IMG/VR virus record: IMGVR_UViG_3300042465_000293
Span: 1 to 64,000 of that record
Source of the DNA: a virus
Reading direction: 5' to 3' (one strand)
DNA length: 64,000 bases
Part shown: one piece after another, positions 1 to 64,000 of the stretch
Layout of the letters: each line of letters starts with the position of its first letter
Position numbering within the stretch: the first letter of the stretch is position 1
The notes under the pieces: model-generated
What the model was told of the DNA's origin: nothing
What the model saw: the letters and a program-made list of their open reading frames with translations, nothing else
The model's database searches: none
Program-made: the position numbers and the translations under genes

Positions 1-996
1 GTGGTCTTACCCAAACCGGAGCCCTTGCTCCATGCGTGAAAGGCGGCGGCATTGATCGGCTGAAACTCCATCAGGACAGAGCCCAGCGACAGCCCAAACA
101 TGAATTGGTGCAACTCCATGTTCGGTTGGTTGTAGAACTCCATGGTCTGCTTCCACTTCTCCAACGAGCCCTTGGCCTTGAAGATCGGGAACAGCCCCAC
201 GGTAGCGGCAGAGGGTGAACTCACCTCAACACGGTCTTTGAAAACTTCCATGTTGCCAATGACGAACGACTCGTGTTTGTCGTCCTTCCACCCAAATTGC
301 CGACATGCTTCGTCGGCTTCAGAATTAAACTGTAACTCGTTTACCCATCTCATCGTGTACTCCATCAGTTCTTGTACGTTCAGGACTGCTACACCCTGTG
401 CCGCAAGTTGTTTGCGAAACTCATCCTTCGTGCCCACAGCAGTCAACGGCAACGTGAACTCACGTACGCCATCCTTTGGCAAGTGCAAACGCATCACCAA
501 TGACTCACCCGCTTCGGGGTCTTTGACGCGCCGTATGACGTACAGGTCATTGAAATAAACCATCACGTCTTTGTCTTCACCCTCGGCATTCTTGGAATGC
601 TTAAACACACCACCACTCTTACCCCTGAAGAATGGGTGCGGGTACTTGGGAATCGTGTAACGAATCGGCGTAGCCGCAGTTACGTCCAGTGGTTTTTGAA
701 TGACGATGTTGTCGGACTCGTCAGCTTCCTCTACCTCACGCCCAAGAGAGATCGGTGACTTGATCTTGTTCCAGTGCTTGCACTCGGGGCAGACACCTGC
801 GCGGTACTCGTCAAAACGTGTGCACAGGTATGGGCCTTTGATCAGGTCAACCTTCTGCTCGGTTCCTTCGGGGGTGTACTCAGGGTGCTTGAGAGAAATC
901 TTGTGGATTGCTTTACCACCATCAACACAGAACTTGGCAATCGACAACCCCGCCCTCCACAGAGGCTCAGAGATGTTTGGCTGGTTGTTGACAACT
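1..996. repeat. Left copy of the terminal redundancy (same as 63005-64000)
   Basis: Bases 1-996 match 63005-64000 at a constant offset of 63,004. I noticed one difference, A at 51 versus G at 63055, which is a silent AAT/AAC change in an Asn codon on the minus strand. The match is still running where the window stops. The primase-helicase reading frame is preserved across the junction. The simplest reading is a circular or circularly permuted genome of about 63.0 kb presented with overlap, not two separate gene copies. Confidence 0.9.
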
Positions 997-1751
997 TCTT
1001 TGAGTTGTTCGCACCCAGTGCCGCTCATGGTCTTGATCAGAATAGTCTTGAAGCGACTCACGAAACTGCCCGACAGGGCTTGCATCATGGCATCCTGCTG
1101 TTGCGGCATGTACTTCTTCGGAGGCACCAAGATAGATGAGTCGTCACCCATGAGGTCACGGAACACGTCAAACTCAACGGGCGCACCTGCTTCCCCCACA
1201 ATATGCACGAGGGCAGGGGGGTTAGGCTTATGGTTGTGCGTATTGGGTACTCGCAACACACGCGCCGCATCTGCCGGTACAGCAGGGTCATTGCGCATCC
1301 CCTGCTTTGCACACAAGCGTTTGAATTGCTCAGCAACAGGCACCCATGTTTCACGTGAAACAGGAGCGGTCAGTGGCCAGTACACATGGATACCACGCCC
1401 CGAATTTACGATGGTCGGGCGCGGTAGCTTCAGTTCTTTACAGAACGTGCGTAGTGCGGCAAGAGCTTCGCTCTGTGTCGCGTAGTCTTTTGTTGGCCCA
1501 CAGTCAAGGTCAAGAAAGAATGATCTAAGTTGTTTTACGTTGGGTGCCTTGCGAGACCCAGCTTGGTCAAAAGTGCCCAACGCAAAATAAGCGTCATACC
1601 CTTCAGCATCTAAATTGTGAGCAGCATGGATTGCGGCATCAAGGTTGTCGTAGAACTTCTGTACCTTGCGTTCATCGGATAGCCGATATGCAAATATGCA
1701 GTAGTGCCCTTCGTCCCCCAGTACCGACTCCAGAAATTTTTTTGTTTCCAT
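1..1751 (-). CDS. PrimPol-DUF927 primase/helicase, N-terminal 583 codons (rest at 61900-63004)
   Basis: This is the start of the phage replicative primase-helicase. The ATG is at 1751 and the frame runs open to base 1. It continues in frame at 63004 down to the stop at 61900, which gives 951 residues. The N-terminal part resembles archaeo-eukaryotic-type primase-polymerases: FFLDLD with acidic residues near 81 and 83, SGRGIHVYW near 117-125 (the S-x-H type motif), and ARVLRVPNTHNHK further on. A Cys cluster (YLC...CPEC) follows at about residues 290-320, and a DUF927 helicase-like domain makes up the rest. The protein should lay primers and unwind DNA for the family A polymerase at 7363-9189. 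It is the last large gene of the minus-strand operon, after the hairpin at 1792-1814. Family names come from motif recognition, not a search. Confidence 0.85.
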   Translation of the reverse strand, partial: METKKFLESVLGDEGHYCIFAYRLSDERKVQKFYDNLDAAIHAAHNLDAEGYDAYFALGTFDQAGSRKAPNVKQLRSFFLDLDCGPTKDYATQSEALAALRTFCKELKLPRPTIVNSGRGIHVYWPLTAPVSRETWVPVAEQFKRLCAKQGMRNDPAVPADAARVLRVPNTHNHKPNPPALVHIVGEAGAPVEFDVFRDLMGDDSSILVPPKKYMPQQQDAMMQALSGSFVSRFKTILIKTMSGTGCEQLKEVVNNQPNISEPLWRAGLSIAKFCVDGGKAIHKISLKHPEYTPEGTEQKVDLIKGPYLCTRFDEYRAGVCPECKHWNKIKSPISLGREVEEADESDNIVIQKPLDVTAATPIRYTIPKYPHPFFRGKSGGVFKHSKNAEGEDKDVMVYFNDLYVIRRVKDPEAGESLVMRLHLPKDGVREFTLPLTAVGTKDEFRKQLAAQGVAVLNVQELMEYTMRWVNELQFNSEADEACRQFGWKDDKHESFVIGNMEVFKDRVEVSSPSAATVGLFPIFKAKGSLEKWKQTMEFYNQPNMELHQFMFGLSLGSVLMEFQPINAAAFHAWSKGSGLGKT

Positions 1752-1787
1752 AGCCGCCAGTTGTTAGAGTGAATGAGATAACCGAAA

Positions 1788-1814
1788 AGAAAGGGTGGGG
1801 AGCGACCCCACCCT
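1788..1814 (-). terminator. Rho-independent-type hairpin between SSB-like gene and primase gene
   Basis: A perfect 9-bp stem (AGGGTGGGG at 1792-1800 with CCCCACCCT at 1806-1814, loop AGCGA) lies just downstream of the minus-strand gene ending at 1823. On the minus strand it is followed by TTTCTTTTC, a usable T-rich tail. It sits before the primase-helicase start (1751), so it may act as an attenuator that lowers expression of that gene. Confidence 0.7.
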
Positions 1815-1822
1815 AAAACAAA

Positions 1823-2767
1823 TCAGTCGTCCCAATCTCCAACGATGTCGCTCAACTCAGACTTCGGCTCAGCGGCAGGTGCAGACTTCTTGGTAACCTT
1901 GATTGGTTCAGGCACTTCTTCAGCCTCAACCTTCTCAGCTTTCGGCGCAGTCTTGGCAACGATCTTCTCGTAGGCAGGGCCATCTTCTTGCTTGGCCAAC
2001 TCACCCATTGGCAACGTACCCTTTGGTGCAGGAATCACGCCGTCCATCTGCGATACGTTCAAGGTGATTGCCTTGATGGTGTCAGGGTGGTTTTGCAACT
2101 TCACTGCGGTTGCGAGTTCTTCTTCCTCAAGCGCACGGACAGGGCTGAACACCAACTTGGGAGTGGCGCTGTCGATGTCAAAACGCATCTCGGTCACGAT
2201 AGAAATCGCGGGAGTGTTGTACGCCTTGAGGTGACGACCATAGGCTTGCAGTGGCATCTTCTTACCCTCTGCATCACCGAACACAGATGTTGATGGCAGT
2301 GTGATCTGATACACGGCTTCTTTGTGCAACTCGCCATCGAGCGCCACGGCTATACGCTGTTGGAAACGGCAAGCACGTGTGTCGCCTTGACCGGAGCCCT
2401 TGATGTGTTGCTTGCAGTCTTTGCAGAACTTGGCTTGACGCTGATCTTCAGGTACTGCCTTGTCAGGGGTTTGTGTGTCACTTGACCAGCACGTGGGCTT
2501 CGTCTTCGCGCCCTTGACATAGGTGCCTTCAAAGAACATACGCGACACAGGTGCGGCGTTGATCAAGATGACTTTCATTGAGCGTTCTTCGCTCACACGA
2601 ACTTCTTTGCCACCGACAAACTCACGGAACGCACCACCTTCGATGCTGATACGCTTGTTGCCACCTGCACCACCAGCGAGGGTGCTTGTCAGGTTGTCTT
2701 CGATGCCGCTCAGCAATGCGAGGGCGGCGTTGTTGGGTTTGCCAAACAGGGTCATTTCGTTACTCAT
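1823..2767 (-). CDS. Putative single-stranded DNA-binding protein with acidic tail
   Basis: The protein has 314 residues. Its features fit a phage ssDNA-binding replication protein: a globular N-terminal two thirds, a Cys group (CW...FCKDC...AC, residues about 93-132) that could bind zinc, a Lys/Pro/Ala-rich linker from about residue 265, and a short acidic end (SDIVGDWDD). Acidic tails of this kind recruit replication partners in SSB, T7 gp2.5 and T4 gp32. It lies directly upstream of the primase-helicase gene. The ATG at 2767 follows the phage's shared leader CTGGAGAAACGAAA. No fold signature was identified, so the role is inferred from tail chemistry and position. Confidence 0.5.
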   Translation of the reverse strand: MSNEMTLFGKPNNAALALLSGIEDNLTSTLAGGAGGNKRISIEGGAFREFVGGKEVRVSEERSMKVILINAAPVSRMFFEGTYVKGAKTKPTCWSSDTQTPDKAVPEDQRQAKFCKDCKQHIKGSGQGDTRACRFQQRIAVALDGELHKEAVYQITLPSTSVFGDAEGKKMPLQAYGRHLKAYNTPAISIVTEMRFDIDSATPKLVFSPVRALEEEELATAVKLQNHPDTIKAITLNVSQMDGVIPAPKGTLPMGELAKQEDGPAYEKIVAKTAPKAEKVEAEEVPEPIKVTKKSAPAAEPKSELSDIVGDWDD

Positions 2768-2781
2768 TTTCGTTTCTCCAG

Positions 2782-3045
2782 TTAAATATCTTCGTCAGGG
2801 TTGTTGAATGCCAATTCAAGTTGAACAGGCAGTTTGGGGTCTACGGCTTTTGGTGCTTCCGGTTCGTCCTTGGGTACGCTTGAAAGGGCTTTGACCACCG
2901 CAGGTACGTTAAAGCGGTATGTGTTACCGATCTTTAGATACGTGTCTTTGGGGATGTAGCCCTGTCGTACCCATGCACGAACAGTCGATACCGAAACCGT
3001 AAACTGTTTGGCCAAGTCTTCGATTGGCACAAATGGTTCACTCAT
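2782..3045 (-). CDS. Small helix-turn-helix DNA-binding protein
   Basis: The 87-residue protein begins with a MerR/excisionase-type helix-turn-helix: IEDLAKQFTVSVSTVRAWVR at about residues 8-27, followed by GYIPKDTYLKIGNTYRF, which resembles the wing of the HTH_17 family. The C-terminal half is Pro/Glu-rich. Its ATG overlaps the previous stop (TAATG at 3043-3047), so it is translationally coupled. It could be a transcription regulator, possibly of the palindromic operators at 16.8-19.9 kb, or an excision-type architectural protein. No integrase was seen, so a regulator is the likelier of the two. Confidence 0.65.
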   Translation of the reverse strand: MSEPFVPIEDLAKQFTVSVSTVRAWVRQGYIPKDTYLKIGNTYRFNVPAVVKALSSVPKDEPEAPKAVDPKLPVQLELAFNNPDEDI

Positions 3046-3461
3046 TACTTTCTCCTTACGGTTATGGTGTACTCGCTATCCACGTTGAGTCCCGGTGGTA
3101 ACGTGTCAGGATTGGCCTCAAGGAACTCTTTGAGGTTGGTTTGATGTATGCGCTCATGCAGTAACTGCGGCGCATTGTGCTCAACGATGAACTTGTGCAT
3201 CGACTCCCAGTCGTTTGTCCAATAGTTCACCTTGACGGTGCGATAGAACAAGCCTTCGCCTGTGCGTACGCTGTCTACGTTTTGCTCTTTACAGAAACCC
3301 AAGAGGGCAGACTTTACCTTGTCCATCTGTCCTTTGAGCTTCTTCTCCTCAGTCTCGTAGGCCACACGCATCTCGTCGTGCTTGGCCTTCATCTTGAGGT
3401 ACACCCTGACCAGCTTTTCGGGGGCTACGGCAGGGGTTGCGGGGGTTGCTTCGTCTGTCAC
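3045..3461 (-). CDS. Conserved phage protein with coiled coil, unknown function
   Basis: The protein has 138 residues and starts with GTG at 3461, behind the shared leader CGGAGAACGAA. A flexible Ala/Pro/Thr N-terminus is followed by a charged helix rich in Lys/Glu (about residues 20-60, likely coiled coil). A compact C-terminal part holds NYWTNDWESMHKFI and ends in the beta-like VDSEYTITVRRK. I do not recognise a function. It sits between the SNF2 helicase and HTH genes in the replication operon, so a DNA-metabolism accessory role is plausible. Confidence 0.7.
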   Translation of the reverse strand: MTDEATPATPAVAPEKLVRVYLKMKAKHDEMRVAYETEEKKLKGQMDKVKSALLGFCKEQNVDSVRTGEGLFYRTVKVNYWTNDWESMHKFIVEHNAPQLLHERIHQTNLKEFLEANPDTLPPGLNVDSEYTITVRRK

Positions 3462-3511
3462 TTCGTTCTCCGTTTGTTGTTGGGGTTTTTATTATAGTGG
3501 CGTTTTACCAA

Positions 3512-5101
3512 TTATTCAAGTATTTCTTTGTAAAGATCAACTATTTTTGAGTGAACGTCGATTTTATTATCTAATAAGTTGTAAACGTGTCTTTCTACAC
3601 CTGACCCCACCAGTTGTACCACTGTAGAGGGGTGACGCTGACCCGAACGATGGACTCGGGCGTTGGCTTGGGCGTAAGTCTCAAGGGAGGATGTCGGCCC
3701 CCACCACACCACCGTATTGGCCGCTGTGAGGGTCACGCCGTGCGCGGCGGCTTGTGGTTGGATGACAAGTACCTTGGTGCCGTTTGGCTCGGTCTGGAAG
3801 CGATTAAAGATGTCGGTGCGTTTGTGCACGGGCACATCGCCACTGATCACCTCGGTTGTGTAGCCGTCAGCGTTGAGCTTGTCGGTCAGGATGCTGATCA
3901 CATGCTTGAACGGCACGAACACAAGCACCTTCTGACTTGACTCGTCAATCACCTCGGTCAGCACGTTGTAGCGGTTCTTGATGTCGAACTCCAAGGTCTC
4001 GCCTGAGTCGGAGTACACCGCACCACAAGATATTTGCAGGAGCTTGGACATGTTCACTGCGGCGTTGACCGATGTGATTTCTTCCCCTGCGGCTTGCACC
4101 ACCATGCGACTCTTGAGCATGCCGTAGTAGCGTTCCTGTTGCTTGGTCAACTCGACTCGGCGCTTGGTGTAGGTCATCTCAGGCAAGTCAAGGCACTCGT
4201 CCTTGGTGTACCTGATGGCGGGTTGCAAGCACTCGAACACAGTTTGCGTTGCGGTCTCTTTGGCAAGCCAACGAAAGTTGTTGAGCTTGGTCATCACCAT
4301 GTCGCGGAAAGTTGTGAAGAACTTGGGGACACCTTGTGGGTTGACTAATTTTGCAAGGCCATACGCATCGAGTGGTGACTGAGCGGCAGGGGTGCCTGTC
4401 ATCATCCAAAGCCATGTCTCAGCCTTGACCAATGAGTTGAGCACCTTCCACCGCTTGGTCTGTACGTTTTTGTAGGCGTTTGCCTCGTCAATCACAATCA
4501 AATCGAAGCCGCCCTTGGCGATGTCCTCGGCGACGATCTCCACGCCGTCATAGTTGATGATCACAAACTCAGCGATGCCGTTGATGATGGCCTTGCGCTT
4601 TTCTTTTGCGCCATACGCTATGTCAACTGATCGGTGCATGGCGAACTTAAACAGGTCGGCTCTCCACGCTGAATCCATGATTGACAGAGGGCAGATCACA
4701 AGCACCCTGCGGATTCGTTTTTGTTTGAGGAGGTAGTCTGCCGCCCAAATGACTGACCCTGTTTTGCCTGTGCCTTGCTCGTTCAAACAGAACGCTCGGC
4801 GGTTCATTGTGAGGAATGCGGCTGTTGTCTTCTGATGGTCAAACGGCTTGTATTGGCCGGGCCAATCGTAGCGTCCCATGATGGGTGATGGCACGTTTTT
4901 TACACGTAGATTCTTGAGGACTTGCGCCTCATCTAACCCCCAGTGCACCAACACTTGGTTGTTTGGAAGTTCCCTACTTTTAGGGATAACTGTGGTGACG
5001 CGATGCGGGTTACGCAACGTCAACAACAGAGCTTTGTTGTCTATGATTTCCAATTCGTTCTCCAGCGCAAACGGCATAACGGAGCGAAGTGGGTGTCCCA
5101 C
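3512..5101 (-). CDS. SNF2/superfamily 2 DNA helicase-ATPase
   Basis: The protein has 529 residues with the full superfamily 2 motif set: Walker A NEQGTGKTG (Lys near 113), Walker B VIDEAN (Asp-Glu near 205-206), motif III MMTGTP (near 233-238), and a C-terminal motif VI ANARVHRSGQ. The HRSGQ form is typical of SNF2-type translocases. It probably remodels or unwinds DNA during replication or recombination. The frame opens with a GTG at 5101 without a clear ribosome-binding site. An ATG eight codons later (5077) is an alternative. The gene is flanked by an HNH protein and the replication accessory genes. Confidence 0.85.
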   Translation of the reverse strand: MGHPLRSVMPFALENELEIIDNKALLLTLRNPHRVTTVIPKSRELPNNQVLVHWGLDEAQVLKNLRVKNVPSPIMGRYDWPGQYKPFDHQKTTAAFLTMNRRAFCLNEQGTGKTGSVIWAADYLLKQKRIRRVLVICPLSIMDSAWRADLFKFAMHRSVDIAYGAKEKRKAIINGIAEFVIINYDGVEIVAEDIAKGGFDLIVIDEANAYKNVQTKRWKVLNSLVKAETWLWMMTGTPAAQSPLDAYGLAKLVNPQGVPKFFTTFRDMVMTKLNNFRWLAKETATQTVFECLQPAIRYTKDECLDLPEMTYTKRRVELTKQQERYYGMLKSRMVVQAAGEEITSVNAAVNMSKLLQISCGAVYSDSGETLEFDIKNRYNVLTEVIDESSQKVLVFVPFKHVISILTDKLNADGYTTEVISGDVPVHKRTDIFNRFQTEPNGTKVLVIQPQAAAHGVTLTAANTVVWWGPTSSLETYAQANARVHRSGQRHPSTVVQLVGSGVERHVYNLLDNKIDVHSKIVDLYKEILE

Positions 5102-5149
5102 TCGCTCGTCGCCGTCGAAGTTCTAATCTAACCGAACGCGCAGTGCGCG

Positions 5150-5446
5150 TCAAGCGGGTTTCTTCCCGCCTTTTTCTTTTGTGCTGTGACCGTTACGGGC
5201 ACGGTTCTTTGAAGGCGAAACGATGCGCAGCCCGTCTTTGTTTGAGCCACCTTTGGATAACATCTTTACGTGGTCAATGTCTTTGCCTTCCCGCTTGTCA
5301 GCCTTGCCGTTGCCATTCGCATCGGGGGAACTGGCATCAACTTTTCGACGAGCGCGTTGGCGCTCCATGCGGTCGGGGTGTTCGCCCCGTTCCTTTTGCT
5401 TTTGGTACTCGGCCTTGTAGGGTCGGGGGGATTTGGTGTATGGCAT
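5150..5446 (-). CDS. HNH-like small nuclease protein
   Basis: This small basic protein has 98 residues from the ATG at 5446, which overlaps the upstream stop as TGATG and follows GGGAG. Its C-terminal half holds GKDIDHVKMLSKGGSNKDGL and then RIVSPSKNRARNGH. This matches the compact HNH-type finger found in many phage proteins (the D-H pair, the Gly-Gly turn, and the final N-x8-H-like end). The N-terminal half is very rich in Arg/Lys. Such proteins are usually DNA nickases or packaging-linked endonucleases, but here the gene sits in the replication operon. Activity is not proven by the motif alone. Confidence 0.6.
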   Translation of the reverse strand: MPYTKSPRPYKAEYQKQKERGEHPDRMERQRARRKVDASSPDANGNGKADKREGKDIDHVKMLSKGGSNKDGLRIVSPSKNRARNGHSTKEKGGKKPA

Positions 5447-5658
5447 CACTGCTCCCTTGCTTTAAGCATTGCGTCTGCCATTTTGTATGCGTTGGTTGCA
5501 TAAACTTCCAGTGGCACTTCGCTAACAATACCACGGCTAACAATTGCTTGCATTGCGGCCTTTGCAAATTCGTCTCGTAGACGTTCAAATTCGTCAAGTT
5601 CCGTAGTCAAATCGTCCATAGCGGCGAGTTGTTCTTGCATAATTTCGTGAGCGTTCAT
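5446..5658 (-). CDS. Small phage protein of unknown function
   Basis: The protein has 70 residues. I start it at the ATG at 5658, which follows AAGGAACGACTGATC. The open frame extends further up to 5796, but that part overlaps the nuclease gene in another frame and looks non-coding. The sequence is acidic and largely helical, with DDLTTELDEFERLRDEFAKA suggesting a short coiled coil. It ends with an A-rich helix (KMADAMLKAREQ). No function is recognised. It is coupled to the HNH gene by overlapping stop and start. Confidence 0.65.
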   Translation of the reverse strand: MNAHEIMQEQLAAMDDLTTELDEFERLRDEFAKAAMQAIVSRGIVSEVPLEVYATNAYKMADAMLKAREQ

Positions 5659-5660
5659 GA

Positions 5661-6341
5661 TCAGTCGTTCCTTCCGTTGTGTTGGCATGATAAAACAACA
5701 CAGTGTCTCTTGCAAAGCCCTGACGTACGGGGGTTCCATACGTTGGTCTCGTAAGCTCTTTTCATACGGCCATGGTCGCGGAGCCACTTCTCCCATAGCT
5801 TGGGCTCGTCCACGGCTCGGTCGTAGCTTGCCTTGGGGAACTGCTTGGCGATGACAAACAACAGCCCACCCTTGACGCGCTTGACCTCGGGGAAGTGCTT
5901 GAATACGGCAAGCGCCATCAACTCAAGCTGTCCGGTGTCAGCGTATTTGGCACTCTTTCCGGTCTTGTAGTCAACCACCCGTGCAGTGCCATCGTCCTCA
6001 AGGATGATCAGGTCAGCGATGCCTCGCCACCACACGTTTGGGTCTTTGAATCCGCACGGCTCCAAGTCCTCGGTCAACCCCATCTCGTACTCACACAGCT
6101 TTTGGCCAGCGCGATGCTTGAGGTTATCCAATGAACTCTTAGCGTACGAGAACTGAGGGGGCAGGGGGGTGTCGTCACGTATGTATAGCTCAGCCGCCTC
6201 GTGAAAGGCGGTGCCGTAAATCAGGTGCTCTGCACCCTGATCTTCTTGGAAGTCTTTGACAACCTTCAAGTGGTAGAACTTCTTTGGACACTGCTCGAAT
6301 GTCTTGATCGACGAGAACGACCATGCGGGTATTTTTGTCAT
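5661..6341 (-). CDS. Cas4/RecB-like PD-(D/E)XK exonuclease
   Basis: The 226-residue protein has the nuclease core of the Cas4/RecB family: an N-terminal WSFSSIKTFEQCPKKF with Cys18, a conserved His in GTAFHEA (His47), the catalytic Asp in RGIADLII (Asp110), and the PD-(D/E)XK signature VVDYKTGK (Asp124, Lys126). Three C-terminal cysteines (Cys210, Cys214, Cys219) in the form C-x3-C-x4-C complete the four-Cys iron-sulfur pattern seen in Cas4 and AddB. It should be an exonuclease for DNA end processing or recombination. No cas genes or CRISPR array are near. It overlaps the next gene at 6338. Confidence 0.85.
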   Translation of the reverse strand: MTKIPAWSFSSIKTFEQCPKKFYHLKVVKDFQEDQGAEHLIYGTAFHEAAELYIRDDTPLPPQFSYAKSSLDNLKHRAGQKLCEYEMGLTEDLEPCGFKDPNVWWRGIADLIILEDDGTARVVDYKTGKSAKYADTGQLELMALAVFKHFPEVKRVKGGLLFVIAKQFPKASYDRAVDEPKLWEKWLRDHGRMKRAYETNVWNPRTSGLCKRHCVVLSCQHNGRND

Positions 6342-6556
6342 GCTTTGCCTCTTGCTCGAATCTGTTCAGCAACTCCAGTACGTGGAAAACCATTGCAATT
6401 CCAATTTTCTGCAATGTCTGCGCAAGCCTCACGCTCTGCTTCTATTGCGCTGTTAACGAGCATCACCAAATGCGGGGTTGATACAGTCCACGTTGTGTAG
6501 TGCGTGTTCTCTTCCACCACTTTGCGCAACGCTTTAATAATTTCATCTTGTGTCAT
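6338..6556 (-). CDS. Small phage protein of unknown function
   Basis: This 72-residue protein overlaps its neighbours at both ends (ATGA-type junctions), as expected in this compact operon. It contains the helix AIEAEREACADIAENW and ends with EQIRARGKA, a layout common to many short phage early proteins. Two Cys residues (ACADIAENWNC) are present but no full metal site is seen. I do not recognise a function. Confidence 0.65.
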   Translation of the reverse strand: MTQDEIIKALRKVVEENTHYTTWTVSTPHLVMLVNSAIEAEREACADIAENWNCNGFPRTGVAEQIRARGKA

Positions 6557-6738
6557 TTCTTCATGTTCCTTACGAATACCGCAAACGATGCGGCGGTGTC
6601 TCCGAGCACTTTCATCTTGTCGAACTCTTTGGCAACTTCTTCAAGCGTTTGGTTGCGAACAACCTGCTGAAACGTAGCGGCAAACATCCGCTCCTTCGCG
6701 GTGTCAACGTAATCTTGGATGTCGTCATCGTCGGTCAT
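6553..6738 (-). CDS. Small acidic phage protein
   Basis: The protein has 61 residues, with an acidic start (MTDDDDIQDYVDTAKERM) followed by a mixed helical region. Its ATG overlaps the stop of the 40-residue gene upstream (ATGA at 6735-6738) and its own stop overlaps the next start, which supports real coupled translation. No motif is recognised. Confidence 0.6.
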   Translation of the reverse strand: MTDDDDIQDYVDTAKERMFAATFQQVVRNQTLEEVAKEFDKMKVLGDTAASFAVFVRNMKK

Positions 6739-6857
6739 TTGTAAACCGGCACAATGTCGCCGCCAAAGTCTGTTTGAACATTCTTGGCCTCACGCTCAGT
6801 CCAAAAGAACCGCGCTTCGTGCCTCTCTTTTACCCATACATATCCAAACGGTTTCAT
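6735..6857 (-). CDS. Tiny protein (40 residues)
   Basis: This short frame runs from the ATG at 6857 to a TGA at 6735. It is bounded by ATGA overlaps on both sides (with the genes ending at 6854 and starting at 6738) and fills what would otherwise be the only gap in this stretch. The product begins MKPFGYVWVKERHEARFFW and is aromatic and charged. A GAGGT-like ribosome-binding site lies just before the start. The function is unknown. Confidence 0.6.
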   Translation of the reverse strand: MKPFGYVWVKERHEARFFWTEREAKNVQTDFGGDIVPVYK

Positions 6858-7363
6858 GGTTGACCTCCAAAGACAGAACCGATGATGCTTGTTGCCACTG
6901 CGTTCTTTGTAGCCGCCATAGACTTGGCAAGGTTGGCGCTGTAATCCATCTCCATTTGCTTAGGCTCAACCGACTGCCGTATTTCTTGTACCCGTTGTAA
7001 GCAGGTCAGGATGGCAAGTTTCTCTGCGTCATCGTACAGTGCGCCGGTTGACTCGTGGAGTAGCGCATCCTGCACCTGTTTGATTACGTCGAGCTTTTCG
7101 TTGATCAAACGGTCACGCCAATTTCGCGTTGCCCACTCTATGAACACCTGTGCGGAAATGTCAGCGTTACCATCGAAATGCAACTCGTTGCCATTGAAGT
7201 CAAAGCGCCCGACTTCCTTACCATTCGGCCCATGGAATACGATGTTATGGTTCTGTTTCTGCGCCCCAATCTGCACTGAGTTCAGCGTTTGGTTTGCCGT
7301 GTTGTTGATGAGATACGTGTTGGGGTCAACAGCCCCAATCTGACTCCATGTGTTGTTACTCAT
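6854..7363 (-). CDS. Conserved hypothetical phage protein
   Basis: The protein has 169 residues. The middle (GPNGKEVGRFDFNGNELHF, about 50-68) looks like a small beta-hairpin domain. It is followed by a long helical section (about 75-145) with repeated Leu/Ile spacing, and the protein ends in a Ser/Ala/Gly-rich tail (ATSIIGSVFGGQP). The start lies on the polymerase stop, so the two are translationally coupled. I do not recognise a function. A polymerase accessory role is possible from position only. Confidence 0.65.
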   Translation of the reverse strand: MSNNTWSQIGAVDPNTYLINNTANQTLNSVQIGAQKQNHNIVFHGPNGKEVGRFDFNGNELHFDGNADISAQVFIEWATRNWRDRLINEKLDVIKQVQDALLHESTGALYDDAEKLAILTCLQRVQEIRQSVEPKQMEMDYSANLAKSMAATKNAVATSIIGSVFGGQP

Positions 7364-9189
7364 TAGCAGTCTCCATAAGATTTGCCACTGCCTGACTCAC
7401 AGTTCACAGGCAGACCCTTTGCCCACTCGGGCACCCATCGCATGCACTCCTCAACATACTGCGTTGCGGGTACGACCTCAATATCTGGTACGCACACAGC
7501 AATCGCGTCATGCACAGTTAGCACAACCTTGTATCGCTTACCGATCTTGAGCATCTGCTCAGCGATGATGCAACGTGCGATGGCTTGGCATACGTTCTCA
7601 ATCACCTTGCCGCCGTAGATACGGGTGCGACCCTTGCGTGTCTTGTAATGGAACTCGATACCCTTGTCGGTTTGGTCGAACTTCAGGTCGTCGTAACGCA
7701 TCAGCAGACCCGAGGGTAAGCGGATGGCAGTCTCACTCGGCACCACTTCAAGCACACCCCGGCGTCCGAGAGGTGCGGCCTCGCCCCTTGACATGTTTAC
7801 AAGAGCGTTCTGAGCCTGTCGCCACAGCCTGACCACGGCATCGTTGGTGCGTCGATAAATGTCGATGATGCGCCTTGCCTCATCAGTGTCCACCTCAGCG
7901 CCCATGCCCTTGAGTTGGGCTTGAAACTTCACAGCGCCCATGCCGTAACCCGCGCCAAGGATTGTGGTCTTACCCACGAACCGCTCGTCCTTGCTGATCT
8001 CAAACTCGGGCTTGCCGTAGATAGCCGAGGCCATCTTCTTGTACACATCCTTGCCTTCAGCAAAAGCTGTTACCAAGTCATCTTGTTCCGACAGCCATGC
8101 CAGCACCCGCGCTTCGATCTGTGCAGAGTCAGCGTCAATGATGGTGTAGCCCTCGGGCGCGATGATTGACTTCTTGAGCTTGTTGGCGTTGTTGCCACGG
8201 CTTGGCAAGTTCTGCATGTTGATCTTGTCGTCACCACCAAACCGTCCAGTGTGTGCGGCGTAGTAACGAATCGGCACAGGCAACTTGCCGCGCTTGGAGA
8301 TGTCGATGAACCGTTGGGTGCGTGTCTCCTCAAGCGTTGACTTGGTGCCCAAGCGGGCGGCGACAAGTGTCTGCACCCTGACATCTTCATGGTCAGCAAG
8401 GGCTTTGAACTCCTCGTCACTCTTGGCGAACGCATAGGTCTGCTTACCCGTGGCAGGGCTTGTCTTCATTGGAGGCTCGACGCCGAACGAACGGAGCAGT
8501 TCAGCAAACTTCTCATTGCTCATCAGTTCAGTCTTGTCCACACCCGAGGATGTCAACAGGTCTTCCTTCATCTGCTTGATGCCAATGAGGTGTTGTTGCA
8601 ACATGTCGCCGTCCAACTCAAGCATGGGGTCGATGAACATGCGCAGGGTCTGATCAATCACACGCAACTCTTGCTTGGGAAAATCTTTAGACAAGATGTT
8701 GAACAGTTGATACGTGAGTTCCACATCGTTGATGCAGTAGTCACCGTACCGTGCGAGTTCCTCGTCGCTGAAGTTCAGTCGTCTTTTGCCGAGGGCGTTA
8801 ACGACTTCTGTTCCTTTTTCCCCGAGCCCATACCGCTCAGTAAGAGCTTTAAGCGAACCCCCAACTTCCACGCCGTGAAGGGCACGGCCCATACACAGAG
8901 TGTCAAGCCAACCCCGAGGATTAATACCGAAACGCCAAGACAGGATAGCCCCGTCAAAAAGGGTGTTGTGCGCCAAGACAAACCCCCGCTCCCATTCAAA
9001 ATTGCTCTGAAGCCACTGTTTGATTTGTTGATGTGTTCCACTTGCCCACTCCGTTTCTTGGTTGTTTACTTTGACAGCCACGCCAATGACTTCAAATAAG
9101 TCAGAGCGCACGTATTCTTCGGTTGTAATCTTCGACAGCGAGAAGTCGCGGTCGTAGTACGTTTCAAAGTCAATTGTTATTAAGTTCAT
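7363..9189 (-). CDS. Family A DNA polymerase with 3'-5' exonuclease
   Basis: The 608-residue phage replicative polymerase has an N-terminal proofreading domain: Exo I DFETYY (Asp7, Glu9), Exo II AHNTLFDG (Asn75, Asp79) and Exo III Y-x3-D near 151-155. The polymerase core follows: motif A DADSAQIEARV (Asp352), motif B R-x3-K-x7-YG (Arg403, Lys407, Tyr415-Gly416) and motif C TVHDAIAV (His560, Asp561). Motif C has Ala where the usual form is His-Asp-Glu. There is no 5'-3' exonuclease domain, as is normal for phage enzymes. A Tyr at the motif B position usually predicts weak discrimination against dideoxynucleotides. It partners the PrimPol-DUF927 protein. Confidence 0.93.
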   Translation of the reverse strand: MNLITIDFETYYDRDFSLSKITTEEYVRSDLFEVIGVAVKVNNQETEWASGTHQQIKQWLQSNFEWERGFVLAHNTLFDGAILSWRFGINPRGWLDTLCMGRALHGVEVGGSLKALTERYGLGEKGTEVVNALGKRRLNFSDEELARYGDYCINDVELTYQLFNILSKDFPKQELRVIDQTLRMFIDPMLELDGDMLQQHLIGIKQMKEDLLTSSGVDKTELMSNEKFAELLRSFGVEPPMKTSPATGKQTYAFAKSDEEFKALADHEDVRVQTLVAARLGTKSTLEETRTQRFIDISKRGKLPVPIRYYAAHTGRFGGDDKINMQNLPSRGNNANKLKKSIIAPEGYTIIDADSAQIEARVLAWLSEQDDLVTAFAEGKDVYKKMASAIYGKPEFEISKDERFVGKTTILGAGYGMGAVKFQAQLKGMGAEVDTDEARRIIDIYRRTNDAVVRLWRQAQNALVNMSRGEAAPLGRRGVLEVVPSETAIRLPSGLLMRYDDLKFDQTDKGIEFHYKTRKGRTRIYGGKVIENVCQAIARCIIAEQMLKIGKRYKVVLTVHDAIAVCVPDIEVVPATQYVEECMRWVPEWAKGLPVNCESGSGKSYGDC

Positions 9190-9673
9190 CTTGCACCTGT
9201 GTTGTCGAGAAATACGAGTTCATCACTTCGCGGTAATCAAATTCTTCGGTGAAGCAATCTTCGATGCTCACAAAGTCCAAGCCTGTCCGTACCACTGCAT
9301 CGTTGTAGACAAACATGTGTGACGGCACTGACAATCGGTTGTGCACAAAGTCATGCCCATCGAGCGTAGCTCTCCACACACCGCTTGTCTTGACCTTCTC
9401 CGAGTCGGGTGCACGTGACTGCACCAAGCCCCAATACTTGAGGTGCCCGATAGAGTTCGAGCGCAACATGAACAGTGGCACGTTGTCACGTGTGTTGACC
9501 CATCCGTTCTCTGCACCCGCTGATACGCTCACGAGCCACGCCAGTGAACGCGCCATGCCGCCAGTCAGTTTGACCTTGTTGACTTTACCCCACCGATCAC
9601 ACACGGGGCAGTAGCCACCGTCTGATTCGATCATGTTGCGCCAGTTGTGACGCAGTGTTGCTTCTTCTGTCAT
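9170..9673 (-). CDS. Phage protein with N-terminal zinc-knuckle pair
   Basis: The protein has 167 residues. Near the N-terminus is YCPVCDRWGKV, a single CxxC that could hold metal as a dimer or with later His/Cys. The centre (MARSLAWLVSVSAG, RSNSIGHLKYWGLV) looks like a helix pair that could form a winged-helix-like unit, and the tail is acidic. It starts at an ATG behind the leader AGGAGAACGAAG and overlaps the polymerase start by about 20 bases. The function is unknown; possibly DNA binding. Confidence 0.65.
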   Translation of the reverse strand: MTEEATLRHNWRNMIESDGGYCPVCDRWGKVNKVKLTGGMARSLAWLVSVSAGAENGWVNTRDNVPLFMLRSNSIGHLKYWGLVQSRAPDSEKVKTSGVWRATLDGHDFVHNRLSVPSHMFVYNDAVVRTGLDFVSIEDCFTEEFDYREVMNSYFSTTQVQDELNNN

Positions 9674-9694
9674 CTTCGTTCTCCTGTTATGTTG

Positions 9695-10012
9695 TTAAGA
9701 CCACGAGCCGAGTTGCGTTACCTCGCGTAGCTTTTGTAGGTAATGCTTGGCTTTGCCACCGTCATCGCTCCCATCCTTGCGCCCTGCGCGTAGGCTGTAC
9801 TTGATGATGTTGCCTTTGAGAAACCCAATGAATTCCTCGTGGGTCAACACCGCTTCCATCACCGCCCATGGTTGTATGGGCATGTCTTTGTAGTGTGTGC
9901 CACTAACTTGCATGTCATCTGCTTTCGCTTCCATCATTAACACTCCGTCTTTATCAATGCGGGGGTCATAACATGCGCACCCCCGTTCTGCGCATCCTCG
10001 ATCTGCGATCAC
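9695..10012 (-). CDS. DUF3310 protein (SaV-like)
   Basis: The 105-residue protein carries the DUF3310 signature QVSGTHYKDMPIQPWAVMEA followed by EEFIGFLKGNIIKYSLRAG. The family is widespread in phages and is sometimes called nucleotide-kinase-like, but no reaction is established. The start chosen is a GTG at 10012 that follows GAGGAGG at good spacing. Methionines at about residues 26-27 are alternatives, and the Cys-rich first 25 residues lie outside the family core. It is in the replication operon, upstream of the polymerase group. Confidence 0.8.
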   Translation of the reverse strand: MIADRGCAERGCACYDPRIDKDGVLMMEAKADDMQVSGTHYKDMPIQPWAVMEAVLTHEEFIGFLKGNIIKYSLRAGRKDGSDDGGKAKHYLQKLREVTQLGSWS

Positions 10013-10033
10013 ATTAGTGCCTCCTCGTATTCG

Positions 10034-10279
10034 TCAATCGTTGTACTCGCGTTCGCGGTGTGCTTGCGTCCCCACTTCGCCAACTCTTTCGGGCACACCG
10101 TCCCGAAAGGCCAACTTGGATACGGCAATGATGCGTTCCAGTGTGACTTTGAATCGTGCGTTGTCATCAAGTGCTCGGTCGAGTTCTTGTTGCAGTCGTT
10201 CATTACGTGCCCTCATCAATCTGTTTTCACTTTCTAATTCAGCGACCATAAGGTCAAGGTTTCTTTCATCATCTGTCAT
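10034..10279 (-). CDS. Small coiled-coil protein
   Basis: The 81-residue protein has a nearly continuous heptad-like helix in its first half (DLMVAELESENRLMRARNER, then LQQELDRALDDNARF). It resembles short coiled-coil proteins common in phage early operons. Its start overlaps the previous stop at 10279. An overlapping frame on the same strand (10009-10203) was considered and rejected because it lacks this regularity. Confidence 0.65.
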   Translation of the reverse strand: MTDDERNLDLMVAELESENRLMRARNERLQQELDRALDDNARFKVTLERIIAVSKLAFRDGVPERVGEVGTQAHREREYND

Positions 10280-10470
10280 TACCGTAACTCCCCTTGCACC
10301 ACACCCACTTCAAGCAGGGTGTACTTCTTAGTCGGGTCTTGGCTGTCGAGCGTTGCTTTGATGTGTTGTGCCGCTTGCCAGTCCTTGTATGCCATATTGT
10401 TGACAACACCGCTGTCGCTACCGTCCCAATAACCCCACAGGATTACCCACACTTTGTTTTCTTCAGTCAT
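10279..10470 (-). CDS. Small phage protein of unknown function
   Basis: The protein has 63 residues. It begins MTEENKVWVILWGYWDGSDS, with a hydrophobic beta-strand and an aromatic turn, followed by a helix (KDWQAAQHIKATL) and another strand. It could be a small alpha/beta protein. The ATG follows GGAGAGAACGAA, a variant of the leader used across this operon, and the upstream stop overlaps it. No function is recognised. Confidence 0.65.
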   Translation of the reverse strand: MTEENKVWVILWGYWDGSDSGVVNNMAYKDWQAAQHIKATLDSQDPTKKYTLLEVGVVQGELR

Positions 10471-10940
10471 TTCGTTCTCTCCACAATAGGGCGCATCCTG
10501 CGCTGTTTATATTCCTCGTCCACGATCTTGAATGCACGTTCCATGTCCTTGACTGTGATAGCGTCCATCTGTGCATCGTGTAACTCCATCAGGGTATTCA
10601 GGGCTCTCATCTCCGCAGACCGCAAGATAAACCGTCCATTCTCAGCGCCGCGCTTACCCACTGCATGCAAGGCATCAAGCCCCGTACTCACCTCTGTTGC
10701 GTAGTCACGACCAAACCCCATGCGATACAACGCTTCCACAAAGTTAGCCATGGGTATCAGCGTATCCATGTCTTCACGTGTTGCCTTGCCTTGCGTCAGG
10801 TTGGTCATGGCCATGTGGTTCTTGATCTTCAGGTCAATCAAGAAGTTGTCGTGCTTTGCCACGGGGGTCATGCTTTCAATGACGTACGCCATCGGATTCA
10901 TGATCACCCCTTTGGGTCTGTACTTGCTACGCTTACGCAT
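10467..10940 (-). CDS. Conserved phage protein (MRKRSKY family)
   Basis: The 157-residue protein has a basic start (MRKRSKYRPKGV) that I recall from many phage hypothetical proteins. A mainly helical body follows, with DLKIKNHMAMTNLTQGKATR and DMDTLIPMANFVEALYRMG. The start overlaps the VRR-NUC stop as TAATG at 10940. The family appears in replication regions of other phages, but I know no function for it. Confidence 0.7.
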   Translation of the reverse strand: MRKRSKYRPKGVIMNPMAYVIESMTPVAKHDNFLIDLKIKNHMAMTNLTQGKATREDMDTLIPMANFVEALYRMGFGRDYATEVSTGLDALHAVGKRGAENGRFILRSAEMRALNTLMELHDAQMDAITVKDMERAFKIVDEEYKQRRMRPIVERTK

Positions 10941-11230
10941 TACATCTCACCGAGTAGGTGCCGCACGTGGTCAATGTTGTCTTCATTGATGACCATCGCA
11001 ATGCCGCCCATGGCTTTGATGTTGTCTAAGTTCTTTTGCTGTAATGGTGTAGGCTTGTTCTTACCGGCCTTGCACTCGATACCAAAGAACTTGCCGTGGT
11101 AGCACCCAACAATGTCAGGCACCCCACTGCCGCCGTACCCGCCCGTGACGGGGTAGAAGTAATAGGCGCGGAGTTCCTTGAGAACAGCCACGACTTTCTT
11201 CTTGACTTTGACTTCGGGTGTATCAGCCAC
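10940..11230 (-). CDS. VRR-NUC domain nuclease
   Basis: The 96-residue, single-domain protein matches the VRR-NUC (PD-(D/E)XK) fold. A basic helix is followed by GGYGGSGVPDIVGCYHGKFF and IECKAGKNKPTPLQQKNL, where the Asp of GVPDI and the Glu-x-Lys of IECK are the expected catalytic residues. The C-terminal GGIAMVINEDNIDHV completes the family pattern. Stand-alone VRR-NUC proteins are common in phages and act as structure-specific nucleases, for example on Holliday junctions. It overlaps genes at both ends. Confidence 0.85.
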   Translation of the reverse strand: MADTPEVKVKKKVVAVLKELRAYYFYPVTGGYGGSGVPDIVGCYHGKFFGIECKAGKNKPTPLQQKNLDNIKAMGGIAMVINEDNIDHVRHLLGEM

Positions 11231-11456
11231 GGCGCTTTCCTTTGTCGCGTGTCGCTATTTCGTGCAACGCTTCCTCGATAAAACCCATGTGATTGCCTGA
11301 CCATGCGTCCCATGTTGCTGTGCGTTTTTGATTGATGGTCAAGTCACCGTTGGGGCTGTGCCGTAGCAATTCCCCCATGTCTTTACAGCTTGCTGTAAAT
11401 TTCTTCGGTGCCTCTTGGTCGGGGCAGATTGTGTATGTGTAGGGGAGTTTAGCCAC
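11223..11456 (-). CDS. Small phage protein of unknown function
   Basis: The protein has 77 residues from the GTG at 11456. This start follows AAGGGGTGGTTCC and overlaps the previous gene's stop by 8 bases. Further upstream the same frame overlaps that gene in a different frame and looks non-coding. The sequence starts MAKLPYTYTICPDQEAPKKF (initiator GTG read as Met) and is charged, with an amphipathic C-terminal helix (MGFIEEALHEIATRDKGKRR). No motif is recognised. Confidence 0.55.
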   Translation of the reverse strand: MAKLPYTYTICPDQEAPKKFTASCKDMGELLRHSPNGDLTINQKRTATWDAWSGNHMGFIEEALHEIATRDKGKRRG

Positions 11457-11808
11457 GGAACCACCCCTTGATACGTTGCCACAAAGTAGGCGGCTCGACC
11501 ATGGTGATCTGCATTTCGGGCATGGGCGTGAGCGGGGGTATATGTCGATCAACCCACTCGCCCGAGGGGGGCAGTGATGCCAGTTCCCCTGCCTTGACCC
11601 TGCGCGTACGCTTGGGAGGCGCACCGATGCCGTCCGTAGGATTCGGCAGTTCACCAATCGAGCCAAGGCCACGTGCCTTGTTGAGTTGGTATCGGATGTT
11701 ATACACAGCTTGTGGTTTGCATTTGATCTTTTCGATAATGGCTTTGTTGTTGTAGCCGCTATCAATCAGTGAGCGAATGCGCTGTGATGTGGTTGTCTTC
11801 TTTCTCAT
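11449..11808 (-). CDS. HTH-type putative DNA-binding protein
   Basis: In this 119-residue protein the first 45 residues (SQRIRSLIDSGYNNKAIIEK, then IKCKPQAVYNIRYQLNKAR) form a helix-turn-helix of the kind seen in homeodomain-like or resolvase-tail proteins. The rest is Pro-rich and probably unstructured, ending with an amphipathic WQRIKGWFRG. The ATG follows AAAAGGAAACGAAG. It is a candidate for binding the palindromic operators near 16.8-19.9 kb, but nothing links it to them directly. Confidence 0.55.
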   Translation of the reverse strand: MRKKTTTSQRIRSLIDSGYNNKAIIEKIKCKPQAVYNIRYQLNKARGLGSIGELPNPTDGIGAPPKRTRRVKAGELASLPPSGEWVDRHIPPLTPMPEMQITMVEPPTLWQRIKGWFRG

Positions 11809-11856
11809 CTTCGTTTCCTTTTAAAGTTAGGTACGTGAAGCGCACGTACCAACGCA

Positions 11857-12336
11857 TCAAGATGTAGTCTCGGGTGCGTACACCCAATAAACATGACTTG
11901 ATATTCGACGCCCGACACCCGCCACTTCTTGTGTTGGCGGTATACCACTCGTAATCATTAACACGGCAAGACGTTCCTTTACCCAGTTAGGTAGATCGTC
12001 CGACCGATCATAGTGACCGTTGATGTCTGAGTCAATACTCGACAACCCGAAACATAAAATATCTATCCCATCGGGAAAGACACTCACACGGTATATGTTG
12101 TCATCGTGTACTTTACTCATCACCATCTCAGGCAGTCGCCCTGCGCTTGCATGTTGGATGTCGTATTGCATCACCGTCCTGATCGCAACGTATTGATCTT
12201 CGGGTGCTATCTCCCCGTTGATTATCTTACGCACTGTCTTGTCAGGCGGCTCGACTGTATTCCAACCCATGTTTGCACGTGGGTCAGACCATCCGAGACT
12301 GTAACGCTCGGATGCTTTGTAGATGAGCTTGCTCAT
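11857..12336 (-). CDS. Hypothetical phage protein
   Basis: The protein has 159 residues from the ATG at 12336, which overlaps the upstream stop as ATGA. An ATG four codons earlier is possible but less likely. The composition is mixed alpha/beta, with strands around NIYRVSVFPDGIDILCFG. It ends SSHVYWVYAPETTS. I do not recognise the family. It is the downstream partner of the 315-residue gene. Confidence 0.6.
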   Translation of the reverse strand: MSKLIYKASERYSLGWSDPRANMGWNTVEPPDKTVRKIINGEIAPEDQYVAIRTVMQYDIQHASAGRLPEMVMSKVHDDNIYRVSVFPDGIDILCFGLSSIDSDINGHYDRSDDLPNWVKERLAVLMITSGIPPTQEVAGVGRRISSHVYWVYAPETTS

Positions 12337-13280
12337 CTCTGCACCCAAAAGGTTGCGCTGTCAACACGTAAGCCCACACCATCCACGTAGTGACCATCGT
12401 CCACCATACTCAGGGCGGCAAGGTTACCCGCGACACCCTCGGGCAAGTCCTCCATCTTGTATGTCACCACAGGCATGTGTGCTTCGAGGCGTGAACGCTT
12501 GTTGGCATCCAGTACCTCGATGACATCACACACCATCTCTTCGCGGTGTATACGGACATTCACGTAGTAAGCGTGTAGGGCACGACCACGGGCAACCTGA
12601 TCTTCGTTGTACTTCTCGCGCCACTGCACGATCTTCTCACGGAAGTCTTCGGCCAAGAACTCGTAACCCACATCGAGCATGTGAAACAACTCATTGCGTA
12701 GGTGCACTGATTCGATCACACTACTACGCGCTTGGTATAGCTCAGACGATACGCCTTGCACAACCGATGAGAACTTACTACGCACTGCCTCAAAGGACAT
12801 CGTAGCGCACTCAACTGGCGAGTAGGGGCGCATGTACTTCTTGACGTTCTTGATGGCGCGTTCGATACCCTCGGCTGTTGCCATGTGATACTGATCGTTG
12901 TCGTCACGGAACTTCTCGTTGTTGATCATCCGTGCATACACCATGTACTTGCTGTCACCACCCTTGTTAGAGTAGTCACCGTACCCAACCTTCATCATGG
13001 CGTAGGCATGCCCATCCATGTACGCATAGAGTTCTTGCATCAAGTTTACTGTGCCATGAAAGTTGTACTTCATGCGATTAGCCACACCGAACTTCACATG
13101 TCGGTTGACCTTGCGTATCTCGGCACAGAACTGCGCCACCTCACGCACCACAGGGATGCCATCCACCATGTGCCTCGGCGGGTCATCAGCGTTTATTGTC
13201 TCAACACTCTCGGCCATCTTGGTCAAGAGTTGCTTGGTCTTCTTCTCTATATCATCTACTCGTGTGTGGTCGTAGCTCAT
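12333..13280 (-). CDS. Hypothetical protein, helical, unknown function
   Basis: This 315-residue protein begins with a short helix, then a mixed central domain (NRHVKFGVANRMKYNFHGTV and YAYMDGHAYAMMKVGYGDYS) and long helices in the C-terminal half (EKIVQWREKYNEDQVARGRA). A good ribosome-binding site (AGGAGGTATGAG) precedes the ATG. It lies between the VWA-module genes and the small HTH genes. It has no recognised motif and no cysteine pattern for metals. Confidence 0.6.
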   Translation of the reverse strand: MSYDHTRVDDIEKKTKQLLTKMAESVETINADDPPRHMVDGIPVVREVAQFCAEIRKVNRHVKFGVANRMKYNFHGTVNLMQELYAYMDGHAYAMMKVGYGDYSNKGGDSKYMVYARMINNEKFRDDNDQYHMATAEGIERAIKNVKKYMRPYSPVECATMSFEAVRSKFSSVVQGVSSELYQARSSVIESVHLRNELFHMLDVGYEFLAEDFREKIVQWREKYNEDQVARGRALHAYYVNVRIHREEMVCDVIEVLDANKRSRLEAHMPVVTYKMEDLPEGVAGNLAALSMVDDGHYVDGVGLRVDSATFWVQR

Positions 13281-13281
13281 C

Positions 13282-14217
13282 TCATACCTCCTTCGTTTCG
13301 TACATGCCCAATGCTTTGTTCATCAGGCGGTTATAGGATGCGCGGATTGAACTCAAGTCGTTCTGCGATTCAATCTTGCGCTTGCCATCTATTTCGGCAA
13401 TGACCAATGCCATGAGCGGGACACGCAGTGGATGCTCGGCCTCCTCCACGATCTGTCGCACCAATGTGTTTGGTATCTGATTGATGCCACCGTATGTTGA
13501 AGCATCTATGCCGTTGTCCTTGCACCATTCATTGATGGTGTTGCGATACTCGTGCTTACCGTTCCACGTGGTGTCGAGCATGGGTGCCAACGCCGCCGCT
13601 TGTATGTAGAACGCTTCGATACGCGCCTTCCATTGCTTCTTGAGTTCTTTATCCACAGTTGTCACCTCTACCTTGAATGCTTCACCAACACGTGTGAACG
13701 TGCCGTCCTCGTTTACTCTGAACTTCAGGCGTCTGCCGTCATCCTTCGTAGCTTCTTTACGTGTGTAGTCCCACAGGTAGTGCGTCTTGGGCAGAGGGAA
13801 AGTCTCGTACCCTGTCGGTGTCTTGGCGCGTACCCAATGCTTGCCCTGTTGGTTGTACTGGAACGACACATCGCTCGGCAAGAACCACTGTAAGAACTTA
13901 AAGCGTGAGAACGGTACAGAGTTCTTCGTGCCGTTGCGTATGTAGATGTAATCGCCATCAGCTTCACGCTTCCACATGATCGGTGCCATGTCTTGTTCGT
14001 ACTGTGCATCGCCTCGACTGCTGTTGGCGAACATGGTGTTGCCGTAGTAGCCATCGAGTAGGCAGTAGGTCTCGGCATCCACCTTGCGGATGCGCTCCCA
14101 CTTGCGGTTACGCTGACCGATAGGGCGGATATTGTCCTCCGCCTTGTGGTGCTTACTTACCACGGGCTTGGTAGCTTCGTACCATGCCACGACTTGGTTG
14201 AATGTATTGAATCTCAT
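13282..14217 (-). CDS. Hypothetical protein, unknown function
   Basis: The protein has 311 residues from the ATG at 14217, which is preceded by AAAAGGAAAACGAAG, the operon's usual leader. The frame extends 16 codons further up but without a ribosome-binding site. The sequence is basic and rich in Trp and Tyr (GQRNRKWERIRKVDAETYCL, SRFKFLQWFLPSDVSFQYNQ), suggestive of a nucleic-acid-associated protein. No known fold was recognised. It abuts the 315-residue gene with a one-base gap. Confidence 0.6.
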   Translation of the reverse strand: MRFNTFNQVVAWYEATKPVVSKHHKAEDNIRPIGQRNRKWERIRKVDAETYCLLDGYYGNTMFANSSRGDAQYEQDMAPIMWKREADGDYIYIRNGTKNSVPFSRFKFLQWFLPSDVSFQYNQQGKHWVRAKTPTGYETFPLPKTHYLWDYTRKEATKDDGRRLKFRVNEDGTFTRVGEAFKVEVTTVDKELKKQWKARIEAFYIQAAALAPMLDTTWNGKHEYRNTINEWCKDNGIDASTYGGINQIPNTLVRQIVEEAEHPLRVPLMALVIAEIDGKRKIESQNDLSSIRASYNRLMNKALGMYETKEV

Positions 14218-14246
14218 CTTCGTTTTCCTTTTATGGTTTAGTTTGG

Positions 14247-14444
14247 TTAAGCGCGTCTGTTCCACAGGCGCACTGCTTCGTCACGTGTACGCCCCATGCA
14301 CTCGATAGGTTTGAGCAACGGCTTGCCCCCATCTTTGCACCAGTGCAGTACCGATACAGAGAACACACCCGATGTCGAGTTGCGTTCACGTATTTCTACT
14401 TCGTGCCCACCACAGAATGGGCACGGTTTCATCTCATTGCTCAT
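14247..14444 (-). CDS. Lar-like zinc-ribbon protein
   Basis: The 65-residue protein starts MSNEMKPCPFCGGHEVEI and ends with RTRDEAVRLWNRRA. The CPFCGG opening and the E/D-A-V-x-x-W-N-R-R ending are hallmarks of the Lar (restriction alleviation) zinc-ribbon family found in many phages. The middle Cys residues (WCKDGG, ECMG) could complete the site. True Lar reduces type I restriction in Rac and related prophages. Most short family members are uncharacterised, so an anti-restriction role is only possible. Confidence 0.7.
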   Translation of the reverse strand: MSNEMKPCPFCGGHEVEIRERNSTSGVFSVSVLHWCKDGGKPLLKPIECMGRTRDEAVRLWNRRA

Positions 14445-15679
14445 GACCAGTCCTCCACGTGTACATACTTGCCCACATCAGGCACAGCATTCTTGTTACC
14501 TACGATGCACCACAACACAGGGCATGCCCACTGACCCCACGAGCCACCGAGATAGCCGTCAGTCAACACCACCACAGCTTGCGGCTTCACACCATGCGCT
14601 GTCATGTACTCAGGCACACACTCCACGGTCGTACCACCACCGCCTTCGGGCTTGGTCGAGCCGATGATGTTCTCCACCTCGGCACCCACGTACTTCTCAT
14701 CAGCGCACACCTCGGTGTCCCAATACAAGAGCCGCACAGTCTCAGGTCGTACCTGATCACAGATACCCTTGACCTCGCCCAAGAACTTGGACAACTCACG
14801 CCCACCGATGGAGCCCGATGTGTCGATGGCAATGACCAACTCACCCACCTGTTCGCTCACACCCGATGGCATGTAATAGCCCGATGACACGAACCTACGG
14901 TTGGGCCGCCGCCATGTTGAGTAGTCGCTACCCTGACATGTTGTGGAGATGAACTCACGCAGTGCTTCACGCCAGTCGATCTTGGTCTGCAACAAGTCAT
15001 CGAACATACGATCACCACCCGAGCCGAGCTTGCCTGCCGCCAGTGCGCCCTGACGGATTGCTTCGTCAAGATCACGTGCTAACTGTTTACCCTGCTCAGG
15101 GGTCATGTCCTGCGCCCCCTCCCAATCGTGATCATCGAGACCAGTGCCCGATGTGCCTGTGCCACCCGAGCCATTGCCTTGCCCGTCACCGTCACCACCC
15201 GTGCCGTCACCGTCACCTGACCCGGAATCGCCTTGCTCATCCTTGAGTAACTTGTACACCTGTGCGCTGTCCATGCCACGGTATTTGGCATCACACAGTC
15301 CCACCTTGGGCATGACTGCAAACCCATCGGTGTTGTCATCGCTCAGCTTGATGTTGATCACGTAGTCGCATGCCATGTTCGCAAGCTGTGGGTTGTCATC
15401 GTATAGGTGACGCCACGTTGTGAGGTGACGATACAGTTTGTGGTAACACTCGTGCAACACGAGGAACCTAAGCTCAGCGTCGGTCAGGGTCTCGATGAAC
15501 CCACGCCCATACATCTCATCACGCCCGTTGGTACATGCGGTGCGCACCTTGTCGTCCACGACACGTGAGCCGATCATGAGTACACCCGCCAGTGCTACAT
15601 ACTTGGGCGAGCCCATGATGTCCACCACCGCTTTGCTTAGTCGTTGTTCCGCAGTCAATTGTTTTCCAATCATTAACAT
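14441..15679 (-). CDS. VWA protein with HExxH metallopeptidase-like N-terminus (DUF2201 type)
   Basis: The protein has 412 residues from the ATG at 15679, behind AAGGAGAACAAC. The N-terminal domain carries HECYH at residues 76-80 and a further His at about 85, matching the metallopeptidase-like N-domain of DUF2201 proteins. A Gly/Asp/Ser-rich linker (about 150-180) leads to a C-terminal VWA-like domain with the metal-ion site DTSGS at 286-290 and a later VVVLTDGY. Such proteins work with MoxR AAA+ ATPases, as in RavA-ViaA and CobS-CobT-like pairs. The partner ATPase is immediately upstream (15690-16784). Confidence 0.85.
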   Translation of the reverse strand: MLMIGKQLTAEQRLSKAVVDIMGSPKYVALAGVLMIGSRVVDDKVRTACTNGRDEMYGRGFIETLTDAELRFLVLHECYHKLYRHLTTWRHLYDDNPQLANMACDYVINIKLSDDNTDGFAVMPKVGLCDAKYRGMDSAQVYKLLKDEQGDSGSGDGDGTGGDGDGQGNGSGGTGTSGTGLDDHDWEGAQDMTPEQGKQLARDLDEAIRQGALAAGKLGSGGDRMFDDLLQTKIDWREALREFISTTCQGSDYSTWRRPNRRFVSSGYYMPSGVSEQVGELVIAIDTSGSIGGRELSKFLGEVKGICDQVRPETVRLLYWDTEVCADEKYVGAEVENIIGSTKPEGGGGTTVECVPEYMTAHGVKPQAVVVLTDGYLGGSWGQWACPVLWCIVGNKNAVPDVGKYVHVEDWS

Positions 15680-15689
15680 GTTGTTCTCC

Positions 15690-16784
15690 TTACTTCTTGT
15701 CAGCGGCAAACATGTAGTTGTTTGCCATAGCCCATGCCGTGAACTTCTTGTTGGTCATGACCACAGACTGCTTGGCATACTTGGGGTTGCGCACACCGTT
15801 GGCGAACATACCCTGTGCCTCTTTGTCAAGGCGCACCATGTAGTCCATCCACGCATCAATCCAATCACGGTCGATCACAGACAATGAGCGATACACCACC
15901 ATACATACAGCCGCCGCGCTGTCAGGCACCTTGGCATTCATCGGGTCTTTCTTGATTGATTCGAGCGAGGGCAACTGATCAGCCAACTTCACGAACGCCA
16001 TCAAGTCCATGGCACCGCGTTCACCGATAGTGCCCATCAGTAAAGCTGTCATAGTTTGATCGTCTACACCATGGCGGCCCTTGAGCCAATCAGATGCGGC
16101 TTCGAGTGAACGAGGCGTGACGAACGCAGTGCGCTGTTGCTTGGGGTGATAGATGTACGGATTCTGTTCGGGGTCTTTGACATCCTCGAACGAGTGGAAC
16201 AACTGAGGGTTGTCCTTGCACCATCCAAGCAATGTGTGATCGACACCGTTGTTGACACCCCACTCAATCCATTCCATGTTAGACGGCTTACGCGCTGTGA
16301 CCACAGTCATGCGGTTACGTGCATGGGGAGGGAGCAGGTCGCCCACACCCTCTGCCCCGAGGTTGGTCGTGGCAAATCTAATAGACTTGTCTGTTAACGT
16401 GTAACCACCCATCTTGCCTTCGAGCAAGAGCCTGAGCATGGCGTTCTTCACGGCAGGGTTGGCCTTGCCGTACTCGTCAACCATGAGGATGATGTCTTTC
16501 CCTAAGTGCAGACCGAGTTCTTCGTTGGTCACGTAGCGTACGTACCCTTGCTCGTCAATGGTCTGCAACTGAGGGATGGTGATGTCGCCCAAGTCTTTGG
16601 TCGTGCAGTCAAAGTAGCACATGATGTGATTCGGCAGTGCCTTGCCCAAGGTCTTGAGCAGGGATGATTTGCCTGTGCCCATGTGACCTTGCACGAGGAT
16701 GGTGCGCTTGTTGCCACCGATACGGATGGCAGTCTCGATTTGGTCGAGGCCGAGAGAGTACATTGCGATTGCTTGATTAGCCAT
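15690..16784 (-). CDS. MoxR-family AAA+ ATPase
   Basis: This 364-residue AAA+ protein has Walker A GHMGTGKS (Lys39), Walker B IILMVDEYGKA (Asp103-Glu104), sensor 1 in RFATTNLG, and an arginine in HARNRM that fits the arginine finger. The layout matches the MoxR/CobS clade, which remodels protein partners carrying VWA domains. The VWA-metallopeptidase gene follows 10 bases downstream. A copy of the palindromic operator GTTATACGGTGTATAAC lies 42 bases upstream of the ATG, which suggests separate control from the gene before it. The substrate is unknown. Confidence 0.85.
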   Translation of the reverse strand: MANQAIAMYSLGLDQIETAIRIGGNKRTILVQGHMGTGKSSLLKTLGKALPNHIMCYFDCTTKDLGDITIPQLQTIDEQGYVRYVTNEELGLHLGKDIILMVDEYGKANPAVKNAMLRLLLEGKMGGYTLTDKSIRFATTNLGAEGVGDLLPPHARNRMTVVTARKPSNMEWIEWGVNNGVDHTLLGWCKDNPQLFHSFEDVKDPEQNPYIYHPKQQRTAFVTPRSLEAASDWLKGRHGVDDQTMTALLMGTIGERGAMDLMAFVKLADQLPSLESIKKDPMNAKVPDSAAAVCMVVYRSLSVIDRDWIDAWMDYMVRLDKEAQGMFANGVRNPKYAKQSVVMTNKKFTAWAMANNYMFAADKK

Positions 16785-16825
16785 GATATTTTCCTGTTGA
16801 GGTTTAGGTTAAGTTGTGGTTAGTT

Positions 16826-16842
16826 GTTATACGGTGTATAAC
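16826..16842. promoter_or_regulatory. Palindromic operator copy 1 (upstream of MoxR ATPase)
   Basis: GTTATACGGTGTATAAC is a 17-bp sequence with perfect 7-bp arms around a 3-base centre. It lies between the DUF3150-like gene stop (16856) and the MoxR start (16784). It is one of six near-identical copies in this window and probably binds a dimeric regulator. Confidence 0.7.
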
Positions 16843-16855
16843 TTAGAAGCCGAGC

Positions 16856-17755
16856 TTAGAAGCCCAGTGAGGGCAGGTTGTCGATAGTCTTGCGAACTTC
16901 GTTCACCTTGCGTCTTGTCTCTGCACGCAGATACGGGTCTTCACGCAGAGCATCAGGTGTTATGCCACGCATCGCTTCATCGAGGTCACGCTGTGCGGCA
17001 ATCATCACGGGGTCGCCTGTCACGTTGCATGCACCGAGCAACTCGATGATGTCCGTCACGTTTGACACGAGTGAATCGCGGAACACCTTGCGGGTCATGT
17101 CGTCAGCGTAGTCGAGGCGTTCTGACATCTTTGTCAGTGCATCGTGCGCTCTGCGCCACACGTCACCCATCGCGGCTTGTAGCTGTGTGGCGTAGTAACC
17201 CTCGTACTGAGAACGCAGGGCGTCTTCGGTCTCGTTGCCGATGCTCACACGCCAGTCACCCGCATCAGGCAGGGGCATGTAGTTCATCTTGAATCGAAAC
17301 TTAGAAGTCAAGCTGTCAGCGGATGGATACTCGTCAGCGTTGAACAAGTCACCGAGCTTGAGTTGGGCATTCTGAATCTCCCACGAGTACGCATCGAGGA
17401 ACGCTTGCACGAGGCGTTGGTATTCGTTCTGTAACGCTGTCATTTCGCTGTGATACTTGAAGTATTGTGTTGTTGGCAACAAGCGCAGACCTGTGTCAGA
17501 CCATGGCATGGTGCATGCGTAGTGCACGTTACGTGCATTGGCTGTGAACTTCTGCACCGCATCCAATTCGGCACAGTCACCGAGGAGTTTCTTGTGCACG
17601 TTGGCCACGCCCTTGTCAGCATGGTTGCTTGTGGTCACATCTTGTGAGGCACGTTTGTCGAGCTTGCGCCCTGTCCATGTGCCGATGGATAGTTCAACGA
17701 GCATTGCCGCTGTTGAGATGGATGGCACCGCTGTGCCTGTCATTGAGTTTGTCAT
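16856..17755 (-). CDS. DUF3150-like protein of the MoxR/VWA module
   Basis: This 299-residue protein is mostly helical. The stretch MLVELSIGTWTGRKLDKRAS and the later GDLFNADEYPSADSLTSKFR resemble DUF3150 proteins. From memory, those occur next to MoxR-type ATPases and CobT/VWA proteins on phages and conjugative elements. Its probable role is a third component or adaptor of the module, but no activity is known. The ATG follows AACAGGAAACTGAC. A palindromic operator lies 21 bases upstream, and a strong sigma70-type promoter sits at 17835-17863. Confidence 0.65.
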   Translation of the reverse strand: MTNSMTGTAVPSISTAAMLVELSIGTWTGRKLDKRASQDVTTSNHADKGVANVHKKLLGDCAELDAVQKFTANARNVHYACTMPWSDTGLRLLPTTQYFKYHSEMTALQNEYQRLVQAFLDAYSWEIQNAQLKLGDLFNADEYPSADSLTSKFRFKMNYMPLPDAGDWRVSIGNETEDALRSQYEGYYATQLQAAMGDVWRRAHDALTKMSERLDYADDMTRKVFRDSLVSNVTDIIELLGACNVTGDPVMIAAQRDLDEAMRGITPDALREDPYLRAETRRKVNEVRKTIDNLPSLGF

Positions 17756-17775
17756 GTCAGTTTCCTGTTAAGTTT

Positions 17776-17792
17776 GTTATACGGTGTATAAC
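17776..17792. promoter_or_regulatory. Palindromic operator copy 2 (leader of DUF3150-like gene)
   Basis: GTTATACGGTGTATAAC is identical to copy 1. It lies in the leader between the promoter at 17835-17863 and the ATG at 17755, about 35 bases downstream of the expected transcription start. Binding here would block elongation or initiation. Confidence 0.7.
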
Positions 17793-17834
17793 CTTGGGGT
17801 TAACCGACTGAGCGAATTCCCAGTCGATAAGTCT

Positions 17835-17863
17835 ATTGTACCACATGCGGGTATCTAAGTCAA
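17835..17863 (-). promoter_or_regulatory. Sigma70-type promoter P2 for the MoxR/VWA module
   Basis: Minus strand: TTGACT (17863-17858), a 17-base spacer, then TACAAT (17840-17835). The bases just upstream of the -35 box (AAAACATCACAAAACAC) are identical to those upstream of promoter P1 at 18.44 kb, so the two may share an activator or UP-type element. Confidence 0.75.
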
Positions 17864-17883
17864 GTGTTTTGTGATGTTTTATA

Positions 17884-18093
17884 TCAGTTTGTACCTTTCT
17901 TTGTTGGTATCTCAGACTGCCAAATGCACTCGTTGATGTGCACCTTGCCTTTGGAATCGGTGTATGTCTCACCGCACCCTGCCGCCCATTCGAGAAGCAA
18001 GTAGGCAAAGAACAAGACCATTGCCGCACCGATGATGCCTTGAACAAGCCAGAGGACTAACGGCTTGATGTAACGTGTCCAAAGATGTTTCAT
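17884..18093 (-). CDS. Small membrane protein
   Basis: The protein has 69 residues. A basic N-terminus (MKHLWTRYIK) is followed by one long hydrophobic segment (about residues 11-36: PLVLWLVQGIIGAAMVLFFA and onward), then a short polar C-terminal part with GETYTDSKGKVHINECIW and two Cys (about 40 and 56). The topology is probably N-in with the small domain outside. It overlaps the upstream zinc-finger gene. As an early membrane protein it could affect superinfection or host physiology; the function is unknown. Confidence 0.7.
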   Translation of the reverse strand: MKHLWTRYIKPLVLWLVQGIIGAAMVLFFAYLLLEWAAGCGETYTDSKGKVHINECIWQSEIPTKKGTN

Positions 18094-18329
18094 GTTGTCC
18101 TCTTGGGGTTGAGTTGTTTGAGCATGCTTGCATCGGTGAACAGCATGTAGTTGGATTTGTTCATGGGGGCAACGGTGTGCTTGACTTGCTTGGCGGCTTT
18201 CTCACCGCAGTCGAGGCATGTGGTGTAGCCGATGCGAGAACGTGCAGGGGCCACGCGCTGTGCGTAGCAACAGGTGCAAACAAGTTGATGGGCATGGTGT
18301 TCTCGGGTTGACTCTCGGGATTCTCTCAT
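18090..18329 (-). CDS. Small zinc-finger protein
   Basis: The 79-residue protein has VCTCCYAQR and a later TTCLDCGEKAAKQVKHTVAP, giving two Cys pairs that could bind one zinc. The remainder (MNKSNYMLFTDASMLKQLNP) is a pattern I recall from other phage early proteins. It is the first gene of the minus-strand early operon, behind promoter P1 and a palindromic operator. Its ATG follows ATCAGGAGATACATCAC. The function is unknown; being first suggests an immediate-early role. Confidence 0.7.
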   Translation of the reverse strand: MRESRESTREHHAHQLVCTCCYAQRVAPARSRIGYTTCLDCGEKAAKQVKHTVAPMNKSNYMLFTDASMLKQLNPKRTT

Positions 18330-18351
18330 GTGATGTATCTCCTGATAAGTT

Positions 18352-18368
18352 GTTATACGGGGTATAAC
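18352..18368. promoter_or_regulatory. Palindromic operator copy 3 (leader of first early gene)
   Basis: GTTATACGGGGTATAAC has the same 7-bp arms as the other copies with a GGG centre. It lies between promoter P1 (18419-18447) and the first early gene start (18329), in the same relative place as copy 2 with respect to P2. Confidence 0.7.
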
Positions 18369-18418
18369 ATTGTTGGTGGTCTTGAACCTTCAAGACGCTT
18401 TATCAACCAACAGACTAT

Positions 18419-18447
18419 AGTATACCACGATGAACTGTCTATGTCAA
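18419..18447 (-). promoter_or_regulatory. Strong sigma70-type early promoter P1
   Basis: Minus strand: a consensus TTGACA (18447-18442), a 17-base spacer, and TATACT (18424-18419). It should drive the whole minus-strand early operon. Upstream bases AAAACATCACAAAACAC match those at P2 exactly. Confidence 0.8.
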
Positions 18448-18668
18448 GTGTTTTGTGATGTTTTGTGTGTGATTATGCGGAGATGTGTAGTGTTCTTTAG
18501 AAAGGTAAATGTTCTTGTAATGTAGCTGTGCAAGTCCTTGATGTTCCACAATGTTCTAAAAGTACCGTCAAAAAAGACACACCCCGACCCTTCCCGAACA
18601 CGTGCCAACTTTTTAAAATCTGAGGGAAAAAAGCTGGCTGATCAATTTATACCTTCGGACTCTTTTCC

Positions 18669-18967
18669 TAAAAACGAACATTACAAACAAACTATCTATC
18701 TATCTATTATCTTATTATCTAATGCACAAGATATTTTCTTTTGCCTCTCGGCAGGAGTTATCAAATGCCATCTAATGCAGTTTTATAATGTTCTTACGAA
18801 AACGAACATTGCAGGAACATTGCGGAACATTAGGGGGTAAAAACGAACATTAGGCGTTACAAAAAACATGTTAGCCATTTGAGCAAAACGAACAATGTAA
18901 ACCCGACTAAAACGAACAATAGAACAATACTTAAAAACGAACAATAGAACAAAGCCAAAAGCGAACA
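18669..18967. repeat. Iteron-like array AAAACGAACAWT
   Basis: Seven copies of AAAACGAACA(A/T)T or close variants were seen. The CGAACA core starts at 18675, 18803, 18844, 18889, 18913, 18938 and 18962. The last four are spaced 24, 25 and 24 bases apart. Between 18804 and 18833 the shorter unit GGAACATTGC occurs three times in tandem. Inverted TGTTC words occur at 18491-18557 and 18787-18794. Regular spacing near 2.3 helical turns suggests cooperative binding of a replication or regulatory protein. Confidence 0.65.
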
Positions 18968-18974
18968 GTCTGCA

Positions 18975-19022
18975 CTCGTCGCCGCTTCAGGAACTGGTTT
19001 CGGGTGTTATACCGTGGATAAC
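18975..19022 (+). repeat. 48-bp direct repeat, copy A, ending in an operator
   Basis: CTCGTCGCCGCTTCAGGAAC, then TGGTTTCGGGTGTTATACCG and onward, is repeated at 19134-19181 with only a few differences (offset 159). The right end is palindrome copy 4. Confidence 0.75.
19006..19022. promoter_or_regulatory. Palindromic operator copy 4
   Basis: GTTATACCGTGGATAAC is one base away from perfect arms. It lies at the right end of the first 48-bp direct repeat, next to the last iteron. Confidence 0.65.
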
Positions 19023-19133
19023 ATGGAATATTTTGGGGTGCAAAGAATCAAGCGGCAGCTCGTGTGGTGTATCACACAGTGGCTTGTTATGGTGTGGTGA
19101 TGAGCCAGTGGCTCACGGATCGGGCGCGTAATG

Positions 19134-19181
19134 CTCGTCGCCGCTTCAGGAACTGGTTTCAGATGTTATACCGTGTATAAC
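19134..19181 (+). repeat. 48-bp direct repeat, copy B, ending in an operator
   Basis: This is the second copy of the repeat at 18975-19022, with a perfect palindrome at its end. The 111 bases between the copies include GTGGTG-rich DNA but no gene. Confidence 0.75.
19165..19181. promoter_or_regulatory. Palindromic operator copy 5
   Basis: GTTATACCGTGTATAAC is a perfect 7-bp arm palindrome immediately beyond the terminator of the 167-residue gene. Confidence 0.7.
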
Positions 19182-19196
19182 ACCAAAAAATTTAGA

Positions 19197-19230
19197 CGAA
19201 AAAAAACCCCCGACCAAAAGGTCAGGGGTT
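19197..19230 (-). terminator. Rho-independent terminator of the 19243-19746 gene
   Basis: The stem ACCCCCGACC/GGTCAGGGGT (19206-19215 with 19220-19229, one mismatch, loop of four bases) is followed on the minus strand by eight T. It lies 13 bases after the gene stop and insulates that gene from the origin region. Confidence 0.85.
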
Positions 19231-19242
19231 GGGGTTGATCAA

Positions 19243-19746
19243 TTACTTGATCAGTGCTGAAGCAGACTTCAGATATTTCACCATCTCAGTGGCTGAGAAC
19301 GTCACCGCTTCAGCCTTCTCTACTTTGTCAATCCATGCGGTCAGGTCACGCTTCAGGCGCGTTGCCATGTCGCTGACCTTCTTTGCACCGCGTTCGTCAT
19401 CGGTCATCATTTCATCTTGCTCAGCCTTGCGAACGTGACTGGTGACCTTCACCAGCTTTGCACCAGTCTGCTGAACAATCCAACGCTTAGTGACCTTCTC
19501 CTCATCGCTCAGCGATGTTGTGGGCTTTGCCATGATAGCTTGCTCAGTCTTTGTGAAGCTGAGCAAGATCACGTTCTTTTTAAACGCATCGCGGTATTCT
19601 TTGTCACCGTCTAATGTCTCCGATGTCACGCCTTCAGCACGCAAGGCGTCAGCCGCTTTCAACCAACGCTTCTGGACAGCCGTGTCAGCCTTCAGCGTGT
19701 CAACCACAGTAGTGATTGTCTCAGCGGATAATGTAAATGTAGCCAT
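19243..19746 (-). CDS. Hypothetical helical early protein of the control region
   Basis: This 167-residue protein is charged and almost wholly helical, with no Cys or aromatic clusters. It starts MATFTLSAETITTVVDTLKA. The region KVTSHVRKAEQDEMMTDDER is the most polar. It has its own promoter (19815-19843), a good ribosome-binding site (AAAAGGAACTATC) and its own strong terminator, so it is a single-gene unit set between operator copies 5 and 6. That position suits a regulator or origin-binding protein, but no DNA-binding motif is evident. Confidence 0.7.
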   Translation of the reverse strand: MATFTLSAETITTVVDTLKADTAVQKRWLKAADALRAEGVTSETLDGDKEYRDAFKKNVILLSFTKTEQAIMAKPTTSLSDEEKVTKRWIVQQTGAKLVKVTSHVRKAEQDEMMTDDERGAKKVSDMATRLKRDLTAWIDKVEKAEAVTFSATEMVKYLKSASALIK

Positions 19747-19814
19747 GATAGTTCCTTTTAGGATTTACCGACTGAGTGCGCTACTTGTGTCCGCATTTCC
19801 CAACCGATGACTGA

Positions 19815-19843
19815 ACTTTAACAAAGCATGGTACGTTTGTCAA
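19815..19843 (-). promoter_or_regulatory. Promoter of the 19243-19746 gene
   Basis: Minus strand: TTGACA (19843-19838), 17 bases, then TAAAGT (19820-19815). The -35 box is consensus and the -10 box matches at four of six. Operator copy 6 lies about 33 bases upstream of the -35 box. Confidence 0.6.
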
Positions 19844-19876
19844 GGAATAGGCACGATTAAATAGAATCCGATACTT

Positions 19877-19893
19877 GTTATACCGCGTATAAC
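19877..19893. promoter_or_regulatory. Palindromic operator copy 6
   Basis: GTTATACCGCGTATAAC has perfect 7-bp arms. It lies upstream of the promoter for the 19243-19746 gene, between it and the C-tract region that precedes the terminase genes. It could act on transcription in either direction. Confidence 0.7.
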
Positions 19894-20276
19894 ATCGCAC
19901 CGAATCGAATTTAGCCCTATGGCTGACCCACCCGTACGCCACCCCCCGCTGTATGGTTAAGAGTCCCTGTGGCTGCGTAGGTATGCTATTCCGCGCAAAT
20001 ACCCCCCACCCCCCTTAATTAGACTTGCCATTACTGTATATCCATCCAGCTATACAGGAAACACCCCCCATGCAAAAAAGTGGTAACGCCTAAAAAATAT
20101 ACTTTAACTCCACGTAGAGACTACCCCCTATCATGTTTATACATAACACACGGGTACGTCTCCGCGGGTTACATAGGACTACCCCCCATAACATCTTTTA
20201 GGATACCTACGTGGCATAAATGCAGAGTCGTATTTGACACCACAAGAAAATCAGTTACTATTACGCATCGGTCTAC
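19894..20276. other. Gene-free region before terminase with phased C-tracts
   Basis: No credible gene was seen. Runs of five or six C, each preceded by A, begin at 19942, 20002, 20064, 20124 and 20182, about 60 bases apart (60, 62, 60, 58). The last two share the wider context GACTACCCCC. An inverted repeat CTGTATA/TATACAG lies at 20034-20057. The region directly precedes the terminase small subunit gene, where cos or pac sites are often found, so it is a candidate packaging recognition region. Confidence 0.5.
20234..20261 (+). promoter_or_regulatory. Putative late promoter before terminase
   Basis: TTGACA (20234-20239), a 16-base spacer, then TACTAT (20256-20261). Transcription would start near 20268, only about 9 bases before the first candidate ATG of the terminase small subunit, implying a very short or leaderless mRNA. 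The -10 box is weak. Confidence 0.45.
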
Positions 20277-20981
20277 ATGGACTTGCGCACAATGACACTT
20301 GAACTCATGCCAGAATTTGGGGTAGAGATCATCCCAGACATTCCATACCTCGACCTGCGAGAAAGGGCCGAGGCTGCTTGCCGTTCCATTCTCTTATTAG
20401 AGGAACATGGGCTGGAGGTGCAAGAACCCAACGAGGAAGATGCACAAGCTGCGGCTGTAATCACCACGGCGTACGCCAACAGCCCACACAATACAAGTAA
20501 TGCAGTGTCAAATGCACGTGCGTCATCCCTGACGCCTGCTTCACTCCTGAATATTCGGTCGTATCTGGACGAATACGGCAGGGCTGTGGTCACACATGCC
20601 ATTGAGGTGCGTCACATGGTGACAAACCGGTTGCTGGAAGAGTCCCAGAACCCTGACCCACGCATCAGAATCCGTGCACTGGAGCTTTTGGGCAAGCACA
20701 GCGACGTGGGGCTGTTCACCGACAGGTCAGAAGTGACGATTACGCACCAGTCAACGGACGAATTGAAGGCACGGCTGCGTGCCAAGCTCCAAAGGCTCAT
20801 CCAAAGACCAGATATGCCCACCGATGCGGTGGAGATTGGCGGGGATGTGATCGACGTGGATGCAGAAATGGGATTGAGCACCCCAAAAACACCCGTCGAA
20901 GCGGAAATATCACAAGAAATTGCAGAAAACGTGCAAAAACCGGCTTTATATGAGCCGGAAAACGAGAATTTTGATGACTGA
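20277..20981 (+). CDS. Probable terminase small subunit
   Basis: The protein has 234 residues and sits immediately upstream of the large terminase, the usual place for the small subunit. It is mostly helical and acidic. The middle (SSLTPASLLNIRSYLDEYGR) and the helix DPRIRIRALELLGKHSDVGL suit a DNA-recognition and oligomerisation core, and a flexible acidic tail follows. The ATG at 20277 lacks a Shine-Dalgarno site and sits just after a possible promoter. Another ATG at 20292 is possible. Assignment rests mainly on position and general composition. Confidence 0.65.
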   Translation: MDLRTMTLELMPEFGVEIIPDIPYLDLRERAEAACRSILLLEEHGLEVQEPNEEDAQAAAVITTAYANSPHNTSNAVSNARASSLTPASLLNIRSYLDEYGRAVVTHAIEVRHMVTNRLLEESQNPDPRIRIRALELLGKHSDVGLFTDRSEVTITHQSTDELKARLRAKLQRLIQRPDMPTDAVEIGGDVIDVDAEMGLSTPKTPVEAEISQEIAENVQKPALYEPENENFDD

Positions 20982-22536
20982 AAGCACTTCTCTCAGTGCA
21001 GATGACTTCACAGAGGTCGAAATCCGGCTAATGCTGGACAATATTGACGCTTATACGCCTGAAGAACAGGCCGAAATTGAGAAAATTGCAGACATTATTG
21101 ACAGTCGCAAGACGGCAAAAGCATGTTTTGACGATCTGGTGGAGTTCTGCAAACACATGCAGCCAGACTACAAGGTGGGTAAACACCACCGCAGATTGGC
21201 CAATTTGCTGATGGACATTGCTGCGGGGAACAAAGACCGTGTGTGCGTGAACATGCCACCACGACACGGCAAGTCGCAGATGGTGTCTATCTATTTCCCG
21301 GCTTGGTTTCTGGGAAAATACCCGAACAAGAAGGTGCTGATGGTCTCCCACACCACAGACCTCGCCGTGGACTTTGGCCGCAAGGTCAGGAACATCATTG
21401 ACTCAGATGACTACAAACTCGTCTTCCCCAACGTCGGACTTGCCTCAGACTCAAAAAGCGCAGGACGCTGGAGCACAAGCGCCGGTGGCGAATACTTCGC
21501 CTGTGGTGTCGGCTCTGCTCTGGCTGGCCGTGGTGCTGATTTGCTTCTTGTCGATGATCCTCATAATGAACAGGACATCATCAATGGAAACTTTGACGTA
21601 TTCGACAAAGCCTACGAGTGGTTTACATACGGTGCCCGTACTCGTCTCATGCCCGGTGGCCGCGTTGCCATTGTGCAAACAAGGTGGCATCAGAACGACC
21701 TGACAGGTCGCGTCACCAATGACATGCGGGCCAACGAGGGCTCTGATCAGTACGAGGTGATTGAGTTCCCAGCCATCGTGGACACGGAGCAGACAGACGG
21801 AAGCATTGTGCAAAAGCCGCTGTGGCCTGAGTTCTTCGACATGAAGGCGCTGCTGAGAACCAAGGCGTCAATGCCTACGTTCCAGTGGAATGCGCAGTAC
21901 CAGCAGAACCCCACCGCAGAAGAAGCGTCGGTCGTCAAGCGTGACTGGTGGAAGCTCTGGGAGAAGGAAGACCCACCAATATGTGAGTACGTGATCATGA
22001 GTCTGGACGCGGCGGCTGAGAGCCACAACCGCGCTGACTTTACCGCCCTGACAACATGGGGCGTGTTCATGAACGACGAGGAAGGGTGCCACAACATCAT
22101 CCTGCTCAACTCAATCAAAAAGCGGCTGGAATTCCCAGAACTCAAAGAACTCGCGTATTCTGAATACCAAGAGTGGGAGCCAGATGCGTTCATCGTGGAG
22201 AAGAAATCTGCGGGTACGCAGCTTTACCAAGAGATGAGACGTACCGGTATTCCTGTGGGGGAGTACACCCCGCACAGAGGTAGCGGAGATAAGCTGGCAC
22301 GGTTAAACTCTGTGGCAGACATCGTGCGCTCTGGTTTGTGCTGGGTGCCTGACACCCGCTGGGCCGAGGAGGTCGTGGAGGAGATTGCAGGTTTCCCATT
22401 CATGAGTAACGATGACTTGGTGGACTCAACGGTCATGGCACTGATGCGGTTTCGCCAAGGGGGCTTCATCCGATTGCCTTCTGACGAGCCGGATGAGATT
22501 CGATATTTCAAGTCCCGCAAGGGCGGATACTACTAA
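20974..22536 (+). CDS. terL: Terminase large subunit
   Basis: The packaging motor has 520 residues from the ATG at 20974, which overlaps the small-subunit stop; the frame is open further up. The ATPase domain has the P-loop MPPRHGKSQM and Walker B LLLVDDPHNE. The C-terminal RNase H-like nuclease domain starts at MSLDAAAES, with further acidic residues in AFIVEKKSAG and NDDLVDSTVMA. The PRHGKS form is typical of the terminase family that includes the psiM2 ORF9-type proteins. It cleaves and translocates the genome into the prohead through the portal. Confidence 0.92.
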   Translation: MTESTSLSADDFTEVEIRLMLDNIDAYTPEEQAEIEKIADIIDSRKTAKACFDDLVEFCKHMQPDYKVGKHHRRLANLLMDIAAGNKDRVCVNMPPRHGKSQMVSIYFPAWFLGKYPNKKVLMVSHTTDLAVDFGRKVRNIIDSDDYKLVFPNVGLASDSKSAGRWSTSAGGEYFACGVGSALAGRGADLLLVDDPHNEQDIINGNFDVFDKAYEWFTYGARTRLMPGGRVAIVQTRWHQNDLTGRVTNDMRANEGSDQYEVIEFPAIVDTEQTDGSIVQKPLWPEFFDMKALLRTKASMPTFQWNAQYQQNPTAEEASVVKRDWWKLWEKEDPPICEYVIMSLDAAAESHNRADFTALTTWGVFMNDEEGCHNIILLNSIKKRLEFPELKELAYSEYQEWEPDAFIVEKKSAGTQLYQEMRRTGIPVGEYTPHRGSGDKLARLNSVADIVRSGLCWVPDTRWAEEVVEEIAGFPFMSNDDLVDSTVMALMRFRQGGFIRLPSDEPDEIRYFKSRKGGYY

Positions 22537-22545
22537 GGACAAATC

Positions 22546-24966
22546 ATGGCAGCAACAGATTCAATGAGTAAAGGCTTGTACTCCGCACCGCAAGGTCTGG
22601 AGAGCTTGGGCGAGAGCATCGAGATGGAGATGGACGAGGAAACTGACTCGACCGTCAACATGCTGCCTGACGGCGGTGCAGAGATCATCATGGGCGAGGC
22701 CACAGACATAGAGGACGACTCTGACTTTGAGGCCAACCTTGCAGAGCACATGGACGAGGGCGTGCTGCACTCTCTGTCTAACGACCTGATTGAGTTGTTT
22801 GAAGCCGACATGGTGGCCCGCAAAGACTGGGCTGACACATTCGTCAAGGGTCTGGAAGTGCTGGGCTTCAAGTACGAGGAGCGCACTGAGCCATGGGACG
22901 ACGCCTGTGGTGTGTACTCCACAGTGCTGGCAGAAGCTGCGATCAGGTTCCAAGCTGAAACCATGAGCGAGACATTCCCTGCCGCTGGCCCTGTCAAGAC
23001 AAAGATTCTTGGCAAGACCACAAAGGAGAAGGAAGAAGCTGCTGAGCGTGTCAAGAACGACATGAACTATCAGTTGACAGAGCGCATGGTCGAGTACCGG
23101 CCAGAGCATGAGCGCATGTTGTACAGCTTGGGCCTTGCAGGTAGCGCGTTCAAGAAGGTGTACTTCGATCCACTGCTCGGTCGTCAAGTCTCTATCTACT
23201 TGCCTGCTGAAGATGTTGTGGTGCCATACGGTGCGTCACACATCGAGACCGCAGAGCGCGTCACTCACGTGATGCGTAAAACCAAAAACGAGATGGACAA
23301 GCTGATGGCCAGCGGGTTCTACCGCGACATCGACCTTGGTGACCCCCAGTCGTTCCCCACAGATGTGGAGAAGAAAAAGGCTGAAGAAGGCGGCTACACA
23401 ATCCAGAGCGACGACCGCTACACGCTGCTGGAGATCAGCGTTGACATGCTGATTGAAGGTGTAGACGACGAGGAAGACGAGCTACCTAAGCCATACGTTG
23501 TGACCATCGACCGAGGCACAACTGAAGTGTTGGCCGTGCGCCGTAACTGGAAAGAAGAAGACCCGCTACGCTTGAAGGATGACCACTTTGTGCACTACGT
23601 GTATGTGCCGGGTTTTGGCTTCTATGGTCTGGGCCTTATCCACATCATTGGTGGCTACGCACGCGCTGGCACCTCAATCATCCGTCAGTTGGTAGATGCA
23701 GGTACGCTGTCAAACCTGCCGGGTGGTCTGAAGGCCCGTGGCCTGCGTGTTAAGGGTGACGACACACCGATCAACCCCGGTGAGTTCCGCGACGTGGACG
23801 TGCCAAGCGGCTCGATCAAAGACAACATCATGATGCTCCCATACAAGGAGCCATCACAAACACTGCTTGCGTTGTTACAGCGCATCACCGAAGAAGGCCG
23901 TCGCCTTGGCGCAATCAGCGACATGAACGTGTCGGACATGAGCGCAAACGCGCCGGTGGGCACCACGCTGGCATTGCTGGAGCGCACGCTCAAGCCCATG
24001 GCGGCTGTACAAGCCCGAGTGCACTATGCGATGAAGCAAGAGTTCAAGCTCTTGAAGAAAATCATTGCAGAAGAAGCACCAGAGGAGTACAGCTACCAGC
24101 CTGAGACTGGCCTGTCCAGAGCCCGCAAGACTGACTACGCGATGGTGGATGTCATCCCCGTCAGCGACCCCAATAGCAGCACGATGGCTCAGCGTGTGGT
24201 GCAGTATCAAGCTGTGTTCCAGATGTCGCAGTCTGCTCCGCAGATTTATGACCTGCCCTATTTGCACCGTCAGATGATTGAGGTGCTGGGCATCAAGAAC
24301 GCCGACAAGATTGTGCCAACGAGCGAAGATCAGAAGCCACGTGACCCAGTGTCTGAAAACATGTCAGCGTTGGTGGGTAAGCCAATGAAGGCGTTTATCT
24401 ATCAAGATCACGAGGCACACATTGCGACCCACACGTCGTTCATGCAAGACCCGATGATTGCGCAAACAATCGGCCAGAACCCACAGGCTCAGCAGATCAT
24501 GGCTTCACTGCAAGCACACATCGCCGAGCACTTGGGTTTCAGCTACCGCAAACAAATGGAAGAACGCCTTGGTGTCACCTTGCCACCACCAGACGAGCCA
24601 CTGCCAGAAGACGTGGAAGTTCAGTTGTCCAAGCTCATCGCCGATGGTGGCAAGCAGTTGGCCCAGCAGCACCAGCAGCAAGCAGCGCAGGCACAAGCCC
24701 AGCAGCAAGCCGCAGACCCACTGTTCCAGTTGGAGCAGGCCAAGGTCAAAGTGCAGGAGATGGAGGTCACTCGCAAAGCGCAGAAAGACCAGACCGACGC
24801 AGAGATTGCCGCAGCAAAACTCGTCATGGAGAAAGAGCGCGTGCAGATCGAAGCCGACAAGGAAGCCAATCGCGTCGAGGCACAAAAATCTCAAGCTCAG
24901 CAACGTCTGAAACTTGATGCACTCAAGGTGTTAGCCACACCAAAATCCCAAGGGAAGAAGGAGTAA
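22546..24966 (+). CDS. Portal protein
   Basis: The protein has 806 residues, near the size of P22-like portals (about 725). After an acidic N-terminus come the portal core (helices and wing, about 80-560) and a long C-terminal part rich in Gln and Ala (LAQQHQQQAAQAQAQQQAAD). The latter fits the barrel/coiled-coil tail of large podoviral portals. Its position between terminase and scaffold genes agrees. It forms the DNA gate and nucleates capsid assembly. It starts 9 bases after the terminase stop behind AAGGACAAATC. Confidence 0.85.
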   Translation: MAATDSMSKGLYSAPQGLESLGESIEMEMDEETDSTVNMLPDGGAEIIMGEATDIEDDSDFEANLAEHMDEGVLHSLSNDLIELFEADMVARKDWADTFVKGLEVLGFKYEERTEPWDDACGVYSTVLAEAAIRFQAETMSETFPAAGPVKTKILGKTTKEKEEAAERVKNDMNYQLTERMVEYRPEHERMLYSLGLAGSAFKKVYFDPLLGRQVSIYLPAEDVVVPYGASHIETAERVTHVMRKTKNEMDKLMASGFYRDIDLGDPQSFPTDVEKKKAEEGGYTIQSDDRYTLLEISVDMLIEGVDDEEDELPKPYVVTIDRGTTEVLAVRRNWKEEDPLRLKDDHFVHYVYVPGFGFYGLGLIHIIGGYARAGTSIIRQLVDAGTLSNLPGGLKARGLRVKGDDTPINPGEFRDVDVPSGSIKDNIMMLPYKEPSQTLLALLQRITEEGRRLGAISDMNVSDMSANAPVGTTLALLERTLKPMAAVQARVHYAMKQEFKLLKKIIAEEAPEEYSYQPETGLSRARKTDYAMVDVIPVSDPNSSTMAQRVVQYQAVFQMSQSAPQIYDLPYLHRQMIEVLGIKNADKIVPTSEDQKPRDPVSENMSALVGKPMKAFIYQDHEAHIATHTSFMQDPMIAQTIGQNPQAQQIMASLQAHIAEHLGFSYRKQMEERLGVTLPPPDEPLPEDVEVQLSKLIADGGKQLAQQHQQQAAQAQAQQQAADPLFQLEQAKVKVQEMEVTRKAQKDQTDAEIAAAKLVMEKERVQIEADKEANRVEAQKSQAQQRLKLDALKVLATPKSQGKKE

Positions 24967-24969
24967 TCC

Positions 24970-25170
24970 ATGGCCAAATCCGTCTTTGACGTGCTCATCA
25001 TGAAACATGAGGAAGATGTAACTTCCGCAACCCAGTTCTTGGCAAACGGTGGGGCTAAAGACCTCGCTGAATACCGGGAAGTAGTAGGCAGGATTCGAGG
25101 TCTCCAGCTTGCTATTCAAACAACCAAAGACCTTTCGCGCTCTCAAATGGAAGAAGAAGATCATGAATGA
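24970..25170 (+). CDS. Small protein between portal and co-chaperonin
   Basis: The protein has 66 residues, starting 3 bases after the portal stop. The sequence (MAKSVFDVLIMKHEEDVTSA then EYREVVGRIRGLQLAIQTTK) is a helical hairpin with an acidic end. Small proteins of this kind are common after podoviral portal genes. The exact role is unknown. Confidence 0.65.
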   Translation: MAKSVFDVLIMKHEEDVTSATQFLANGGAKDLAEYREVVGRIRGLQLAIQTTKDLSRSQMEEEDHE

Positions 25171-25543
25171 TCAAGTTGAAACCGCCGTGACTGACGAAGA
25201 AGTGGAAGCCCAGCTTCCAAAACCCGTTGGGTATCGGTTGCTTGTGGCACTGCCGCAGATTGAAGAAACCATCGGTGAAATAAAACTCTTTAAACCCAAG
25301 CAGACTATGCGTGAAGAACGCATCCTGTCTACGGTTGGGTTGGTGTTGGATATGGGCGACCAAGCCTATTCTGACCCCACACGTTTCCCAAATGGCCCGT
25401 GGTGCAAGGTGGGCGACTATGTTGTTTTCGCGTCATACACAGGCACCCGTCTCAGTGTAAATGGCGTGGAGTATCGCCTGATGAATGACGACTCCATCGA
25501 GGCAGTCGTCGCCGACCCGCGTGGCGTTTCGCGTGCTGGATAA
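25163..25543 (+). CDS. GroES-like co-chaperonin (cpn10 family)
   Basis: The protein has 126 residues from the ATG at 25163, overlapping the previous stop as ATGAATGA. The core matches cpn10: GYRLLVALPQIEETIGEIKL as the first strand pair, a mobile-loop-like basic segment (FKPKQTMREERI), then STVGLVLDMG, CKVGDYVVFASYTG and a final NDDSIEAVV. Phage co-chaperonins such as T4 gp31 adapt host GroEL for folding the capsid protein. Its location between portal and scaffold suits that job. The N-terminus has an acidic extension of about 20 residues. Confidence 0.8.
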   Translation: MNDQVETAVTDEEVEAQLPKPVGYRLLVALPQIEETIGEIKLFKPKQTMREERILSTVGLVLDMGDQAYSDPTRFPNGPWCKVGDYVVFASYTGTRLSVNGVEYRLMNDDSIEAVVADPRGVSRAG

Positions 25544-25553
25544 GGAGTAAATC

Positions 25554-26588
25554 ATGGCAATACAAAAAGTGGAGTTTGAGTTCCCCGATCCAGATAAAGA
25601 ATCGGGTACCGCAGACTTTGTAGAAAAGAACGACGGCAGCTTTGCGCTGAAGGTCGAGGGACGCGCTTCGGATGAAGAAGCCAAGCGTGAAAAGTCCAAG
25701 GCGAAAGCCAAGGAAGACGATTTTGACATCGAGGTGGTTGATGACCGCCCCGAGGAAGATCAAGGAAAGAAGCGTTCTAAGGCTCCTATGGAGCTTTCCG
25801 AAGAGGAAATGGACGAGTATTCCGAGAAGGTGCGAAAGCGCCTGCAACACTTTAGCAAGGGCTACCACGACCAGCGACGTGCAGCAGAGTCTGCTGCCAA
25901 GGAACGTGAGGAAGCGTTGCGCTACGCGCAGCAAATCGCTGAGGAGAACAAGAAGCTCAAGGGCACTGTCTCCAAGAACCAAGAAGCGATGCTGGAATCA
26001 GCCAAAAAAATGGCTGCTGCGGAGCATGACGAGGCCAAAGTTCGGTACAAAAAAGCCTACGAATCTGGTGAAGCAGACGCCGTAGTCGAGGCCCAAGAGG
26101 CACTAACTGCTGCAAAAATGAAGGTTGAGCGAGTAAACAATCTCAAACTTCCTGCTTTACAAGAAGACGAGTATGATGTACAAACACAAACAACCGCCCC
26201 AGCACAGTCAGTTGATGACCGCGCCGTAAGTTGGCAACAAGCCAACAAATGGTTCGGAGATGACGATGAGATGACCAGTTTTGCGTTGGGGTTGCACCAA
26301 AAACTGGTCAAACAGGGCGTCAACCCGCGATCTGACGAATACTACGAGAAAATCAACTCTCGTATGCGCCAAGTGTTCCCAGAGTCCTTTGAGGGCGATG
26401 ATGGACAAGAGGAGGTGACCGAAGAGCGTCGTCGCAAGACGACAGTCGTTGCATCTGCTACTCGAAGTGTGTCTCCAAAAAAGATCACGCTGACGAAGAC
26501 ACAGGTTGCTCTGGCTAACAGGCTCGGAGTGCCACTAAACGAATACGCCAAACAGGTTGCTATAGAATTGAGGAAACAAAATGGCTGA
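25554..26588 (+). CDS. Scaffolding protein
   Basis: The 344-residue protein is highly charged, with a Lys/Glu-rich unstructured N-terminal third and a long coiled coil (about 85-185: EKVRKRLQHFSKGYHDQRRA and onward). A basic C-terminus ends RLGVPLNEYAKQVAIELRKQ. This composition and the position before the capsid gene are typical of internal scaffolds, which guide prohead assembly and then leave or are cleaved. The start follows TAAGGAGTAAATC. Confidence 0.8.
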   Translation: MAIQKVEFEFPDPDKESGTADFVEKNDGSFALKVEGRASDEEAKREKSKAKAKEDDFDIEVVDDRPEEDQGKKRSKAPMELSEEEMDEYSEKVRKRLQHFSKGYHDQRRAAESAAKEREEALRYAQQIAEENKKLKGTVSKNQEAMLESAKKMAAAEHDEAKVRYKKAYESGEADAVVEAQEALTAAKMKVERVNNLKLPALQEDEYDVQTQTTAPAQSVDDRAVSWQQANKWFGDDDEMTSFALGLHQKLVKQGVNPRSDEYYEKINSRMRQVFPESFEGDDGQEEVTEERRRKTTVVASATRSVSPKKITLTKTQVALANRLGVPLNEYAKQVAIELRKQNG

Positions 26589-27033
26589 GAACAGACTTAA
26601 TCGTGAACTGGATACCCGTGAAAAAACGGCCCGCAAGAAATCGTGGACTCGTCCCGAGACCTTGCCAACTCCTTTCCCGGAGGATGGCTATGAATTCCAC
26701 TGGGTTCGCATCAGCACTCGCGGCGAATCTGACGCCATGAATGTGTCCTTAAAACTGCAAGAAGGCTGGGAGCCCGTCAAGGCTGCTGACCACCCCGAGA
26801 TTTTCGTTGCGGGCGTCGAAAACGACCGCTTTAAAGAGAACATCGTGATTGGTGGTTTGATGCTTTGTAAAACCCCCACTGAATTTGTTAAGGATCGTAA
26901 TGAATGGTTTAACCACCAAGCATCGTCCCAGATGAAAACAGTTGACAACAATCTCATGCGCGAAAATGATCCCCGTATGCCGCTCTACAACGAGCGCAAA
27001 ACTACGGTGTCTCGTTTTGGCAACGGTACTTAA
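26581..27033 (+). CDS. Conserved phage protein near capsid genes
   Basis: The protein has 150 residues. The sequence has a basic start (TREKTARKKSWTRPETLPTP), a beta-type middle (YEFHWVRIST) and a helical end. The EGWEPVKAADHPEIF segment is a pattern I recall from conserved head-module proteins of many environmental phages. It overlaps the scaffold stop by 8 bases. A role in capsid assembly or as a minor head protein is inferred from context only. Confidence 0.65.
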   Translation: MAENRLNRELDTREKTARKKSWTRPETLPTPFPEDGYEFHWVRISTRGESDAMNVSLKLQEGWEPVKAADHPEIFVAGVENDRFKENIVIGGLMLCKTPTEFVKDRNEWFNHQASSQMKTVDNNLMRENDPRMPLYNERKTTVSRFGNGT

Positions 27034-27051
27034 ATTTTTTAGGAGCTTCAT

Positions 27052-27660
27052 ATGGCTTATCCCACGGTAGACGCCCCCTACGGGCTAAAACCTGTAAACC
27101 TAATTGGTGGACAGGTATTTGCGGGCGCAACCCGCTTGATGCAAATTGCGAGTGGCTATGCCACCAGCATTTTCTATGGTGACTTGGTAAAACGAGTTGC
27201 TGATGGCACTATCGAAAAAGACACGGGCACCACAACTGCCACGCCTTGCGGTATCTTCTTGGGCGTTCAGTTTACTAACCAGTCAACTGGTCAAGTCCAA
27301 CAACAACAGTACTATCCAGCCAGCCAAGCAATCGCTTCGGGGACAAAAATCTTCGCTGTGGTCGCTGATGATCCTGATACGCTGTTCCAAGTAGTCTCTT
27401 GTTCTTCAGGCACAACTGTGGCTGGAATGGGCATTTCTGCTATTGGTAATAACATTGCTTTGATTCAAAACGCTGGCTCTACCACCACTGGTAACTCAGC
27501 AGTAGCTATTGATGAAGGCACTCAAAACACTACCAATACGCTGCCTATCCGCATCATTGATGTGGTTCGTGAGACAGCAACAGGCTCTGATACATTTGTT
27601 GAGTTTATCGTCAAGATAAATGCAACTATGCACCAGTACAACAACTCAACCGGTGTATAA
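27052..27660 (+). CDS. Probable capsid decoration or minor head protein
   Basis: The protein has 202 residues, rich in Ser/Thr/Gly/Val with beta-strand character throughout (PYGLKPVNLIGGQVFAGATR, TTATPCGIFLGVQFTNQSTG). Conserved proteins of this type lie directly before the major capsid gene in environmental podoviruses and are likely virion surface proteins. A strong ribosome-binding site (AGGAGCTTCAT) precedes the ATG. Confidence 0.6.
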   Translation: MAYPTVDAPYGLKPVNLIGGQVFAGATRLMQIASGYATSIFYGDLVKRVADGTIEKDTGTTTATPCGIFLGVQFTNQSTGQVQQQQYYPASQAIASGTKIFAVVADDPDTLFQVVSCSSGTTVAGMGISAIGNNIALIQNAGSTTTGNSAVAIDEGTQNTTNTLPIRIIDVVRETATGSDTFVEFIVKINATMHQYNNSTGV

Positions 27661-27671
27661 GGAGCTAAATC

Positions 27672-28580
27672 ATGGCTATTTCACGCGCACAACTACTTAA
27701 AGAACTGCTCCCCGGCCTAAACGCCTTGTTTGGTTTGGAGTACAAAAAGTACGGCGAAGAGCACAAAGAGATTTTCGAGACCGAAACCTCTGAGCGTTCT
27801 TTTGAAGAAGAAACCAAGTTGTCTGGCTTCAGTGCCGCTCCAGTGAAGAATGAAGGTTCTGCATTGGCGTACGACAACGCGCAAGAAGCGTGGACTGCAC
27901 GTTACGTGCACGAAACCATTGCGATGGGTTTCTCTCTGACCGAAGAGGCTATCGAAGACAACTTGTATGACTCGTTGTCCGCTCGATACACCAAGGCTTT
28001 GGCTCGCGCCATGGCTTACACCAAGCAAGTTAAAGCTGCTTCGATCTTGAACACTGCCTTTACTGGCGGCCCCACCTACGGTGACGGTCAAGTTCTGTGC
28101 TCGACAGCCCACCCTCTGGTGTCTGGTGGTGTTAACAGCAACCGTCCTACTGTCGCTGCCGACTTGAATGAGACTTCCTTGGAAGCCGCTGTCATTCAGA
28201 TCGCTGGTTGGACAGACGAACGTGGTCTGTTGATCGCTGCTCAGCCTAAGAAACTGATCGTCCCCCCAAGCCTGCAATTCGTTGCAACCCGTTTGTTGGA
28301 AACCGAACTCCGCGTCGGTACAGCTGATAACGACATCAACGCGCTCAAGAACAACAGTTCTATCCGCGAAGGTTACGCTATCAACCACTACCTGACAGAC
28401 AACAACGCATGGTTCTTGATGACTGACGTGCCTAACGGTTTGAAGCACTTTGTTCGTAGCCCATTGCAAAATGGTATGGACGCTGACTTTGATACCGGTA
28501 ACAGCCGTTACAAGGCCCGCGAGCGTTACAGCTTCGGTGTTTCCGACCCTCTGGGTATCTTCGGTTCTCCCGGCGCTTAA
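27672..28580 (+). CDS. Major capsid protein (Mu gpT-like)
   Basis: The protein has 302 residues. Features resembling the Mu gpT group of HK97-fold capsid proteins are FSLTEEAIEDNLYDSLSARY early on, STAHPLVSGGVNSNRPTVAA in the middle, and LIVPPSLQFVATRLLETELR later, ending with YSFGVSDPLGIFGSPGA. The region after the scaffold, a strong ribosome-binding site (AAGGAGCTAAATC) and a strong downstream terminator fit a highly expressed capsid gene. Confidence 0.85.
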   Translation: MAISRAQLLKELLPGLNALFGLEYKKYGEEHKEIFETETSERSFEEETKLSGFSAAPVKNEGSALAYDNAQEAWTARYVHETIAMGFSLTEEAIEDNLYDSLSARYTKALARAMAYTKQVKAASILNTAFTGGPTYGDGQVLCSTAHPLVSGGVNSNRPTVAADLNETSLEAAVIQIAGWTDERGLLIAAQPKKLIVPPSLQFVATRLLETELRVGTADNDINALKNNSSIREGYAINHYLTDNNAWFLMTDVPNGLKHFVRSPLQNGMDADFDTGNSRYKARERYSFGVSDPLGIFGSPGA

Positions 28581-28599
28581 TATTTCTTTGGAAATAGTG

Positions 28600-28629
28600 A
28601 AAAGGGGCTCTTGTGGCCCCTTTTCTTTT
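28600..28629 (+). terminator. Rho-independent terminator after the capsid gene
   Basis: The perfect stem AAAAGGGGC/GCCCCTTTT (28600-28608 with 28616-28624) is followed by CTTTT. It lies 20 bases after the capsid stop and likely enriches capsid transcripts over downstream genes. Confidence 0.85.
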
Positions 28630-28633
28630 GGTG

Positions 28634-28703
28634 TATATTGCTTTCAATCCGGGCTTTCCGGTGCATCAAACTGTCCCGGCAGACGACATACCGATTGATG
28701 CAC
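28634..28703 (+). promoter_or_regulatory. Structured leader before the 28729 gene
   Basis: After the capsid terminator a 100-base leader holds a possible -10 box TATATT (28634-28639; the -35 box TTGTGG at 28611 is weak). It also has a 9-bp inverted repeat GTGCATCAA (28661-28669) / TTGATGCAC (28695-28703) enclosing 25 bases. It may be a new promoter plus an mRNA hairpin that controls the next gene. Confidence 0.35.
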
Positions 28704-28728
28704 TTAACTTGTATGTAAGGAACCTATC

Positions 28729-29268
28729 ATGGCACGCACTACGTTTCAAGGCCCAGTTCGCTCGTTGGGCGGCATCTATCAACAAGGCCCCGCCTCTGTT
28801 GTTGAAATTACAACCAGCACCACACTGAGCCCCGAAGCTCACGGCGGTCGTATCATTTCTGTCGGTGGCTCTTTGGCCGCTGCACTCACATTGACGCTCC
28901 CCACGATCAATGTTTCGACCAACCCGACCACGTCTGGCCCCGGTCAAGACCCCAATACACTGAACAACGAAGGCGTTGTCTACACCATCTGGGTTCCCAC
29001 TACCATCTCCACCAGTTCGTTGAAGATTGGTACTAACGGTACTGACAAGTTTATTGGTTCGGTAATTTCCGTGGACACCGACACCTCTGACGCAGTGGTA
29101 GGCTTTACCGCTGGTGCAAGCGACGACTTTATCAACTTTAACGGCACCACCACTGGCGGCGTAGCAGGCACATGGATTCAGATCGTTGCTGTTGCTGCGC
29201 TGAAATACATGGTTACCGGCAATGTGTTGGGCTCAGGCACTGTCGCTACACCGTTTGCCACTTCCTAA
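28729..29268 (+). CDS. Virion structural protein (decoration/fibre type)
   Basis: The 179-residue protein is rich in Thr, Ser, Gly and Val with strand-forming segments (STTLSPEAHGGRIISVGGSL, KIGTNGTDKFIGSVISVDTD) and ends in a flexible Thr/Ala tail. This composition suits a capsid decoration or head fibre protein. It lies between the capsid gene and the small basic proteins, in its own interval between two terminator-like hairpins. The family is not recognised. Confidence 0.6.
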   Translation: MARTTFQGPVRSLGGIYQQGPASVVEITTSTTLSPEAHGGRIISVGGSLAAALTLTLPTINVSTNPTTSGPGQDPNTLNNEGVVYTIWVPTTISTSSLKIGTNGTDKFIGSVISVDTDTSDAVVGFTAGASDDFINFNGTTTGGVAGTWIQIVAVAALKYMVTGNVLGSGTVATPFATS

Positions 29269-29276
29269 TCAACCCA

Positions 29277-29292
29277 AGGGGCTTCGGCCCCT
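29277..29292 (+). terminator. Stable UUCG hairpin after the 28729-29268 gene
   Basis: AGGGGC-TTCG-GCCCCT forms a very stable short hairpin capped by a UUCG tetraloop, 9 bases after the stop. There is no T-run, so it may stabilise the mRNA end or cause pausing instead of full termination. Confidence 0.55.
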
Positions 29293-29311
29293 GTTCTAAA
29301 GGAGATTGATT

Positions 29312-29785
29312 ATGGGTATGCAATATGATGTTAAGTCGCAACACGCGGCTACCTCTGGCTTGATGGTTCCGTTTCGTACTCGTTTAAAGGGCGCGGTAAT
29401 ATTCCCTTTCAGCGGTGCTACGGGCTACTCGGCTTTTGTTGATAACACCTCGATTGCCGGTACGTACACACGCGCCACAACCACCGCAACTGTAACCGCA
29501 GCAAATCACGGTTTGTCTACGGGTCAGTGGGCGTATTTGGATTGGGATTTGACCGACAACCCCTACCAAGTGACTGTGACAAACTCCAACGTCTTTACGG
29601 TAACTGTGGCTGATTCAGGCGCAGCAAGCGGTAGCGTGACTGTGTACAACAAGATGTTGCTTCAGGCCGATGCCTCAAATGCAACGGCGTACACGATGGT
29701 GATACCCGGTGAAGGCATTTTGGTTGATAACGGCATTCGGGTGTTTTTGGCAGCAAGCATTCACTGCACGGTGTTCTATGGCTAA
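29312..29785 (+). CDS. Virion structural protein
   Basis: The 157-residue protein is beta-rich, with TYTRATTTATVTAANHGLST and TVTNSNVFTVTVADSG giving an immunoglobulin- or jelly-roll-like alternation of strands. The ATG at 29312 follows AAGGAGATTGATT. It is probably a minor head or decoration protein. Its end overlaps the next gene by 8 bases. Confidence 0.6.
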   Translation: MGMQYDVKSQHAATSGLMVPFRTRLKGAVIFPFSGATGYSAFVDNTSIAGTYTRATTTATVTAANHGLSTGQWAYLDWDLTDNPYQVTVTNSNVFTVTVADSGAASGSVTVYNKMLLQADASNATAYTMVIPGEGILVDNGIRVFLAASIHCTVFYG

Positions 29786-30032
29786 GAAGACCCCCTCCCT
29801 TGCTGTTGGTCGTGGCGAAAAGCTGCCTGCTTCCAAGGGGGCGGGTCTGACTGCCAAAGGCCGTGCCAAGTACAACGCTGCAACCGGCAGCAACCTCAAA
29901 GCCCCGCAGCCGCAGGGTGGCAAGCGCAAGGACTCGTTCTGCGCACGCATGAGTGGTATGCCGGGGCCGATGAAAGACGAGAAGGGTAAGCCCACTCGTA
30001 AAGCCGCTTCACTTGCGAGATGGAAATGTTAG
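29778..30032 (+). CDS. Small basic Cys-containing phage protein (DUF6321-like)
   Basis: The 84-residue, strongly basic protein contains LTAKGRAKYNAATGSNLKAP, then RKDSFCARMSGMPGPMKDEK and GKPTRKAASLARWKC. The F-C-A-R-M-S-G-x-x-G-P-M and final W-K-C patterns match a family of small virus proteins that I believe is DUF6321. These are probably DNA-contacting virion or packaging proteins, but no function is established. It starts inside the end of the previous gene. Confidence 0.65.
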   Translation: MAKKTPSLAVGRGEKLPASKGAGLTAKGRAKYNAATGSNLKAPQPQGGKRKDSFCARMSGMPGPMKDEKGKPTRKAASLARWKC

Positions 30033-30268
30033 ATTTAAACACGGCATGGTCAGCAATCCTATCCTTAGTGATCGGATTGTTTGGCTATATGATGAATGAG
30101 AAGTTCAGGGAACTGACTCGCATCACGATCTTGCTGAACAAAACCCGTGAGGAGGTTGCCCGTGATAACGTCACTCAAGCAGAAGTGGATCGAATTACAA
30201 ACCACATTGACCAACGCTTTAACAAACTTGAAGCAAAAATTGACCAGCTTATTCAAGCGGGGAGATAA
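30026..30268 (+). CDS. Membrane-anchored coiled-coil protein
   Basis: The 80-residue protein has an N-terminal hydrophobic segment (TAWSAILSLVIGLFGYMM, about 5-22) followed by a long polar helix with heptads (VDRITNHIDQRFNKLEAKID). The layout resembles XhlA-like haemolysin/lysis accessory proteins or inner-membrane spanins, although the recognisable lysis genes are 10 kb away. The ATG at 30026 overlaps the previous stop. An ATG two codons earlier is possible. Confidence 0.6.
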   Translation: MLDLNTAWSAILSLVIGLFGYMMNEKFRELTRITILLNKTREEVARDNVTQAEVDRITNHIDQRFNKLEAKIDQLIQAGR

Positions 30269-30274
30269 ATAATC

Positions 30275-30547
30275 ATGTCAAATGGAAACCCTACACCGCC
30301 ACCAGCACCCCCACCACCCAGAAGTGAAGGCACCCCAAATTTTGGGGAACCATCGTCACTCGGCAGAAATCTTCGTGATGCTGTAAGTATTCCGATTGGT
30401 GGTGGAACATTAGAACCCGCTAAAGTGGGTAAAGGGTACGGAGTTAGGTGGACTAAAAAATTTAATGAAGGTGGCAAAGTTGGTTCTGCTTCTAAGCGTG
30501 GAGATGGTATTGCTCAACGCGGTAAAACTAAGGGCAGGTGTTTGTAA
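30275..30547 (+). CDS. Small Pro/Gly/Lys-rich protein with SKRGDGIAQRGKTKG motif
   Basis: In this 90-residue protein the first 20 residues are almost all Pro, Ser, Asn and Gly. The C-terminus holds GGKVGSASKRGDGIAQRGKT and ends KGRCL. The motif A-D/G-G-I-A-x-x-G-K-T-x-G recurs in several small proteins of this cluster (33173-33361 and, more loosely, 30547-31259). It is probably a virion-associated or DNA-binding peptide; function unknown. Confidence 0.6.
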   Translation: MSNGNPTPPPAPPPPRSEGTPNFGEPSSLGRNLRDAVSIPIGGGTLEPAKVGKGYGVRWTKKFNEGGKVGSASKRGDGIAQRGKTKGRCL

Positions 30548-30981
30548 TGCCCAGCACGAGTAAGAAGCAACACAATTTCATGGCGGCTGTGGCTAACAAC
30601 CCAAAGTTTGCTAAGAAAGTAGGCGTCCCACAGTCCGTGGGTAAAGACTTTAACGAGGCCGATAAAGGTCGCAAATTTTCTAAAGGTGACGATATGAAAA
30701 AGATGAATATGGGTGGGTACGCAGACGGTGGTATGACCATGGTCAAAAAAGGCGACAAAATGGTTCCCAGCTTTGCTGCTGATGGCGTTGGCAAAATGGC
30801 CAAGGGCGGCATGGCTAAAGGCAAAATGCCAGCAGCTTTGGCTAAGCATGCAGGTATGCCAGCTTCCAAGGCTCACAAAGGTCTGAAGGCTGGTGGCAGT
30901 GTCACTCGCGCCGATGGTTGTGTGACCAAGGGCCATACCAAGGGTAAACAAATCACCATGCAGAAAGGTGGGATGTGCTAA
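30547..30981 (+). CDS. Small Lys/Met-rich protein (MPSTSKKQHNFM family)
   Basis: The protein has 144 residues and starts at 30547 within a TAATG overlap. The first 35 residues (MPSTSKKQHNFMAAVANNPK, then FAKKVGVPQSVGKDF) match a conserved N-terminus I recall from many environmental phages. A low-complexity Gly/Met/Lys section (GGYADGGMTMVKKGDKM, GGMAKGKM) follows. The protein ends DGCVTKGHTKGKQITMQKGG, a version of the KGKTKG motif. A head-associated role is inferred from location. Confidence 0.65.
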   Translation: MPSTSKKQHNFMAAVANNPKFAKKVGVPQSVGKDFNEADKGRKFSKGDDMKKMNMGGYADGGMTMVKKGDKMVPSFAADGVGKMAKGGMAKGKMPAALAKHAGMPASKAHKGLKAGGSVTRADGCVTKGHTKGKQITMQKGGMC

Positions 30982-31259
30982 TGAAAAAACGTAAATTCAA
31001 TGATGGTGGCATTTATACCGCCGAGATGGGGAAACCCCCACAAGACATCGACGGTGGGTCTGCGCCCATGAAAAGACCGATGCCTAAGTCGCCTATGGCT
31101 ATGAAGAAGCCTATGCCTAAAAAGCCCATGCCTATGGCTCCCAAGCCCCGTAGCGTGCCTCCTGAAGCACCTATGATGCCCGGCATGAAAAAGGGTGGCG
31201 CTGTAAAAGGCAAGACCAAAGGCACTCAGGTCAAAATGAAGCGCGGCGGAAAGTGCTGA
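30981..31259 (+). CDS. Met/Pro/Lys-rich small protein
   Basis: The 92-residue protein, at a TAATG overlap, is built largely of M-x-K-K-P repeats (PMPKSPMAMKKPMPKKPMPM). It ends with GGAVKGKTKGTQVKMKRGGK, the same K-G-K-T-K-G ending as its neighbour. Highly basic and unfolded, it could bind packaged DNA. No function is known. Confidence 0.6.
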   Translation: MKKRKFNDGGIYTAEMGKPPQDIDGGSAPMKRPMPKSPMAMKKPMPKKPMPMAPKPRSVPPEAPMMPGMKKGGAVKGKTKGTQVKMKRGGKC

Positions 31260-31260
31260 T

Positions 31261-31581
31261 ATGAGAGCCAGTCGCGGTATGGGTATTATCAACCCAGACA
31301 AAATGCCCAAAGCCAAGGTAAAGAAGCGCCGTGACAACACGGACTTTACCGAGGATGGGCAGGTGCGCCAGCGCCGCGACAACACGGACTTCACTGAGTA
31401 TGCCGAGGGTGGAAAAGTCAATGCTGCTGGTAACTACACCAAGCCCAGTCTGCGCAAGCGGATTGTGTCTCAGGTAAAAGCCGCAGCAACGCAGGGCACA
31501 GGGGCTGGCCAGTGGTCAGCCCGTAAAGCACAGCTTGTGGCTAAGAAGTACAAAGCTGCTGGCGGTGGGTACAGGAACTGA
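31261..31581 (+). CDS. Small basic protein with internal RRDNTDFTE duplication
   Basis: The protein has 106 residues. RRDNTDFTE occurs twice in tandem (about residues 23-31 and 38-46), encoded by near-identical DNA. The C-terminal half (KPSLRKRIVSQVKAAATQGT, then GAGQWSARKAQLVAKKYKA) is a conserved domain seen in small phage and giant-virus proteins, with the Q-W-S-A-R-K-A-Q core. The function is unknown. It may bind nucleic acid, given its charge. Confidence 0.65.
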   Translation: MRASRGMGIINPDKMPKAKVKKRRDNTDFTEDGQVRQRRDNTDFTEYAEGGKVNAAGNYTKPSLRKRIVSQVKAAATQGTGAGQWSARKAQLVAKKYKAAGGGYRN

Positions 31582-31582
31582 C

Positions 31583-31816
31583 ATGAAAGCCCCCCAGCAA
31601 TCCCTGAAAGACTGGGGCGACCAGAAGTGGCGCACCAAAAGCGGCAAGCCGTCTTCAAAAACAGGTGAGCGTTATTTGCCGGAAAAGGCTATAAAATCGT
31701 TGAGTCCTGCCGAGTACGCGGCTACTACAAAAGCTAAGCGGGCTGGTAAGGCAGCGGGCAAACAATTTGTTGCCCAACCTAAAACGATTGCAAAGAAAAC
31801 AGCGGGGTATCGGTAA
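31583..31816 (+). CDS. Small basic conserved protein (KWRTKSGKPS family)
   Basis: The protein has 77 residues from the ATG at 31583, preceded by AGGAACTGAC. It contains WGDQKWRTKSGKPSSKTGER, then YLPEKAIKSLSPAEYAATTK and GKQFVAQPKTIAKKT. I recognise this as a widespread small virus protein family sharing the W-R-T-x-S-G-K-P-S start and the G-K-Q-F-V-x-Q-P end. I do not know its biochemical role. Confidence 0.65.
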   Translation: MKAPQQSLKDWGDQKWRTKSGKPSSKTGERYLPEKAIKSLSPAEYAATTKAKRAGKAAGKQFVAQPKTIAKKTAGYR

Positions 31817-32773
31817 ATGAGCACTTCAGGCACCTCCGGCTTCAACCTCGAATTTACAGAGATTGCTGAGGAATCGTGGGAGCGTGCTGGCCGCGAGATG
31901 CGTACAGGTTATGACCTGCGCACCGCACGTCGCTCCATGAATCTGATGACCATCGAGTGGCAGAACCGTGGCATCAACATGTGGACGATTGAGCAAGGGG
32001 TGATCAACCTCGTGCAAGGCGTTAACACTTACGCACTGCCCAACGACACCATTGACTTGCTGGAGCATGTCATCCGTACAGGTGCCGGTAATGTGTCTAC
32101 GCAGTCAGACCTCTCAATCACGCGCATCAGTGTCTCCACGTACGCGACGATCCCAAACAAGTTACAGCAGGCACGCCCAATCCAAATTTGGATTCAGCGT
32201 ATGTCGGGCCAAGAAAGTCTGACTGCTGGCCTGTTGTCCTCCACCATTACCTCAACTGCTACTACCATCACTCTGAGTGACGTAACGGCCCTGCCAGCGG
32301 CGGGTTTTATCCGTCTGGACAGTGAAATCATCAGCTACGGCTACATTACGACTGTTGTGGGCAGCACGCAAGGAACGCTCTCTAACTGTGGCCGTGGCCA
32401 ACAAGACACCTTCCCTGCCGCGCATACTGCTGGAGCCTCAGTTTATTGGCCCCAAGTGCCCGCTGTGACCGTCTGGCCAACCCCAGATCAAGGCACCGCA
32501 GCCTCGCCCTATTACCAGCTTGCTTACTGGCGTATGCGCCGTATTCAGGATGCTGGAGCGGGTGTTGAGACCGCAGATATGAATTTCCGCTTTTTGCCCT
32601 GCGTAGCGGCTGGCTTGGCCTATCACATTGCCATGAAGGTGCCTGAACTTGCGCCGCGCATCCCAATGTTAAAAGCCGCATACGACGAACAGTTTGACTT
32701 GGCAGCAGGAGAGGATAGAGAAAAGGCTGCGATTCGGTTTGTGCCGCGTCGCTCCTACATTGGGGGTGGCTAA
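31817..32773 (+). CDS. Head-tail connector / tail adaptor (P22 gp4-like position)
   Basis: This 318-residue protein opens with ESWERAGREMRTGYDLRTAR and MNLMTIEWQNRGINMWTIE, the helical hub pattern of podoviral adaptor proteins. A small beta insertion (about 130-210, Thr/Ser-rich) interrupts it before the helical C-terminal part (FRFLPCVAAGLAYHIAMKVP). It probably forms the ring below the portal. With 33638-34273 it makes two adaptor-like genes, consistent with a short-tailed virion. Confidence 0.7.
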   Translation: MSTSGTSGFNLEFTEIAEESWERAGREMRTGYDLRTARRSMNLMTIEWQNRGINMWTIEQGVINLVQGVNTYALPNDTIDLLEHVIRTGAGNVSTQSDLSITRISVSTYATIPNKLQQARPIQIWIQRMSGQESLTAGLLSSTITSTATTITLSDVTALPAAGFIRLDSEIISYGYITTVVGSTQGTLSNCGRGQQDTFPAAHTAGASVYWPQVPAVTVWPTPDQGTAASPYYQLAYWRMRRIQDAGAGVETADMNFRFLPCVAAGLAYHIAMKVPELAPRIPMLKAAYDEQFDLAAGEDREKAAIRFVPRRSYIGGG

Positions 32774-33162
32774 TGGGTAACCGTTTTGCCTCCGGCAAGA
32801 TTGCGATTGCAATCTGCGACCGTTGCGGATTTCAATTCCGTTTGCGCGAGTTGCGCGAACTGATCATCAAGACAAAGCAGGTCAACATATTGGTCTGCAA
32901 ATCTTGTTGGGAACCTGACCAGCCGCAGTTGCAACTGGGTATGTATCCGGTGGATGATCCGCAAGCATTGCGGAACCCACGTAAGGATAATACGTACTAC
33001 CAGTCGGGTACGACCGCAACTGGGTCGATTGGTGAAGGTAGTCGGAACATCCAATGGGGCTGGGCTCCAGTAGGAATGTCCCGTAATTTTGATTCTGAAC
33101 TCACACCAAATAACTTGGTGGGAATCGGACAAGTTGGTACAGTAACGGTTGTGATCACATAA
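32773..33162 (+). CDS. Zinc-ribbon-containing virion-module protein
   Basis: The 129-residue protein has an N-terminal zinc ribbon: AICDRCGFQFRLRELREL and NILVCKSCWEPDQPQL, giving CxxC-x28-CxxC. A loose Gly/Asn/Ser tail follows. Proteins of this type lie beside connector genes in many environmental podoviruses. It overlaps the adaptor stop by one base. It may be a structural plug or an assembly factor. Confidence 0.65.
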   Translation: MGNRFASGKIAIAICDRCGFQFRLRELRELIIKTKQVNILVCKSCWEPDQPQLQLGMYPVDDPQALRNPRKDNTYYQSGTTATGSIGEGSRNIQWGWAPVGMSRNFDSELTPNNLVGIGQVGTVTVVIT

Positions 33163-33172
33163 GGAGTTCAAA

Positions 33173-33361
33173 ATGGCGTATACAAAATCTGCTGATGGCA
33201 TCGCTAAAAAAGGCAAGACCGAAGGTAAAAACCTTGGTAACAGTGGCCCTGCGGTTGGCATCCAAACTGGTGGTACGGGCAAAGGCGGCGGCAAATCTAA
33301 CACCGACATGAAGTCGATGGGCCGTGGCTTGGCAAAAATTGCAGCACAAAAGCGAGGTTAA
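33173..33361 (+). CDS. Small Gly/Lys-rich protein with ADGIAKKGKTEG motif
   Basis: The protein has 62 residues (KSADGIAKKGKTEGKNLG, then Gly/Lys/Asn-rich). It repeats the motif seen at 30275-30547. It ends MGRGLAKIAAQKRG. A strong ribosome-binding site AAGGAGTTCAAA is present. It is probably a small virion or DNA-associated peptide. Confidence 0.6.
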   Translation: MAYTKSADGIAKKGKTEGKNLGNSGPAVGIQTGGTGKGGGKSNTDMKSMGRGLAKIAAQKRG

Positions 33362-33363
33362 TC

Positions 33364-33627
33364 ATGGCTACATACAGCAAGAAAATGATGGGTAAAGAAG
33401 TTGGCGCTGCCAGCGTTTACGCTGAGCCGCACACAATGAAGGGTAAAGCCGTCAAGATGTCAAGCAACCCCGGCAGCGGCCCAGACCACAGCAAAGCTGA
33501 CACTGTGAACATGTCTGTTGGAACCATTTACAAGCGCGATGATGCTGGCCCAAAAACCAGCGGCATTAAAATTCGCGGTACTGGCGCAGCCACCAAAGGC
33601 GTAATGGCTCGCGGCCCAATGGCCTAA
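33364..33627 (+). CDS. Small basic phage protein ending ATKGVMARGPMA
   Basis: The protein has 87 residues and is basic, with Met, Lys, Ser and Gly. The end GIKIRGTGAATKGVMARGPM is a pattern I recall from other phages in this module. The start is at 33364, just after the previous stop. It is unlikely to be an enzyme. A role in the head-tail region is inferred from position. Confidence 0.6.
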   Translation: MATYSKKMMGKEVGAASVYAEPHTMKGKAVKMSSNPGSGPDHSKADTVNMSVGTIYKRDDAGPKTSGIKIRGTGAATKGVMARGPMA

Positions 33628-33637
33628 GAGGTAGCGC

Positions 33638-34273
33638 ATGAACTACACCGAGTTGTGCACCAACATTGAGAACATCTGCGAGAACGAGTTTTCTGCGCAG
33701 GAGTTGGCTATGTTCACCGAGCAGGCTGAGCAGAAGATTTACAACACGGTGCAGATTCCTGCAATTCGCAAGAACGTAACAGGAGCAATGACGGCTGGTA
33801 ACAAGTACCTCCAGATTCCGTCTGACTTCCTCTACGTTTATTCGCTGGCCGTGATCAAGTCCGATGGCGAGTATTGCTACTTGATTGACAAGGACGTGAA
33901 CTTTATCCGCGAAGCGTACCCACGGGATGTAACTGCCACGCGCACAACCCCCAAGTATTACGCCATCTTTGACGCTTCCGCATTTATTGTTGGCCCCACA
34001 CCTGATCAGTCGTACAGTGCCGAGTTGCACTACGGCTATTACCCCGAGTCCATTGTCACAGCAGGCACTACGTGGCTGGGCACTGAGTTTGATTCCGCTC
34101 TCTTGAACGGCGCACTGATTGAGGCTATCCGCTTCATGAAGGGTGAGCCTGACATGATCGCGGTCTACGAGAAGTTGTACGTTCAGGCAATTGGCCTCTT
34201 GAAGAATTTGGGTGACGGTAAGCTACGTACAGACACGTATCGCACTGTTCAAGTCCGCAATCCAGTAAGTTAA
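33638..34273 (+). CDS. Head-tail adaptor-like protein (gp6/gp11 type)
   Basis: The protein has 211 residues. A helical start (NYTELCTNIENICENEFSAQ) with an E-Q-A-E-Q-K-I-Y stretch is followed by beta strands (GNKYLQIPSDFLYVYSLAVI) and a C-terminal helix bundle (DSALLNGALIEAIRFMKGEP). This matches the phage adaptor protein family, which sits between portal and tail. It lies in the connector gene cluster. Confidence 0.75.
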   Translation: MNYTELCTNIENICENEFSAQELAMFTEQAEQKIYNTVQIPAIRKNVTGAMTAGNKYLQIPSDFLYVYSLAVIKSDGEYCYLIDKDVNFIREAYPRDVTATRTTPKYYAIFDASAFIVGPTPDQSYSAELHYGYYPESIVTAGTTWLGTEFDSALLNGALIEAIRFMKGEPDMIAVYEKLYVQAIGLLKNLGDGKLRTDTYRTVQVRNPVS

Positions 34274-34283
34274 GGAGTAAGAA

Positions 34284-34718
34284 ATGGCAATCACACAAGC
34301 AATGTGCACCTCATTCAAAGTTGGCATTCTCAGCGCCGATTTTGATTTTGATACAGGCACAACTCAAGTTTTTAAAATCGCGTTGTTTACGTCAGCGGCT
34401 ACGTTGAGCGCAGCTACGACTGCATACAGCACATCCAACGAAGTCACCGGCACCGGTTACTCTGCGGGTGGCAACATCCTAACGGTCAGTCAAGTACCCA
34501 CGTCTTCGGGCACCACAGCGTTTATTGACTTTGCGGACACCACATGGTCAACCGCTACGATCACTGCGCGTGGCGCGTTGATCTACTTGGCCAACGGTAC
34601 AACCAACCCTGCGGTTGCTGTGCTGGACTTTGGCGGTGACAAGACTTCTACCGCTGGCAACTTCACCATCCAGTTCCCTGCCGCAGACGCGACCAACGCG
34701 ATCTTGCGCATCGCCTAA
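34284..34718 (+). CDS. Virion structural protein
   Basis: The 144-residue protein is a beta-rich Thr/Ser/Ala protein (STATITARGALIYLANGTTN, then AVLDFGGDKTSTAGNFTIQF). Proteins with this ending are common in environmental phages just before tail-fibre genes. The ribosome-binding site is TAAGGAGTAAGAA. It is probably a tail or fibre-attachment component. Confidence 0.65.
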   Translation: MAITQAMCTSFKVGILSADFDFDTGTTQVFKIALFTSAATLSAATTAYSTSNEVTGTGYSAGGNILTVSQVPTSSGTTAFIDFADTTWSTATITARGALIYLANGTTNPAVAVLDFGGDKTSTAGNFTIQFPAADATNAILRIA

Positions 34719-34731
34719 CAGCGGTGAGTAG

Positions 34732-35634
34732 GTGGCTGATGCAAAGGTAGCCTTTGAAGGTTGGGGTGCCTCGGGCGTTGCTTGGGGCTCCCAAGGGTGG
34801 GGTGTCGGCCATTCAGATGTAACTGCTACCGGCGAGGTCGGTACAGTTGCTGTCACCGCAGACGCAAACGTCTACCCCTCGGGCCTTGAGGCTACGGGTC
34901 AGGTAGGCACAGTTGTTGTTGCTGCTGACGCAATCGTAGATGTTTCTGGGGTCTCCGCAACGGGGGCCATAGGCACGGTCACTGTCGTAGCCACCGCCGT
35001 GGTTTTCCCCACGGGTGTAGAAGCAACTGGGTTTATTGGTGCTGTTGACGTTACAGGCGATGCCATTGTGTACCCCTCGGGGCTACAAGCCACGGGCCAA
35101 GTTGGTACTGTGGTGGTTCAGGCAGATGCCATTGTCCAAGTTACAGGGGTGGATGGCACAACCCAGCTTGGCACCGTACAGGTCTCTGGTACAGCCAATA
35201 TCTTCCCCACAGGGGTATCTGCCACAGGCGAAGTAGGTACTGTTACCATCGTTGGTGAAGCGGTTGTTACCCCCACTGGCGTGTCTGCCACAGGCGAGAC
35301 TGGCACCGTTACAGTCGAAGGTATAGCCAACGTATACCCAACGGGCGTAGAAGCTACCGGCGCAGTAGGCCAAGTATCTTTTGCCTTGTCGATTGTTGTA
35401 TCCGTTACGGGCGTATCGGGCACAATGGAGCTTGGCAACGTAACCGTTGCAGCGGGCGCAACAGCTACTCCAACTGGGGTTTCCGCCACGGGTGAGATAG
35501 GACAAGTAAATGTTTGGGGTCAGATAGATGACGGACAGTCAGCAAACTGGCAAAATATCAACGATGCTCAAACACCCACATGGGTTGTTGTGAGTGATAC
35601 GCAAACTGCGGGCTGGCAACAAGTTGTCACATAA
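34732..35634 (+). CDS. Repeat protein with ten to eleven 22-residue beta repeats
   Basis: The protein has 300 residues and starts with GTG at 34732. From about residue 25 to 265 it consists of ten clear 22-residue units plus a degenerate first one. The consensus is V-x-P-T-G-V-x-A-T-G-x-V-G-T-V-x-V-x-x-x-A, encoded by 66-base DNA units. The tail has a different short repeat, D-x-Q-x-x-x-W-x-x-V, three times. It could be a beta-solenoid fibre or a tail spike shaft. It sits directly before the large tail fibre gene. Confidence 0.7.
   Translation: MADAKVAFEGWGASGVAWGSQGWGVGHSDVTATGEVGTVAVTADANVYPSGLEATGQVGTVVVAADAIVDVSGVSATGAIGTVTVVATAVVFPTGVEATGFIGAVDVTGDAIVYPSGLQATGQVGTVVVQADAIVQVTGVDGTTQLGTVQVSGTANIFPTGVSATGEVGTVTIVGEAVVTPTGVSATGETGTVTVEGIANVYPTGVEATGAVGQVSFALSIVVSVTGVSGTMELGNVTVAAGATATPTGVSATGEIGQVNVWGQIDDGQSANWQNINDAQTPTWVVVSDTQTAGWQQVVT
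34795..35520 (+). repeat. Tandem 66-bp coding repeats
   Basis: Diverged 66-base units encode the 22-residue repeats of the 34732-35634 protein. The best conserved stretches are GCTACGGGTCAGGTAGGCAC-type segments. Such DNA is prone to gain or loss of units, so copy number may vary between phage genomes. Confidence 0.7.
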
Positions 35635-35646
35635 GAGGGTAAACAG

Positions 35647-38600
35647 ATGACCACACAATACACACCAACGCTTAAATTGGCGCTCCCCGTCACCGGCGAA
35701 CTCTCTGGTACATGGGGCGATGTTGTTAACGACAACATCACTTCGATGATTGAGCAAGCCATTGCTGGCCTTTCGACAATCAATACTTGGACTGCCAACG
35801 CCCACACGTTGACCACAGCCAACGGTACGACCTCTGAGTCGCGTTGTGCCATGCTTGTTGCAGCTACTGGCGCTGGTGGTACGGCCCTTACTGGCGCTGG
35901 TGAAATTATCTGCCCAGCCGCAGCCAAGCTCTACGTGATGCAGAACACCACGGCTTTCGTTGTTACCCTGAAGACCTCTGCCGGTACAGGTGTGGCAGTT
36001 GCTGCTGGCAATACTGCGTTCTTGTTCTGTGACGGCACCAACGTCAACTCTTGCGTGACGACCATTGTTGATGGCAACATTACTGGCAATTTAACCGTAG
36101 GTGGTAATGCCACGATCAACGGCAACACCACGCTGGGTAACGCCACAACCGACACTATCACTGCTACGGCACGATTCAACACTGACTTGTTACCCTCGAC
36201 TGACAACGCTCGTGATCTGGGCTCTGTTGCTAACTCGTGGAAAGACTTGTACATCGACGGTACAGCGTATCTCGCTCTTGTGGACATCAACGGCGGCACG
36301 ATTGATGGTGTGTCGATTGGCGCAACAACTGCGGCCACGCTCATCAACGTAGACAACCTGCGTCTTGATGGCAACACTCTGTCTTCAACTGACACCAACG
36401 GCAACGTGGTGATTGCCCCCAACGGTACAGGCGACGTTCAACTGGACGCTGACACAGTGCGTGTTGGTGACTCTGGCGCTGCTGCTACCCTGACATCTAA
36501 TGGCGCAGGCGCTCTCACGGTAACCACCGGTGGTGCTGCTGACCTCACGCTGTCTACCAACTCAGGCACGACCTCTGGCACGATCACAATTGCGAATGGT
36601 GCAAACGGCAACATTACCCTGACCCCTGACGGTACAGGCGACGTGATCTTGTCTGCTGACCGTGTACAGATCGGTGACTCAAACACTGACACTACCCTGA
36701 CCACCAACGGTACGGGTAACTTGAACCTGACCACTAACAATGGCACAAACTCTGGCACGATCCAAATTGCCCAAGGTGTTAACGGCAACATCACGTTGAC
36801 TCCCAACGGCACAGGCTCTGTGTCGATCAGCAAGCTGTATTCGTCTGGCAACACCACGCTTGGTGCTACATCTGCCAATACATTGTCTGTTGCTGCGACT
36901 ATCACCAGCAACTTGATATTCACTGACAATACTTACGACATCGGAGCGTCTGGCGCAACTCGCCCTCGCAACTTATATCTTGCAGGTGATGCAACAATTG
37001 GTGGTTCCATCGTAGCTACGACGCTTGACCTGACCAACCTTGAAGTGACAAACATCAAGGCCAAGGACGGCACAGCAGCAATGACTATTGCTGATTCAAC
37101 TGGTGCGGTTGCTGTGTCTACCAATATGACGATTGGTAATGCAACATCGGACACATTGACTGTTACCAGCACAGTCACCAGCAATCTGATCTTCACTGAC
37201 AACACTTACGATATTGGTGCTTCAGGTGCAACTCGTCCTCGCAACCTGTACTTGGCAGGTTTGCTTACGATGGGCGGCGCTTTGACAGTCAACGGCAATA
37301 CCACTCTTGGTGATGCGGCAGGTGACACGTTAACTATTAACGGCACCGCAGTCAGCATCCCCAACAGCTTAAACTTTGACAGCAATACTCTGTTCATCGA
37401 CGCCACCAACAACCGTGTTGGTGTCTTGACCAATGCACCGGATTACGAATTGTCAGTGGTCGGTTCTGTTAGTCTTGGGAGTGTTGGCGCTAATCTTGGT
37501 GTGATTATCACACCGATTACCTCAACGGCGCTTCCAAGTTCGTCAGTTAAGAGCATCATTACGGGCCTTAACAGCGGGTTTGGATACGCCGCTGGGTCGC
37601 TGTATATTCAACCCCGCACGGGCGTTGGCGCGGTATTGGTACTTGGTACTGAAGGCGTTGAGAGAGTGAAGATTGGTAATTCCGAAGCAATATTTAACGA
37701 CCCCGGCAACGATGTTGACTTTCGTGTTGAGTCGGACAACAACACCCACATGTTTTTTGTAGACGCCAGCACTGACCGAATTGGCATCAACGACTCTACG
37801 CCATCGTATCAAATGGATTTTGGTGGTGGCACTACTGTCAGCCGTCGCATTCAGTTGCAACGTGGTTCTGACGACGCCAACCAAAATATGTTGCTTGGTT
37901 GGAGCGGTATTGACGTGACTCGCACCAGCAACGTGATTGCTGACGCACAATCCACATTTTCTATTAACCAAGTCGCATCAAACGCCACTCGAAATGTACT
38001 TTATGTCAATACTGATGGCGGTATTATTCTTAATGAAGACGGGTACGATTCGGATTTCCGTGTTGAGTCCGACAACCGCACACACATGCTGTTTGTGGAT
38101 GCGGGTACAGATCAGGTCATAATGGGTCAAAGCACCCCACGAGCAAATGCAACACTGACTCTTAGTTATTCGGGGGCCAGTTCGGGCAATAATGCGCAAC
38201 TCAGTATTGATGCAAACGCAAATAGCGGCACGGGGCAGGCTGTTATGGAGTTGCTTGCTGGCTCTGGTAGCACTAACCGCGCTTCTCGTATTAACTTTTT
38301 GAACGGTGTTGCCAGTACAACCACCCCTCGCTGGACACTGATCAACGATTATGATCAGAACGGCACCAACGAGCTTCGCCTGATAAATGCCGCAACTTAT
38401 TCTATGATGGAGTTTACCCAGTCGGGTGGGGTGGTGTTCAACGAGGGCAGTAACGATCTTGACTTCCGTGTTGAATCTGACGGCACCACCCACATGCTGT
38501 TTGTGGACGCAGGAAACAACCGTGTTGGCGTGGGCCTCAGTAGCCCCGGCTCTACCTTCCACGTTGGCGGCACAACAAGCGACAACATAACTGCCGCCGC

Positions 38601-39462
38601 TGCGATTGCAAAAATTACAGGCACGGGCTTGGATGGCCTTGGTTTTGGAACCTTCGCGTCTTCTCCATTCCCGTCATGGATTCAATCCGGGTACATGGGC
38701 AACGGATATTCTCCTGAGTTCAACGGCGGATATGCTCTGCTTTTAAACCCCGCTGGATCGGCTGGCGTAGGGGTTCGCAGAACCAGCGCAAGTTATCCCC
38801 TCCATGTGGGCGGTTCTGCCGCGATTGAAGATGCGTCTGCCCCCGTCCTGTATTTTATTGACACGGGGAACTCTACCAGCGAAATGGGTGTGTCAGGCTC
38901 GGGGGCAGGGCTGGATAACGTCTACATAGCCGGATACAACGCAAGGACGACCAGTACCTACGATTTTCGGATTACTGGCGCAAACGGCAACATTAACACC
39001 CGCGCCAATCTTTCCGTGGGGGGTGCGCTGTCAAAGGCTTCTGGCTCGTTCCGAATTGATCACCCGCTGCCTTCATTGAATGAAACGCATCACTTAGTGC
39101 ATTCGTTTGTTGAAGCCCCACAAGCAGACTTGTATTACCGTGGCAAAGTTGCCCTTGTAAATGGTCGCGCAACGGTCAACATTGACCAAGTTGCAGGCAT
39201 GACGGAAGGTACGTTTGTTTTGCTTAACCGTGAAGTTCAGTGCTTTACAAGCAACGAAACCGATTGGGATGCAGTCCGTGGTTCAGTGTCTGGGAACATC
39301 TTGACCATTGAATGTCAAAACCAGTCTTCCACTGCAACGGTCTCTTGGATGGTTGTGGGTGAGCGTAAGGACAAACACATGTATGACACCGACTGGACTG
39401 ACGTTAACGGCAAAGTTATTGTCGAACCCCTTAAACCGGCTCCAGAGCCTACAACCCGTTAA
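35647..39462 (+). CDS. Tail fibre protein
   Basis: The protein has 1271 residues. The N-terminus (YTPTLKLALPVTGELSGTWG) is a common virion-attachment module in environmental podoviruses. The shaft has Thr/Gly/Asn-rich repeats, with two copies of a 26-residue unit (around 36912-36990 and 37180-37260). Three DFRVESDN/G-type units follow (37718, 38056 and 38461). The C-terminal 140 residues (SFRIDHPLPSLNETHHLVHS, later QCFTSNETDWDAVRGSVSGN) form a distinct tip domain that likely binds the host surface. No lyase or peptidase motif is recognised. Confidence 0.8.
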   Translation: MTTQYTPTLKLALPVTGELSGTWGDVVNDNITSMIEQAIAGLSTINTWTANAHTLTTANGTTSESRCAMLVAATGAGGTALTGAGEIICPAAAKLYVMQNTTAFVVTLKTSAGTGVAVAAGNTAFLFCDGTNVNSCVTTIVDGNITGNLTVGGNATINGNTTLGNATTDTITATARFNTDLLPSTDNARDLGSVANSWKDLYIDGTAYLALVDINGGTIDGVSIGATTAATLINVDNLRLDGNTLSSTDTNGNVVIAPNGTGDVQLDADTVRVGDSGAAATLTSNGAGALTVTTGGAADLTLSTNSGTTSGTITIANGANGNITLTPDGTGDVILSADRVQIGDSNTDTTLTTNGTGNLNLTTNNGTNSGTIQIAQGVNGNITLTPNGTGSVSISKLYSSGNTTLGATSANTLSVAATITSNLIFTDNTYDIGASGATRPRNLYLAGDATIGGSIVATTLDLTNLEVTNIKAKDGTAAMTIADSTGAVAVSTNMTIGNATSDTLTVTSTVTSNLIFTDNTYDIGASGATRPRNLYLAGLLTMGGALTVNGNTTLGDAAGDTLTINGTAVSIPNSLNFDSNTLFIDATNNRVGVLTNAPDYELSVVGSVSLGSVGANLGVIITPITSTALPSSSVKSIITGLNSGFGYAAGSLYIQPRTGVGAVLVLGTEGVERVKIGNSEAIFNDPGNDVDFRVESDNNTHMFFVDASTDRIGINDSTPSYQMDFGGGTTVSRRIQLQRGSDDANQNMLLGWSGIDVTRTSNVIADAQSTFSINQVASNATRNVLYVNTDGGIILNEDGYDSDFRVESDNRTHMLFVDAGTDQVIMGQSTPRANATLTLSYSGASSGNNAQLSIDANANSGTGQAVMELLAGSGSTNRASRINFLNGVASTTTPRWTLINDYDQNGTNELRLINAATYSMMEFTQSGGVVFNEGSNDLDFRVESDGTTHMLFVDAGNNRVGVGLSSPGSTFHVGGTTSDNITAAAAIAKITGTGLDGLGFGTFASSPFPSWIQSGYMGNGYSPEFNGGYALLLNPAGSAGVGVRRTSASYPLHVGGSAAIEDASAPVLYFIDTGNSTSEMGVSGSGAGLDNVYIAGYNARTTSTYDFRITGANGNINTRANLSVGGALSKASGSFRIDHPLPSLNETHHLVHSFVEAPQADLYYRGKVALVNGRATVNIDQVAGMTEGTFVLLNREVQCFTSNETDWDAVRGSVSGNILTIECQNQSSTATVSWMVVGERKDKHMYDTDWTDVNGKVIVEPLKPAPEPTTR

Positions 39463-39479
39463 CCTAAAAGGAAATTATC

Positions 39480-39815
39480 ATGTCTCAAGTAACTCTCACA
39501 TGGGCCGTCAACAACATGACCCGCGTTCTCAATGACGGCTTCGTAATCGTCGTTGACTGGTCTTGCACTGCATCCGCTACGGGCGTTCAGGGTGCATTTT
39601 ATGGTGGCCAGTCTACCTACACCAACAACCCTGATGAACCCGGCTTCATTCCCTACGACCAACTGACCGAAGCTGAAGTTTTGGGCTGGGTCTACGCAGG
39701 TCTGGGCGATCAGAAGGCCGAGATCGAGGCTACGTTGACTGCCAAGGTTCAAAAGCAGTTGAACCCCACAACTGCGCAGGGCGTGCCTTGGAATCCAGCC
39801 CCTGCTGCGGCATAA
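39480..39815 (+). CDS. Conserved protein after tail fibre (DUF7936-like)
   Basis: The protein has 111 residues. It contains DGFVIVVDWSCTASATGVQG and LTEAEVLGWVYAGLGDQKAE, and ends with NPTTAQGVPWNP. This pattern is widespread immediately after tail-fibre genes, probably as a fibre assembly chaperone or small virion protein. I associate it with DUF7936 from memory, so the family number is uncertain. A terminator-like hairpin follows. Confidence 0.65.
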   Translation: MSQVTLTWAVNNMTRVLNDGFVIVVDWSCTASATGVQGAFYGGQSTYTNNPDEPGFIPYDQLTEAEVLGWVYAGLGDQKAEIEATLTAKVQKQLNPTTAQGVPWNPAPAAA

Positions 39816-39830
39816 TGTTTAGGGGGTTAC

Positions 39831-39857
39831 GCCACTGCCCCATTTCAGTGGCATTTT
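39831..39857 (+). terminator. Terminator-like hairpin after tail fibre genes
   Basis: GCCACTG (39831-39837) pairs perfectly with CAGTGGC (39846-39852) and is followed by ATTTTG. It separates the fibre genes from the lysis cassette. Confidence 0.6.
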
Positions 39858-39869
39858 GAAAGAAATGAT

Positions 39870-40106
39870 ATGAGCGAGAAAAAAACAGCCTCAGTCACGA
39901 TTGATGGTAAGACGTACACCGAAGACCAACTGACTGATCAACAAAAAGTAATGGTCAATCATGTGGCTGATCTTGACCGTAAGTTGGCTTCGGCCCGCTT
40001 CAACGTGGATCAATTGCAAGTTGGGCGCGATGCGTTTTTTAGTTTGCTCAAACAGTCTTTAGAGGCTCAAGATGAAGCTACAGAAACCGCCGACAACGCT
40101 GCCTGA
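39870..40106 (+). CDS. Small protein (DUF6447-like)
   Basis: The 78-residue protein starts with a beta-hairpin (ASVTIDGKTYTEDQLTDQQK) followed by a helix with heptads (VADLDRKLASARFNVDQLQV) and an acidic end. The I-D-G-K-x-Y start plus coiled coil is the DUF6447 pattern as I remember it. It lies at the head of the lysis region and overlaps the zinc-ribbon gene by 35 bases. Confidence 0.6.
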   Translation: MSEKKTASVTIDGKTYTEDQLTDQQKVMVNHVADLDRKLASARFNVDQLQVGRDAFFSLLKQSLEAQDEATETADNAA

Positions 40107-40284
40107 CGGCACGATAGAAGCAGCCCACGAGGTGGAGGCCGTGTGTCTCCACTGTGGTTACGACTTGGATGAGGCGGAGCTTGCCGCCGACACCTGCTCT
40201 GATTGCGGCAAACCGCTGGAGTTGAAGCAGAACGTGGCCATCCAAGTAACAACACTGCCCCCGATGTTTGGCGGCGTAATGTAA
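40072..40284 (+). CDS. Small zinc-ribbon protein
   Basis: The protein has 70 residues from the ATG at 40072, preceded by AGAGGCTCAAG. Two CxxC pairs (AVCLHCGYDLDEAELAADTC and SDCGKPLELK) form a zinc ribbon. It overlaps the end of the previous gene in another frame, which is unusual for this phage, but the Cys pattern and ribosome-binding site support it. The function is unknown. Confidence 0.6.
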   Translation: MKLQKPPTTLPDGTIEAAHEVEAVCLHCGYDLDEAELAADTCSDCGKPLELKQNVAIQVTTLPPMFGGVM

Positions 40285-40295
40285 AGAAAGCCCCA

Positions 40296-40910
40296 ATGAG
40301 TGACGAGAAAGCCCTTGGCGTACTGGATCGGGTGCTGTCGTATGTAGACTCCCCATTCAAGCTGATCGCTATTGTGGTCATGGCTGTCGTCACCTTTGCG
40401 GGCTATCTGTTTTGGCAGAACCAATCGTTTCTGCTGGCCGCTTACCAAGAGCAAAAAAGAATGCCTACCATCCACGAAGAACGTGTGGATGATGCAGCTT
40501 CGGTACTGTTCAAACAGACTGATGCCAAGTTCGTAGCCATATTCAAAGTCAACCCCATTCTTGGCACCCGTGTGTTGCACCGCTTGTACACCAAAGACGG
40601 ACGCAGCAAAGAACTCGAAGGTATAGATGTCGGCCTGTTTACAACCAACCACTCAAACAACAACGATGTGGTAAAGCTGATGGCAGGCGAGATCACGTGT
40701 GGAAACTACCTACGCCCCCAGAGTGAACTGGGCATCTGGTACATCGCACAAGGCGCAAACTACACATGCAGGGTGGCCGTGCCCCCTGACCGCAGCCGGT
40801 TCATTGGCCAGATTACCGCAGGTTGGGGCGCACCACCTGACAACTTAGAGCACATCATCTCCATGATGGAGATTGCAGCGACCATACTGGTCAAGAAAGG
40901 TGGAGCATGA
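40296..40910 (+). CDS. Membrane protein of the lysis cassette
   Basis: The protein has 204 residues from the ATG at 40296. A short cytoplasmic N-terminus is followed by one membrane segment (about residues 20-41: FKLIAIVVMAVVTFAGYLF). A soluble domain of about 160 residues comes next, with conserved-looking AGEITCGNYLRPQSELGIWY and two Cys that could form a disulfide outside. It is directly upstream of the holin. It could be an antiholin or spanin-like protein that senses the periplasm; neither family is recognised. Confidence 0.6.
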   Translation: MSDEKALGVLDRVLSYVDSPFKLIAIVVMAVVTFAGYLFWQNQSFLLAAYQEQKRMPTIHEERVDDAASVLFKQTDAKFVAIFKVNPILGTRVLHRLYTKDGRSKELEGIDVGLFTTNHSNNNDVVKLMAGEITCGNYLRPQSELGIWYIAQGANYTCRVAVPPDRSRFIGQITAGWGAPPDNLEHIISMMEIAATILVKKGGA

Positions 40911-41365
40911 TTGGACTTGACGCACTTTTAAATGTCGGTGGCAAGCTCATCGACAAACTGATTCCCGACCCAGAGGCCAAAGCGCGAGCAACGGCTGAAC
41001 TTGCAAAGATGGCGCAGGACGGTGAGTTGGCAAAGATGGCCAACGAGACCAAGCTGGTGGAGTTGATGAACGCCAATACCGACAGCGCTCGGGACATGAA
41101 CGCCAAGGTGCAAGAATCAGCAAACGCTTCTTGGCTGGCCAAGAATACCGCTTATGCGCTGGACATTGGCATCGTGTCAGCCACCATCTTTTTGGCTTGG
41201 TTTGCGTTTATAAAGGGCGTGCCTGATGCCAATAAAGAACTGGTTTACATGGCCCTTGGCTCTCTCATTACCATGAGCGGTACTATCCTGAATTTTCACC
41301 GTGGAAGCTCGCAGGGTTCTAAAGACAAAGCCAACGAGATACAAAAACTCAAGGATACAAAATGA
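40907..41365 (+). CDS. Holin (GTA_holin_3TM-like)
   Basis: In this 152-residue protein, GGKLIDKLIPDPEAKARATA and the polar helix after it are the typical start of the GTA_holin_3TM family. Two membrane segments follow (about 83-105, with IGIVSATIFLAWFAFI, and 113-130, with MALGSLITMSGTIL), then a polar basic tail. It forms the inner membrane lesion that releases the endolysin. Its start and stop overlap the flanking genes (ATGA-type). Confidence 0.8.
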   Translation: MIGLDALLNVGGKLIDKLIPDPEAKARATAELAKMAQDGELAKMANETKLVELMNANTDSARDMNAKVQESANASWLAKNTAYALDIGIVSATIFLAWFAFIKGVPDANKELVYMALGSLITMSGTILNFHRGSSQGSKDKANEIQKLKDTK

Positions 41366-41826
41366 ACTTGACCACGAACTTCTCCTTGCATGAACTCACC
41401 AAAAGTGAGACTGCATTGCGTCACGACATGGACAACACGCCGAATGAGGCACAGACTGCCAACCTGAAGATGCTGGCTGAGCAGGTGCTTCAGCCCGTGC
41501 GTGACCACTACGCCAAAGGCGTCAAGGTCAATTCTGGATTCCGTCATCCCGAGGTCAACGCCAAAGTAGGCGGCTCTCGCACCTCTGACCACTGCAACGG
41601 CATGGCCGCAGACATCGAGATTCCGGGGGTACCGAACCATGAGCTTGCCGAGTGGATTAAATCAAATCTCTCCTATACACAACTGATCCTTGAGTTTTAT
41701 ACTCGTGGTGTACCGGATTCAGGTTGGGTGCATGTGTCCTACGACCCTGCAAACCTGAAAAAGCAGGACTTGACCGCCGTAAAAGAGGGCGGAAAGACTG
41801 TCTACTTGCCGGGGCTACATGCGTAA
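41362..41826 (+). CDS. Endolysin, M15 family peptidase
   Basis: The protein has 154 residues. The zinc peptidase site is visible: SDHCNGMAADIE (His77, Asp84) and WVHVSY (His124), the H-x6-D and H-x-H-like pattern of peptidase M15A (D-Ala-D-Ala carboxypeptidase / L-Ala-D-Glu endopeptidase type). It cleaves peptidoglycan cross-links. There is no signal peptide, so it needs the holin encoded immediately upstream. Confidence 0.9.
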   Translation: MNLTTNFSLHELTKSETALRHDMDNTPNEAQTANLKMLAEQVLQPVRDHYAKGVKVNSGFRHPEVNAKVGGSRTSDHCNGMAADIEIPGVPNHELAEWIKSNLSYTQLILEFYTRGVPDSGWVHVSYDPANLKKQDLTAVKEGGKTVYLPGLHA

Positions 41827-41835
41827 GGTGACGGC

Positions 41836-43938
41836 ATGCCACTAAAGAAGATACTGCTCAAGCCCGGTGTAAACCGTGAGAACACGCGATACACCAACGA
41901 AGGGGGCTGGTACGAGAGCGAGAAGATTCGCTTTCGTCAAGGCACGCCCGAGAAGATCGGCGGCTGGACACGTATCTCCTCATCCACATTTCTGGGCATC
42001 TGCCGTTCCCTGTGGAACTGGGTAACCCTTGGTGGTATCAACCTGATTGGCGTTGGCACCAACCTCAAGTTCTATCTTGCAGCAGGCGGTATCTACAACG
42101 ACATCACACCGTTCCGTGATCAGGTCACATTGACCAACCCGTTTGAAACCTTTGTCGGTTCTCCGATTGTGCAGGTGACTGATGCCAACGGTGGTTACAT
42201 TGACGGCGACTTTGTGTCGTTCTACAACGCAACAGCCGTGGGTGGCCTGACCATCTTTGGTCAGTACGAAATTACGGTCACTGGAGCTACTACATACACC
42301 ATCACGGCAAGCTCAAACGCTTCGTCGAATGCTGTGGGTGGCGGAACTGTGTATGCGCTGTATCAAATCAATGTTGGCCCTGCGTATGTGGTGCCGTTGG
42401 TAGGCTGGGGTGCTGGCCCTTGGGGTGCTGGCCCTTGGGGTATTGGTGAAGCGTCCACGGACGCCATCCGTTTGTGGAGCCAACAGAACTACGGCGAAGA
42501 CCTGATCTTTGGCCCACGGGAAGGCCCAATCTACTACTGGGATGCAACGTCTGGGTACACCCCAATTACGTTCTCTGCTACGGTGGCAAACCCCACGGTG
42601 ATTACTGCCGCTGCTGAATACGCTAACGGTACGCCCCTTCGCTTTGCGCCTGACGCTGGGTCTACGATGCCTGTGGGTATTCTTCCCGGTGAGATGTACT
42701 ACGTACGCAACGCCGCAGGTTCGTCATTCAATATCTCACTGACCCCTTCAGGTGCGCTCATCCAAGTCACCGTTGCGGCTGTGGGTAACTGCCGTATCCT
42801 GTCAAACGGGTACAAGCTGGCTGACTTTGGAAGCGCAACAGACGTACCAATCGAGCAAAATTATTTGCTGGTGTCCGACATCAGCCGCTTTGTGTTTGCG
42901 TTTGGTTGCAATGACTATGGCTCAGCCACTGTTGACCCGATGCTGATTCGCTGGTCTGACCAAGAAGACCCGTTCAACTGGACACCCGCATCAACCAATC
43001 AAGCAGGCTTCTTGCGTTTGTCTCGCGGCTCTGAGATCGTCACAGCCACTCAGTCACGACAAGAAGTTTTGGTGTGGACAGATGCCGCACTGTATTCGCT
43101 TCAGTACGTGGGTGCACCGATTGTCTGGGGTGCTCAGCTTGTCGGAGAAAACATCTCTATCGTGGGTCAGAACGCCGTGTCGTACGCCACGGGCGTGGCC
43201 TATTGGATGGGCAAAGACAAGTTTTACAAATACGATGGCCGCACGCAAACGCTCAACTGCGACTTGCGCCGCTACGTGTTTGAGGACATCAACACCTCGC
43301 AGTACGCGCAGGTGTGCTCGGGCACCAACGAAGGCTTCAACGAAGTCTGGTGGTTCTACTGTTCTGCTAACTCAACTGACATTGACAAGTACGTGGTCTA
43401 CAACTACATGGAAAACGTGTGGTACTACGGCAATCTGGCCCGCACCGCATGGCTGGATTCTGGCCTGCGTGACTACCCGTTGGCTGCTACGTACTACAAC
43501 AACCTTGTGAACCACGAAGATGGGTTGGACGACAACGCCACGGCCACCACGCTGCCAATCGTATCGTCTATTACTTCTGCACAGTTTGATTTGGACGATG
43601 GCCACAACTTCATGTTTGTGTGGCGTGTCTTGCCTGACGTTACGTTTGAGGGTTCTACGGCAACCCCGCCCAGCGCTACGATGTACCTGCTGCCGTTGAA
43701 AAATTCTGGCTCTGGGTATTCGGTCAACTCAGCGACGGACGCTAATCACTCTGTGGCCAACGATAGTTTTGCGACCGTCACACGGATTGCCACCTTGCCG
43801 GTAGAAGAGTTCACCGGGCAGATTTTTACTCGGGTGCGCGGTCGTCAGATGTCCATTAAGTTTGAGTCCACCGAATTGGGTGTGAATTGGCAGTTGGGCT
43901 CACCTCGTATTGACATGCGTTCGGATGGCCGTCGATGA
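41836..43938 (+). CDS. Tail hub protein, P22 gp10-like (packaged DNA stabilisation)
   Basis: The protein has 700 residues. The start (MPLKKILLKPGVNRENTRYT, then GGWYESEKIRFRQGTPEKIG) and the repeated beta units (WSQQNYGEDLIFGPREGPIY, DQEDPFNWTPASTNQAGFLR) match the Phage_stabilise family. P22 gp10 closes the portal channel and anchors tail spikes. A Trp/Gly-rich repeat (GWGAGPWGAGPWGIG) lies at about 195-210. It supports a podovirus-type tail. A gene for gp26-type needle was not seen. Confidence 0.8.
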   Translation: MPLKKILLKPGVNRENTRYTNEGGWYESEKIRFRQGTPEKIGGWTRISSSTFLGICRSLWNWVTLGGINLIGVGTNLKFYLAAGGIYNDITPFRDQVTLTNPFETFVGSPIVQVTDANGGYIDGDFVSFYNATAVGGLTIFGQYEITVTGATTYTITASSNASSNAVGGGTVYALYQINVGPAYVVPLVGWGAGPWGAGPWGIGEASTDAIRLWSQQNYGEDLIFGPREGPIYYWDATSGYTPITFSATVANPTVITAAAEYANGTPLRFAPDAGSTMPVGILPGEMYYVRNAAGSSFNISLTPSGALIQVTVAAVGNCRILSNGYKLADFGSATDVPIEQNYLLVSDISRFVFAFGCNDYGSATVDPMLIRWSDQEDPFNWTPASTNQAGFLRLSRGSEIVTATQSRQEVLVWTDAALYSLQYVGAPIVWGAQLVGENISIVGQNAVSYATGVAYWMGKDKFYKYDGRTQTLNCDLRRYVFEDINTSQYAQVCSGTNEGFNEVWWFYCSANSTDIDKYVVYNYMENVWYYGNLARTAWLDSGLRDYPLAATYYNNLVNHEDGLDDNATATTLPIVSSITSAQFDLDDGHNFMFVWRVLPDVTFEGSTATPPSATMYLLPLKNSGSGYSVNSATDANHSVANDSFATVTRIATLPVEEFTGQIFTRVRGRQMSIKFESTELGVNWQLGSPRIDMRSDGRR

Positions 43939-44279
43939 TTGTCACTTCTGAGTTTGAACTTCAGCGCATCTCGCCGCCTGCACTGCCGCAAGCGCCGGAG
44001 GACTACCAGCGCCAATATCAAGATCAGTTGAACAGCGTGCTGCGCCTGTACTTTGTACGGCTACAAAGCATTGTGGGGCAGTTGGAGACCGGGGGCGGCA
44101 TCATCCCGCCAACGACCGTGTACACGGTGGCAGCACTACCCAGCGCCGCAACTTCTGGCATGGGGGCACGCGCATTTGTGTCTGATGCCAACGCAACCAC
44201 TTTTGCATCCACTGTGGCCGGTGGCGGGGCAAATAAGGTACCTGTGTACTCGGATGGGGTCAACTGGAAGATCGGGTAG
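43935..44279 (+). CDS. Small tail-associated protein
   Basis: The protein has 114 residues, starting at an ATGA overlap. The first half has a helix (YQRQYQDQLNSVLRLYFVRL) typical of fibre attachment or needle-like proteins. The C-terminal half (GARAFVSDANATTFASTVAG then VPVYSDGVNWKIG) is a small beta domain I recall from the ends of many fibre-like proteins. It probably caps or joins the tail. It is the last tail gene before the ACP gene. Confidence 0.65.
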   Translation: MIVTSEFELQRISPPALPQAPEDYQRQYQDQLNSVLRLYFVRLQSIVGQLETGGGIIPPTTVYTVAALPSAATSGMGARAFVSDANATTFASTVAGGGANKVPVYSDGVNWKIG

Positions 44280-44356
44280 TAACAACGCACTGCTTGACGT
44301 TGATTTGGCTTGCGCCGTAAGAGATACTATGCGTCCCTCTTTACAAAGGTGCGAAC

Positions 44357-44638
44357 ATGAACGAACTTGAACTTTTTAACCGGTTAGCGCGTCACGTGCG
44401 ACCCGCGTTTACCAACTACGTACCCATCGAAACGATGGACATCCCCTTCCCCGAAACGGGTCTGGACAGCATGGATGGGCTGATGATGCTCATCTACTTG
44501 GAAGACATCTACGGTCTGGACGATGAAATTGCCAAGCATTTCACGTTTGGCTCCCCTGCTGAACTGATGGTGCAGGTGCATCAGCATAAGACTCAAGAAC
44601 CCGAGTCGGTTGACGCTGCGATGGAGTTGGTGCAATGA
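44357..44638 (+). CDS. Acyl carrier protein
   Basis: The 93-residue protein has the ACP core: ETGLDSMDGLMMLIYLEDIY, in which D-S-M corresponds to the D-S-L site and Ser38 is the likely phosphopantetheine attachment point. It is followed by helix III/IV features (FTFGSPAELMVQVHQ). The protein is acidic. The gene has its own leader of 78 bases after the tail gene and a weak promoter-like pair (TTGATT-19-TACTAT at 44300-44330). It ends on the ketoacyl synthase start (ATGA). It would need a host phosphopantetheinyl transferase, since none was found here. Confidence 0.8.
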   Translation: MNELELFNRLARHVRPAFTNYVPIETMDIPFPETGLDSMDGLMMLIYLEDIYGLDDEIAKHFTFGSPAELMVQVHQHKTQEPESVDAAMELVQ

Positions 44639-45753
44639 TCGCTCTGACCCACACCCGAACCATATCCACAGAAGCCACAGAACTGCTTGAGGACATTTCT
44701 TTTCCTCAGAAGGTACATTGGCTACCCGAGACCTACGCTCGCGTCTCTACGGGGCTGTTTTACCCCCCACATCGGCTTGCTGAGAAGGTGCTTGACCCCA
44801 CCTTGATTCAACTCTTGCGGGATACCCCATCCAAAAAGACGGCGTTTATCTTGGCGGCGGGCAACGCCCACTTCGCTGGCGTACCGGCAAACCCCCGCAA
44901 CTCCCGTCTGTCATATCAGTACAAACCCTTACCTTTGACATTGACGCAGGTCTACGCCAGCCGTATCGCCCAAGCGTGCGGGGCGTCTGATCACATCGTG
45001 ACCGACTCTACGGCCTGCGCATCCAGCCTCAAGGCACTCATGGACGTGCAGACCCTGCTGAACTTCTACGGGTTTACCCGAGTAGTCGTCTTGTCCGTGG
45101 AGGACGCCGTATCAAATCTGGTACTGGAATTCTTTGGCGAGACCAAGGCATGCCTGACCGCTAAGCGGGAAGCTGAGGAGGGCATCGTTCCGTCTGCTTT
45201 TGACTCCAAGAACGGTAGCTTTCACGTTGGGCAAGGCGCGGTCTTTGCCGTTTTTGAGTCTGGTGAGGGGATGGCCTTGTCAGGGTTTGCACCTCTGGCC
45301 AAACTCATGGGGGCGTACACCGCCAGCGAGCCATGCACCAACGCTCTGGGTCAACTCGATTCTGGGCTCGGTTTTGTCAAAGCAGCGCAAGGGGCAATTG
45401 AAGTTGCGGGTATATCCGCCAACGATATACGCATCGTCAAGACTCACGGGACTGGGACATTATCCAATAACGTGTCAGAACGTAATGCGCTATCACAAAT
45501 TCTCCCGGATGGCTTCGTTGCCACTTCCTATAAACCTGTCATTGGGCATACAATGGGAGCCAGTGGGCTGCTGGAAACTGCGCTCTTGGTTGACTCTTTG
45601 CGGGAAGGAACCATGCCAGCGATTAAAAACCGAACCGAAGAAGACCATGTGTTCTTATCGGAGCCCCTACCGACCCCTGAAGGATTGGTGCTTAGCCTCG
45701 CGGCGGGCATGGGGAATGTTTATTCAGCCGCAGTGCTGTCCGTAGGAGCCTGA
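44635..45753 (+). CDS. Beta-ketoacyl-ACP synthase (KAS I/II-type)
   Basis: This 372-residue thiolase-fold condensing enzyme keeps the full active site of the FabB/FabF class. The nucleophile Cys128 is in DSTACASSLKAL, His271 in KTHGTGT, and Lys300 and His305 in YKPVIGHTMGASG. It would join a malonyl unit to an acyl chain carried on ACP. It is slightly shorter than FabF (about 410), mainly at the N-terminus. It overlaps the ACP gene by four bases, so the two are co-translated. No ketoreductase, dehydratase or malonyl transferase was seen, so it either uses host partners or serves a special acylation. Confidence 0.88.
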   Translation: MIALTHTRTISTEATELLEDISFPQKVHWLPETYARVSTGLFYPPHRLAEKVLDPTLIQLLRDTPSKKTAFILAAGNAHFAGVPANPRNSRLSYQYKPLPLTLTQVYASRIAQACGASDHIVTDSTACASSLKALMDVQTLLNFYGFTRVVVLSVEDAVSNLVLEFFGETKACLTAKREAEEGIVPSAFDSKNGSFHVGQGAVFAVFESGEGMALSGFAPLAKLMGAYTASEPCTNALGQLDSGLGFVKAAQGAIEVAGISANDIRIVKTHGTGTLSNNVSERNALSQILPDGFVATSYKPVIGHTMGASGLLETALLVDSLREGTMPAIKNRTEEDHVFLSEPLPTPEGLVLSLAAGMGNVYSAAVLSVGA

Positions 45754-45755
45754 CC

Positions 45756-46211
45756 ATGCAGCTTGTAGATAGCAACAAAGAAGAATTAGACACCTCCACC
45801 ATCATTGCACGTGCTGTGGGGGAAGCCAAAGATGCAGGTCAGTTACCTAAAAACGTGACCCTGCAAGCGGCTATCCTGTCGGTTATTGCCGAAGGCTCCA
45901 TGCCCAACACCAAAGTTGAGCAAATTGGCAACACTGTGTTCATGTCGCATTACAGCGAAGACGGTAAAGAAGTTGCCATGCGTGCGTTTAACGCGGATAC
46001 TGCGCGGAACTATTTGGAAAGCTCCATCAAGTACGTCAAAGCATTGCCGGAACAGGGAGTTGAGCGCATGACCAGCGATTTCTCCGACAAGAAGATTTTG
46101 CAGTTGTTCAACACAATCGCTCGCCGCCCCGAACTCCAAGAGTGGGGCATGCAGGTGTATAAATTGAACACAGGTGCCATGCGTGCATACGTTGTATTGA
46201 AGGGTGCGTAA
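45756..46211 (+). CDS. Conserved protein downstream of the ketoacyl synthase
   Basis: The 151-residue alpha/beta protein has SVIAEGSMPNTKVEQIGNTV and FMSHYSEDGKEVAMRAFNAD, then a helix (TARNYLESSIKYVKALPEQG) and a last strand (AMRAYVVLKGA). The IGNTxF...RAxNADTxxNYxES pattern is one I recall from other marine and freshwater phage proteins of unknown role. The alternation of strands and helices would fit an acyltransferase such as GNAT, but no catalytic signature is clear. It starts 2 bases after the synthase stop and abuts the 1792-residue protein. Confidence 0.6.
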   Translation: MQLVDSNKEELDTSTIIARAVGEAKDAGQLPKNVTLQAAILSVIAEGSMPNTKVEQIGNTVFMSHYSEDGKEVAMRAFNADTARNYLESSIKYVKALPEQGVERMTSDFSDKKILQLFNTIARRPELQEWGMQVYKLNTGAMRAYVVLKGA

Positions 46212-49200
46212 TGGGTGCAGTTGCTGATTTTGTTGGGGATGTAATCGGCGCAGTTGGCGATGCCATCTCATCGGTAGGTAAAGCCGTTTTTAAACTGGCA
46301 GATTTTGTCGTTGACAAGATCATCGACCCTGTTCTTTCAACAGTCAGCAACGTCATTGAGGCAGCACTTGATAATCCACTAAAAACAATTGCACAGGTTG
46401 CCCTCGTTGCCACAGGTAACGCATGGGCGCTCCCACTTGTCGAAGGTGCAGACGTTGCCGCAAAAGGTGGTGATCTGGGCGATGTGTTGAAAGCCACAGC
46501 CAAGGCGTATGTAGCCCAAGAGATCGGTTCCTATGTTGGCGGCAAAGCCACTACCGCAGTAGCCAAAGCTACTGACAGTGCCATTGCAGGTCAGATATTT
46601 GGTAGTGGTGCAGCCGCTGCGTCTGTTGCAGTTGTAACCAATCAAGACCCCCTCAAAGCGTTTATCTCTGGCGGTGTGGGTGCGGCAACCGGCGCAGTGC
46701 TGGGTAAAGTTGATGAGATGACAGGGGGTAAATTTAAAACGCTACCTCCTACTGCACAGGCGGCTATCCAGTCAGCCATCACAGCGCAGATTACAAACAA
46801 CCCCAACCCCACTGCTGCCATCATGGGCAGCATCATCTCTGCTTCTGGCATTGTGACGGACGCAATTAAGTCGTTTGATCCTGATGGTACAAAACTTGAC
46901 GCCACTCAGCGCACCATCTTGACCGATGTGCTCATGGGTACAGCCACTGCCGCGCTGACTGGTGGTAAAGCGTCCAACGTCATTCAAGCCGCCATGATGA
47001 AAGCAGGCGCTAAAGCTCTGGGCGACATGACCACGAGCGCGTTTAAAACAGCTACCGGTGAAACTACAAAGGCTTACGCAGCCGCTGACGCAGCCGCAGG
47101 TAAAGTAGATGCAAACATCGAAGCGCAAAAAGCCGCAGCATGGGAGTACAACAATAACGCCACGCAACTGCAAGAGCGGATAGCAGAACAAAACAGACTT
47201 AGCGACGCATACAACGCCGCAGTCAAAGCGTTTGACGCCGACCCAACTGAAGAAAACGGTAAAGCCGCAAACGCTGCAATTACCAAGTACAACGAGTACG
47301 TCACAGCGTTGAACAAAGATTACAACGAGACGTACAAACCACGCCTTGATAAATATGGCGGGGAGTTAGACACATTGAAGCAGCAACATGCGGTGTTGAC
47401 TGGCGACTACGAAAAGGCTATGCAAGCGTTTGGCACCAAGACAGATAAATTGTCTGATGCGCTTGACCCCATCTACCGTACAAGTAATCGTGCGTTTGTG
47501 GAGGCAATGGATACAAACTTCAATGCTGACCAATACCGCAAACTTAACGGACTTGGCGCGGATGTTGATGTCTACGATCACTACTTGTCCAAGGGCCAAT
47601 TTGAAGGTGCGCCAACAAACAACAAAGCCGCTGAGACAGTAATTGCAACAGAACGTACACGACTGATTACTCAGGCGCTGGAAAGCAAAGGCGTGACTCT
47701 GGCCACGGCTGACCCTGCCATGGTGTCCAAGATGCTGGACAACATCGACAAGAACTACGGCAACAATGTTTCAGCACTTAAAGCTGCGTCTATTCAAGAT
47801 GTGATCAACGGCAACATCACGTCGGTCAATCAGTTGGTAAGTGACCAACGAAACGGTGTTCTAAGAGTTGAAGTTGCCGGTAGTTCTTACGGTGAATGGC
47901 AAAAGCCTTCGTCCGACAGATTTACATTACCTGCGGGTATGAAACTGGCTTCGTATGCAGCGTTTGATAGTGGTCGAGCCAGTCTGGTATACGACAACAA
48001 AGGAGCCCCCGTATGGATCGAAGCCGACCCCAGCACTGCTGTGGCAACGTGGAATCCAGCGACCGGCAACTATGAACTCCCGCCTGTCACGATAATAGGC
48101 AAGAAGCCTACTGAGCAAGAAAAAATTATTGCCATGGCCGAATTGGGCGGCTCGGCTGCTGTCAACGGTGTCGTGAGTGATGCCATGATCAACGCCGCCA
48201 AAACGGTCGTTGGATGGGCACAGCAGACGGGTAGTTCCACACTGATCAACACCACAGCCAACGTGCTGAAAGCTGGTGGTGGTTTCCTTGAATCTATTAA
48301 CGGTATATCTGTGTTGTTTGGCTCCGCACCAAAAGACACACAGTTGGGCAAGTTTTCAAACGCTCTGAATGATCTTGGCAAAGCAAGTAATACTGCGGAG
48401 TACCAAGCTGCCGTCAAAAACATGAACGCTATGATTGGCGATGCCAAAGGCGTTGGCGGCACGCTCAAAGCAATCTACGGTGCATTCAAGTCTGCCCCAC
48501 TGCAATTCGTTGCGGAGTATGTCGGCGTTGAAGGTATCCAAGAAATTGCACCGCTTCTTATCGGCGGTGTTGTTGCCTCGGGTGCCAAAGGTGCTGCGGC
48601 TGCGTTGAAGTACGGCCAAGCGGTTGCCGCCAGAATGGGTAGTACCGCAGGTATGACCGCAGGCATCATGACTGATATTGTTGAGTCGGCTGGCGGTGCC
48701 GCGACCGGTGCGTATAACGAAGCGTACAAGACTGCAATTAAAGTGGGTAAGTCTCCAGCAGATGCCGACAAGATTGCCATGGAGATTGCGCAACGCCAAG
48801 CGTTTGTTGCTGCGGCTACTACTGCCGTGTCGATGGGTCTTGGTGGTGCAGCCCTTGAGAAAGCTCTTTTAGGTAGGTCTGGTACAGGACTCGGCGATGC
48901 GTTGCAAACCCTTGGCGACTTTGCCAAGACCGGCACAAAGATAGCCATCAAAGAAGGTACTTCCGAAGCTGGCGAGGAAGGTATTACGCAAGCTGCACTG
49001 GAAGGTCAACTGTACAAACTTGACCAGACCCGTGATGTTGCCAAAGAAATCACGCAGGCTGCGGCGTTTGGTTTTATTGCAGGTGGCCCTATTGCTGGTG
49101 GTGCGTATGCCGCAAGTCGTACCGGAGATGTCATCTCCAACGCTGTTCAAGGTAACCCACAGATCGCCAATATTCTGGAGACCAACAAGGGTAATCCTGC

Positions 49201-51589
49201 CGCCGCTGCTACTGCACTGGCCAACTTTGGTGTCACGGATAACACCATCAAGTCCAACTTGATGAACACCATCGACAATGCCAACTACACCAGCAGTGAC
49301 GAAGCTGCTACGGCACTGGCTAAGCGTGAGGACTACACATACTCTGATGCAGATGTCAAAGCACTGACAGGTCAAGGCACCGATCTTACGTTGGCAAGTC
49401 GTACCGAGGCGTATGTTGACCCACGAGTGTTTGACCTTGCTGAAGTTAAAGCCGCTGCCGCTGCTGAAGGCTATACGCTCACAGATGAAGAAGCTGCCAA
49501 ACTGGTTGGTCAGAAAGATGAAGCTGCGGCGGTTACTGCGGCACGTGCCGAATTTGACCCCAAGGCAACAACCTACGACGAGGCAAAAGGATTCCTGACC
49601 TCTCAAGGCTACACACCTACTGCGGATGAAATCAAACAGTTTGTTGGCAACACTGCGGAAACAAAAGCGCAAACAGACGCAGCGGCCTATGTAAACCCAC
49701 GTCAGGTTACCGAAACCGAAGCACGCAAGTACCTTACTGATCTTGGGTACAAACCTACTGATGCCGAGGTCAAACGATTTGTCGGTCAGGTCAATGAAGC
49801 TGATCAAGCCAAAGCTATTAGCGAATATGCCGACCCCCGTATGGTCGATGAAGGTGAAGTCAAGGCTGCGTATGCTGCACTGGGATTAAATAAGCCTACC
49901 GCTGACGACATTAAGAAACTGATGGGTCAGTACGAGGAGACTGGACTTACAGCCAAAGCAACCGACTACTTACCAACGGCTCGATTAAATTCGATCATGT
50001 CACAGCTTGACGCGATGGCTGCTGGCGGCGTCAGCCAAGAAGCGTTGGATGCAATCAATCTGGTTAAGAAAGATTTGGCCAGCCAGATCAAAGACCTCGG
50101 CTTCAAGATGGACGAGCAGACTGGTAAGTTGACCGATGCACTCACCACGACTGAAACCAATATCTTGACAAAGATTGCCGCCAACGAGAAGGCTGGCATG
50201 ACTCGGGATGTGGCTACACAAAAAGCGATTGGTGATGTTGCTACTGAACTTGGCACTACAAAAGATGACATCCTCAAACGAATTGGTACTACCGAGACCA
50301 ACCTGACCAAGACCATCGACACTCTGAGTAAAGATGTTGGTGCGTTGAGTACCAAACTTGGCGATGTTGAGACCAACATCCTGACCAAGATGGCCGAGTA
50401 CGAGAAGGCAGGTATTGGCCGTGATGAGGCTTTATCTAAAGCGATTGATGCCGTTGCCGCTGACCTTGGCACCACCAAAGCAGACATCCTGACAAAGATT
50501 GGCAAGACTGAGGAAACTCTTAAAGCCGATGTTGGTAAAGTTGAAACAAACCTTGGCACCAAGATTGCCGAGTCTGAAGCAGCCGTTCTTAAAGCGTTGG
50601 GTTTGACCGAGACAAAGCTGAGCGAAGAAATCTCAGGGGTCAAAGAAGACTTGACGACAAAGATTGGTGACGTTGAAACCAATGTGCTGTCGCGCATGGC
50701 CGAATACGAGAAGGCTGGTATTGGACGCGATGAAGCCTTGGGTAAAGCAATCGACGACGTGGCTGCCGATCTTGGCACCACACGCACTGACATCCTTACA
50801 CAGATTGGTAAGACTGAAGCCAACATCAAAGCTGATCTGGCCAGCGCCAAGACTGAATTAAAGACGGACATTGGCACCGCCAAGACTGAACTAAAAGGCG
50901 ACATTGCTACTACCAGAAAAGAAATTCTGGACAGAGCGGCTGAGTACGAAAAGGCTGGTATTGCACGCGACCAAGCACTTGCACTGGCACAAGCGGACAT
51001 GGCCAAGACTTTGGGTCAAGATACTCAGAAAGCCACGCAGTCTGATCTGGATGCAGTGATCAAGATGCTGGAGACTCAAGGTGCATACGACCAGCAGTAC
51101 GACTACAACGGCGACAAGGTAATTGACCAAAAGGACAAAGTTGCGATTGAGACCTACCTCAAGTCACAGGAAACAGCTTACAAGCCAGACACCGACGACC
51201 CGTTCAAGTACGACCCCGCCGCAGGGTCTAAGTGGGCACGCACAGGTGTGTTCAAGACTGTGGCAGACGAAGCTGAGGCAACCCGTAAAGCGCAAGCTGA
51301 CGAAGCCGAGCGCACTCGCCAAGCCCAAGCTGCCGCTGCACTCAAGACCCAGCGCATGGGCAATCTCAATACCCTGACCAGCATGCTGGGTCAGGCAGAA
51401 GACACCAAAGGCCAGCAAGTTACGGTAAAAGCTGCCGATCCCGCAAAGATTGGGTACATTTATGACTGGAACAGCATTTTCGCCAATCCATCGCAGGAAA
51501 AGTTGTTTGCCTCTCCGTTTGCACAGGGCGGCATGGTGAACGGTTCTGAAGATGTAAACGAAGAATTGCTCAAGATATTGAAAGGTTAA
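46211..51589 (+). CDS. Giant ejection-type internal virion protein with repeats and EF-hand-like loop
   Basis: This 1792-residue protein opens with an amphipathic Val/Ala/Gly-rich N-terminus (VADFVGDVIGAVGDAISSVG) suited to membrane insertion. Between about 1050 and 1240 are four units of about 45 residues (consensus Y-V-D-P-R...E-V/A-K-A...G-Y-x-x-T...E...V-G-Q). A long coiled coil follows (about 1260-1610), with repeated I-L-T-K-I/M-A-E-Y-E-K-A-G-I-G-R-D units. At about 1631-1642 is DYNGDKVIDQKD, a calcium-binding EF-hand/dockerin-like loop. It is likely ejected into the host or forms a channel. Confidence 0.7.
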   Translation: MGAVADFVGDVIGAVGDAISSVGKAVFKLADFVVDKIIDPVLSTVSNVIEAALDNPLKTIAQVALVATGNAWALPLVEGADVAAKGGDLGDVLKATAKAYVAQEIGSYVGGKATTAVAKATDSAIAGQIFGSGAAAASVAVVTNQDPLKAFISGGVGAATGAVLGKVDEMTGGKFKTLPPTAQAAIQSAITAQITNNPNPTAAIMGSIISASGIVTDAIKSFDPDGTKLDATQRTILTDVLMGTATAALTGGKASNVIQAAMMKAGAKALGDMTTSAFKTATGETTKAYAAADAAAGKVDANIEAQKAAAWEYNNNATQLQERIAEQNRLSDAYNAAVKAFDADPTEENGKAANAAITKYNEYVTALNKDYNETYKPRLDKYGGELDTLKQQHAVLTGDYEKAMQAFGTKTDKLSDALDPIYRTSNRAFVEAMDTNFNADQYRKLNGLGADVDVYDHYLSKGQFEGAPTNNKAAETVIATERTRLITQALESKGVTLATADPAMVSKMLDNIDKNYGNNVSALKAASIQDVINGNITSVNQLVSDQRNGVLRVEVAGSSYGEWQKPSSDRFTLPAGMKLASYAAFDSGRASLVYDNKGAPVWIEADPSTAVATWNPATGNYELPPVTIIGKKPTEQEKIIAMAELGGSAAVNGVVSDAMINAAKTVVGWAQQTGSSTLINTTANVLKAGGGFLESINGISVLFGSAPKDTQLGKFSNALNDLGKASNTAEYQAAVKNMNAMIGDAKGVGGTLKAIYGAFKSAPLQFVAEYVGVEGIQEIAPLLIGGVVASGAKGAAAALKYGQAVAARMGSTAGMTAGIMTDIVESAGGAATGAYNEAYKTAIKVGKSPADADKIAMEIAQRQAFVAAATTAVSMGLGGAALEKALLGRSGTGLGDALQTLGDFAKTGTKIAIKEGTSEAGEEGITQAALEGQLYKLDQTRDVAKEITQAAAFGFIAGGPIAGGAYAASRTGDVISNAVQGNPQIANILETNKGNPAAAATALANFGVTDNTIKSNLMNTIDNANYTSSDEAATALAKREDYTYSDADVKALTGQGTDLTLASRTEAYVDPRVFDLAEVKAAAAAEGYTLTDEEAAKLVGQKDEAAAVTAARAEFDPKATTYDEAKGFLTSQGYTPTADEIKQFVGNTAETKAQTDAAAYVNPRQVTETEARKYLTDLGYKPTDAEVKRFVGQVNEADQAKAISEYADPRMVDEGEVKAAYAALGLNKPTADDIKKLMGQYEETGLTAKATDYLPTARLNSIMSQLDAMAAGGVSQEALDAINLVKKDLASQIKDLGFKMDEQTGKLTDALTTTETNILTKIAANEKAGMTRDVATQKAIGDVATELGTTKDDILKRIGTTETNLTKTIDTLSKDVGALSTKLGDVETNILTKMAEYEKAGIGRDEALSKAIDAVAADLGTTKADILTKIGKTEETLKADVGKVETNLGTKIAESEAAVLKALGLTETKLSEEISGVKEDLTTKIGDVETNVLSRMAEYEKAGIGRDEALGKAIDDVAADLGTTRTDILTQIGKTEANIKADLASAKTELKTDIGTAKTELKGDIATTRKEILDRAAEYEKAGIARDQALALAQADMAKTLGQDTQKATQSDLDAVIKMLETQGAYDQQYDYNGDKVIDQKDKVAIETYLKSQETAYKPDTDDPFKYDPAAGSKWARTGVFKTVADEAEATRKAQADEAERTRQAQAAAALKTQRMGNLNTLTSMLGQAEDTKGQQVTVKAADPAKIGYIYDWNSIFANPSQEKLFASPFAQGGMVNGSEDVNEELLKILKG

Positions 51590-51591
51590 TC

Positions 51592-52533
51592 ATGGCAGAC
51601 GATACTGATTTCAACTCGTATTACGGAGATGACTCCGACGACTTCTACGCCACTGGTAATAACACCATACGTGACGCATACACCACGGAAGATTATGACT
51701 GGACGCAGTTTGATACTGCCACGGAAAACTATCTCAAGGAAAACTACCCTGAGTTGGCAAAAGACGCTTCTCTGTTTGATCAGGTAGGTGGAGCATTTCG
51801 GAAGTTGGGCACCTCGGCGTTTAACAACCTTAAAAATGCGTTCACTGATCCTAAGACTGGGGGCACAAACTGGCGTAACGTAGCTGCTGCCGCAGGTGGT
51901 TTGTATGGTTTGTATCAAAGCCAACAAGCTCCTGAGAAGACTGGCTACCAAGGCGGCATCCCCAAGTACGAAGCGGTGCGTGAAAAGGTGGCCAACACCT
52001 ATGACCCTAACCGCCGTCCGGGTAGCTCGGCGCAAGAGTATTTCACCAAAACTCGTTTTGTTGCACCAGAAGGTGCCGAGGCTGCTCGTACTACTGCCAA
52101 GGAAGAAGCCGCAGGTCTGGAAGCCATAAACAAATCCAACCCCGCACGCCAAACCCGTCCTGTCTTGCAGGCTGGCGCAGAGAAGAAGGAAGAAAAGAAA
52201 GAGGAAGTCAAACCCGCTTCGTCTGTTATCAAAGACTTGCCGGTGCCGAAATACGCATCCGGTGGTATTGCAGAGATGGCGCGAGGCCGATATTTAAGTG
52301 GCGCAACAGACGGTATGGCTGATAAAATTCCAGCACGAATTGGTGGAAAACAGGAAGCTAAATTAAGTCATGGTGAGTTTGTTATCCCCGCAGATGTTGT
52401 TGGTCACCTCGGTAATGGAAATTCCGAAGCAGGTGCACAGCGCCTGTATGCAATGATGGACAGAATTCGTAAAGCTCGCACCGGCACGACCAAGCAGGGC
52501 AAGCAAATTAACCCCGATAAATTTTTAGCGTAA
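51592..52533 (+). CDS. Internal virion protein
   Basis: The protein has 313 residues. An acidic Tyr/Asp-rich N-terminus is followed by a helical Ala-rich section and a Lys/Glu linker. The C-terminal domain (GMADKIPARIGGKQEAKLSH then GEFVIPADVVGHLGNGNSEA) I recall from many environmental podovirus proteins encoded beside ejection proteins. It begins 2 bases after the giant protein. It is probably a component of the ejectosome or core. Confidence 0.65.
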   Translation: MADDTDFNSYYGDDSDDFYATGNNTIRDAYTTEDYDWTQFDTATENYLKENYPELAKDASLFDQVGGAFRKLGTSAFNNLKNAFTDPKTGGTNWRNVAAAAGGLYGLYQSQQAPEKTGYQGGIPKYEAVREKVANTYDPNRRPGSSAQEYFTKTRFVAPEGAEAARTTAKEEAAGLEAINKSNPARQTRPVLQAGAEKKEEKKEEVKPASSVIKDLPVPKYASGGIAEMARGRYLSGATDGMADKIPARIGGKQEAKLSHGEFVIPADVVGHLGNGNSEAGAQRLYAMMDRIRKARTGTTKQGKQINPDKFLA

Positions 52534-52545
52534 GCGAGGTAAGAC

Positions 52546-53469
52546 ATGGCAACAGCAGCATCTTCTGGAACTACCGGGGCTAAAACGACCACGGCTACCG
52601 CCGATACCGGAGTCGGGCAACAGACGGGCACCGAATCCTCGCTTTCCAACTGGGCGGGGCCATATGTCACGGACATGCTGGGTCGCGGTCAAGCACTGGC
52701 CAACCAAGACTACCAAGCCTACGGAGGCCCGCTGACCGCTGGGGAGTCTGATCTTCAAAAAACGGCGTTCCAAGGAATTGCTGGGCTGACTATTCCTACG
52801 GAACAGATGGGTGCATTTACCCCTCAAAAGTTCAGTGCACAGGCCGCACAAGACTACATGAATCCATACTTGACTGCGGCACTTGACCCGCAGATCGAGG
52901 AAGCCAAACGCCAAGCGCAGATTCAAAACTTGGCCAATCGCGCTTCAGCAACCAAAGCTGGCGCGTTCGGTGGTGGTCGCGGTGCTTTGATGGAGTCTGA
53001 GAATCAGCGGAACATGTTGCAAAACCTCGCTGGCATTACCGGCAAGGGCTACTCGGATGCCTATTCGCAGGCAATGAATCAATTTAACGTCGAACAAGGC
53101 CGTGGACAAACAGCGCAAGACGCCGCCAACACCTACGGTCTGGCCGCACTTCAGAAACAAGGCGAAGCTGGCCAAGTCCAACGTGACATTGAGCAACAAG
53201 GCATCACTGCGGATGTCAAAGAATTTGAAACCCAACGTGAGTTCCCGTACAAACAGGTGCAGTACCAGCAGTCTTTGCTTCAAGGTTTGCCCCTTGCTGC
53301 GCAAACTTACTCATACTCACAACCCAGTGCGCTGTCGAACATTCTCAGTCAGGGTGGTGGCCTTATGGACTTGTACGACCGTATCTTTGGTACGGCTCCT
53401 GCCGCTCCTGCCGCTCCTGCCGCTCCTGCCGCTCCTGCGGCCCCCGCTGCTCCTGTAGTCCCCGGTTAA
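52546..53469 (+). CDS. Internal virion protein with Ala-Pro tail
   Basis: The 307-residue protein is mainly helical and Gln/Ala-rich (PQIEEAKRQAQIQNLANRAS, GGGRGALMESENQRNMLQNL). It ends in a run of Pro-Ala-Ala units (APAAPAAPAAPAAP) encoded by a 9-base tandem repeat at 53395-53450. The GAFGGGRGALMESE pattern is shared with other phage internal proteins. It is probably a head or ejection component. Confidence 0.65.
   Translation: MATAASSGTTGAKTTTATADTGVGQQTGTESSLSNWAGPYVTDMLGRGQALANQDYQAYGGPLTAGESDLQKTAFQGIAGLTIPTEQMGAFTPQKFSAQAAQDYMNPYLTAALDPQIEEAKRQAQIQNLANRASATKAGAFGGGRGALMESENQRNMLQNLAGITGKGYSDAYSQAMNQFNVEQGRGQTAQDAANTYGLAALQKQGEAGQVQRDIEQQGITADVKEFETQREFPYKQVQYQQSLLQGLPLAAQTYSYSQPSALSNILSQGGGLMDLYDRIFGTAPAAPAAPAAPAAPAAPAAPVVPG
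53395..53450 (+). repeat. Nine-base coding microsatellite
   Basis: GCTCCTGCC is repeated five times, with diverged copies at the end, and encodes Ala-Pro-Ala units at the C-terminus of the 52546-53469 protein. Length changes in multiples of nine would keep the frame. Confidence 0.8.
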
Positions 53470-53478
53470 GGAAAAAAT

Positions 53479-55386
53479 ATGCAGATGCCAAACGCTTCAC
53501 CTCAAGGTATTGCAGGACTCATGCAACAACGTCCGCAAGCACCCCAGATGCCCACTCCCGGAAAAGCCAGCCCCATGGCTGGACTGGGAAGTGTGGAAGA
53601 CCGTGTTAACGCATACAAGGGCGACACCAAGCCGTTGGAAAAACGCTATGCAATGACGCAAGACTTGCTTGATCTGCTGGCACTTCAAAAGATCAAATCA
53701 GACAAAGATGCCGCCGCTCGTGACATGCAGTTAAAGATGGCTCAGCAAAGCGCCGAAAGCGGCCAAGCCAACATGACTGTGGCACAGCAACGCGAGCAAG
53801 AGGTTGCCGAGTTGACTAAGAACGAGCTTGCCCAACAGCGCGGTGACACTGCACAACAGCAGACCCAGCAACAGCAAGACAAGATGAAGCAAATGATGGG
53901 CGGTATTGCCGCCGCTCCCGGTGCCGCTATGGCTGCACAACCCAAGGCTATGGCCGCTGGTGGCATCGTTGGATACGCTGATGGTGGGGCAGTTGGTTAC
54001 GCTGGTGGGGGTGAAATCCTTGACCAAGCTCGTGAGCGCCGTAAAGCCGCCCAGCAAAAAGTGTATTCCTATGGCTTACGCCAACGGCAACAAGACCCCG
54101 AAGGTTACCAAGCCGCGCAAGCTGAGTTGCAGGCCGCGCAAGCCGCGCTACAAGCCGCCGAAAAAAGCTACGCCGCTGAGATGTCTGCCGCAGGTATAGA
54201 CAAACCCATCTCTGCCGCATCACCTATGGGTGCCGTTGGTCGGTTTGAAAAGGCACAAGCCCCTGCCGCCGCCCCCGTGTCCGAAGCGCAGGCAACTGCC
54301 GCTGCTGGCCCTCAAGCTGCCGTACCGCCTGCTGACAAGTTACCGCCTGCAAACGTAGTTGCTGCTGCGCAAGGTGCACCTAAGCCTCCTGCTCCACCTG
54401 CTCCACCCAAGCCTCCTGCACCCCCCGGTATTGCGGGTTTACCCGGAGCCGCTGGTGCTCCCCCACAAGTACAGCCCGGCGTTGTTGGCCCTGCCAATGA
54501 CTTTGGTACAAAACTGCAAGCCGCTGCGCTCAAGAACGCAGAGATTGATCCTGTCGCTCGTCAGCTTTCTGAAGAAAAGCGTGTTGAAGCACGTACGGCA
54601 CTTACACCAGAACAACGTGGTGTGTATCAAGAAGGCATCGGCGGTCTCCAGAAGTTCTACGATGAACAGTACGACCCTGAACGCTTACGTAGAGAAGGTA
54701 TTAAACGCTCTTTGATTGGTGCGGGTGGTCGTCGCTACGGTGAGTTTGCTGCTGGCGCAGAAGCTGGCATGGGCTACGACGATAGGATGCGTGCTGCCAA
54801 GCTCAAAGAGTTTGGAGACATCCAAGGTGCCAAGACAGGACTGATTGGTATTGATCGCGCAAACGTCAAGGGCGCTATTGACGCAGGTTCAAAAACATAC
54901 GAGCAGTCCAGCATGAGCCAACGTCAGGGTCTGGAGTCTGGCCGTGGTTTGTACGGTGAGGATGTCAAGTCCCGTGACACCAAGTACAGCGTTGATGTGG
55001 GTTCCCGTGATAAAGCACTTGACCGTGAGATTGAAAGACTTAAAGTCAAAGCGCAGCAGGATGCAACTGCCGCATCACGTGAGAGCTTGTCATACGACAA
55101 GGCTCGTACGGTCTACTCGGCCACGCTTGGTAAAGTTCAAGAACTTGAGCGCCGCCTTGACGACGACTTTACATCTCGTAACGGCATGTTGCTCATGGCA
55201 GAGCAGTCAGGCAAAATGGATGCTGCGCAGAAAAACCAATTGGAAACTGCAAGGATTCAACACCAACAAGCGAAAGCAAAAATCCGTAAGGAATTGGAGC
55301 CGGTGCTTGAATCAGCGCGTCAGAAACTTGGTGTGTCATCGACTGATGGGTTCGGCGATATGAAAAAAGTAGAATCCAAAAAATAA
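53479..55386 (+). CDS. Internal virion / ejection protein, Ala-Pro-Gln rich
   Basis: The protein has 635 residues. It is Gln/Ala-rich, with the low-complexity motif GGIVGYADGGAVGYAGGGE (about 155-173) and a Pro-rich central linker (about 290-330). The C-terminal helical half includes KRSLIGAGGRRYGEFAAGAE and a coiled coil. This architecture is common to podoviral core proteins encoded before the last giant ejection protein. No enzymatic motif is seen. Confidence 0.65.
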   Translation: MQMPNASPQGIAGLMQQRPQAPQMPTPGKASPMAGLGSVEDRVNAYKGDTKPLEKRYAMTQDLLDLLALQKIKSDKDAAARDMQLKMAQQSAESGQANMTVAQQREQEVAELTKNELAQQRGDTAQQQTQQQQDKMKQMMGGIAAAPGAAMAAQPKAMAAGGIVGYADGGAVGYAGGGEILDQARERRKAAQQKVYSYGLRQRQQDPEGYQAAQAELQAAQAALQAAEKSYAAEMSAAGIDKPISAASPMGAVGRFEKAQAPAAAPVSEAQATAAAGPQAAVPPADKLPPANVVAAAQGAPKPPAPPAPPKPPAPPGIAGLPGAAGAPPQVQPGVVGPANDFGTKLQAAALKNAEIDPVARQLSEEKRVEARTALTPEQRGVYQEGIGGLQKFYDEQYDPERLRREGIKRSLIGAGGRRYGEFAAGAEAGMGYDDRMRAAKLKEFGDIQGAKTGLIGIDRANVKGAIDAGSKTYEQSSMSQRQGLESGRGLYGEDVKSRDTKYSVDVGSRDKALDREIERLKVKAQQDATAASRESLSYDKARTVYSATLGKVQELERRLDDDFTSRNGMLLMAEQSGKMDAAQKNQLETARIQHQQAKAKIRKELEPVLESARQKLGVSSTDGFGDMKKVESKK

Positions 55387-55395
55387 GGAGTAAGC

Positions 55396-58300
55396 ATGCC
55401 GCTGTACCAGATCACCGGCCCTGACGGTAATCTCTATGAGATCGAAGGGCCAGAAGGTGCAACTCGTCAGCAGGTGATTGCTGCTGTTCAAAAGCGTATG
55501 TCCTCCCAAGAGGACACGAATCTTGAGTCGCGTCTGCAACAGCTACGCGCCGAGCGTGAGGAATTGCTCAAGCCAAAACCTACTGTTGGTGGAAGCATTA
55601 AAGAGTTTGGCAAGGGGTTGGTTCCCGGTGCAATTAACTTGCTTGAGACAGCAGGTACTGGTATCAGCGCGTTGTTGCCCGACGATACTGAGAAGGCCGC
55701 ACGTGAGAAAATTAAAGAGCTTGCTGGTATTGCCAAGAAGCCTTTTGAAGCTGGCGCTGGGTATGAAGATTCAGTAATGCGCAAGTTAGGTGAGGGCTTA
55801 GGCTCTACCCTGCCGTTCTTTGCCGCTGGCCCACTTGGTTTGGCTGGCCGTGTTGCCGCTGGTGGTCTTGGCGTTGCCGCTGGCGCTGGTGAAGCACGTG
55901 AGTCTGCCGAAGCCAAAGGTGCTACGGGTGAAGAACGACGTTTGGCTACACAACTTGGTGCACCTACTGGTTTGCTTGACTTACTGGCACCGCAGATTAA
56001 ACCATTTAAGAGTATTGTAGGTACTGCATTTGCACGTGGTGGCGTTGAGGGTGCAACCGAAGCGGCACAGAAAGTTGCCCAGAACTTAATTGCCAAGGGC
56101 GTCTACGACCCCCAGCAGGAAATTCTTGTCGGGTCTGGCGAAGAAGGCGCGTATGGCGCTGGAGTCGGTGCACTGGCCAGCTTGATCATTGACATGACCA
56201 TTGGCCGTAAGGCTCGTCGCGCATCGTTGGGGCTTGATAAAGAAGCGCCCGAGGAAAAAACTCCTGATGCTTTACGGTTGACGGGGGAAGCTCCGTTTAC
56301 CCCTGTGGGTTTACCTGACGGCTCAGTAGCAATGACCCGTGAGGACTTGGCCGCATACGAAGAATCAAAGTTTAAAGACAAGTACGCCCCACAAGATGCG
56401 GCACCGCGCTTGCGTGAAAAAGACACCGTAGGAACTCAGGGTGAGTTGTATCCAAGTGAGCGAGATAGCGCCCTCATTCAACTATCTCAGATAGAAGGGC
56501 CACAGCGCCAAGCCCCCGCAGACTTTGAGTTGGAGATGCAAGAGGCACCCCGTGGAGTACAGCAAGAACTTGACTTGCAACCACGGATTGAACGAGATAC
56601 CCAAACACGTGACATGATTGACGATCTGGAGGAAACCCAACAGATTGAAGAACTGTACGCAAAAGATGAGCGCGAAGCTGCCAAGATCAGAGCGGAAAAA
56701 GAACGTCTGAAGTTTGAGTCTGACCTTGCCGAATTGACTGGTAGGGTAGAGCGCAAACAGGAAAAAACAAGCGCGGATAACCGCCTTCAAATCCTACTGC
56801 CGATTGTTGAAGCTAAAGCCAACAACATCCGCAAAGTATTTGTGCAAGCTCTCAAGCGTGAAGGGTTCACCAATCCTAACCTGACCGAGCGAGAACAAAA
56901 ACTCATTAACCGTGCCTACGACATTCGTTTGGCTGAAGAACCTGCGGTTGAAGCTGAGCCGGTAATAGAAGCCTCCGAGGAGCAAAAGAAAGAACTGCGA
57001 TCCATCGAGTCGCTCATTCCTGAGAAGAAGTCACAGCGTGAACCTGAACAGATGGGTTTCCCGGGCATGGGTAAGCCGAAGGGTGCCGCACCCCAAGCCT
57101 TCTCTGAGGAGGAGCTTGCATCCCAAGAAAAACCATTTGCTACGGTGCTGACACCCGAGGTATTGGCCAAGGCTGGCCTACCAAAACAATCTGGTTTCTA
57201 CAAGCAGTTGCTCAACTTAGACATGGCTGATGCCGTTCAACAGCCTACGGTTGCTCACATCTTCGGGCGTATTCGTGAGAATCCCAACTTATCCACATCT
57301 ACTAAAGATGCGGTTGAGAACTTAGCAATGCAAGCGTTTGGGGGTCTGGCCAAACAAGGTGACATGTTTGTACCCGCTAAGCCAATTAAGGCTGCCAAGG
57401 AGGGCAAGAAAGATGCGACTGCAACAAAACCCGCAGCCGGAAAACCCGCTGAACGAGGACGTGATAAGGACGCAGGAGATGTCGCTGGAGGAACTGGAAC
57501 TCGCACTGAAGATCGCAAACCAAGCGGTGCAAAGGACGAGCGCACTGGAGCCCCTGCTGATACCAAGCGAACTGAAACACCTAAGCCCACTGGACTGGGA
57601 GATCGTGGGAAACCTACTGGTGACACTGGAGTGCGAAAAGGCGTGGAGCCTACTACACTAAAGAAGGCCAAGCCAGAAGCCAAGCCAGAAGCCAAGCCAG
57701 AAGCTAAACCCGAAGTTAGGGGTAAACCCGAAGCCAAAACTGATAAGCCTCAACCCAACGCAAGTCTTGGTGCATACGGCCAAGTAATGGAAGCTGAGAG
57801 CCGGTCTGATGCGCTCGACTATTTGGCCTATGACATGTATGTGGCCATGTTTGAGAAGCACAAACTGCTGACTCGCATCAACAAGCTCAACGACATTACT
57901 GCACAGTTGCGCAACGGCATTCCCGTTGACGATATTGCTTTTGGTCGTGAAGGTACAACCTCTATCGTCCCGTTGAGTGGCGGCAAGTATGCCAAAGCGT
58001 TCTACGAATCCCTGTCGGCGGCTGACAAGCGGGCGTTAGCCAAGAAGATGTCAGACTACTTTAATAAGTCTGAAGCAGAGGTGCGTCGAGGCTCTACCCA
58101 ATTCAATGTCCAACAAGAGTTGTCTCGTGCTACCAAAGAGCAGATGGACGGTGAGCAACTTGAACTCTCTCGTGATGCAGTAGTGTTGGCACTGCCTTTG
58201 CACCCTGCCATCCGTAAGGCGCTGAAAGCTGGTGATCTGCGTGGAGCCCTGACTATGTTGGGCTCGCAGAACCTTGGCCGTGCATCCGAAGTCGCCAAGA

Positions 58301-61300
58301 AATTGGCTGGCGCGATGGGCAAAACCAAAGTTGAATTAGAGCCTATGCTCCTCAACGCCGAGGACATTCCAGTCGCTGGCCTGTACGACCCTAAGACAGA
58401 CACCATCAAGCTGGACGCGGAGGAAGGTTTAAACCTTCACGTGCTATTACATGAATCGGTACATGCCGCTACATCACATGTCATAGATAACAAGTCACAC
58501 CCTGTAACTAAACAACTTACAGAGCTTTACAACAATGTCAAAGACTCGCTGGACACAGCGTACGGCGCACAGTCTTTGGATGAGTTTGTTGCCGAGGCTT
58601 TCAGCAACCCTGAGTTCCAGCAACAGTTGGCGGCAATCAATCCCAAGGGTGAGGCAATCACTGCATGGCAACGCTTCATGCACGCCATCCGCAACTTTGT
58701 GCGGTCAATCATGGGTAAAGAAACCAAGGGTATGGGCTCCGCACTCGACGCCTCTGATTCGTTGATCAACACCATCTTGTCGCCTGCACCTGAATCTCGT
58801 GAGGCAGGCTCGTTGTTCTCAGCATCGTTGCTGGGAAAAAGCTCCGCAGTCTTCAAGACCTTGGACAACCGAATCCTGTCGCTACCGGCGCTGGACAACA
58901 AGATCGTTGGTGGCATCTATGAGTTGTTCCGTGAGGGTGTGCCCTCTGCTGTTCAGAAGTTGGTGCGCCGTAGCTTGCCGCTCAATGCACTGACTGAGGT
59001 TGCAAAAGAAGACATCCCCATGGCACCCAAGCTCGATGAGTTGGAGAAGCGTTGGGGCGGTGCAATCGACAAGCGCAAGCGTGCGACCGAAGCCACCATG
59101 AAGCGCATCCAGAACTGGGTAAAGGGTAACCCCGAGAAAGAAGTTATCCTGAACGATGTCATCGCTACCAGCACGCTGGAGCAGGTTGACCCATCTAAGT
59201 CCCGTGATGATTACAAGGGCAAGCAATCCGAAAGCGGTGCCGATAAACAAAAGATTTGGGATGAGTTGCAACCACAGTGGAACAAGCTCGGCCCCGAGGG
59301 TCAGAGTGTCTACAAACAGATGCGCGACACGTACGCAAAAACGTACGACGATTTACTTGACTTGATGTTCAACCGCATCGACAACTCAGTGGAGAACAAA
59401 GAAGATGCCAAGAAACTCAAGACTGAGATTTACCAGCGTCTTGCCACCAAGGGTAAGATCGAGCCGTACTTCCCCCTGACACGTAATGGTGACTACCGCT
59501 TGTCGTACGACGGCAAGGGTCGTGATGGCAACTTGGAGCACTTCGTCGAACACTTCGAGACTTCGGTTGAGCGTGAGCGTGCGATCAAAGAGTTGGAGAA
59601 AGAAGGCGGTGTCAAGAACATCCAGCGATTCAAAGGTGGCTCCAAGCGCACCTACAAAGATGCACCTCCTACCTCGTTCGTGAACTCTATCTTGCGAACA
59701 CTTGAAGCCAACAAAGTTGATCCAGAAGTCACCGATGAGATCATGCGTACGTTCTTGTCAACGCTTCCTGAGTCGTCGTTTGCCCAAGCGTTCCGCAAGC
59801 GTAAGAACACGCCCGGCTTTAGCTTTGATGCACCCGCCGCTTTCTTTACACGCTCCATGGGTATGGCACACCAACTGGCCAACCTTGAGTACAGCGGCAA
59901 GATGTACCAACTGCGCGACGAGATTGACAAGCACGTCAAGGAAAAGAACAACACCGAACGCGCCCGTGGGCTGGCCGACGAGTTGAACAGCCACATCCAA
60001 ACGCTGGTCAGTCCTGACATCGCCCCATGGTCTAAGGCTTTGACATCCACCGCTTTTGCATGGACGCTGGGCTTTAACGTATCGTCTGCCGTGGTCAACA
60101 TGTCGCAGGTGCCGTTGGTGCTGATGCCTTACCTTGGTGGTAAGTACGGCTACTCCGAAACCACGAAAGCCATCGGCTCAGCTACCAAGTTGTTCTTTGG
60201 TAGTGGCCTCAAGCGTAACGCAGAAATGTCTGTGCCCACGGCTGACGGCAAGTCTAAGATTGAGATAAGTGCTGGCTTCTCGCTGGACAACTACGACTTT
60301 GATGCCAAAGACACGCCGCCTGAAATCAAACGCCTCAAAGAGTTGTCGCAGATGGCTGAAGACTACGGTCTGCTGAGCCGCTCAATGACGCATGACATCT
60401 TGGACATGGACGAGAAGTCTACGCCTTTGAACCGTGTGAACGCATGGTCTGGTTTCATCTTCCACCATGGCGAGCGCATGAACCGCCAAATCTCGTTGAT
60501 CGCATCCTATGAGCTTGAGCTTGATCGGATGACCAAGGAAGGTAAGAAGATTGACAGTGCCGCACGCACCGAGGCGGCCAAACGCGCAATCCAAACCACC
60601 GAACTGCTGAACGGTGGTGCATCGGCTGGCAGTGCGCCGTTGCTCGCAAAGAACTCAATTGGCAAGATCATGTTCATGTACAAGCGGTACGGTGTTTCCA
60701 TGTACTACATGATGTTCAAGACGGCCCGTGAAGCCATGAAGTCTGAGGACAAGAAAGTCCGTGAAGCCGCCATGCGTCAGATCGTTGGCATCTATGCCTC
60801 CGCTGGCATGATGGCTGGGGTGCAGGGTCTGCCGATGTTCGGTATCTTGGCCGCTGTCTACAACTTGTTCAAGGGTGATGATGAGGATGATGCTGAAACC
60901 GCTGCCCGTAAGTATCTCGGTGAAGGTCTGTTCAACGGCGCGGTCAACTACCTGACTGGTACGGCTGTCGCCAACCGTATTGGCTTGTCTGACCTGCTGA
61001 TCAACAGCACCGGATACCGTGAGCAAGACAACGCAGTGCTGGCATTCTTGCAACTCATGGGTGGCCCAGTCTATGGCGTAGCCGACCGGATACAGCAAGG
61101 TGTCAAGTTGATCAATGAGGGTGAGACTGAGCGCGGCTTGGAGCGTATGCTCCCCGCAGGTATTGCCAACGGCTTCAAGGGTATCCGCTTTGCAACCGAG
61201 GGTGCCAATACCCTGCGTGGTGACCCGATCACCGGTGAGATGCACCCTGCCAATGCGTACGCTCAGATATTTGGGTTTGCGCCTGCCGAGTACACCCGCC

Positions 61301-61611
61301 AGTTGGAGATCAATGCGTCTCTCAAGAACATTGAGCGCCGTGCTACCAAGGAACGTACCAAGGTGTTGCGCGACTACTACATCGCCGCACGAAACGGTGA
61401 CGCAGATGGCATGAGTGATGCACTGGACGACATGTTTAAGTTCAACAAGTTGCACCCTACGGCGGCAATCACAGCCGAGACTGTCCAGAACTCAATGGCG
61501 CAACACATGAAGACATCGCAGGAGATGTACCACGGTGTGACTCTGAACAAGAAGCTCCGCCCTGAGTTGTTACAGAACGCGGCTGAGTACGACAACGGGT
61601 TGCTGGACTGA
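55396..61611 (+). CDS. Giant ejection protein with HExxH metallopeptidase domain
   Basis: The protein has 2071 residues. The N-terminal 35 residues (MPLYQITGPDGNLYEIEGPE and onward) form a small conserved domain. A hydrophobic Gly/Ala region follows at about 110-180, then a long charged linker including four KPEA repeats (about 755-785). HESVHAATSH at about 1019-1028, with a later acidic DEFVAEAF, is the zinc-peptidase signature of the large polyvalent proteins found in phages. The C-terminal 450 residues are helical with hydrophobic stretches. It probably crosses the envelope during DNA ejection, digesting or opening a path. Confidence 0.75.
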   Translation: MPLYQITGPDGNLYEIEGPEGATRQQVIAAVQKRMSSQEDTNLESRLQQLRAEREELLKPKPTVGGSIKEFGKGLVPGAINLLETAGTGISALLPDDTEKAAREKIKELAGIAKKPFEAGAGYEDSVMRKLGEGLGSTLPFFAAGPLGLAGRVAAGGLGVAAGAGEARESAEAKGATGEERRLATQLGAPTGLLDLLAPQIKPFKSIVGTAFARGGVEGATEAAQKVAQNLIAKGVYDPQQEILVGSGEEGAYGAGVGALASLIIDMTIGRKARRASLGLDKEAPEEKTPDALRLTGEAPFTPVGLPDGSVAMTREDLAAYEESKFKDKYAPQDAAPRLREKDTVGTQGELYPSERDSALIQLSQIEGPQRQAPADFELEMQEAPRGVQQELDLQPRIERDTQTRDMIDDLEETQQIEELYAKDEREAAKIRAEKERLKFESDLAELTGRVERKQEKTSADNRLQILLPIVEAKANNIRKVFVQALKREGFTNPNLTEREQKLINRAYDIRLAEEPAVEAEPVIEASEEQKKELRSIESLIPEKKSQREPEQMGFPGMGKPKGAAPQAFSEEELASQEKPFATVLTPEVLAKAGLPKQSGFYKQLLNLDMADAVQQPTVAHIFGRIRENPNLSTSTKDAVENLAMQAFGGLAKQGDMFVPAKPIKAAKEGKKDATATKPAAGKPAERGRDKDAGDVAGGTGTRTEDRKPSGAKDERTGAPADTKRTETPKPTGLGDRGKPTGDTGVRKGVEPTTLKKAKPEAKPEAKPEAKPEVRGKPEAKTDKPQPNASLGAYGQVMEAESRSDALDYLAYDMYVAMFEKHKLLTRINKLNDITAQLRNGIPVDDIAFGREGTTSIVPLSGGKYAKAFYESLSAADKRALAKKMSDYFNKSEAEVRRGSTQFNVQQELSRATKEQMDGEQLELSRDAVVLALPLHPAIRKALKAGDLRGALTMLGSQNLGRASEVAKKLAGAMGKTKVELEPMLLNAEDIPVAGLYDPKTDTIKLDAEEGLNLHVLLHESVHAATSHVIDNKSHPVTKQLTELYNNVKDSLDTAYGAQSLDEFVAEAFSNPEFQQQLAAINPKGEAITAWQRFMHAIRNFVRSIMGKETKGMGSALDASDSLINTILSPAPESREAGSLFSASLLGKSSAVFKTLDNRILSLPALDNKIVGGIYELFREGVPSAVQKLVRRSLPLNALTEVAKEDIPMAPKLDELEKRWGGAIDKRKRATEATMKRIQNWVKGNPEKEVILNDVIATSTLEQVDPSKSRDDYKGKQSESGADKQKIWDELQPQWNKLGPEGQSVYKQMRDTYAKTYDDLLDLMFNRIDNSVENKEDAKKLKTEIYQRLATKGKIEPYFPLTRNGDYRLSYDGKGRDGNLEHFVEHFETSVERERAIKELEKEGGVKNIQRFKGGSKRTYKDAPPTSFVNSILRTLEANKVDPEVTDEIMRTFLSTLPESSFAQAFRKRKNTPGFSFDAPAAFFTRSMGMAHQLANLEYSGKMYQLRDEIDKHVKEKNNTERARGLADELNSHIQTLVSPDIAPWSKALTSTAFAWTLGFNVSSAVVNMSQVPLVLMPYLGGKYGYSETTKAIGSATKLFFGSGLKRNAEMSVPTADGKSKIEISAGFSLDNYDFDAKDTPPEIKRLKELSQMAEDYGLLSRSMTHDILDMDEKSTPLNRVNAWSGFIFHHGERMNRQISLIASYELELDRMTKEGKKIDSAARTEAAKRAIQTTELLNGGASAGSAPLLAKNSIGKIMFMYKRYGVSMYYMMFKTAREAMKSEDKKVREAAMRQIVGIYASAGMMAGVQGLPMFGILAAVYNLFKGDDEDDAETAARKYLGEGLFNGAVNYLTGTAVANRIGLSDLLINSTGYREQDNAVLAFLQLMGGPVYGVADRIQQGVKLINEGETERGLERMLPAGIANGFKGIRFATEGANTLRGDPITGEMHPANAYAQIFGFAPAEYTRQLEINASLKNIERRATKERTKVLRDYYIAARNGDADGMSDALDDMFKFNKLHPTAAITAETVQNSMAQHMKTSQEMYHGVTLNKKLRPELLQNAAEYDNGLLD
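57667..57735 (+). repeat. Tandem 12-base coding repeat (KPEA units)
   Basis: AAGCCAGAAGCC-type units are repeated about four times in a row, with a variant after a short gap. They encode Lys-Pro-Glu-Ala repeats that would form a stiff, charged linker in the 2071-residue protein. Confidence 0.7.
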
Positions 61612-61612
61612 T

Positions 61613-61643
61613 AAAAAAACCCCCGCTTGTGACGGCGGGGGTT
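61613..61643. terminator. Strong hairpin between the late and early operons
   Basis: The stem AACCCCCGC/GCGGGGGTT (61618-61626 with 61635-61643) stands right after the last late gene. On the minus strand it is followed by seven T, so it ends minus-strand early transcripts efficiently. On the plus strand it is followed by TTAAATCTCTTTTC, so it may also stop late transcripts. It isolates the two convergent operons. Confidence 0.85.
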
Positions 61644-61668
61644 AAATCTCTTTTCAAGGAGAAACGAA

Positions 61669-61731
61669 GTGACAGGCAACCTGTCGGGGCGATACTATCA
61701 CAACCTTCTCCAAATGCGAACCCCCCAGTAG
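61669..61731 (+). CDS. Possible 20-residue peptide behind a phage-type leader
   Basis: The GTG at 61669 follows AAGGAGAAACGAA, almost exactly the leader used before many minus-strand genes, but here on the plus strand. The frame encodes about 20 residues (VTGNLSGRYYHNLLQMRTPQ) and stops at 61731. It overlaps the minus-strand 61698-61961 gene. It may be a relic of a rearranged early gene start instead of a real peptide. Confidence 0.3.
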   Translation: MTGNLSGRYYHNLLQMRTPQ

Positions 61732-61961
61732 CCACCTTCAATACCCGGGCGGTAGTGGACAACCCACTCCCATTGACTTGTTATCTGGTGAACCTGTCTG
61801 ACGAGTTCCAACGTATTTACGCAAGGAATGAACACAGAGGCACCCGCTGGAAACTTGTCCCAGCGGACAACGATACGCACCCCATCGGGTGCGAGATCGT
61901 CAAGCCTGACCCTGTTTCTCGAACAGCGCGGCGGTTGTCGCCAGAGCTTGCTCAGTTTCAT
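61698..61961 (-). CDS. Small conserved protein after the primase
   Basis: The frame has 87 residues. The C-terminal 60 residues (RIVVRWDKFPAGASVFIPCV, then ITSQWEWVVHYRPGIEGGYW) look like a real small beta-type protein shared by phages. The N-terminal 27 residues overlap the end of the primase and may not be translated, so a GTG near residue 28 is a possible start. It is followed by the minus-strand terminator at 61613-61643. The function is unknown. Confidence 0.55.
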   Translation of the reverse strand: MKLSKLWRQPPRCSRNRVRLDDLAPDGVRIVVRWDKFPAGASVFIPCVNTLELVRQVHQITSQWEWVVHYRPGIEGGYWGVRIWRRL

Positions 61962-64000
61962 CGTCCATAAACCCTGTGCAATCCAACACTAAAACATCGG
62001 TGGGGGGCATGTTGATGTGGGTGCCCTTACCGAGTCGAACCTTGGCTTTGACTGCCTTGGTGCTTCCCGTTTTCAGACCGTCAACAAACCCTGCGTAGTT
62101 GATCTGTTGCTTGCCGCACCATGCCTTGAGGGGCTTGATCAGCAGGTACAGCTTCTTTACGTCATACTCATACCTCGCAACAAACTGACCACGAGGAGAA
62201 CTGTCGGGCACCACGATCTTGTCGAGTGAGCCAGCAGTATTCCGTGCATCTTCTGTTGACGTGATGCGGAGCATGTTGTTGTAGTTCTCGGCCATGTAGT
62301 CAGTCAGTTGGGCTTCGACGTTTACATTCATCTCACCCACCATGACTTTGGCATCAGCCATCACTTTGACAATCCACTGCACAATCGGTGCAATCTGCCA
62401 AGTGATCAGACCAGCTTTCTTGAGCAACATCAAACCTGCAATGGTGCGTGAAGCCAAGGCAGACCAATAGCGATTCTCAGCAGACAAACTCGACGCCGCA
62501 TCAAGTTTGCGTTGCACTGTCATGGCAAGTTCTTTGACCGCATCCAAGTTGTTCAGGATGTACTGGATGTAGACCACACCCGCATGCCCAAAGTTTTCCT
62601 TGATGTCGGTGCTGAATACATCGGTCTCGGACTTGGTAGCAAACTTCACAGGCTCAACTCGGTACTCCAACACACGCTGAGCTTCCGCTTGCGGCAGAGC
62701 TTTGAACAGTGCGATGCGTTCAAGTATTGAGGTGTTACCCGTGGTGCCGAACAGAGTCTTCCAAGGCTTGCCACGTACGCGCTCGACGTTGCCTTTCGGC
62801 CCCATGCGGTTGCGTTGCAGACCACTCGGCAGTTGGTACGCCCAGTCAGACAAGTCTTGCGGCTTGGTGTTGGTCATCTCGTCCATGTAGCAGACGATGT
62901 TTTTGTACACCTCGGCACGGTTCATCTTTGAGTTGAACGTGTCACGCTCTTGCATCACCAACAGGTCGGGGTCACCCCAAATAGATGCACCTGCGTACAT
63001 GGCAGTGGTCTTACCCAAACCGGAGCCCTTGCTCCATGCGTGAAAGGCGGCGGCGTTGATCGGCTGAAACTCCATCAGGACAGAGCCCAGCGACAGCCCA
63101 AACATGAATTGGTGCAACTCCATGTTCGGTTGGTTGTAGAACTCCATGGTCTGCTTCCACTTCTCCAACGAGCCCTTGGCCTTGAAGATCGGGAACAGCC
63201 CCACGGTAGCGGCAGAGGGTGAACTCACCTCAACACGGTCTTTGAAAACTTCCATGTTGCCAATGACGAACGACTCGTGTTTGTCGTCCTTCCACCCAAA
63301 TTGCCGACATGCTTCGTCGGCTTCAGAATTAAACTGTAACTCGTTTACCCATCTCATCGTGTACTCCATCAGTTCTTGTACGTTCAGGACTGCTACACCC
63401 TGTGCCGCAAGTTGTTTGCGAAACTCATCCTTCGTGCCCACAGCAGTCAACGGCAACGTGAACTCACGTACGCCATCCTTTGGCAAGTGCAAACGCATCA
63501 CCAATGACTCACCCGCTTCGGGGTCTTTGACGCGCCGTATGACGTACAGGTCATTGAAATAAACCATCACGTCTTTGTCTTCACCCTCGGCATTCTTGGA
63601 ATGCTTAAACACACCACCACTCTTACCCCTGAAGAATGGGTGCGGGTACTTGGGAATCGTGTAACGAATCGGCGTAGCCGCAGTTACGTCCAGTGGTTTT
63701 TGAATGACGATGTTGTCGGACTCGTCAGCTTCCTCTACCTCACGCCCAAGAGAGATCGGTGACTTGATCTTGTTCCAGTGCTTGCACTCGGGGCAGACAC
63801 CTGCGCGGTACTCGTCAAAACGTGTGCACAGGTATGGGCCTTTGATCAGGTCAACCTTCTGCTCGGTTCCTTCGGGGGTGTACTCAGGGTGCTTGAGAGA
63901 AATCTTGTGGATTGCTTTACCACCATCAACACAGAACTTGGCAATCGACAACCCCGCCCTCCACAGAGGCTCAGAGATGTTTGGCTGGTTGTTGACAACT
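61900..64000 (-). CDS. PrimPol-DUF927 primase/helicase, residues about 253-951
   Basis: This is the C-terminal part of the gene that starts at 1751; the frame runs off the window at 64000, which corresponds to base 996. The DUF927/superfamily 3-like helicase domain has Walker A KGSGLGKTTAMY (Lys near 582) and Walker B IVCYMDEMTN, followed by PQDLSDWAYQLPSGLQRNRM. A linker leads to a basic end. It should act as the replicative helicase of the phage. The stop at 61900 overlaps the small 61698-61961 frame. Confidence 0.85.
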   Translation of the reverse strand, partial: VVNNQPNISEPLWRAGLSIAKFCVDGGKAIHKISLKHPEYTPEGTEQKVDLIKGPYLCTRFDEYRAGVCPECKHWNKIKSPISLGREVEEADESDNIVIQKPLDVTAATPIRYTIPKYPHPFFRGKSGGVFKHSKNAEGEDKDVMVYFNDLYVIRRVKDPEAGESLVMRLHLPKDGVREFTLPLTAVGTKDEFRKQLAAQGVAVLNVQELMEYTMRWVNELQFNSEADEACRQFGWKDDKHESFVIGNMEVFKDRVEVSSPSAATVGLFPIFKAKGSLEKWKQTMEFYNQPNMELHQFMFGLSLGSVLMEFQPINAAAFHAWSKGSGLGKTTAMYAGASIWGDPDLLVMQERDTFNSKMNRAEVYKNIVCYMDEMTNTKPQDLSDWAYQLPSGLQRNRMGPKGNVERVRGKPWKTLFGTTGNTSILERIALFKALPQAEAQRVLEYRVEPVKFATKSETDVFSTDIKENFGHAGVVYIQYILNNLDAVKELAMTVQRKLDAASSLSAENRYWSALASRTIAGLMLLKKAGLITWQIAPIVQWIVKVMADAKVMVGEMNVNVEAQLTDYMAENYNNMLRITSTEDARNTAGSLDKIVVPDSSPRGQFVARYEYDVKKLYLLIKPLKAWCGKQQINYAGFVDGLKTGSTKAVKAKVRLGKGTHINMPPTDVLVLDCTGFMDDETEQALATTAALFEKQGQA
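63005..64000. repeat. Right copy of the terminal redundancy (same as 1-996)
   Basis: This is identical to 1-996 apart from G at 63055 (A at 51). It shows that the contig closes on itself. The repeat may run past the window end. Confidence 0.9.

Follow-up and report, generated by a model that had tools for sequence, protein, structure and literature searches.

We analysed a window of 64,000 nucleotides, part of a viral contig of 67,240 bases (IMG/VR record IMGVR_UViG_3300042465_000293), in which two overlapping genes encode an acyl carrier protein (ACP) and a beta-ketoacyl synthase (KAS). The start of the KAS gene overlaps the stop of the ACP gene by 4 nt (ATGA), and the pair lies in the late operon of this genome, directly before the genes for ejection-type proteins, as an earlier note on this DNA had described. 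The gene for the 114-aa protein upstream of the pair is fast-evolving, with a sequence that varies among relatives, and the order KAS, p151, giant protein recurs in many of them (Table 1).

Table 1. Genes and sites at the ACP-KAS locus, with positions in the window.
Feature	Position	Strand	Basis or remark
P22 gp10-like tail stabilisation protein (marks the upstream side of the late site)	41836..43938	+	MW202545 homologue named 'phage stabilization protein'
114-aa protein between the gp10-like gene and ACP	43935..44279	+	Same position in many relatives
Acyl carrier protein (ACP), 93 aa	44357..44638	+	Family profile against solved ACPs; invariant Asp37 and Ser38
4'-phosphopantetheine site of the ACP, Ser38 within D37-S38-M39-D40			Predicted from sequence
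Beta-ketoacyl synthase (KAS), thiolase-fold condensing enzyme, 372 aa	44635..45753	+	Pfam, profile, fold and catalytic residues
p151, predicted GNAT-fold protein	45756..46211	+	AlphaFold and Foldseek; follows the pair at the late site, not an obligate neighbour
Giant ejection-type protein (marks the downstream side of the late site)	46211..51589	+	Putative role, from position

The condensing enzyme and its active site

The KAS of the window belongs to the beta-ketoacyl synthase thiolase superfamily. It scored above the curated Pfam cut-off for both domains (PF02801, E=4.9e-16; PF00109, E=3.3e-6; bit scores of 59.2 and 27.3 against a cut-off of 20.8), a phmmer search of the PDB retrieved KasA and FabF at E about 1e-18, and the profile of the KAS family matched FabF at E=1e-26. 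The AlphaFold model (pLDDT 92) was matched by Foldseek to FabF, KasA and the actinorhodin KS at E about 1e-22 and TM about 0.79, with type II polyketide ketosynthases (actinorhodin KS and AntD) among the top fold matches. Residues Cys128, His271, Lys300 and His305 align with Cys163, His303, Lys335 and His340 of E. coli FabF and are invariant in all 128 relatives compared. The intact active site claimed in the earlier note was thus borne out, and the Cys and His residues, whose placement it had set as a check, occupy the catalytic positions of KAS enzymes.

The phage enzyme shares with FabF (KAS II) the thiolase fold, the aligned Cys, two His and Lys, and a C-terminal Glu after the second His, but the identity across the structure match is only ~18-20%. 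Approximately residues 11-42 of FabF are missing family-wide, and the GFGG gating loop that holds Phe400 in FabF is replaced by A-G-M-G-N, in which G358, M359, G360 and N361 are invariant (128/128). With G-M-G-N in the gating loop of all 128 relatives, normal elongation is not assured. The phage KAS is moreover paired with a divergent ACP of its own and forms a clade separate from the sampled cellular KAS. Both the lack of the GFGG/Phe400 loop and a position outside the seven cellular KAS in the tree speak against a FabF orthologue. The KAS, with 61-63% identity in distant relatives, is better conserved than the structural proteins encoded beside it (gp10-like and giant, about 30%).

The acyl carrier protein

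Taken alone, the ACP of the window gave no Pfam match and only weak matches to ACPs in the PDB. The top PDB matches of a family profile built from 50 sequences, however, were all solved ACPs (best E=4.7e-6), and PF00550 was matched by 4 out of 10 family members at E up to 1, the best at 0.0021. Asp37 and Ser38 are invariant in 189 of 189 relatives and Asp40 is kept in 187 of them, so that both the description of Ser38 in a D-S-M site and the conservation of this serine, proposed beforehand as a check, held. Invariant catalytic residues rule out a degenerate KAS or ACP, and the pair is probably catalytically competent, as far as can be judged from these residues.

Glu41 of E. coli AcpP is a general contact for partner enzymes. 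The equivalent position is acidic in none of the 189 phage ACPs and always hydrophobic, whereas those equivalent to Asp35, Asp38, Glu48 and Asp56 remain acidic. Compared with AcpP, the ACP of bacterial fatty-acid synthesis, the phage protein has in common the D-S-L/M-D phosphopantetheine site, which is an AcpS-type motif, an acidic character and conserved acidic residues at the Glu48 and Asp56 positions; it differs in the hydrophobic residue at the Glu41 position, a longer C-terminus and a weak Pfam score. These features fit a carrier that would still be modifiable by host AcpS and whose partner face has probably been retuned; as the Glu41-equivalent is never acidic, host fatty-acid enzymes may not accept it.

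The window KAS matches phrog_35856 (2e-39) and the window ACP phrog_28189 (9e-5). Both carry the PHROG label 'unknown function', and the library output for the two records no function, pairing or context.

Pairing, selection and loss

The pairing is obligate: of 224 distinct KAS loci, all those for which upstream sequence exists carry the ACP gene directly upstream (loci here and below are counted as distinct sequences, many of them close relatives of one another, and were located with KAS or p151 seeds). The overlap is exactly 4 nt in 120 of the 126 ACP-KAS pairs measured. Among close relatives dN/dS was 0.05-0.11 for KAS and 0.07-0.10 for ACP, with 0.21 for one more distant ACP pair; these values indicate that strong purifying selection acts on the pair.

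ACP was found without KAS in four loci (L106, L107, L163 and L271), and p151 without either gene in about 20. In L125 (1685-1789) and L127 a KAS remnant of 35 residues, in which the second His is altered and the reading frame is closed, stands just before p151, so that the pair has been lost in that lineage. Together with the four ACP-only loci, this loss indicates that the pair is not always needed. In L106 (5715-5993) and L163 (4262-4540) the ACP gene directly precedes p151 and KAS is absent from the whole contig.

Two genome positions

The pair occupies two positions. At the late site, in 201 of the 224 distinct loci, it lies after the gp10-like gene and ahead of the ejection genes, so that the synteny with ejection genes which the earlier note had wanted checked is kept in most relatives; the order gp10-ACP-KAS-p151 was read in 181 distinct loci and ACP-KAS-p151-giant protein in about 190. 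An additional gene for a 218-aa protein is located between KAS and p151 in one locus (L317:9094-9750). In the other 23 distinct loci the pair is part of the replication module (early site), in the order SNF2 helicase-ACP-KAS-HTH, where the HTH-like protein has 102 aa. After it, in those loci that were read, come a DUF3310 protein, a DUF2800 nuclease and an Enc34-type ssDNA-binding protein. In two genomes, G037 and G051, the pair is at the replication site while p151 has a separate location without it. The sole KAS of G037 (30,956 bases) is at this site, and ~17 kb separate it from p151 and the ejection genes, which are on the opposite strand with no KAS adjoining. The KAS of L316 is closest to the replication-site type and yet stands at the late site, and the KAS tree requires one or two switches between sites.

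The replication-site loci, together with these two genomes, indicate that the pair is a self-contained two-gene unit, and its ability to change module separates its function from the virion module. A virion or ejection component would always be encoded with the ejection module; the 23 distinct loci in the replication module depart from this and weaken a strict virion function deduced from position.

The GNAT-fold neighbour p151

No sequence family library searched gave a match to p151. In its AlphaFold model (pLDDT 94.8) the elements follow the GNAT order, and Foldseek matches in the PDB are GNATs (E about 2e-4; TM 0.4-0.6 for the matches listed), with the LuxI-type AHL synthase TofI at rank 12; viral fold matches include an 'internal virion protein A' and a DUF2824 protein. 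The Q/RxxGxG/A pyrophosphate loop of GNATs is not visible in p151, which has FNADTARN between strand 72-79 and helix 83-99. The invariant residues S6, E46, G58-N59-T60, N79 and D81 are shared by phages that have the pair and phages that lack it, and thus give no sign of an adaptation of p151 to the phage ACP, so that a p151 specialised for this carrier was rejected.

Like P22 gp14 (DUF2824) and T7 gp13, p151 is encoded just before the ejection genes, but no sequence similarity to either was found (hhalign E of 0.48 and 0.35, with single-sequence templates of low sensitivity), and homology by sequence was not retained. Judged from the predicted fold, p151 is a possible acyltransferase or assembly protein, and a predicted GNAT-fold protein just before the ejection genes is a core trait of these phages, to which the pair is an optional addition.

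Distribution and origin of the pair

A scan of viral contigs gave 537 KAS matches and a later scan 519, overlapping the first; the carriers are hundreds of uncultured water-borne phages. Among annotated phages a near-full-length relative was found only in MW202545, which derives from a metagenome of Manatee Spring. This phage (L016) is described as a member of the Siphoviridae, yet encodes a P22 gp10-like stabilisation protein in a podovirus-like gene order, and some of its product names (e.g. 'coronavirus S2 glycoprotein') look like over-read weak matches.

A pattern-based scan of 84,980 species genomes returned a single close match to the KAS, on L167, a contig of a Balneolaceae metagenome-assembled genome on which the genes around the match are phage-like (the pair, p151 and long ejection-type genes); the next matches reached 25-41% over part of the protein. 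In a tree with a small cellular sample of seven KAS, the phage enzymes form one clade (support 100/100) on a long stem from the cellular ones. The search against phage and bacterial sets and the KAS tree, both suggested in the earlier note, set the phage family apart from the cellular KAS sampled, and a recent one-off host capture, named there as a refutation, does not hold in view of the number of viral contigs and the synteny in relatives.

Discussion

Fatty-acid genes of viruses are as a rule recorded one at a time, as auxiliary metabolic genes whose origin is unclear. Our results describe a large phage family in which a carrier and a condensing enzyme descend together as a single coupled unit that is able to change genome module. 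With such a family one can test what acyl product a phage requires in the course of infection. Earlier papers list viral fabF and acpP among auxiliary metabolic genes (PMC8224337, PMC7029224, PMC10653327); like the phage KAS and ACP these genes are virus-borne, and they are annotated as fatty-acid elongation enzymes. In prophages they follow the host-like order fabG-acpP-fabF (PMC8224337), whereas an obligate phage ACP-KAS pair at two genome positions does not appear in the portions of the three papers considered. The open-licence literature searched yielded nothing beyond host-like prophage genes and isolated entries for fabF, and no report of a coupled phage ACP-KAS family. A close cellular relative, as expected of a host-derived auxiliary metabolic gene, was not found: the phage-like L167 was the only close match in the pattern-based scan of species genomes.

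Pfam scans of nearly all called proteins of the window found no other fatty-acid gene, in line with what the earlier note had stated, and an AcpS-type phosphopantetheinyl transferase (PF01648) was not detected in 12 phage genomes. Host enzymes must therefore supply the remaining steps, and the question is narrowed to one carrier and one enzyme. In the reading we favour, to which we would give about an even chance of being right, ACP and KAS form a dedicated, matched pair, coupled by translation, that works in the cytoplasm of the infected cell, and not as part of the virion, together with the phosphopantetheinyl transferase and the fatty-acid enzymes of the host. The host transferase would place the phosphopantetheine arm on Ser38 of the ACP, and host enzymes would charge it with malonyl and acyl groups. 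An acyl group would pass to Cys128 of the phage KAS, where His271, His305 and Lys300 would bring about decarboxylative condensation on the phage ACP. The cycle may be completed by host reductases and a dehydratase. The outcome would be an altered or additional acyl-ACP pool during infection, with an acyl chain that presumably serves host or phage lipid needs. Several features count against this cytoplasmic action, namely (i) the lack of an acidic residue at the Glu41 position, (ii) the G-M-G-N loop, (iii) the location of most loci beside p151 and the ejection genes and (iv) the four ACP-only loci and the lineage that has lost the pair. The suggestion in the earlier note that the pair remodels host lipids late in infection fits the data better than a virion function does, although it need not imply that the pair acts late.

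The same note had proposed a virion task such as fatty acylation of an ejection protein. The replication-module loci speak against a specific virion function, but an ejection protein might still be acylated through p151, which is predicted to have a GNAT acyltransferase fold. HlyC-type toxin acyltransferases and LuxI-type synthases are GNAT-like and use acyl-ACP; by analogy, KAS would build a specific acyl chain on the phage ACP and p151 would transfer the acyl group to an ejection protein. We consider this rather unlikely. The confident fold prediction for p151, with TofI among its matches, and the recurrent order ACP-KAS-p151-giant protein are consistent with it, as are the nested gene content of the sample (p151 alone, ACP with p151, or ACP and KAS with p151) and the retention of p151 in both early-site genomes where it could be found. 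Nevertheless, the pair resides in the replication module in 23 loci, the invariant residues of p151 do not differ with the presence of the pair, the pyrophosphate-binding motif is not visible, and p151 belongs to the core genes of these phages, so that its co-occurrence with the pair is expected by descent. An extended version, unlikely in our estimation, is a phage-specific acyl assembly line, orthogonal to the fatty-acid system of the host, from which the GNAT-fold protein would attach a specific acyl group to ejection proteins; if true, it would lead to a lipid-modified DNA-ejection machinery.

The missing partner reductase and dehydratase genes could also be read as the sign of a brake on the host, in which the pair would drain holo-ACP precursors, malonyl groups or acyl chains and slow host lipid synthesis, for instance by malonyl-ACP decarboxylation or by dead-end products. 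The altered gating loop and the altered helix II of the ACP hint that the pair is no plain fatty-acid booster. The condensation residues are, however, all invariant, and plain drainage would not need a matched ACP every time; we regard such a brake as quite unlikely. The modified active-site loop, the actinorhodin KS and AntD among the top fold matches, and the fact that a first condensation needs only ACP and KAS would suit a short product of beta-keto or polyketide-like type, a compound or a signal, released by a phage or host enzyme. Such a product is improbable, as no acyltransferase, ketoreductase, cyclase or thioesterase was recognised in the module and the ranking of fold matches among KAS enzymes is not diagnostic. 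Finally, acpP-fabF is a standard bacterial neighbourhood, and in host-like form (fabG-acpP-fabF) it is listed in predicted Rhodobacteraceae prophages (PMC8224337). That the phage genes are such a bacterial pair, captured recently from a host or misplaced by assembly or at a prophage boundary, is very improbable and was rejected on the hundreds of viral contigs with KAS, the single supported clade on its long stem away from the seven cellular KAS, the one close match among species genomes being a contig that reads as phage, and the purifying selection on the pair.

Elsewhere in the window, on the minus strand (14441-17755), genes for an AAA ATPase, a DUF2201 metallopeptidase/VWA-like protein and a DUF3150 protein stand in a row and resemble MoxR-VWA pairs. 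One further protein of the window matches the chaperonin Cpn10 (E=1.9e-5); by comparison with MW202545, it is probably the product of the ORF at about 25109-25543, in the head module.
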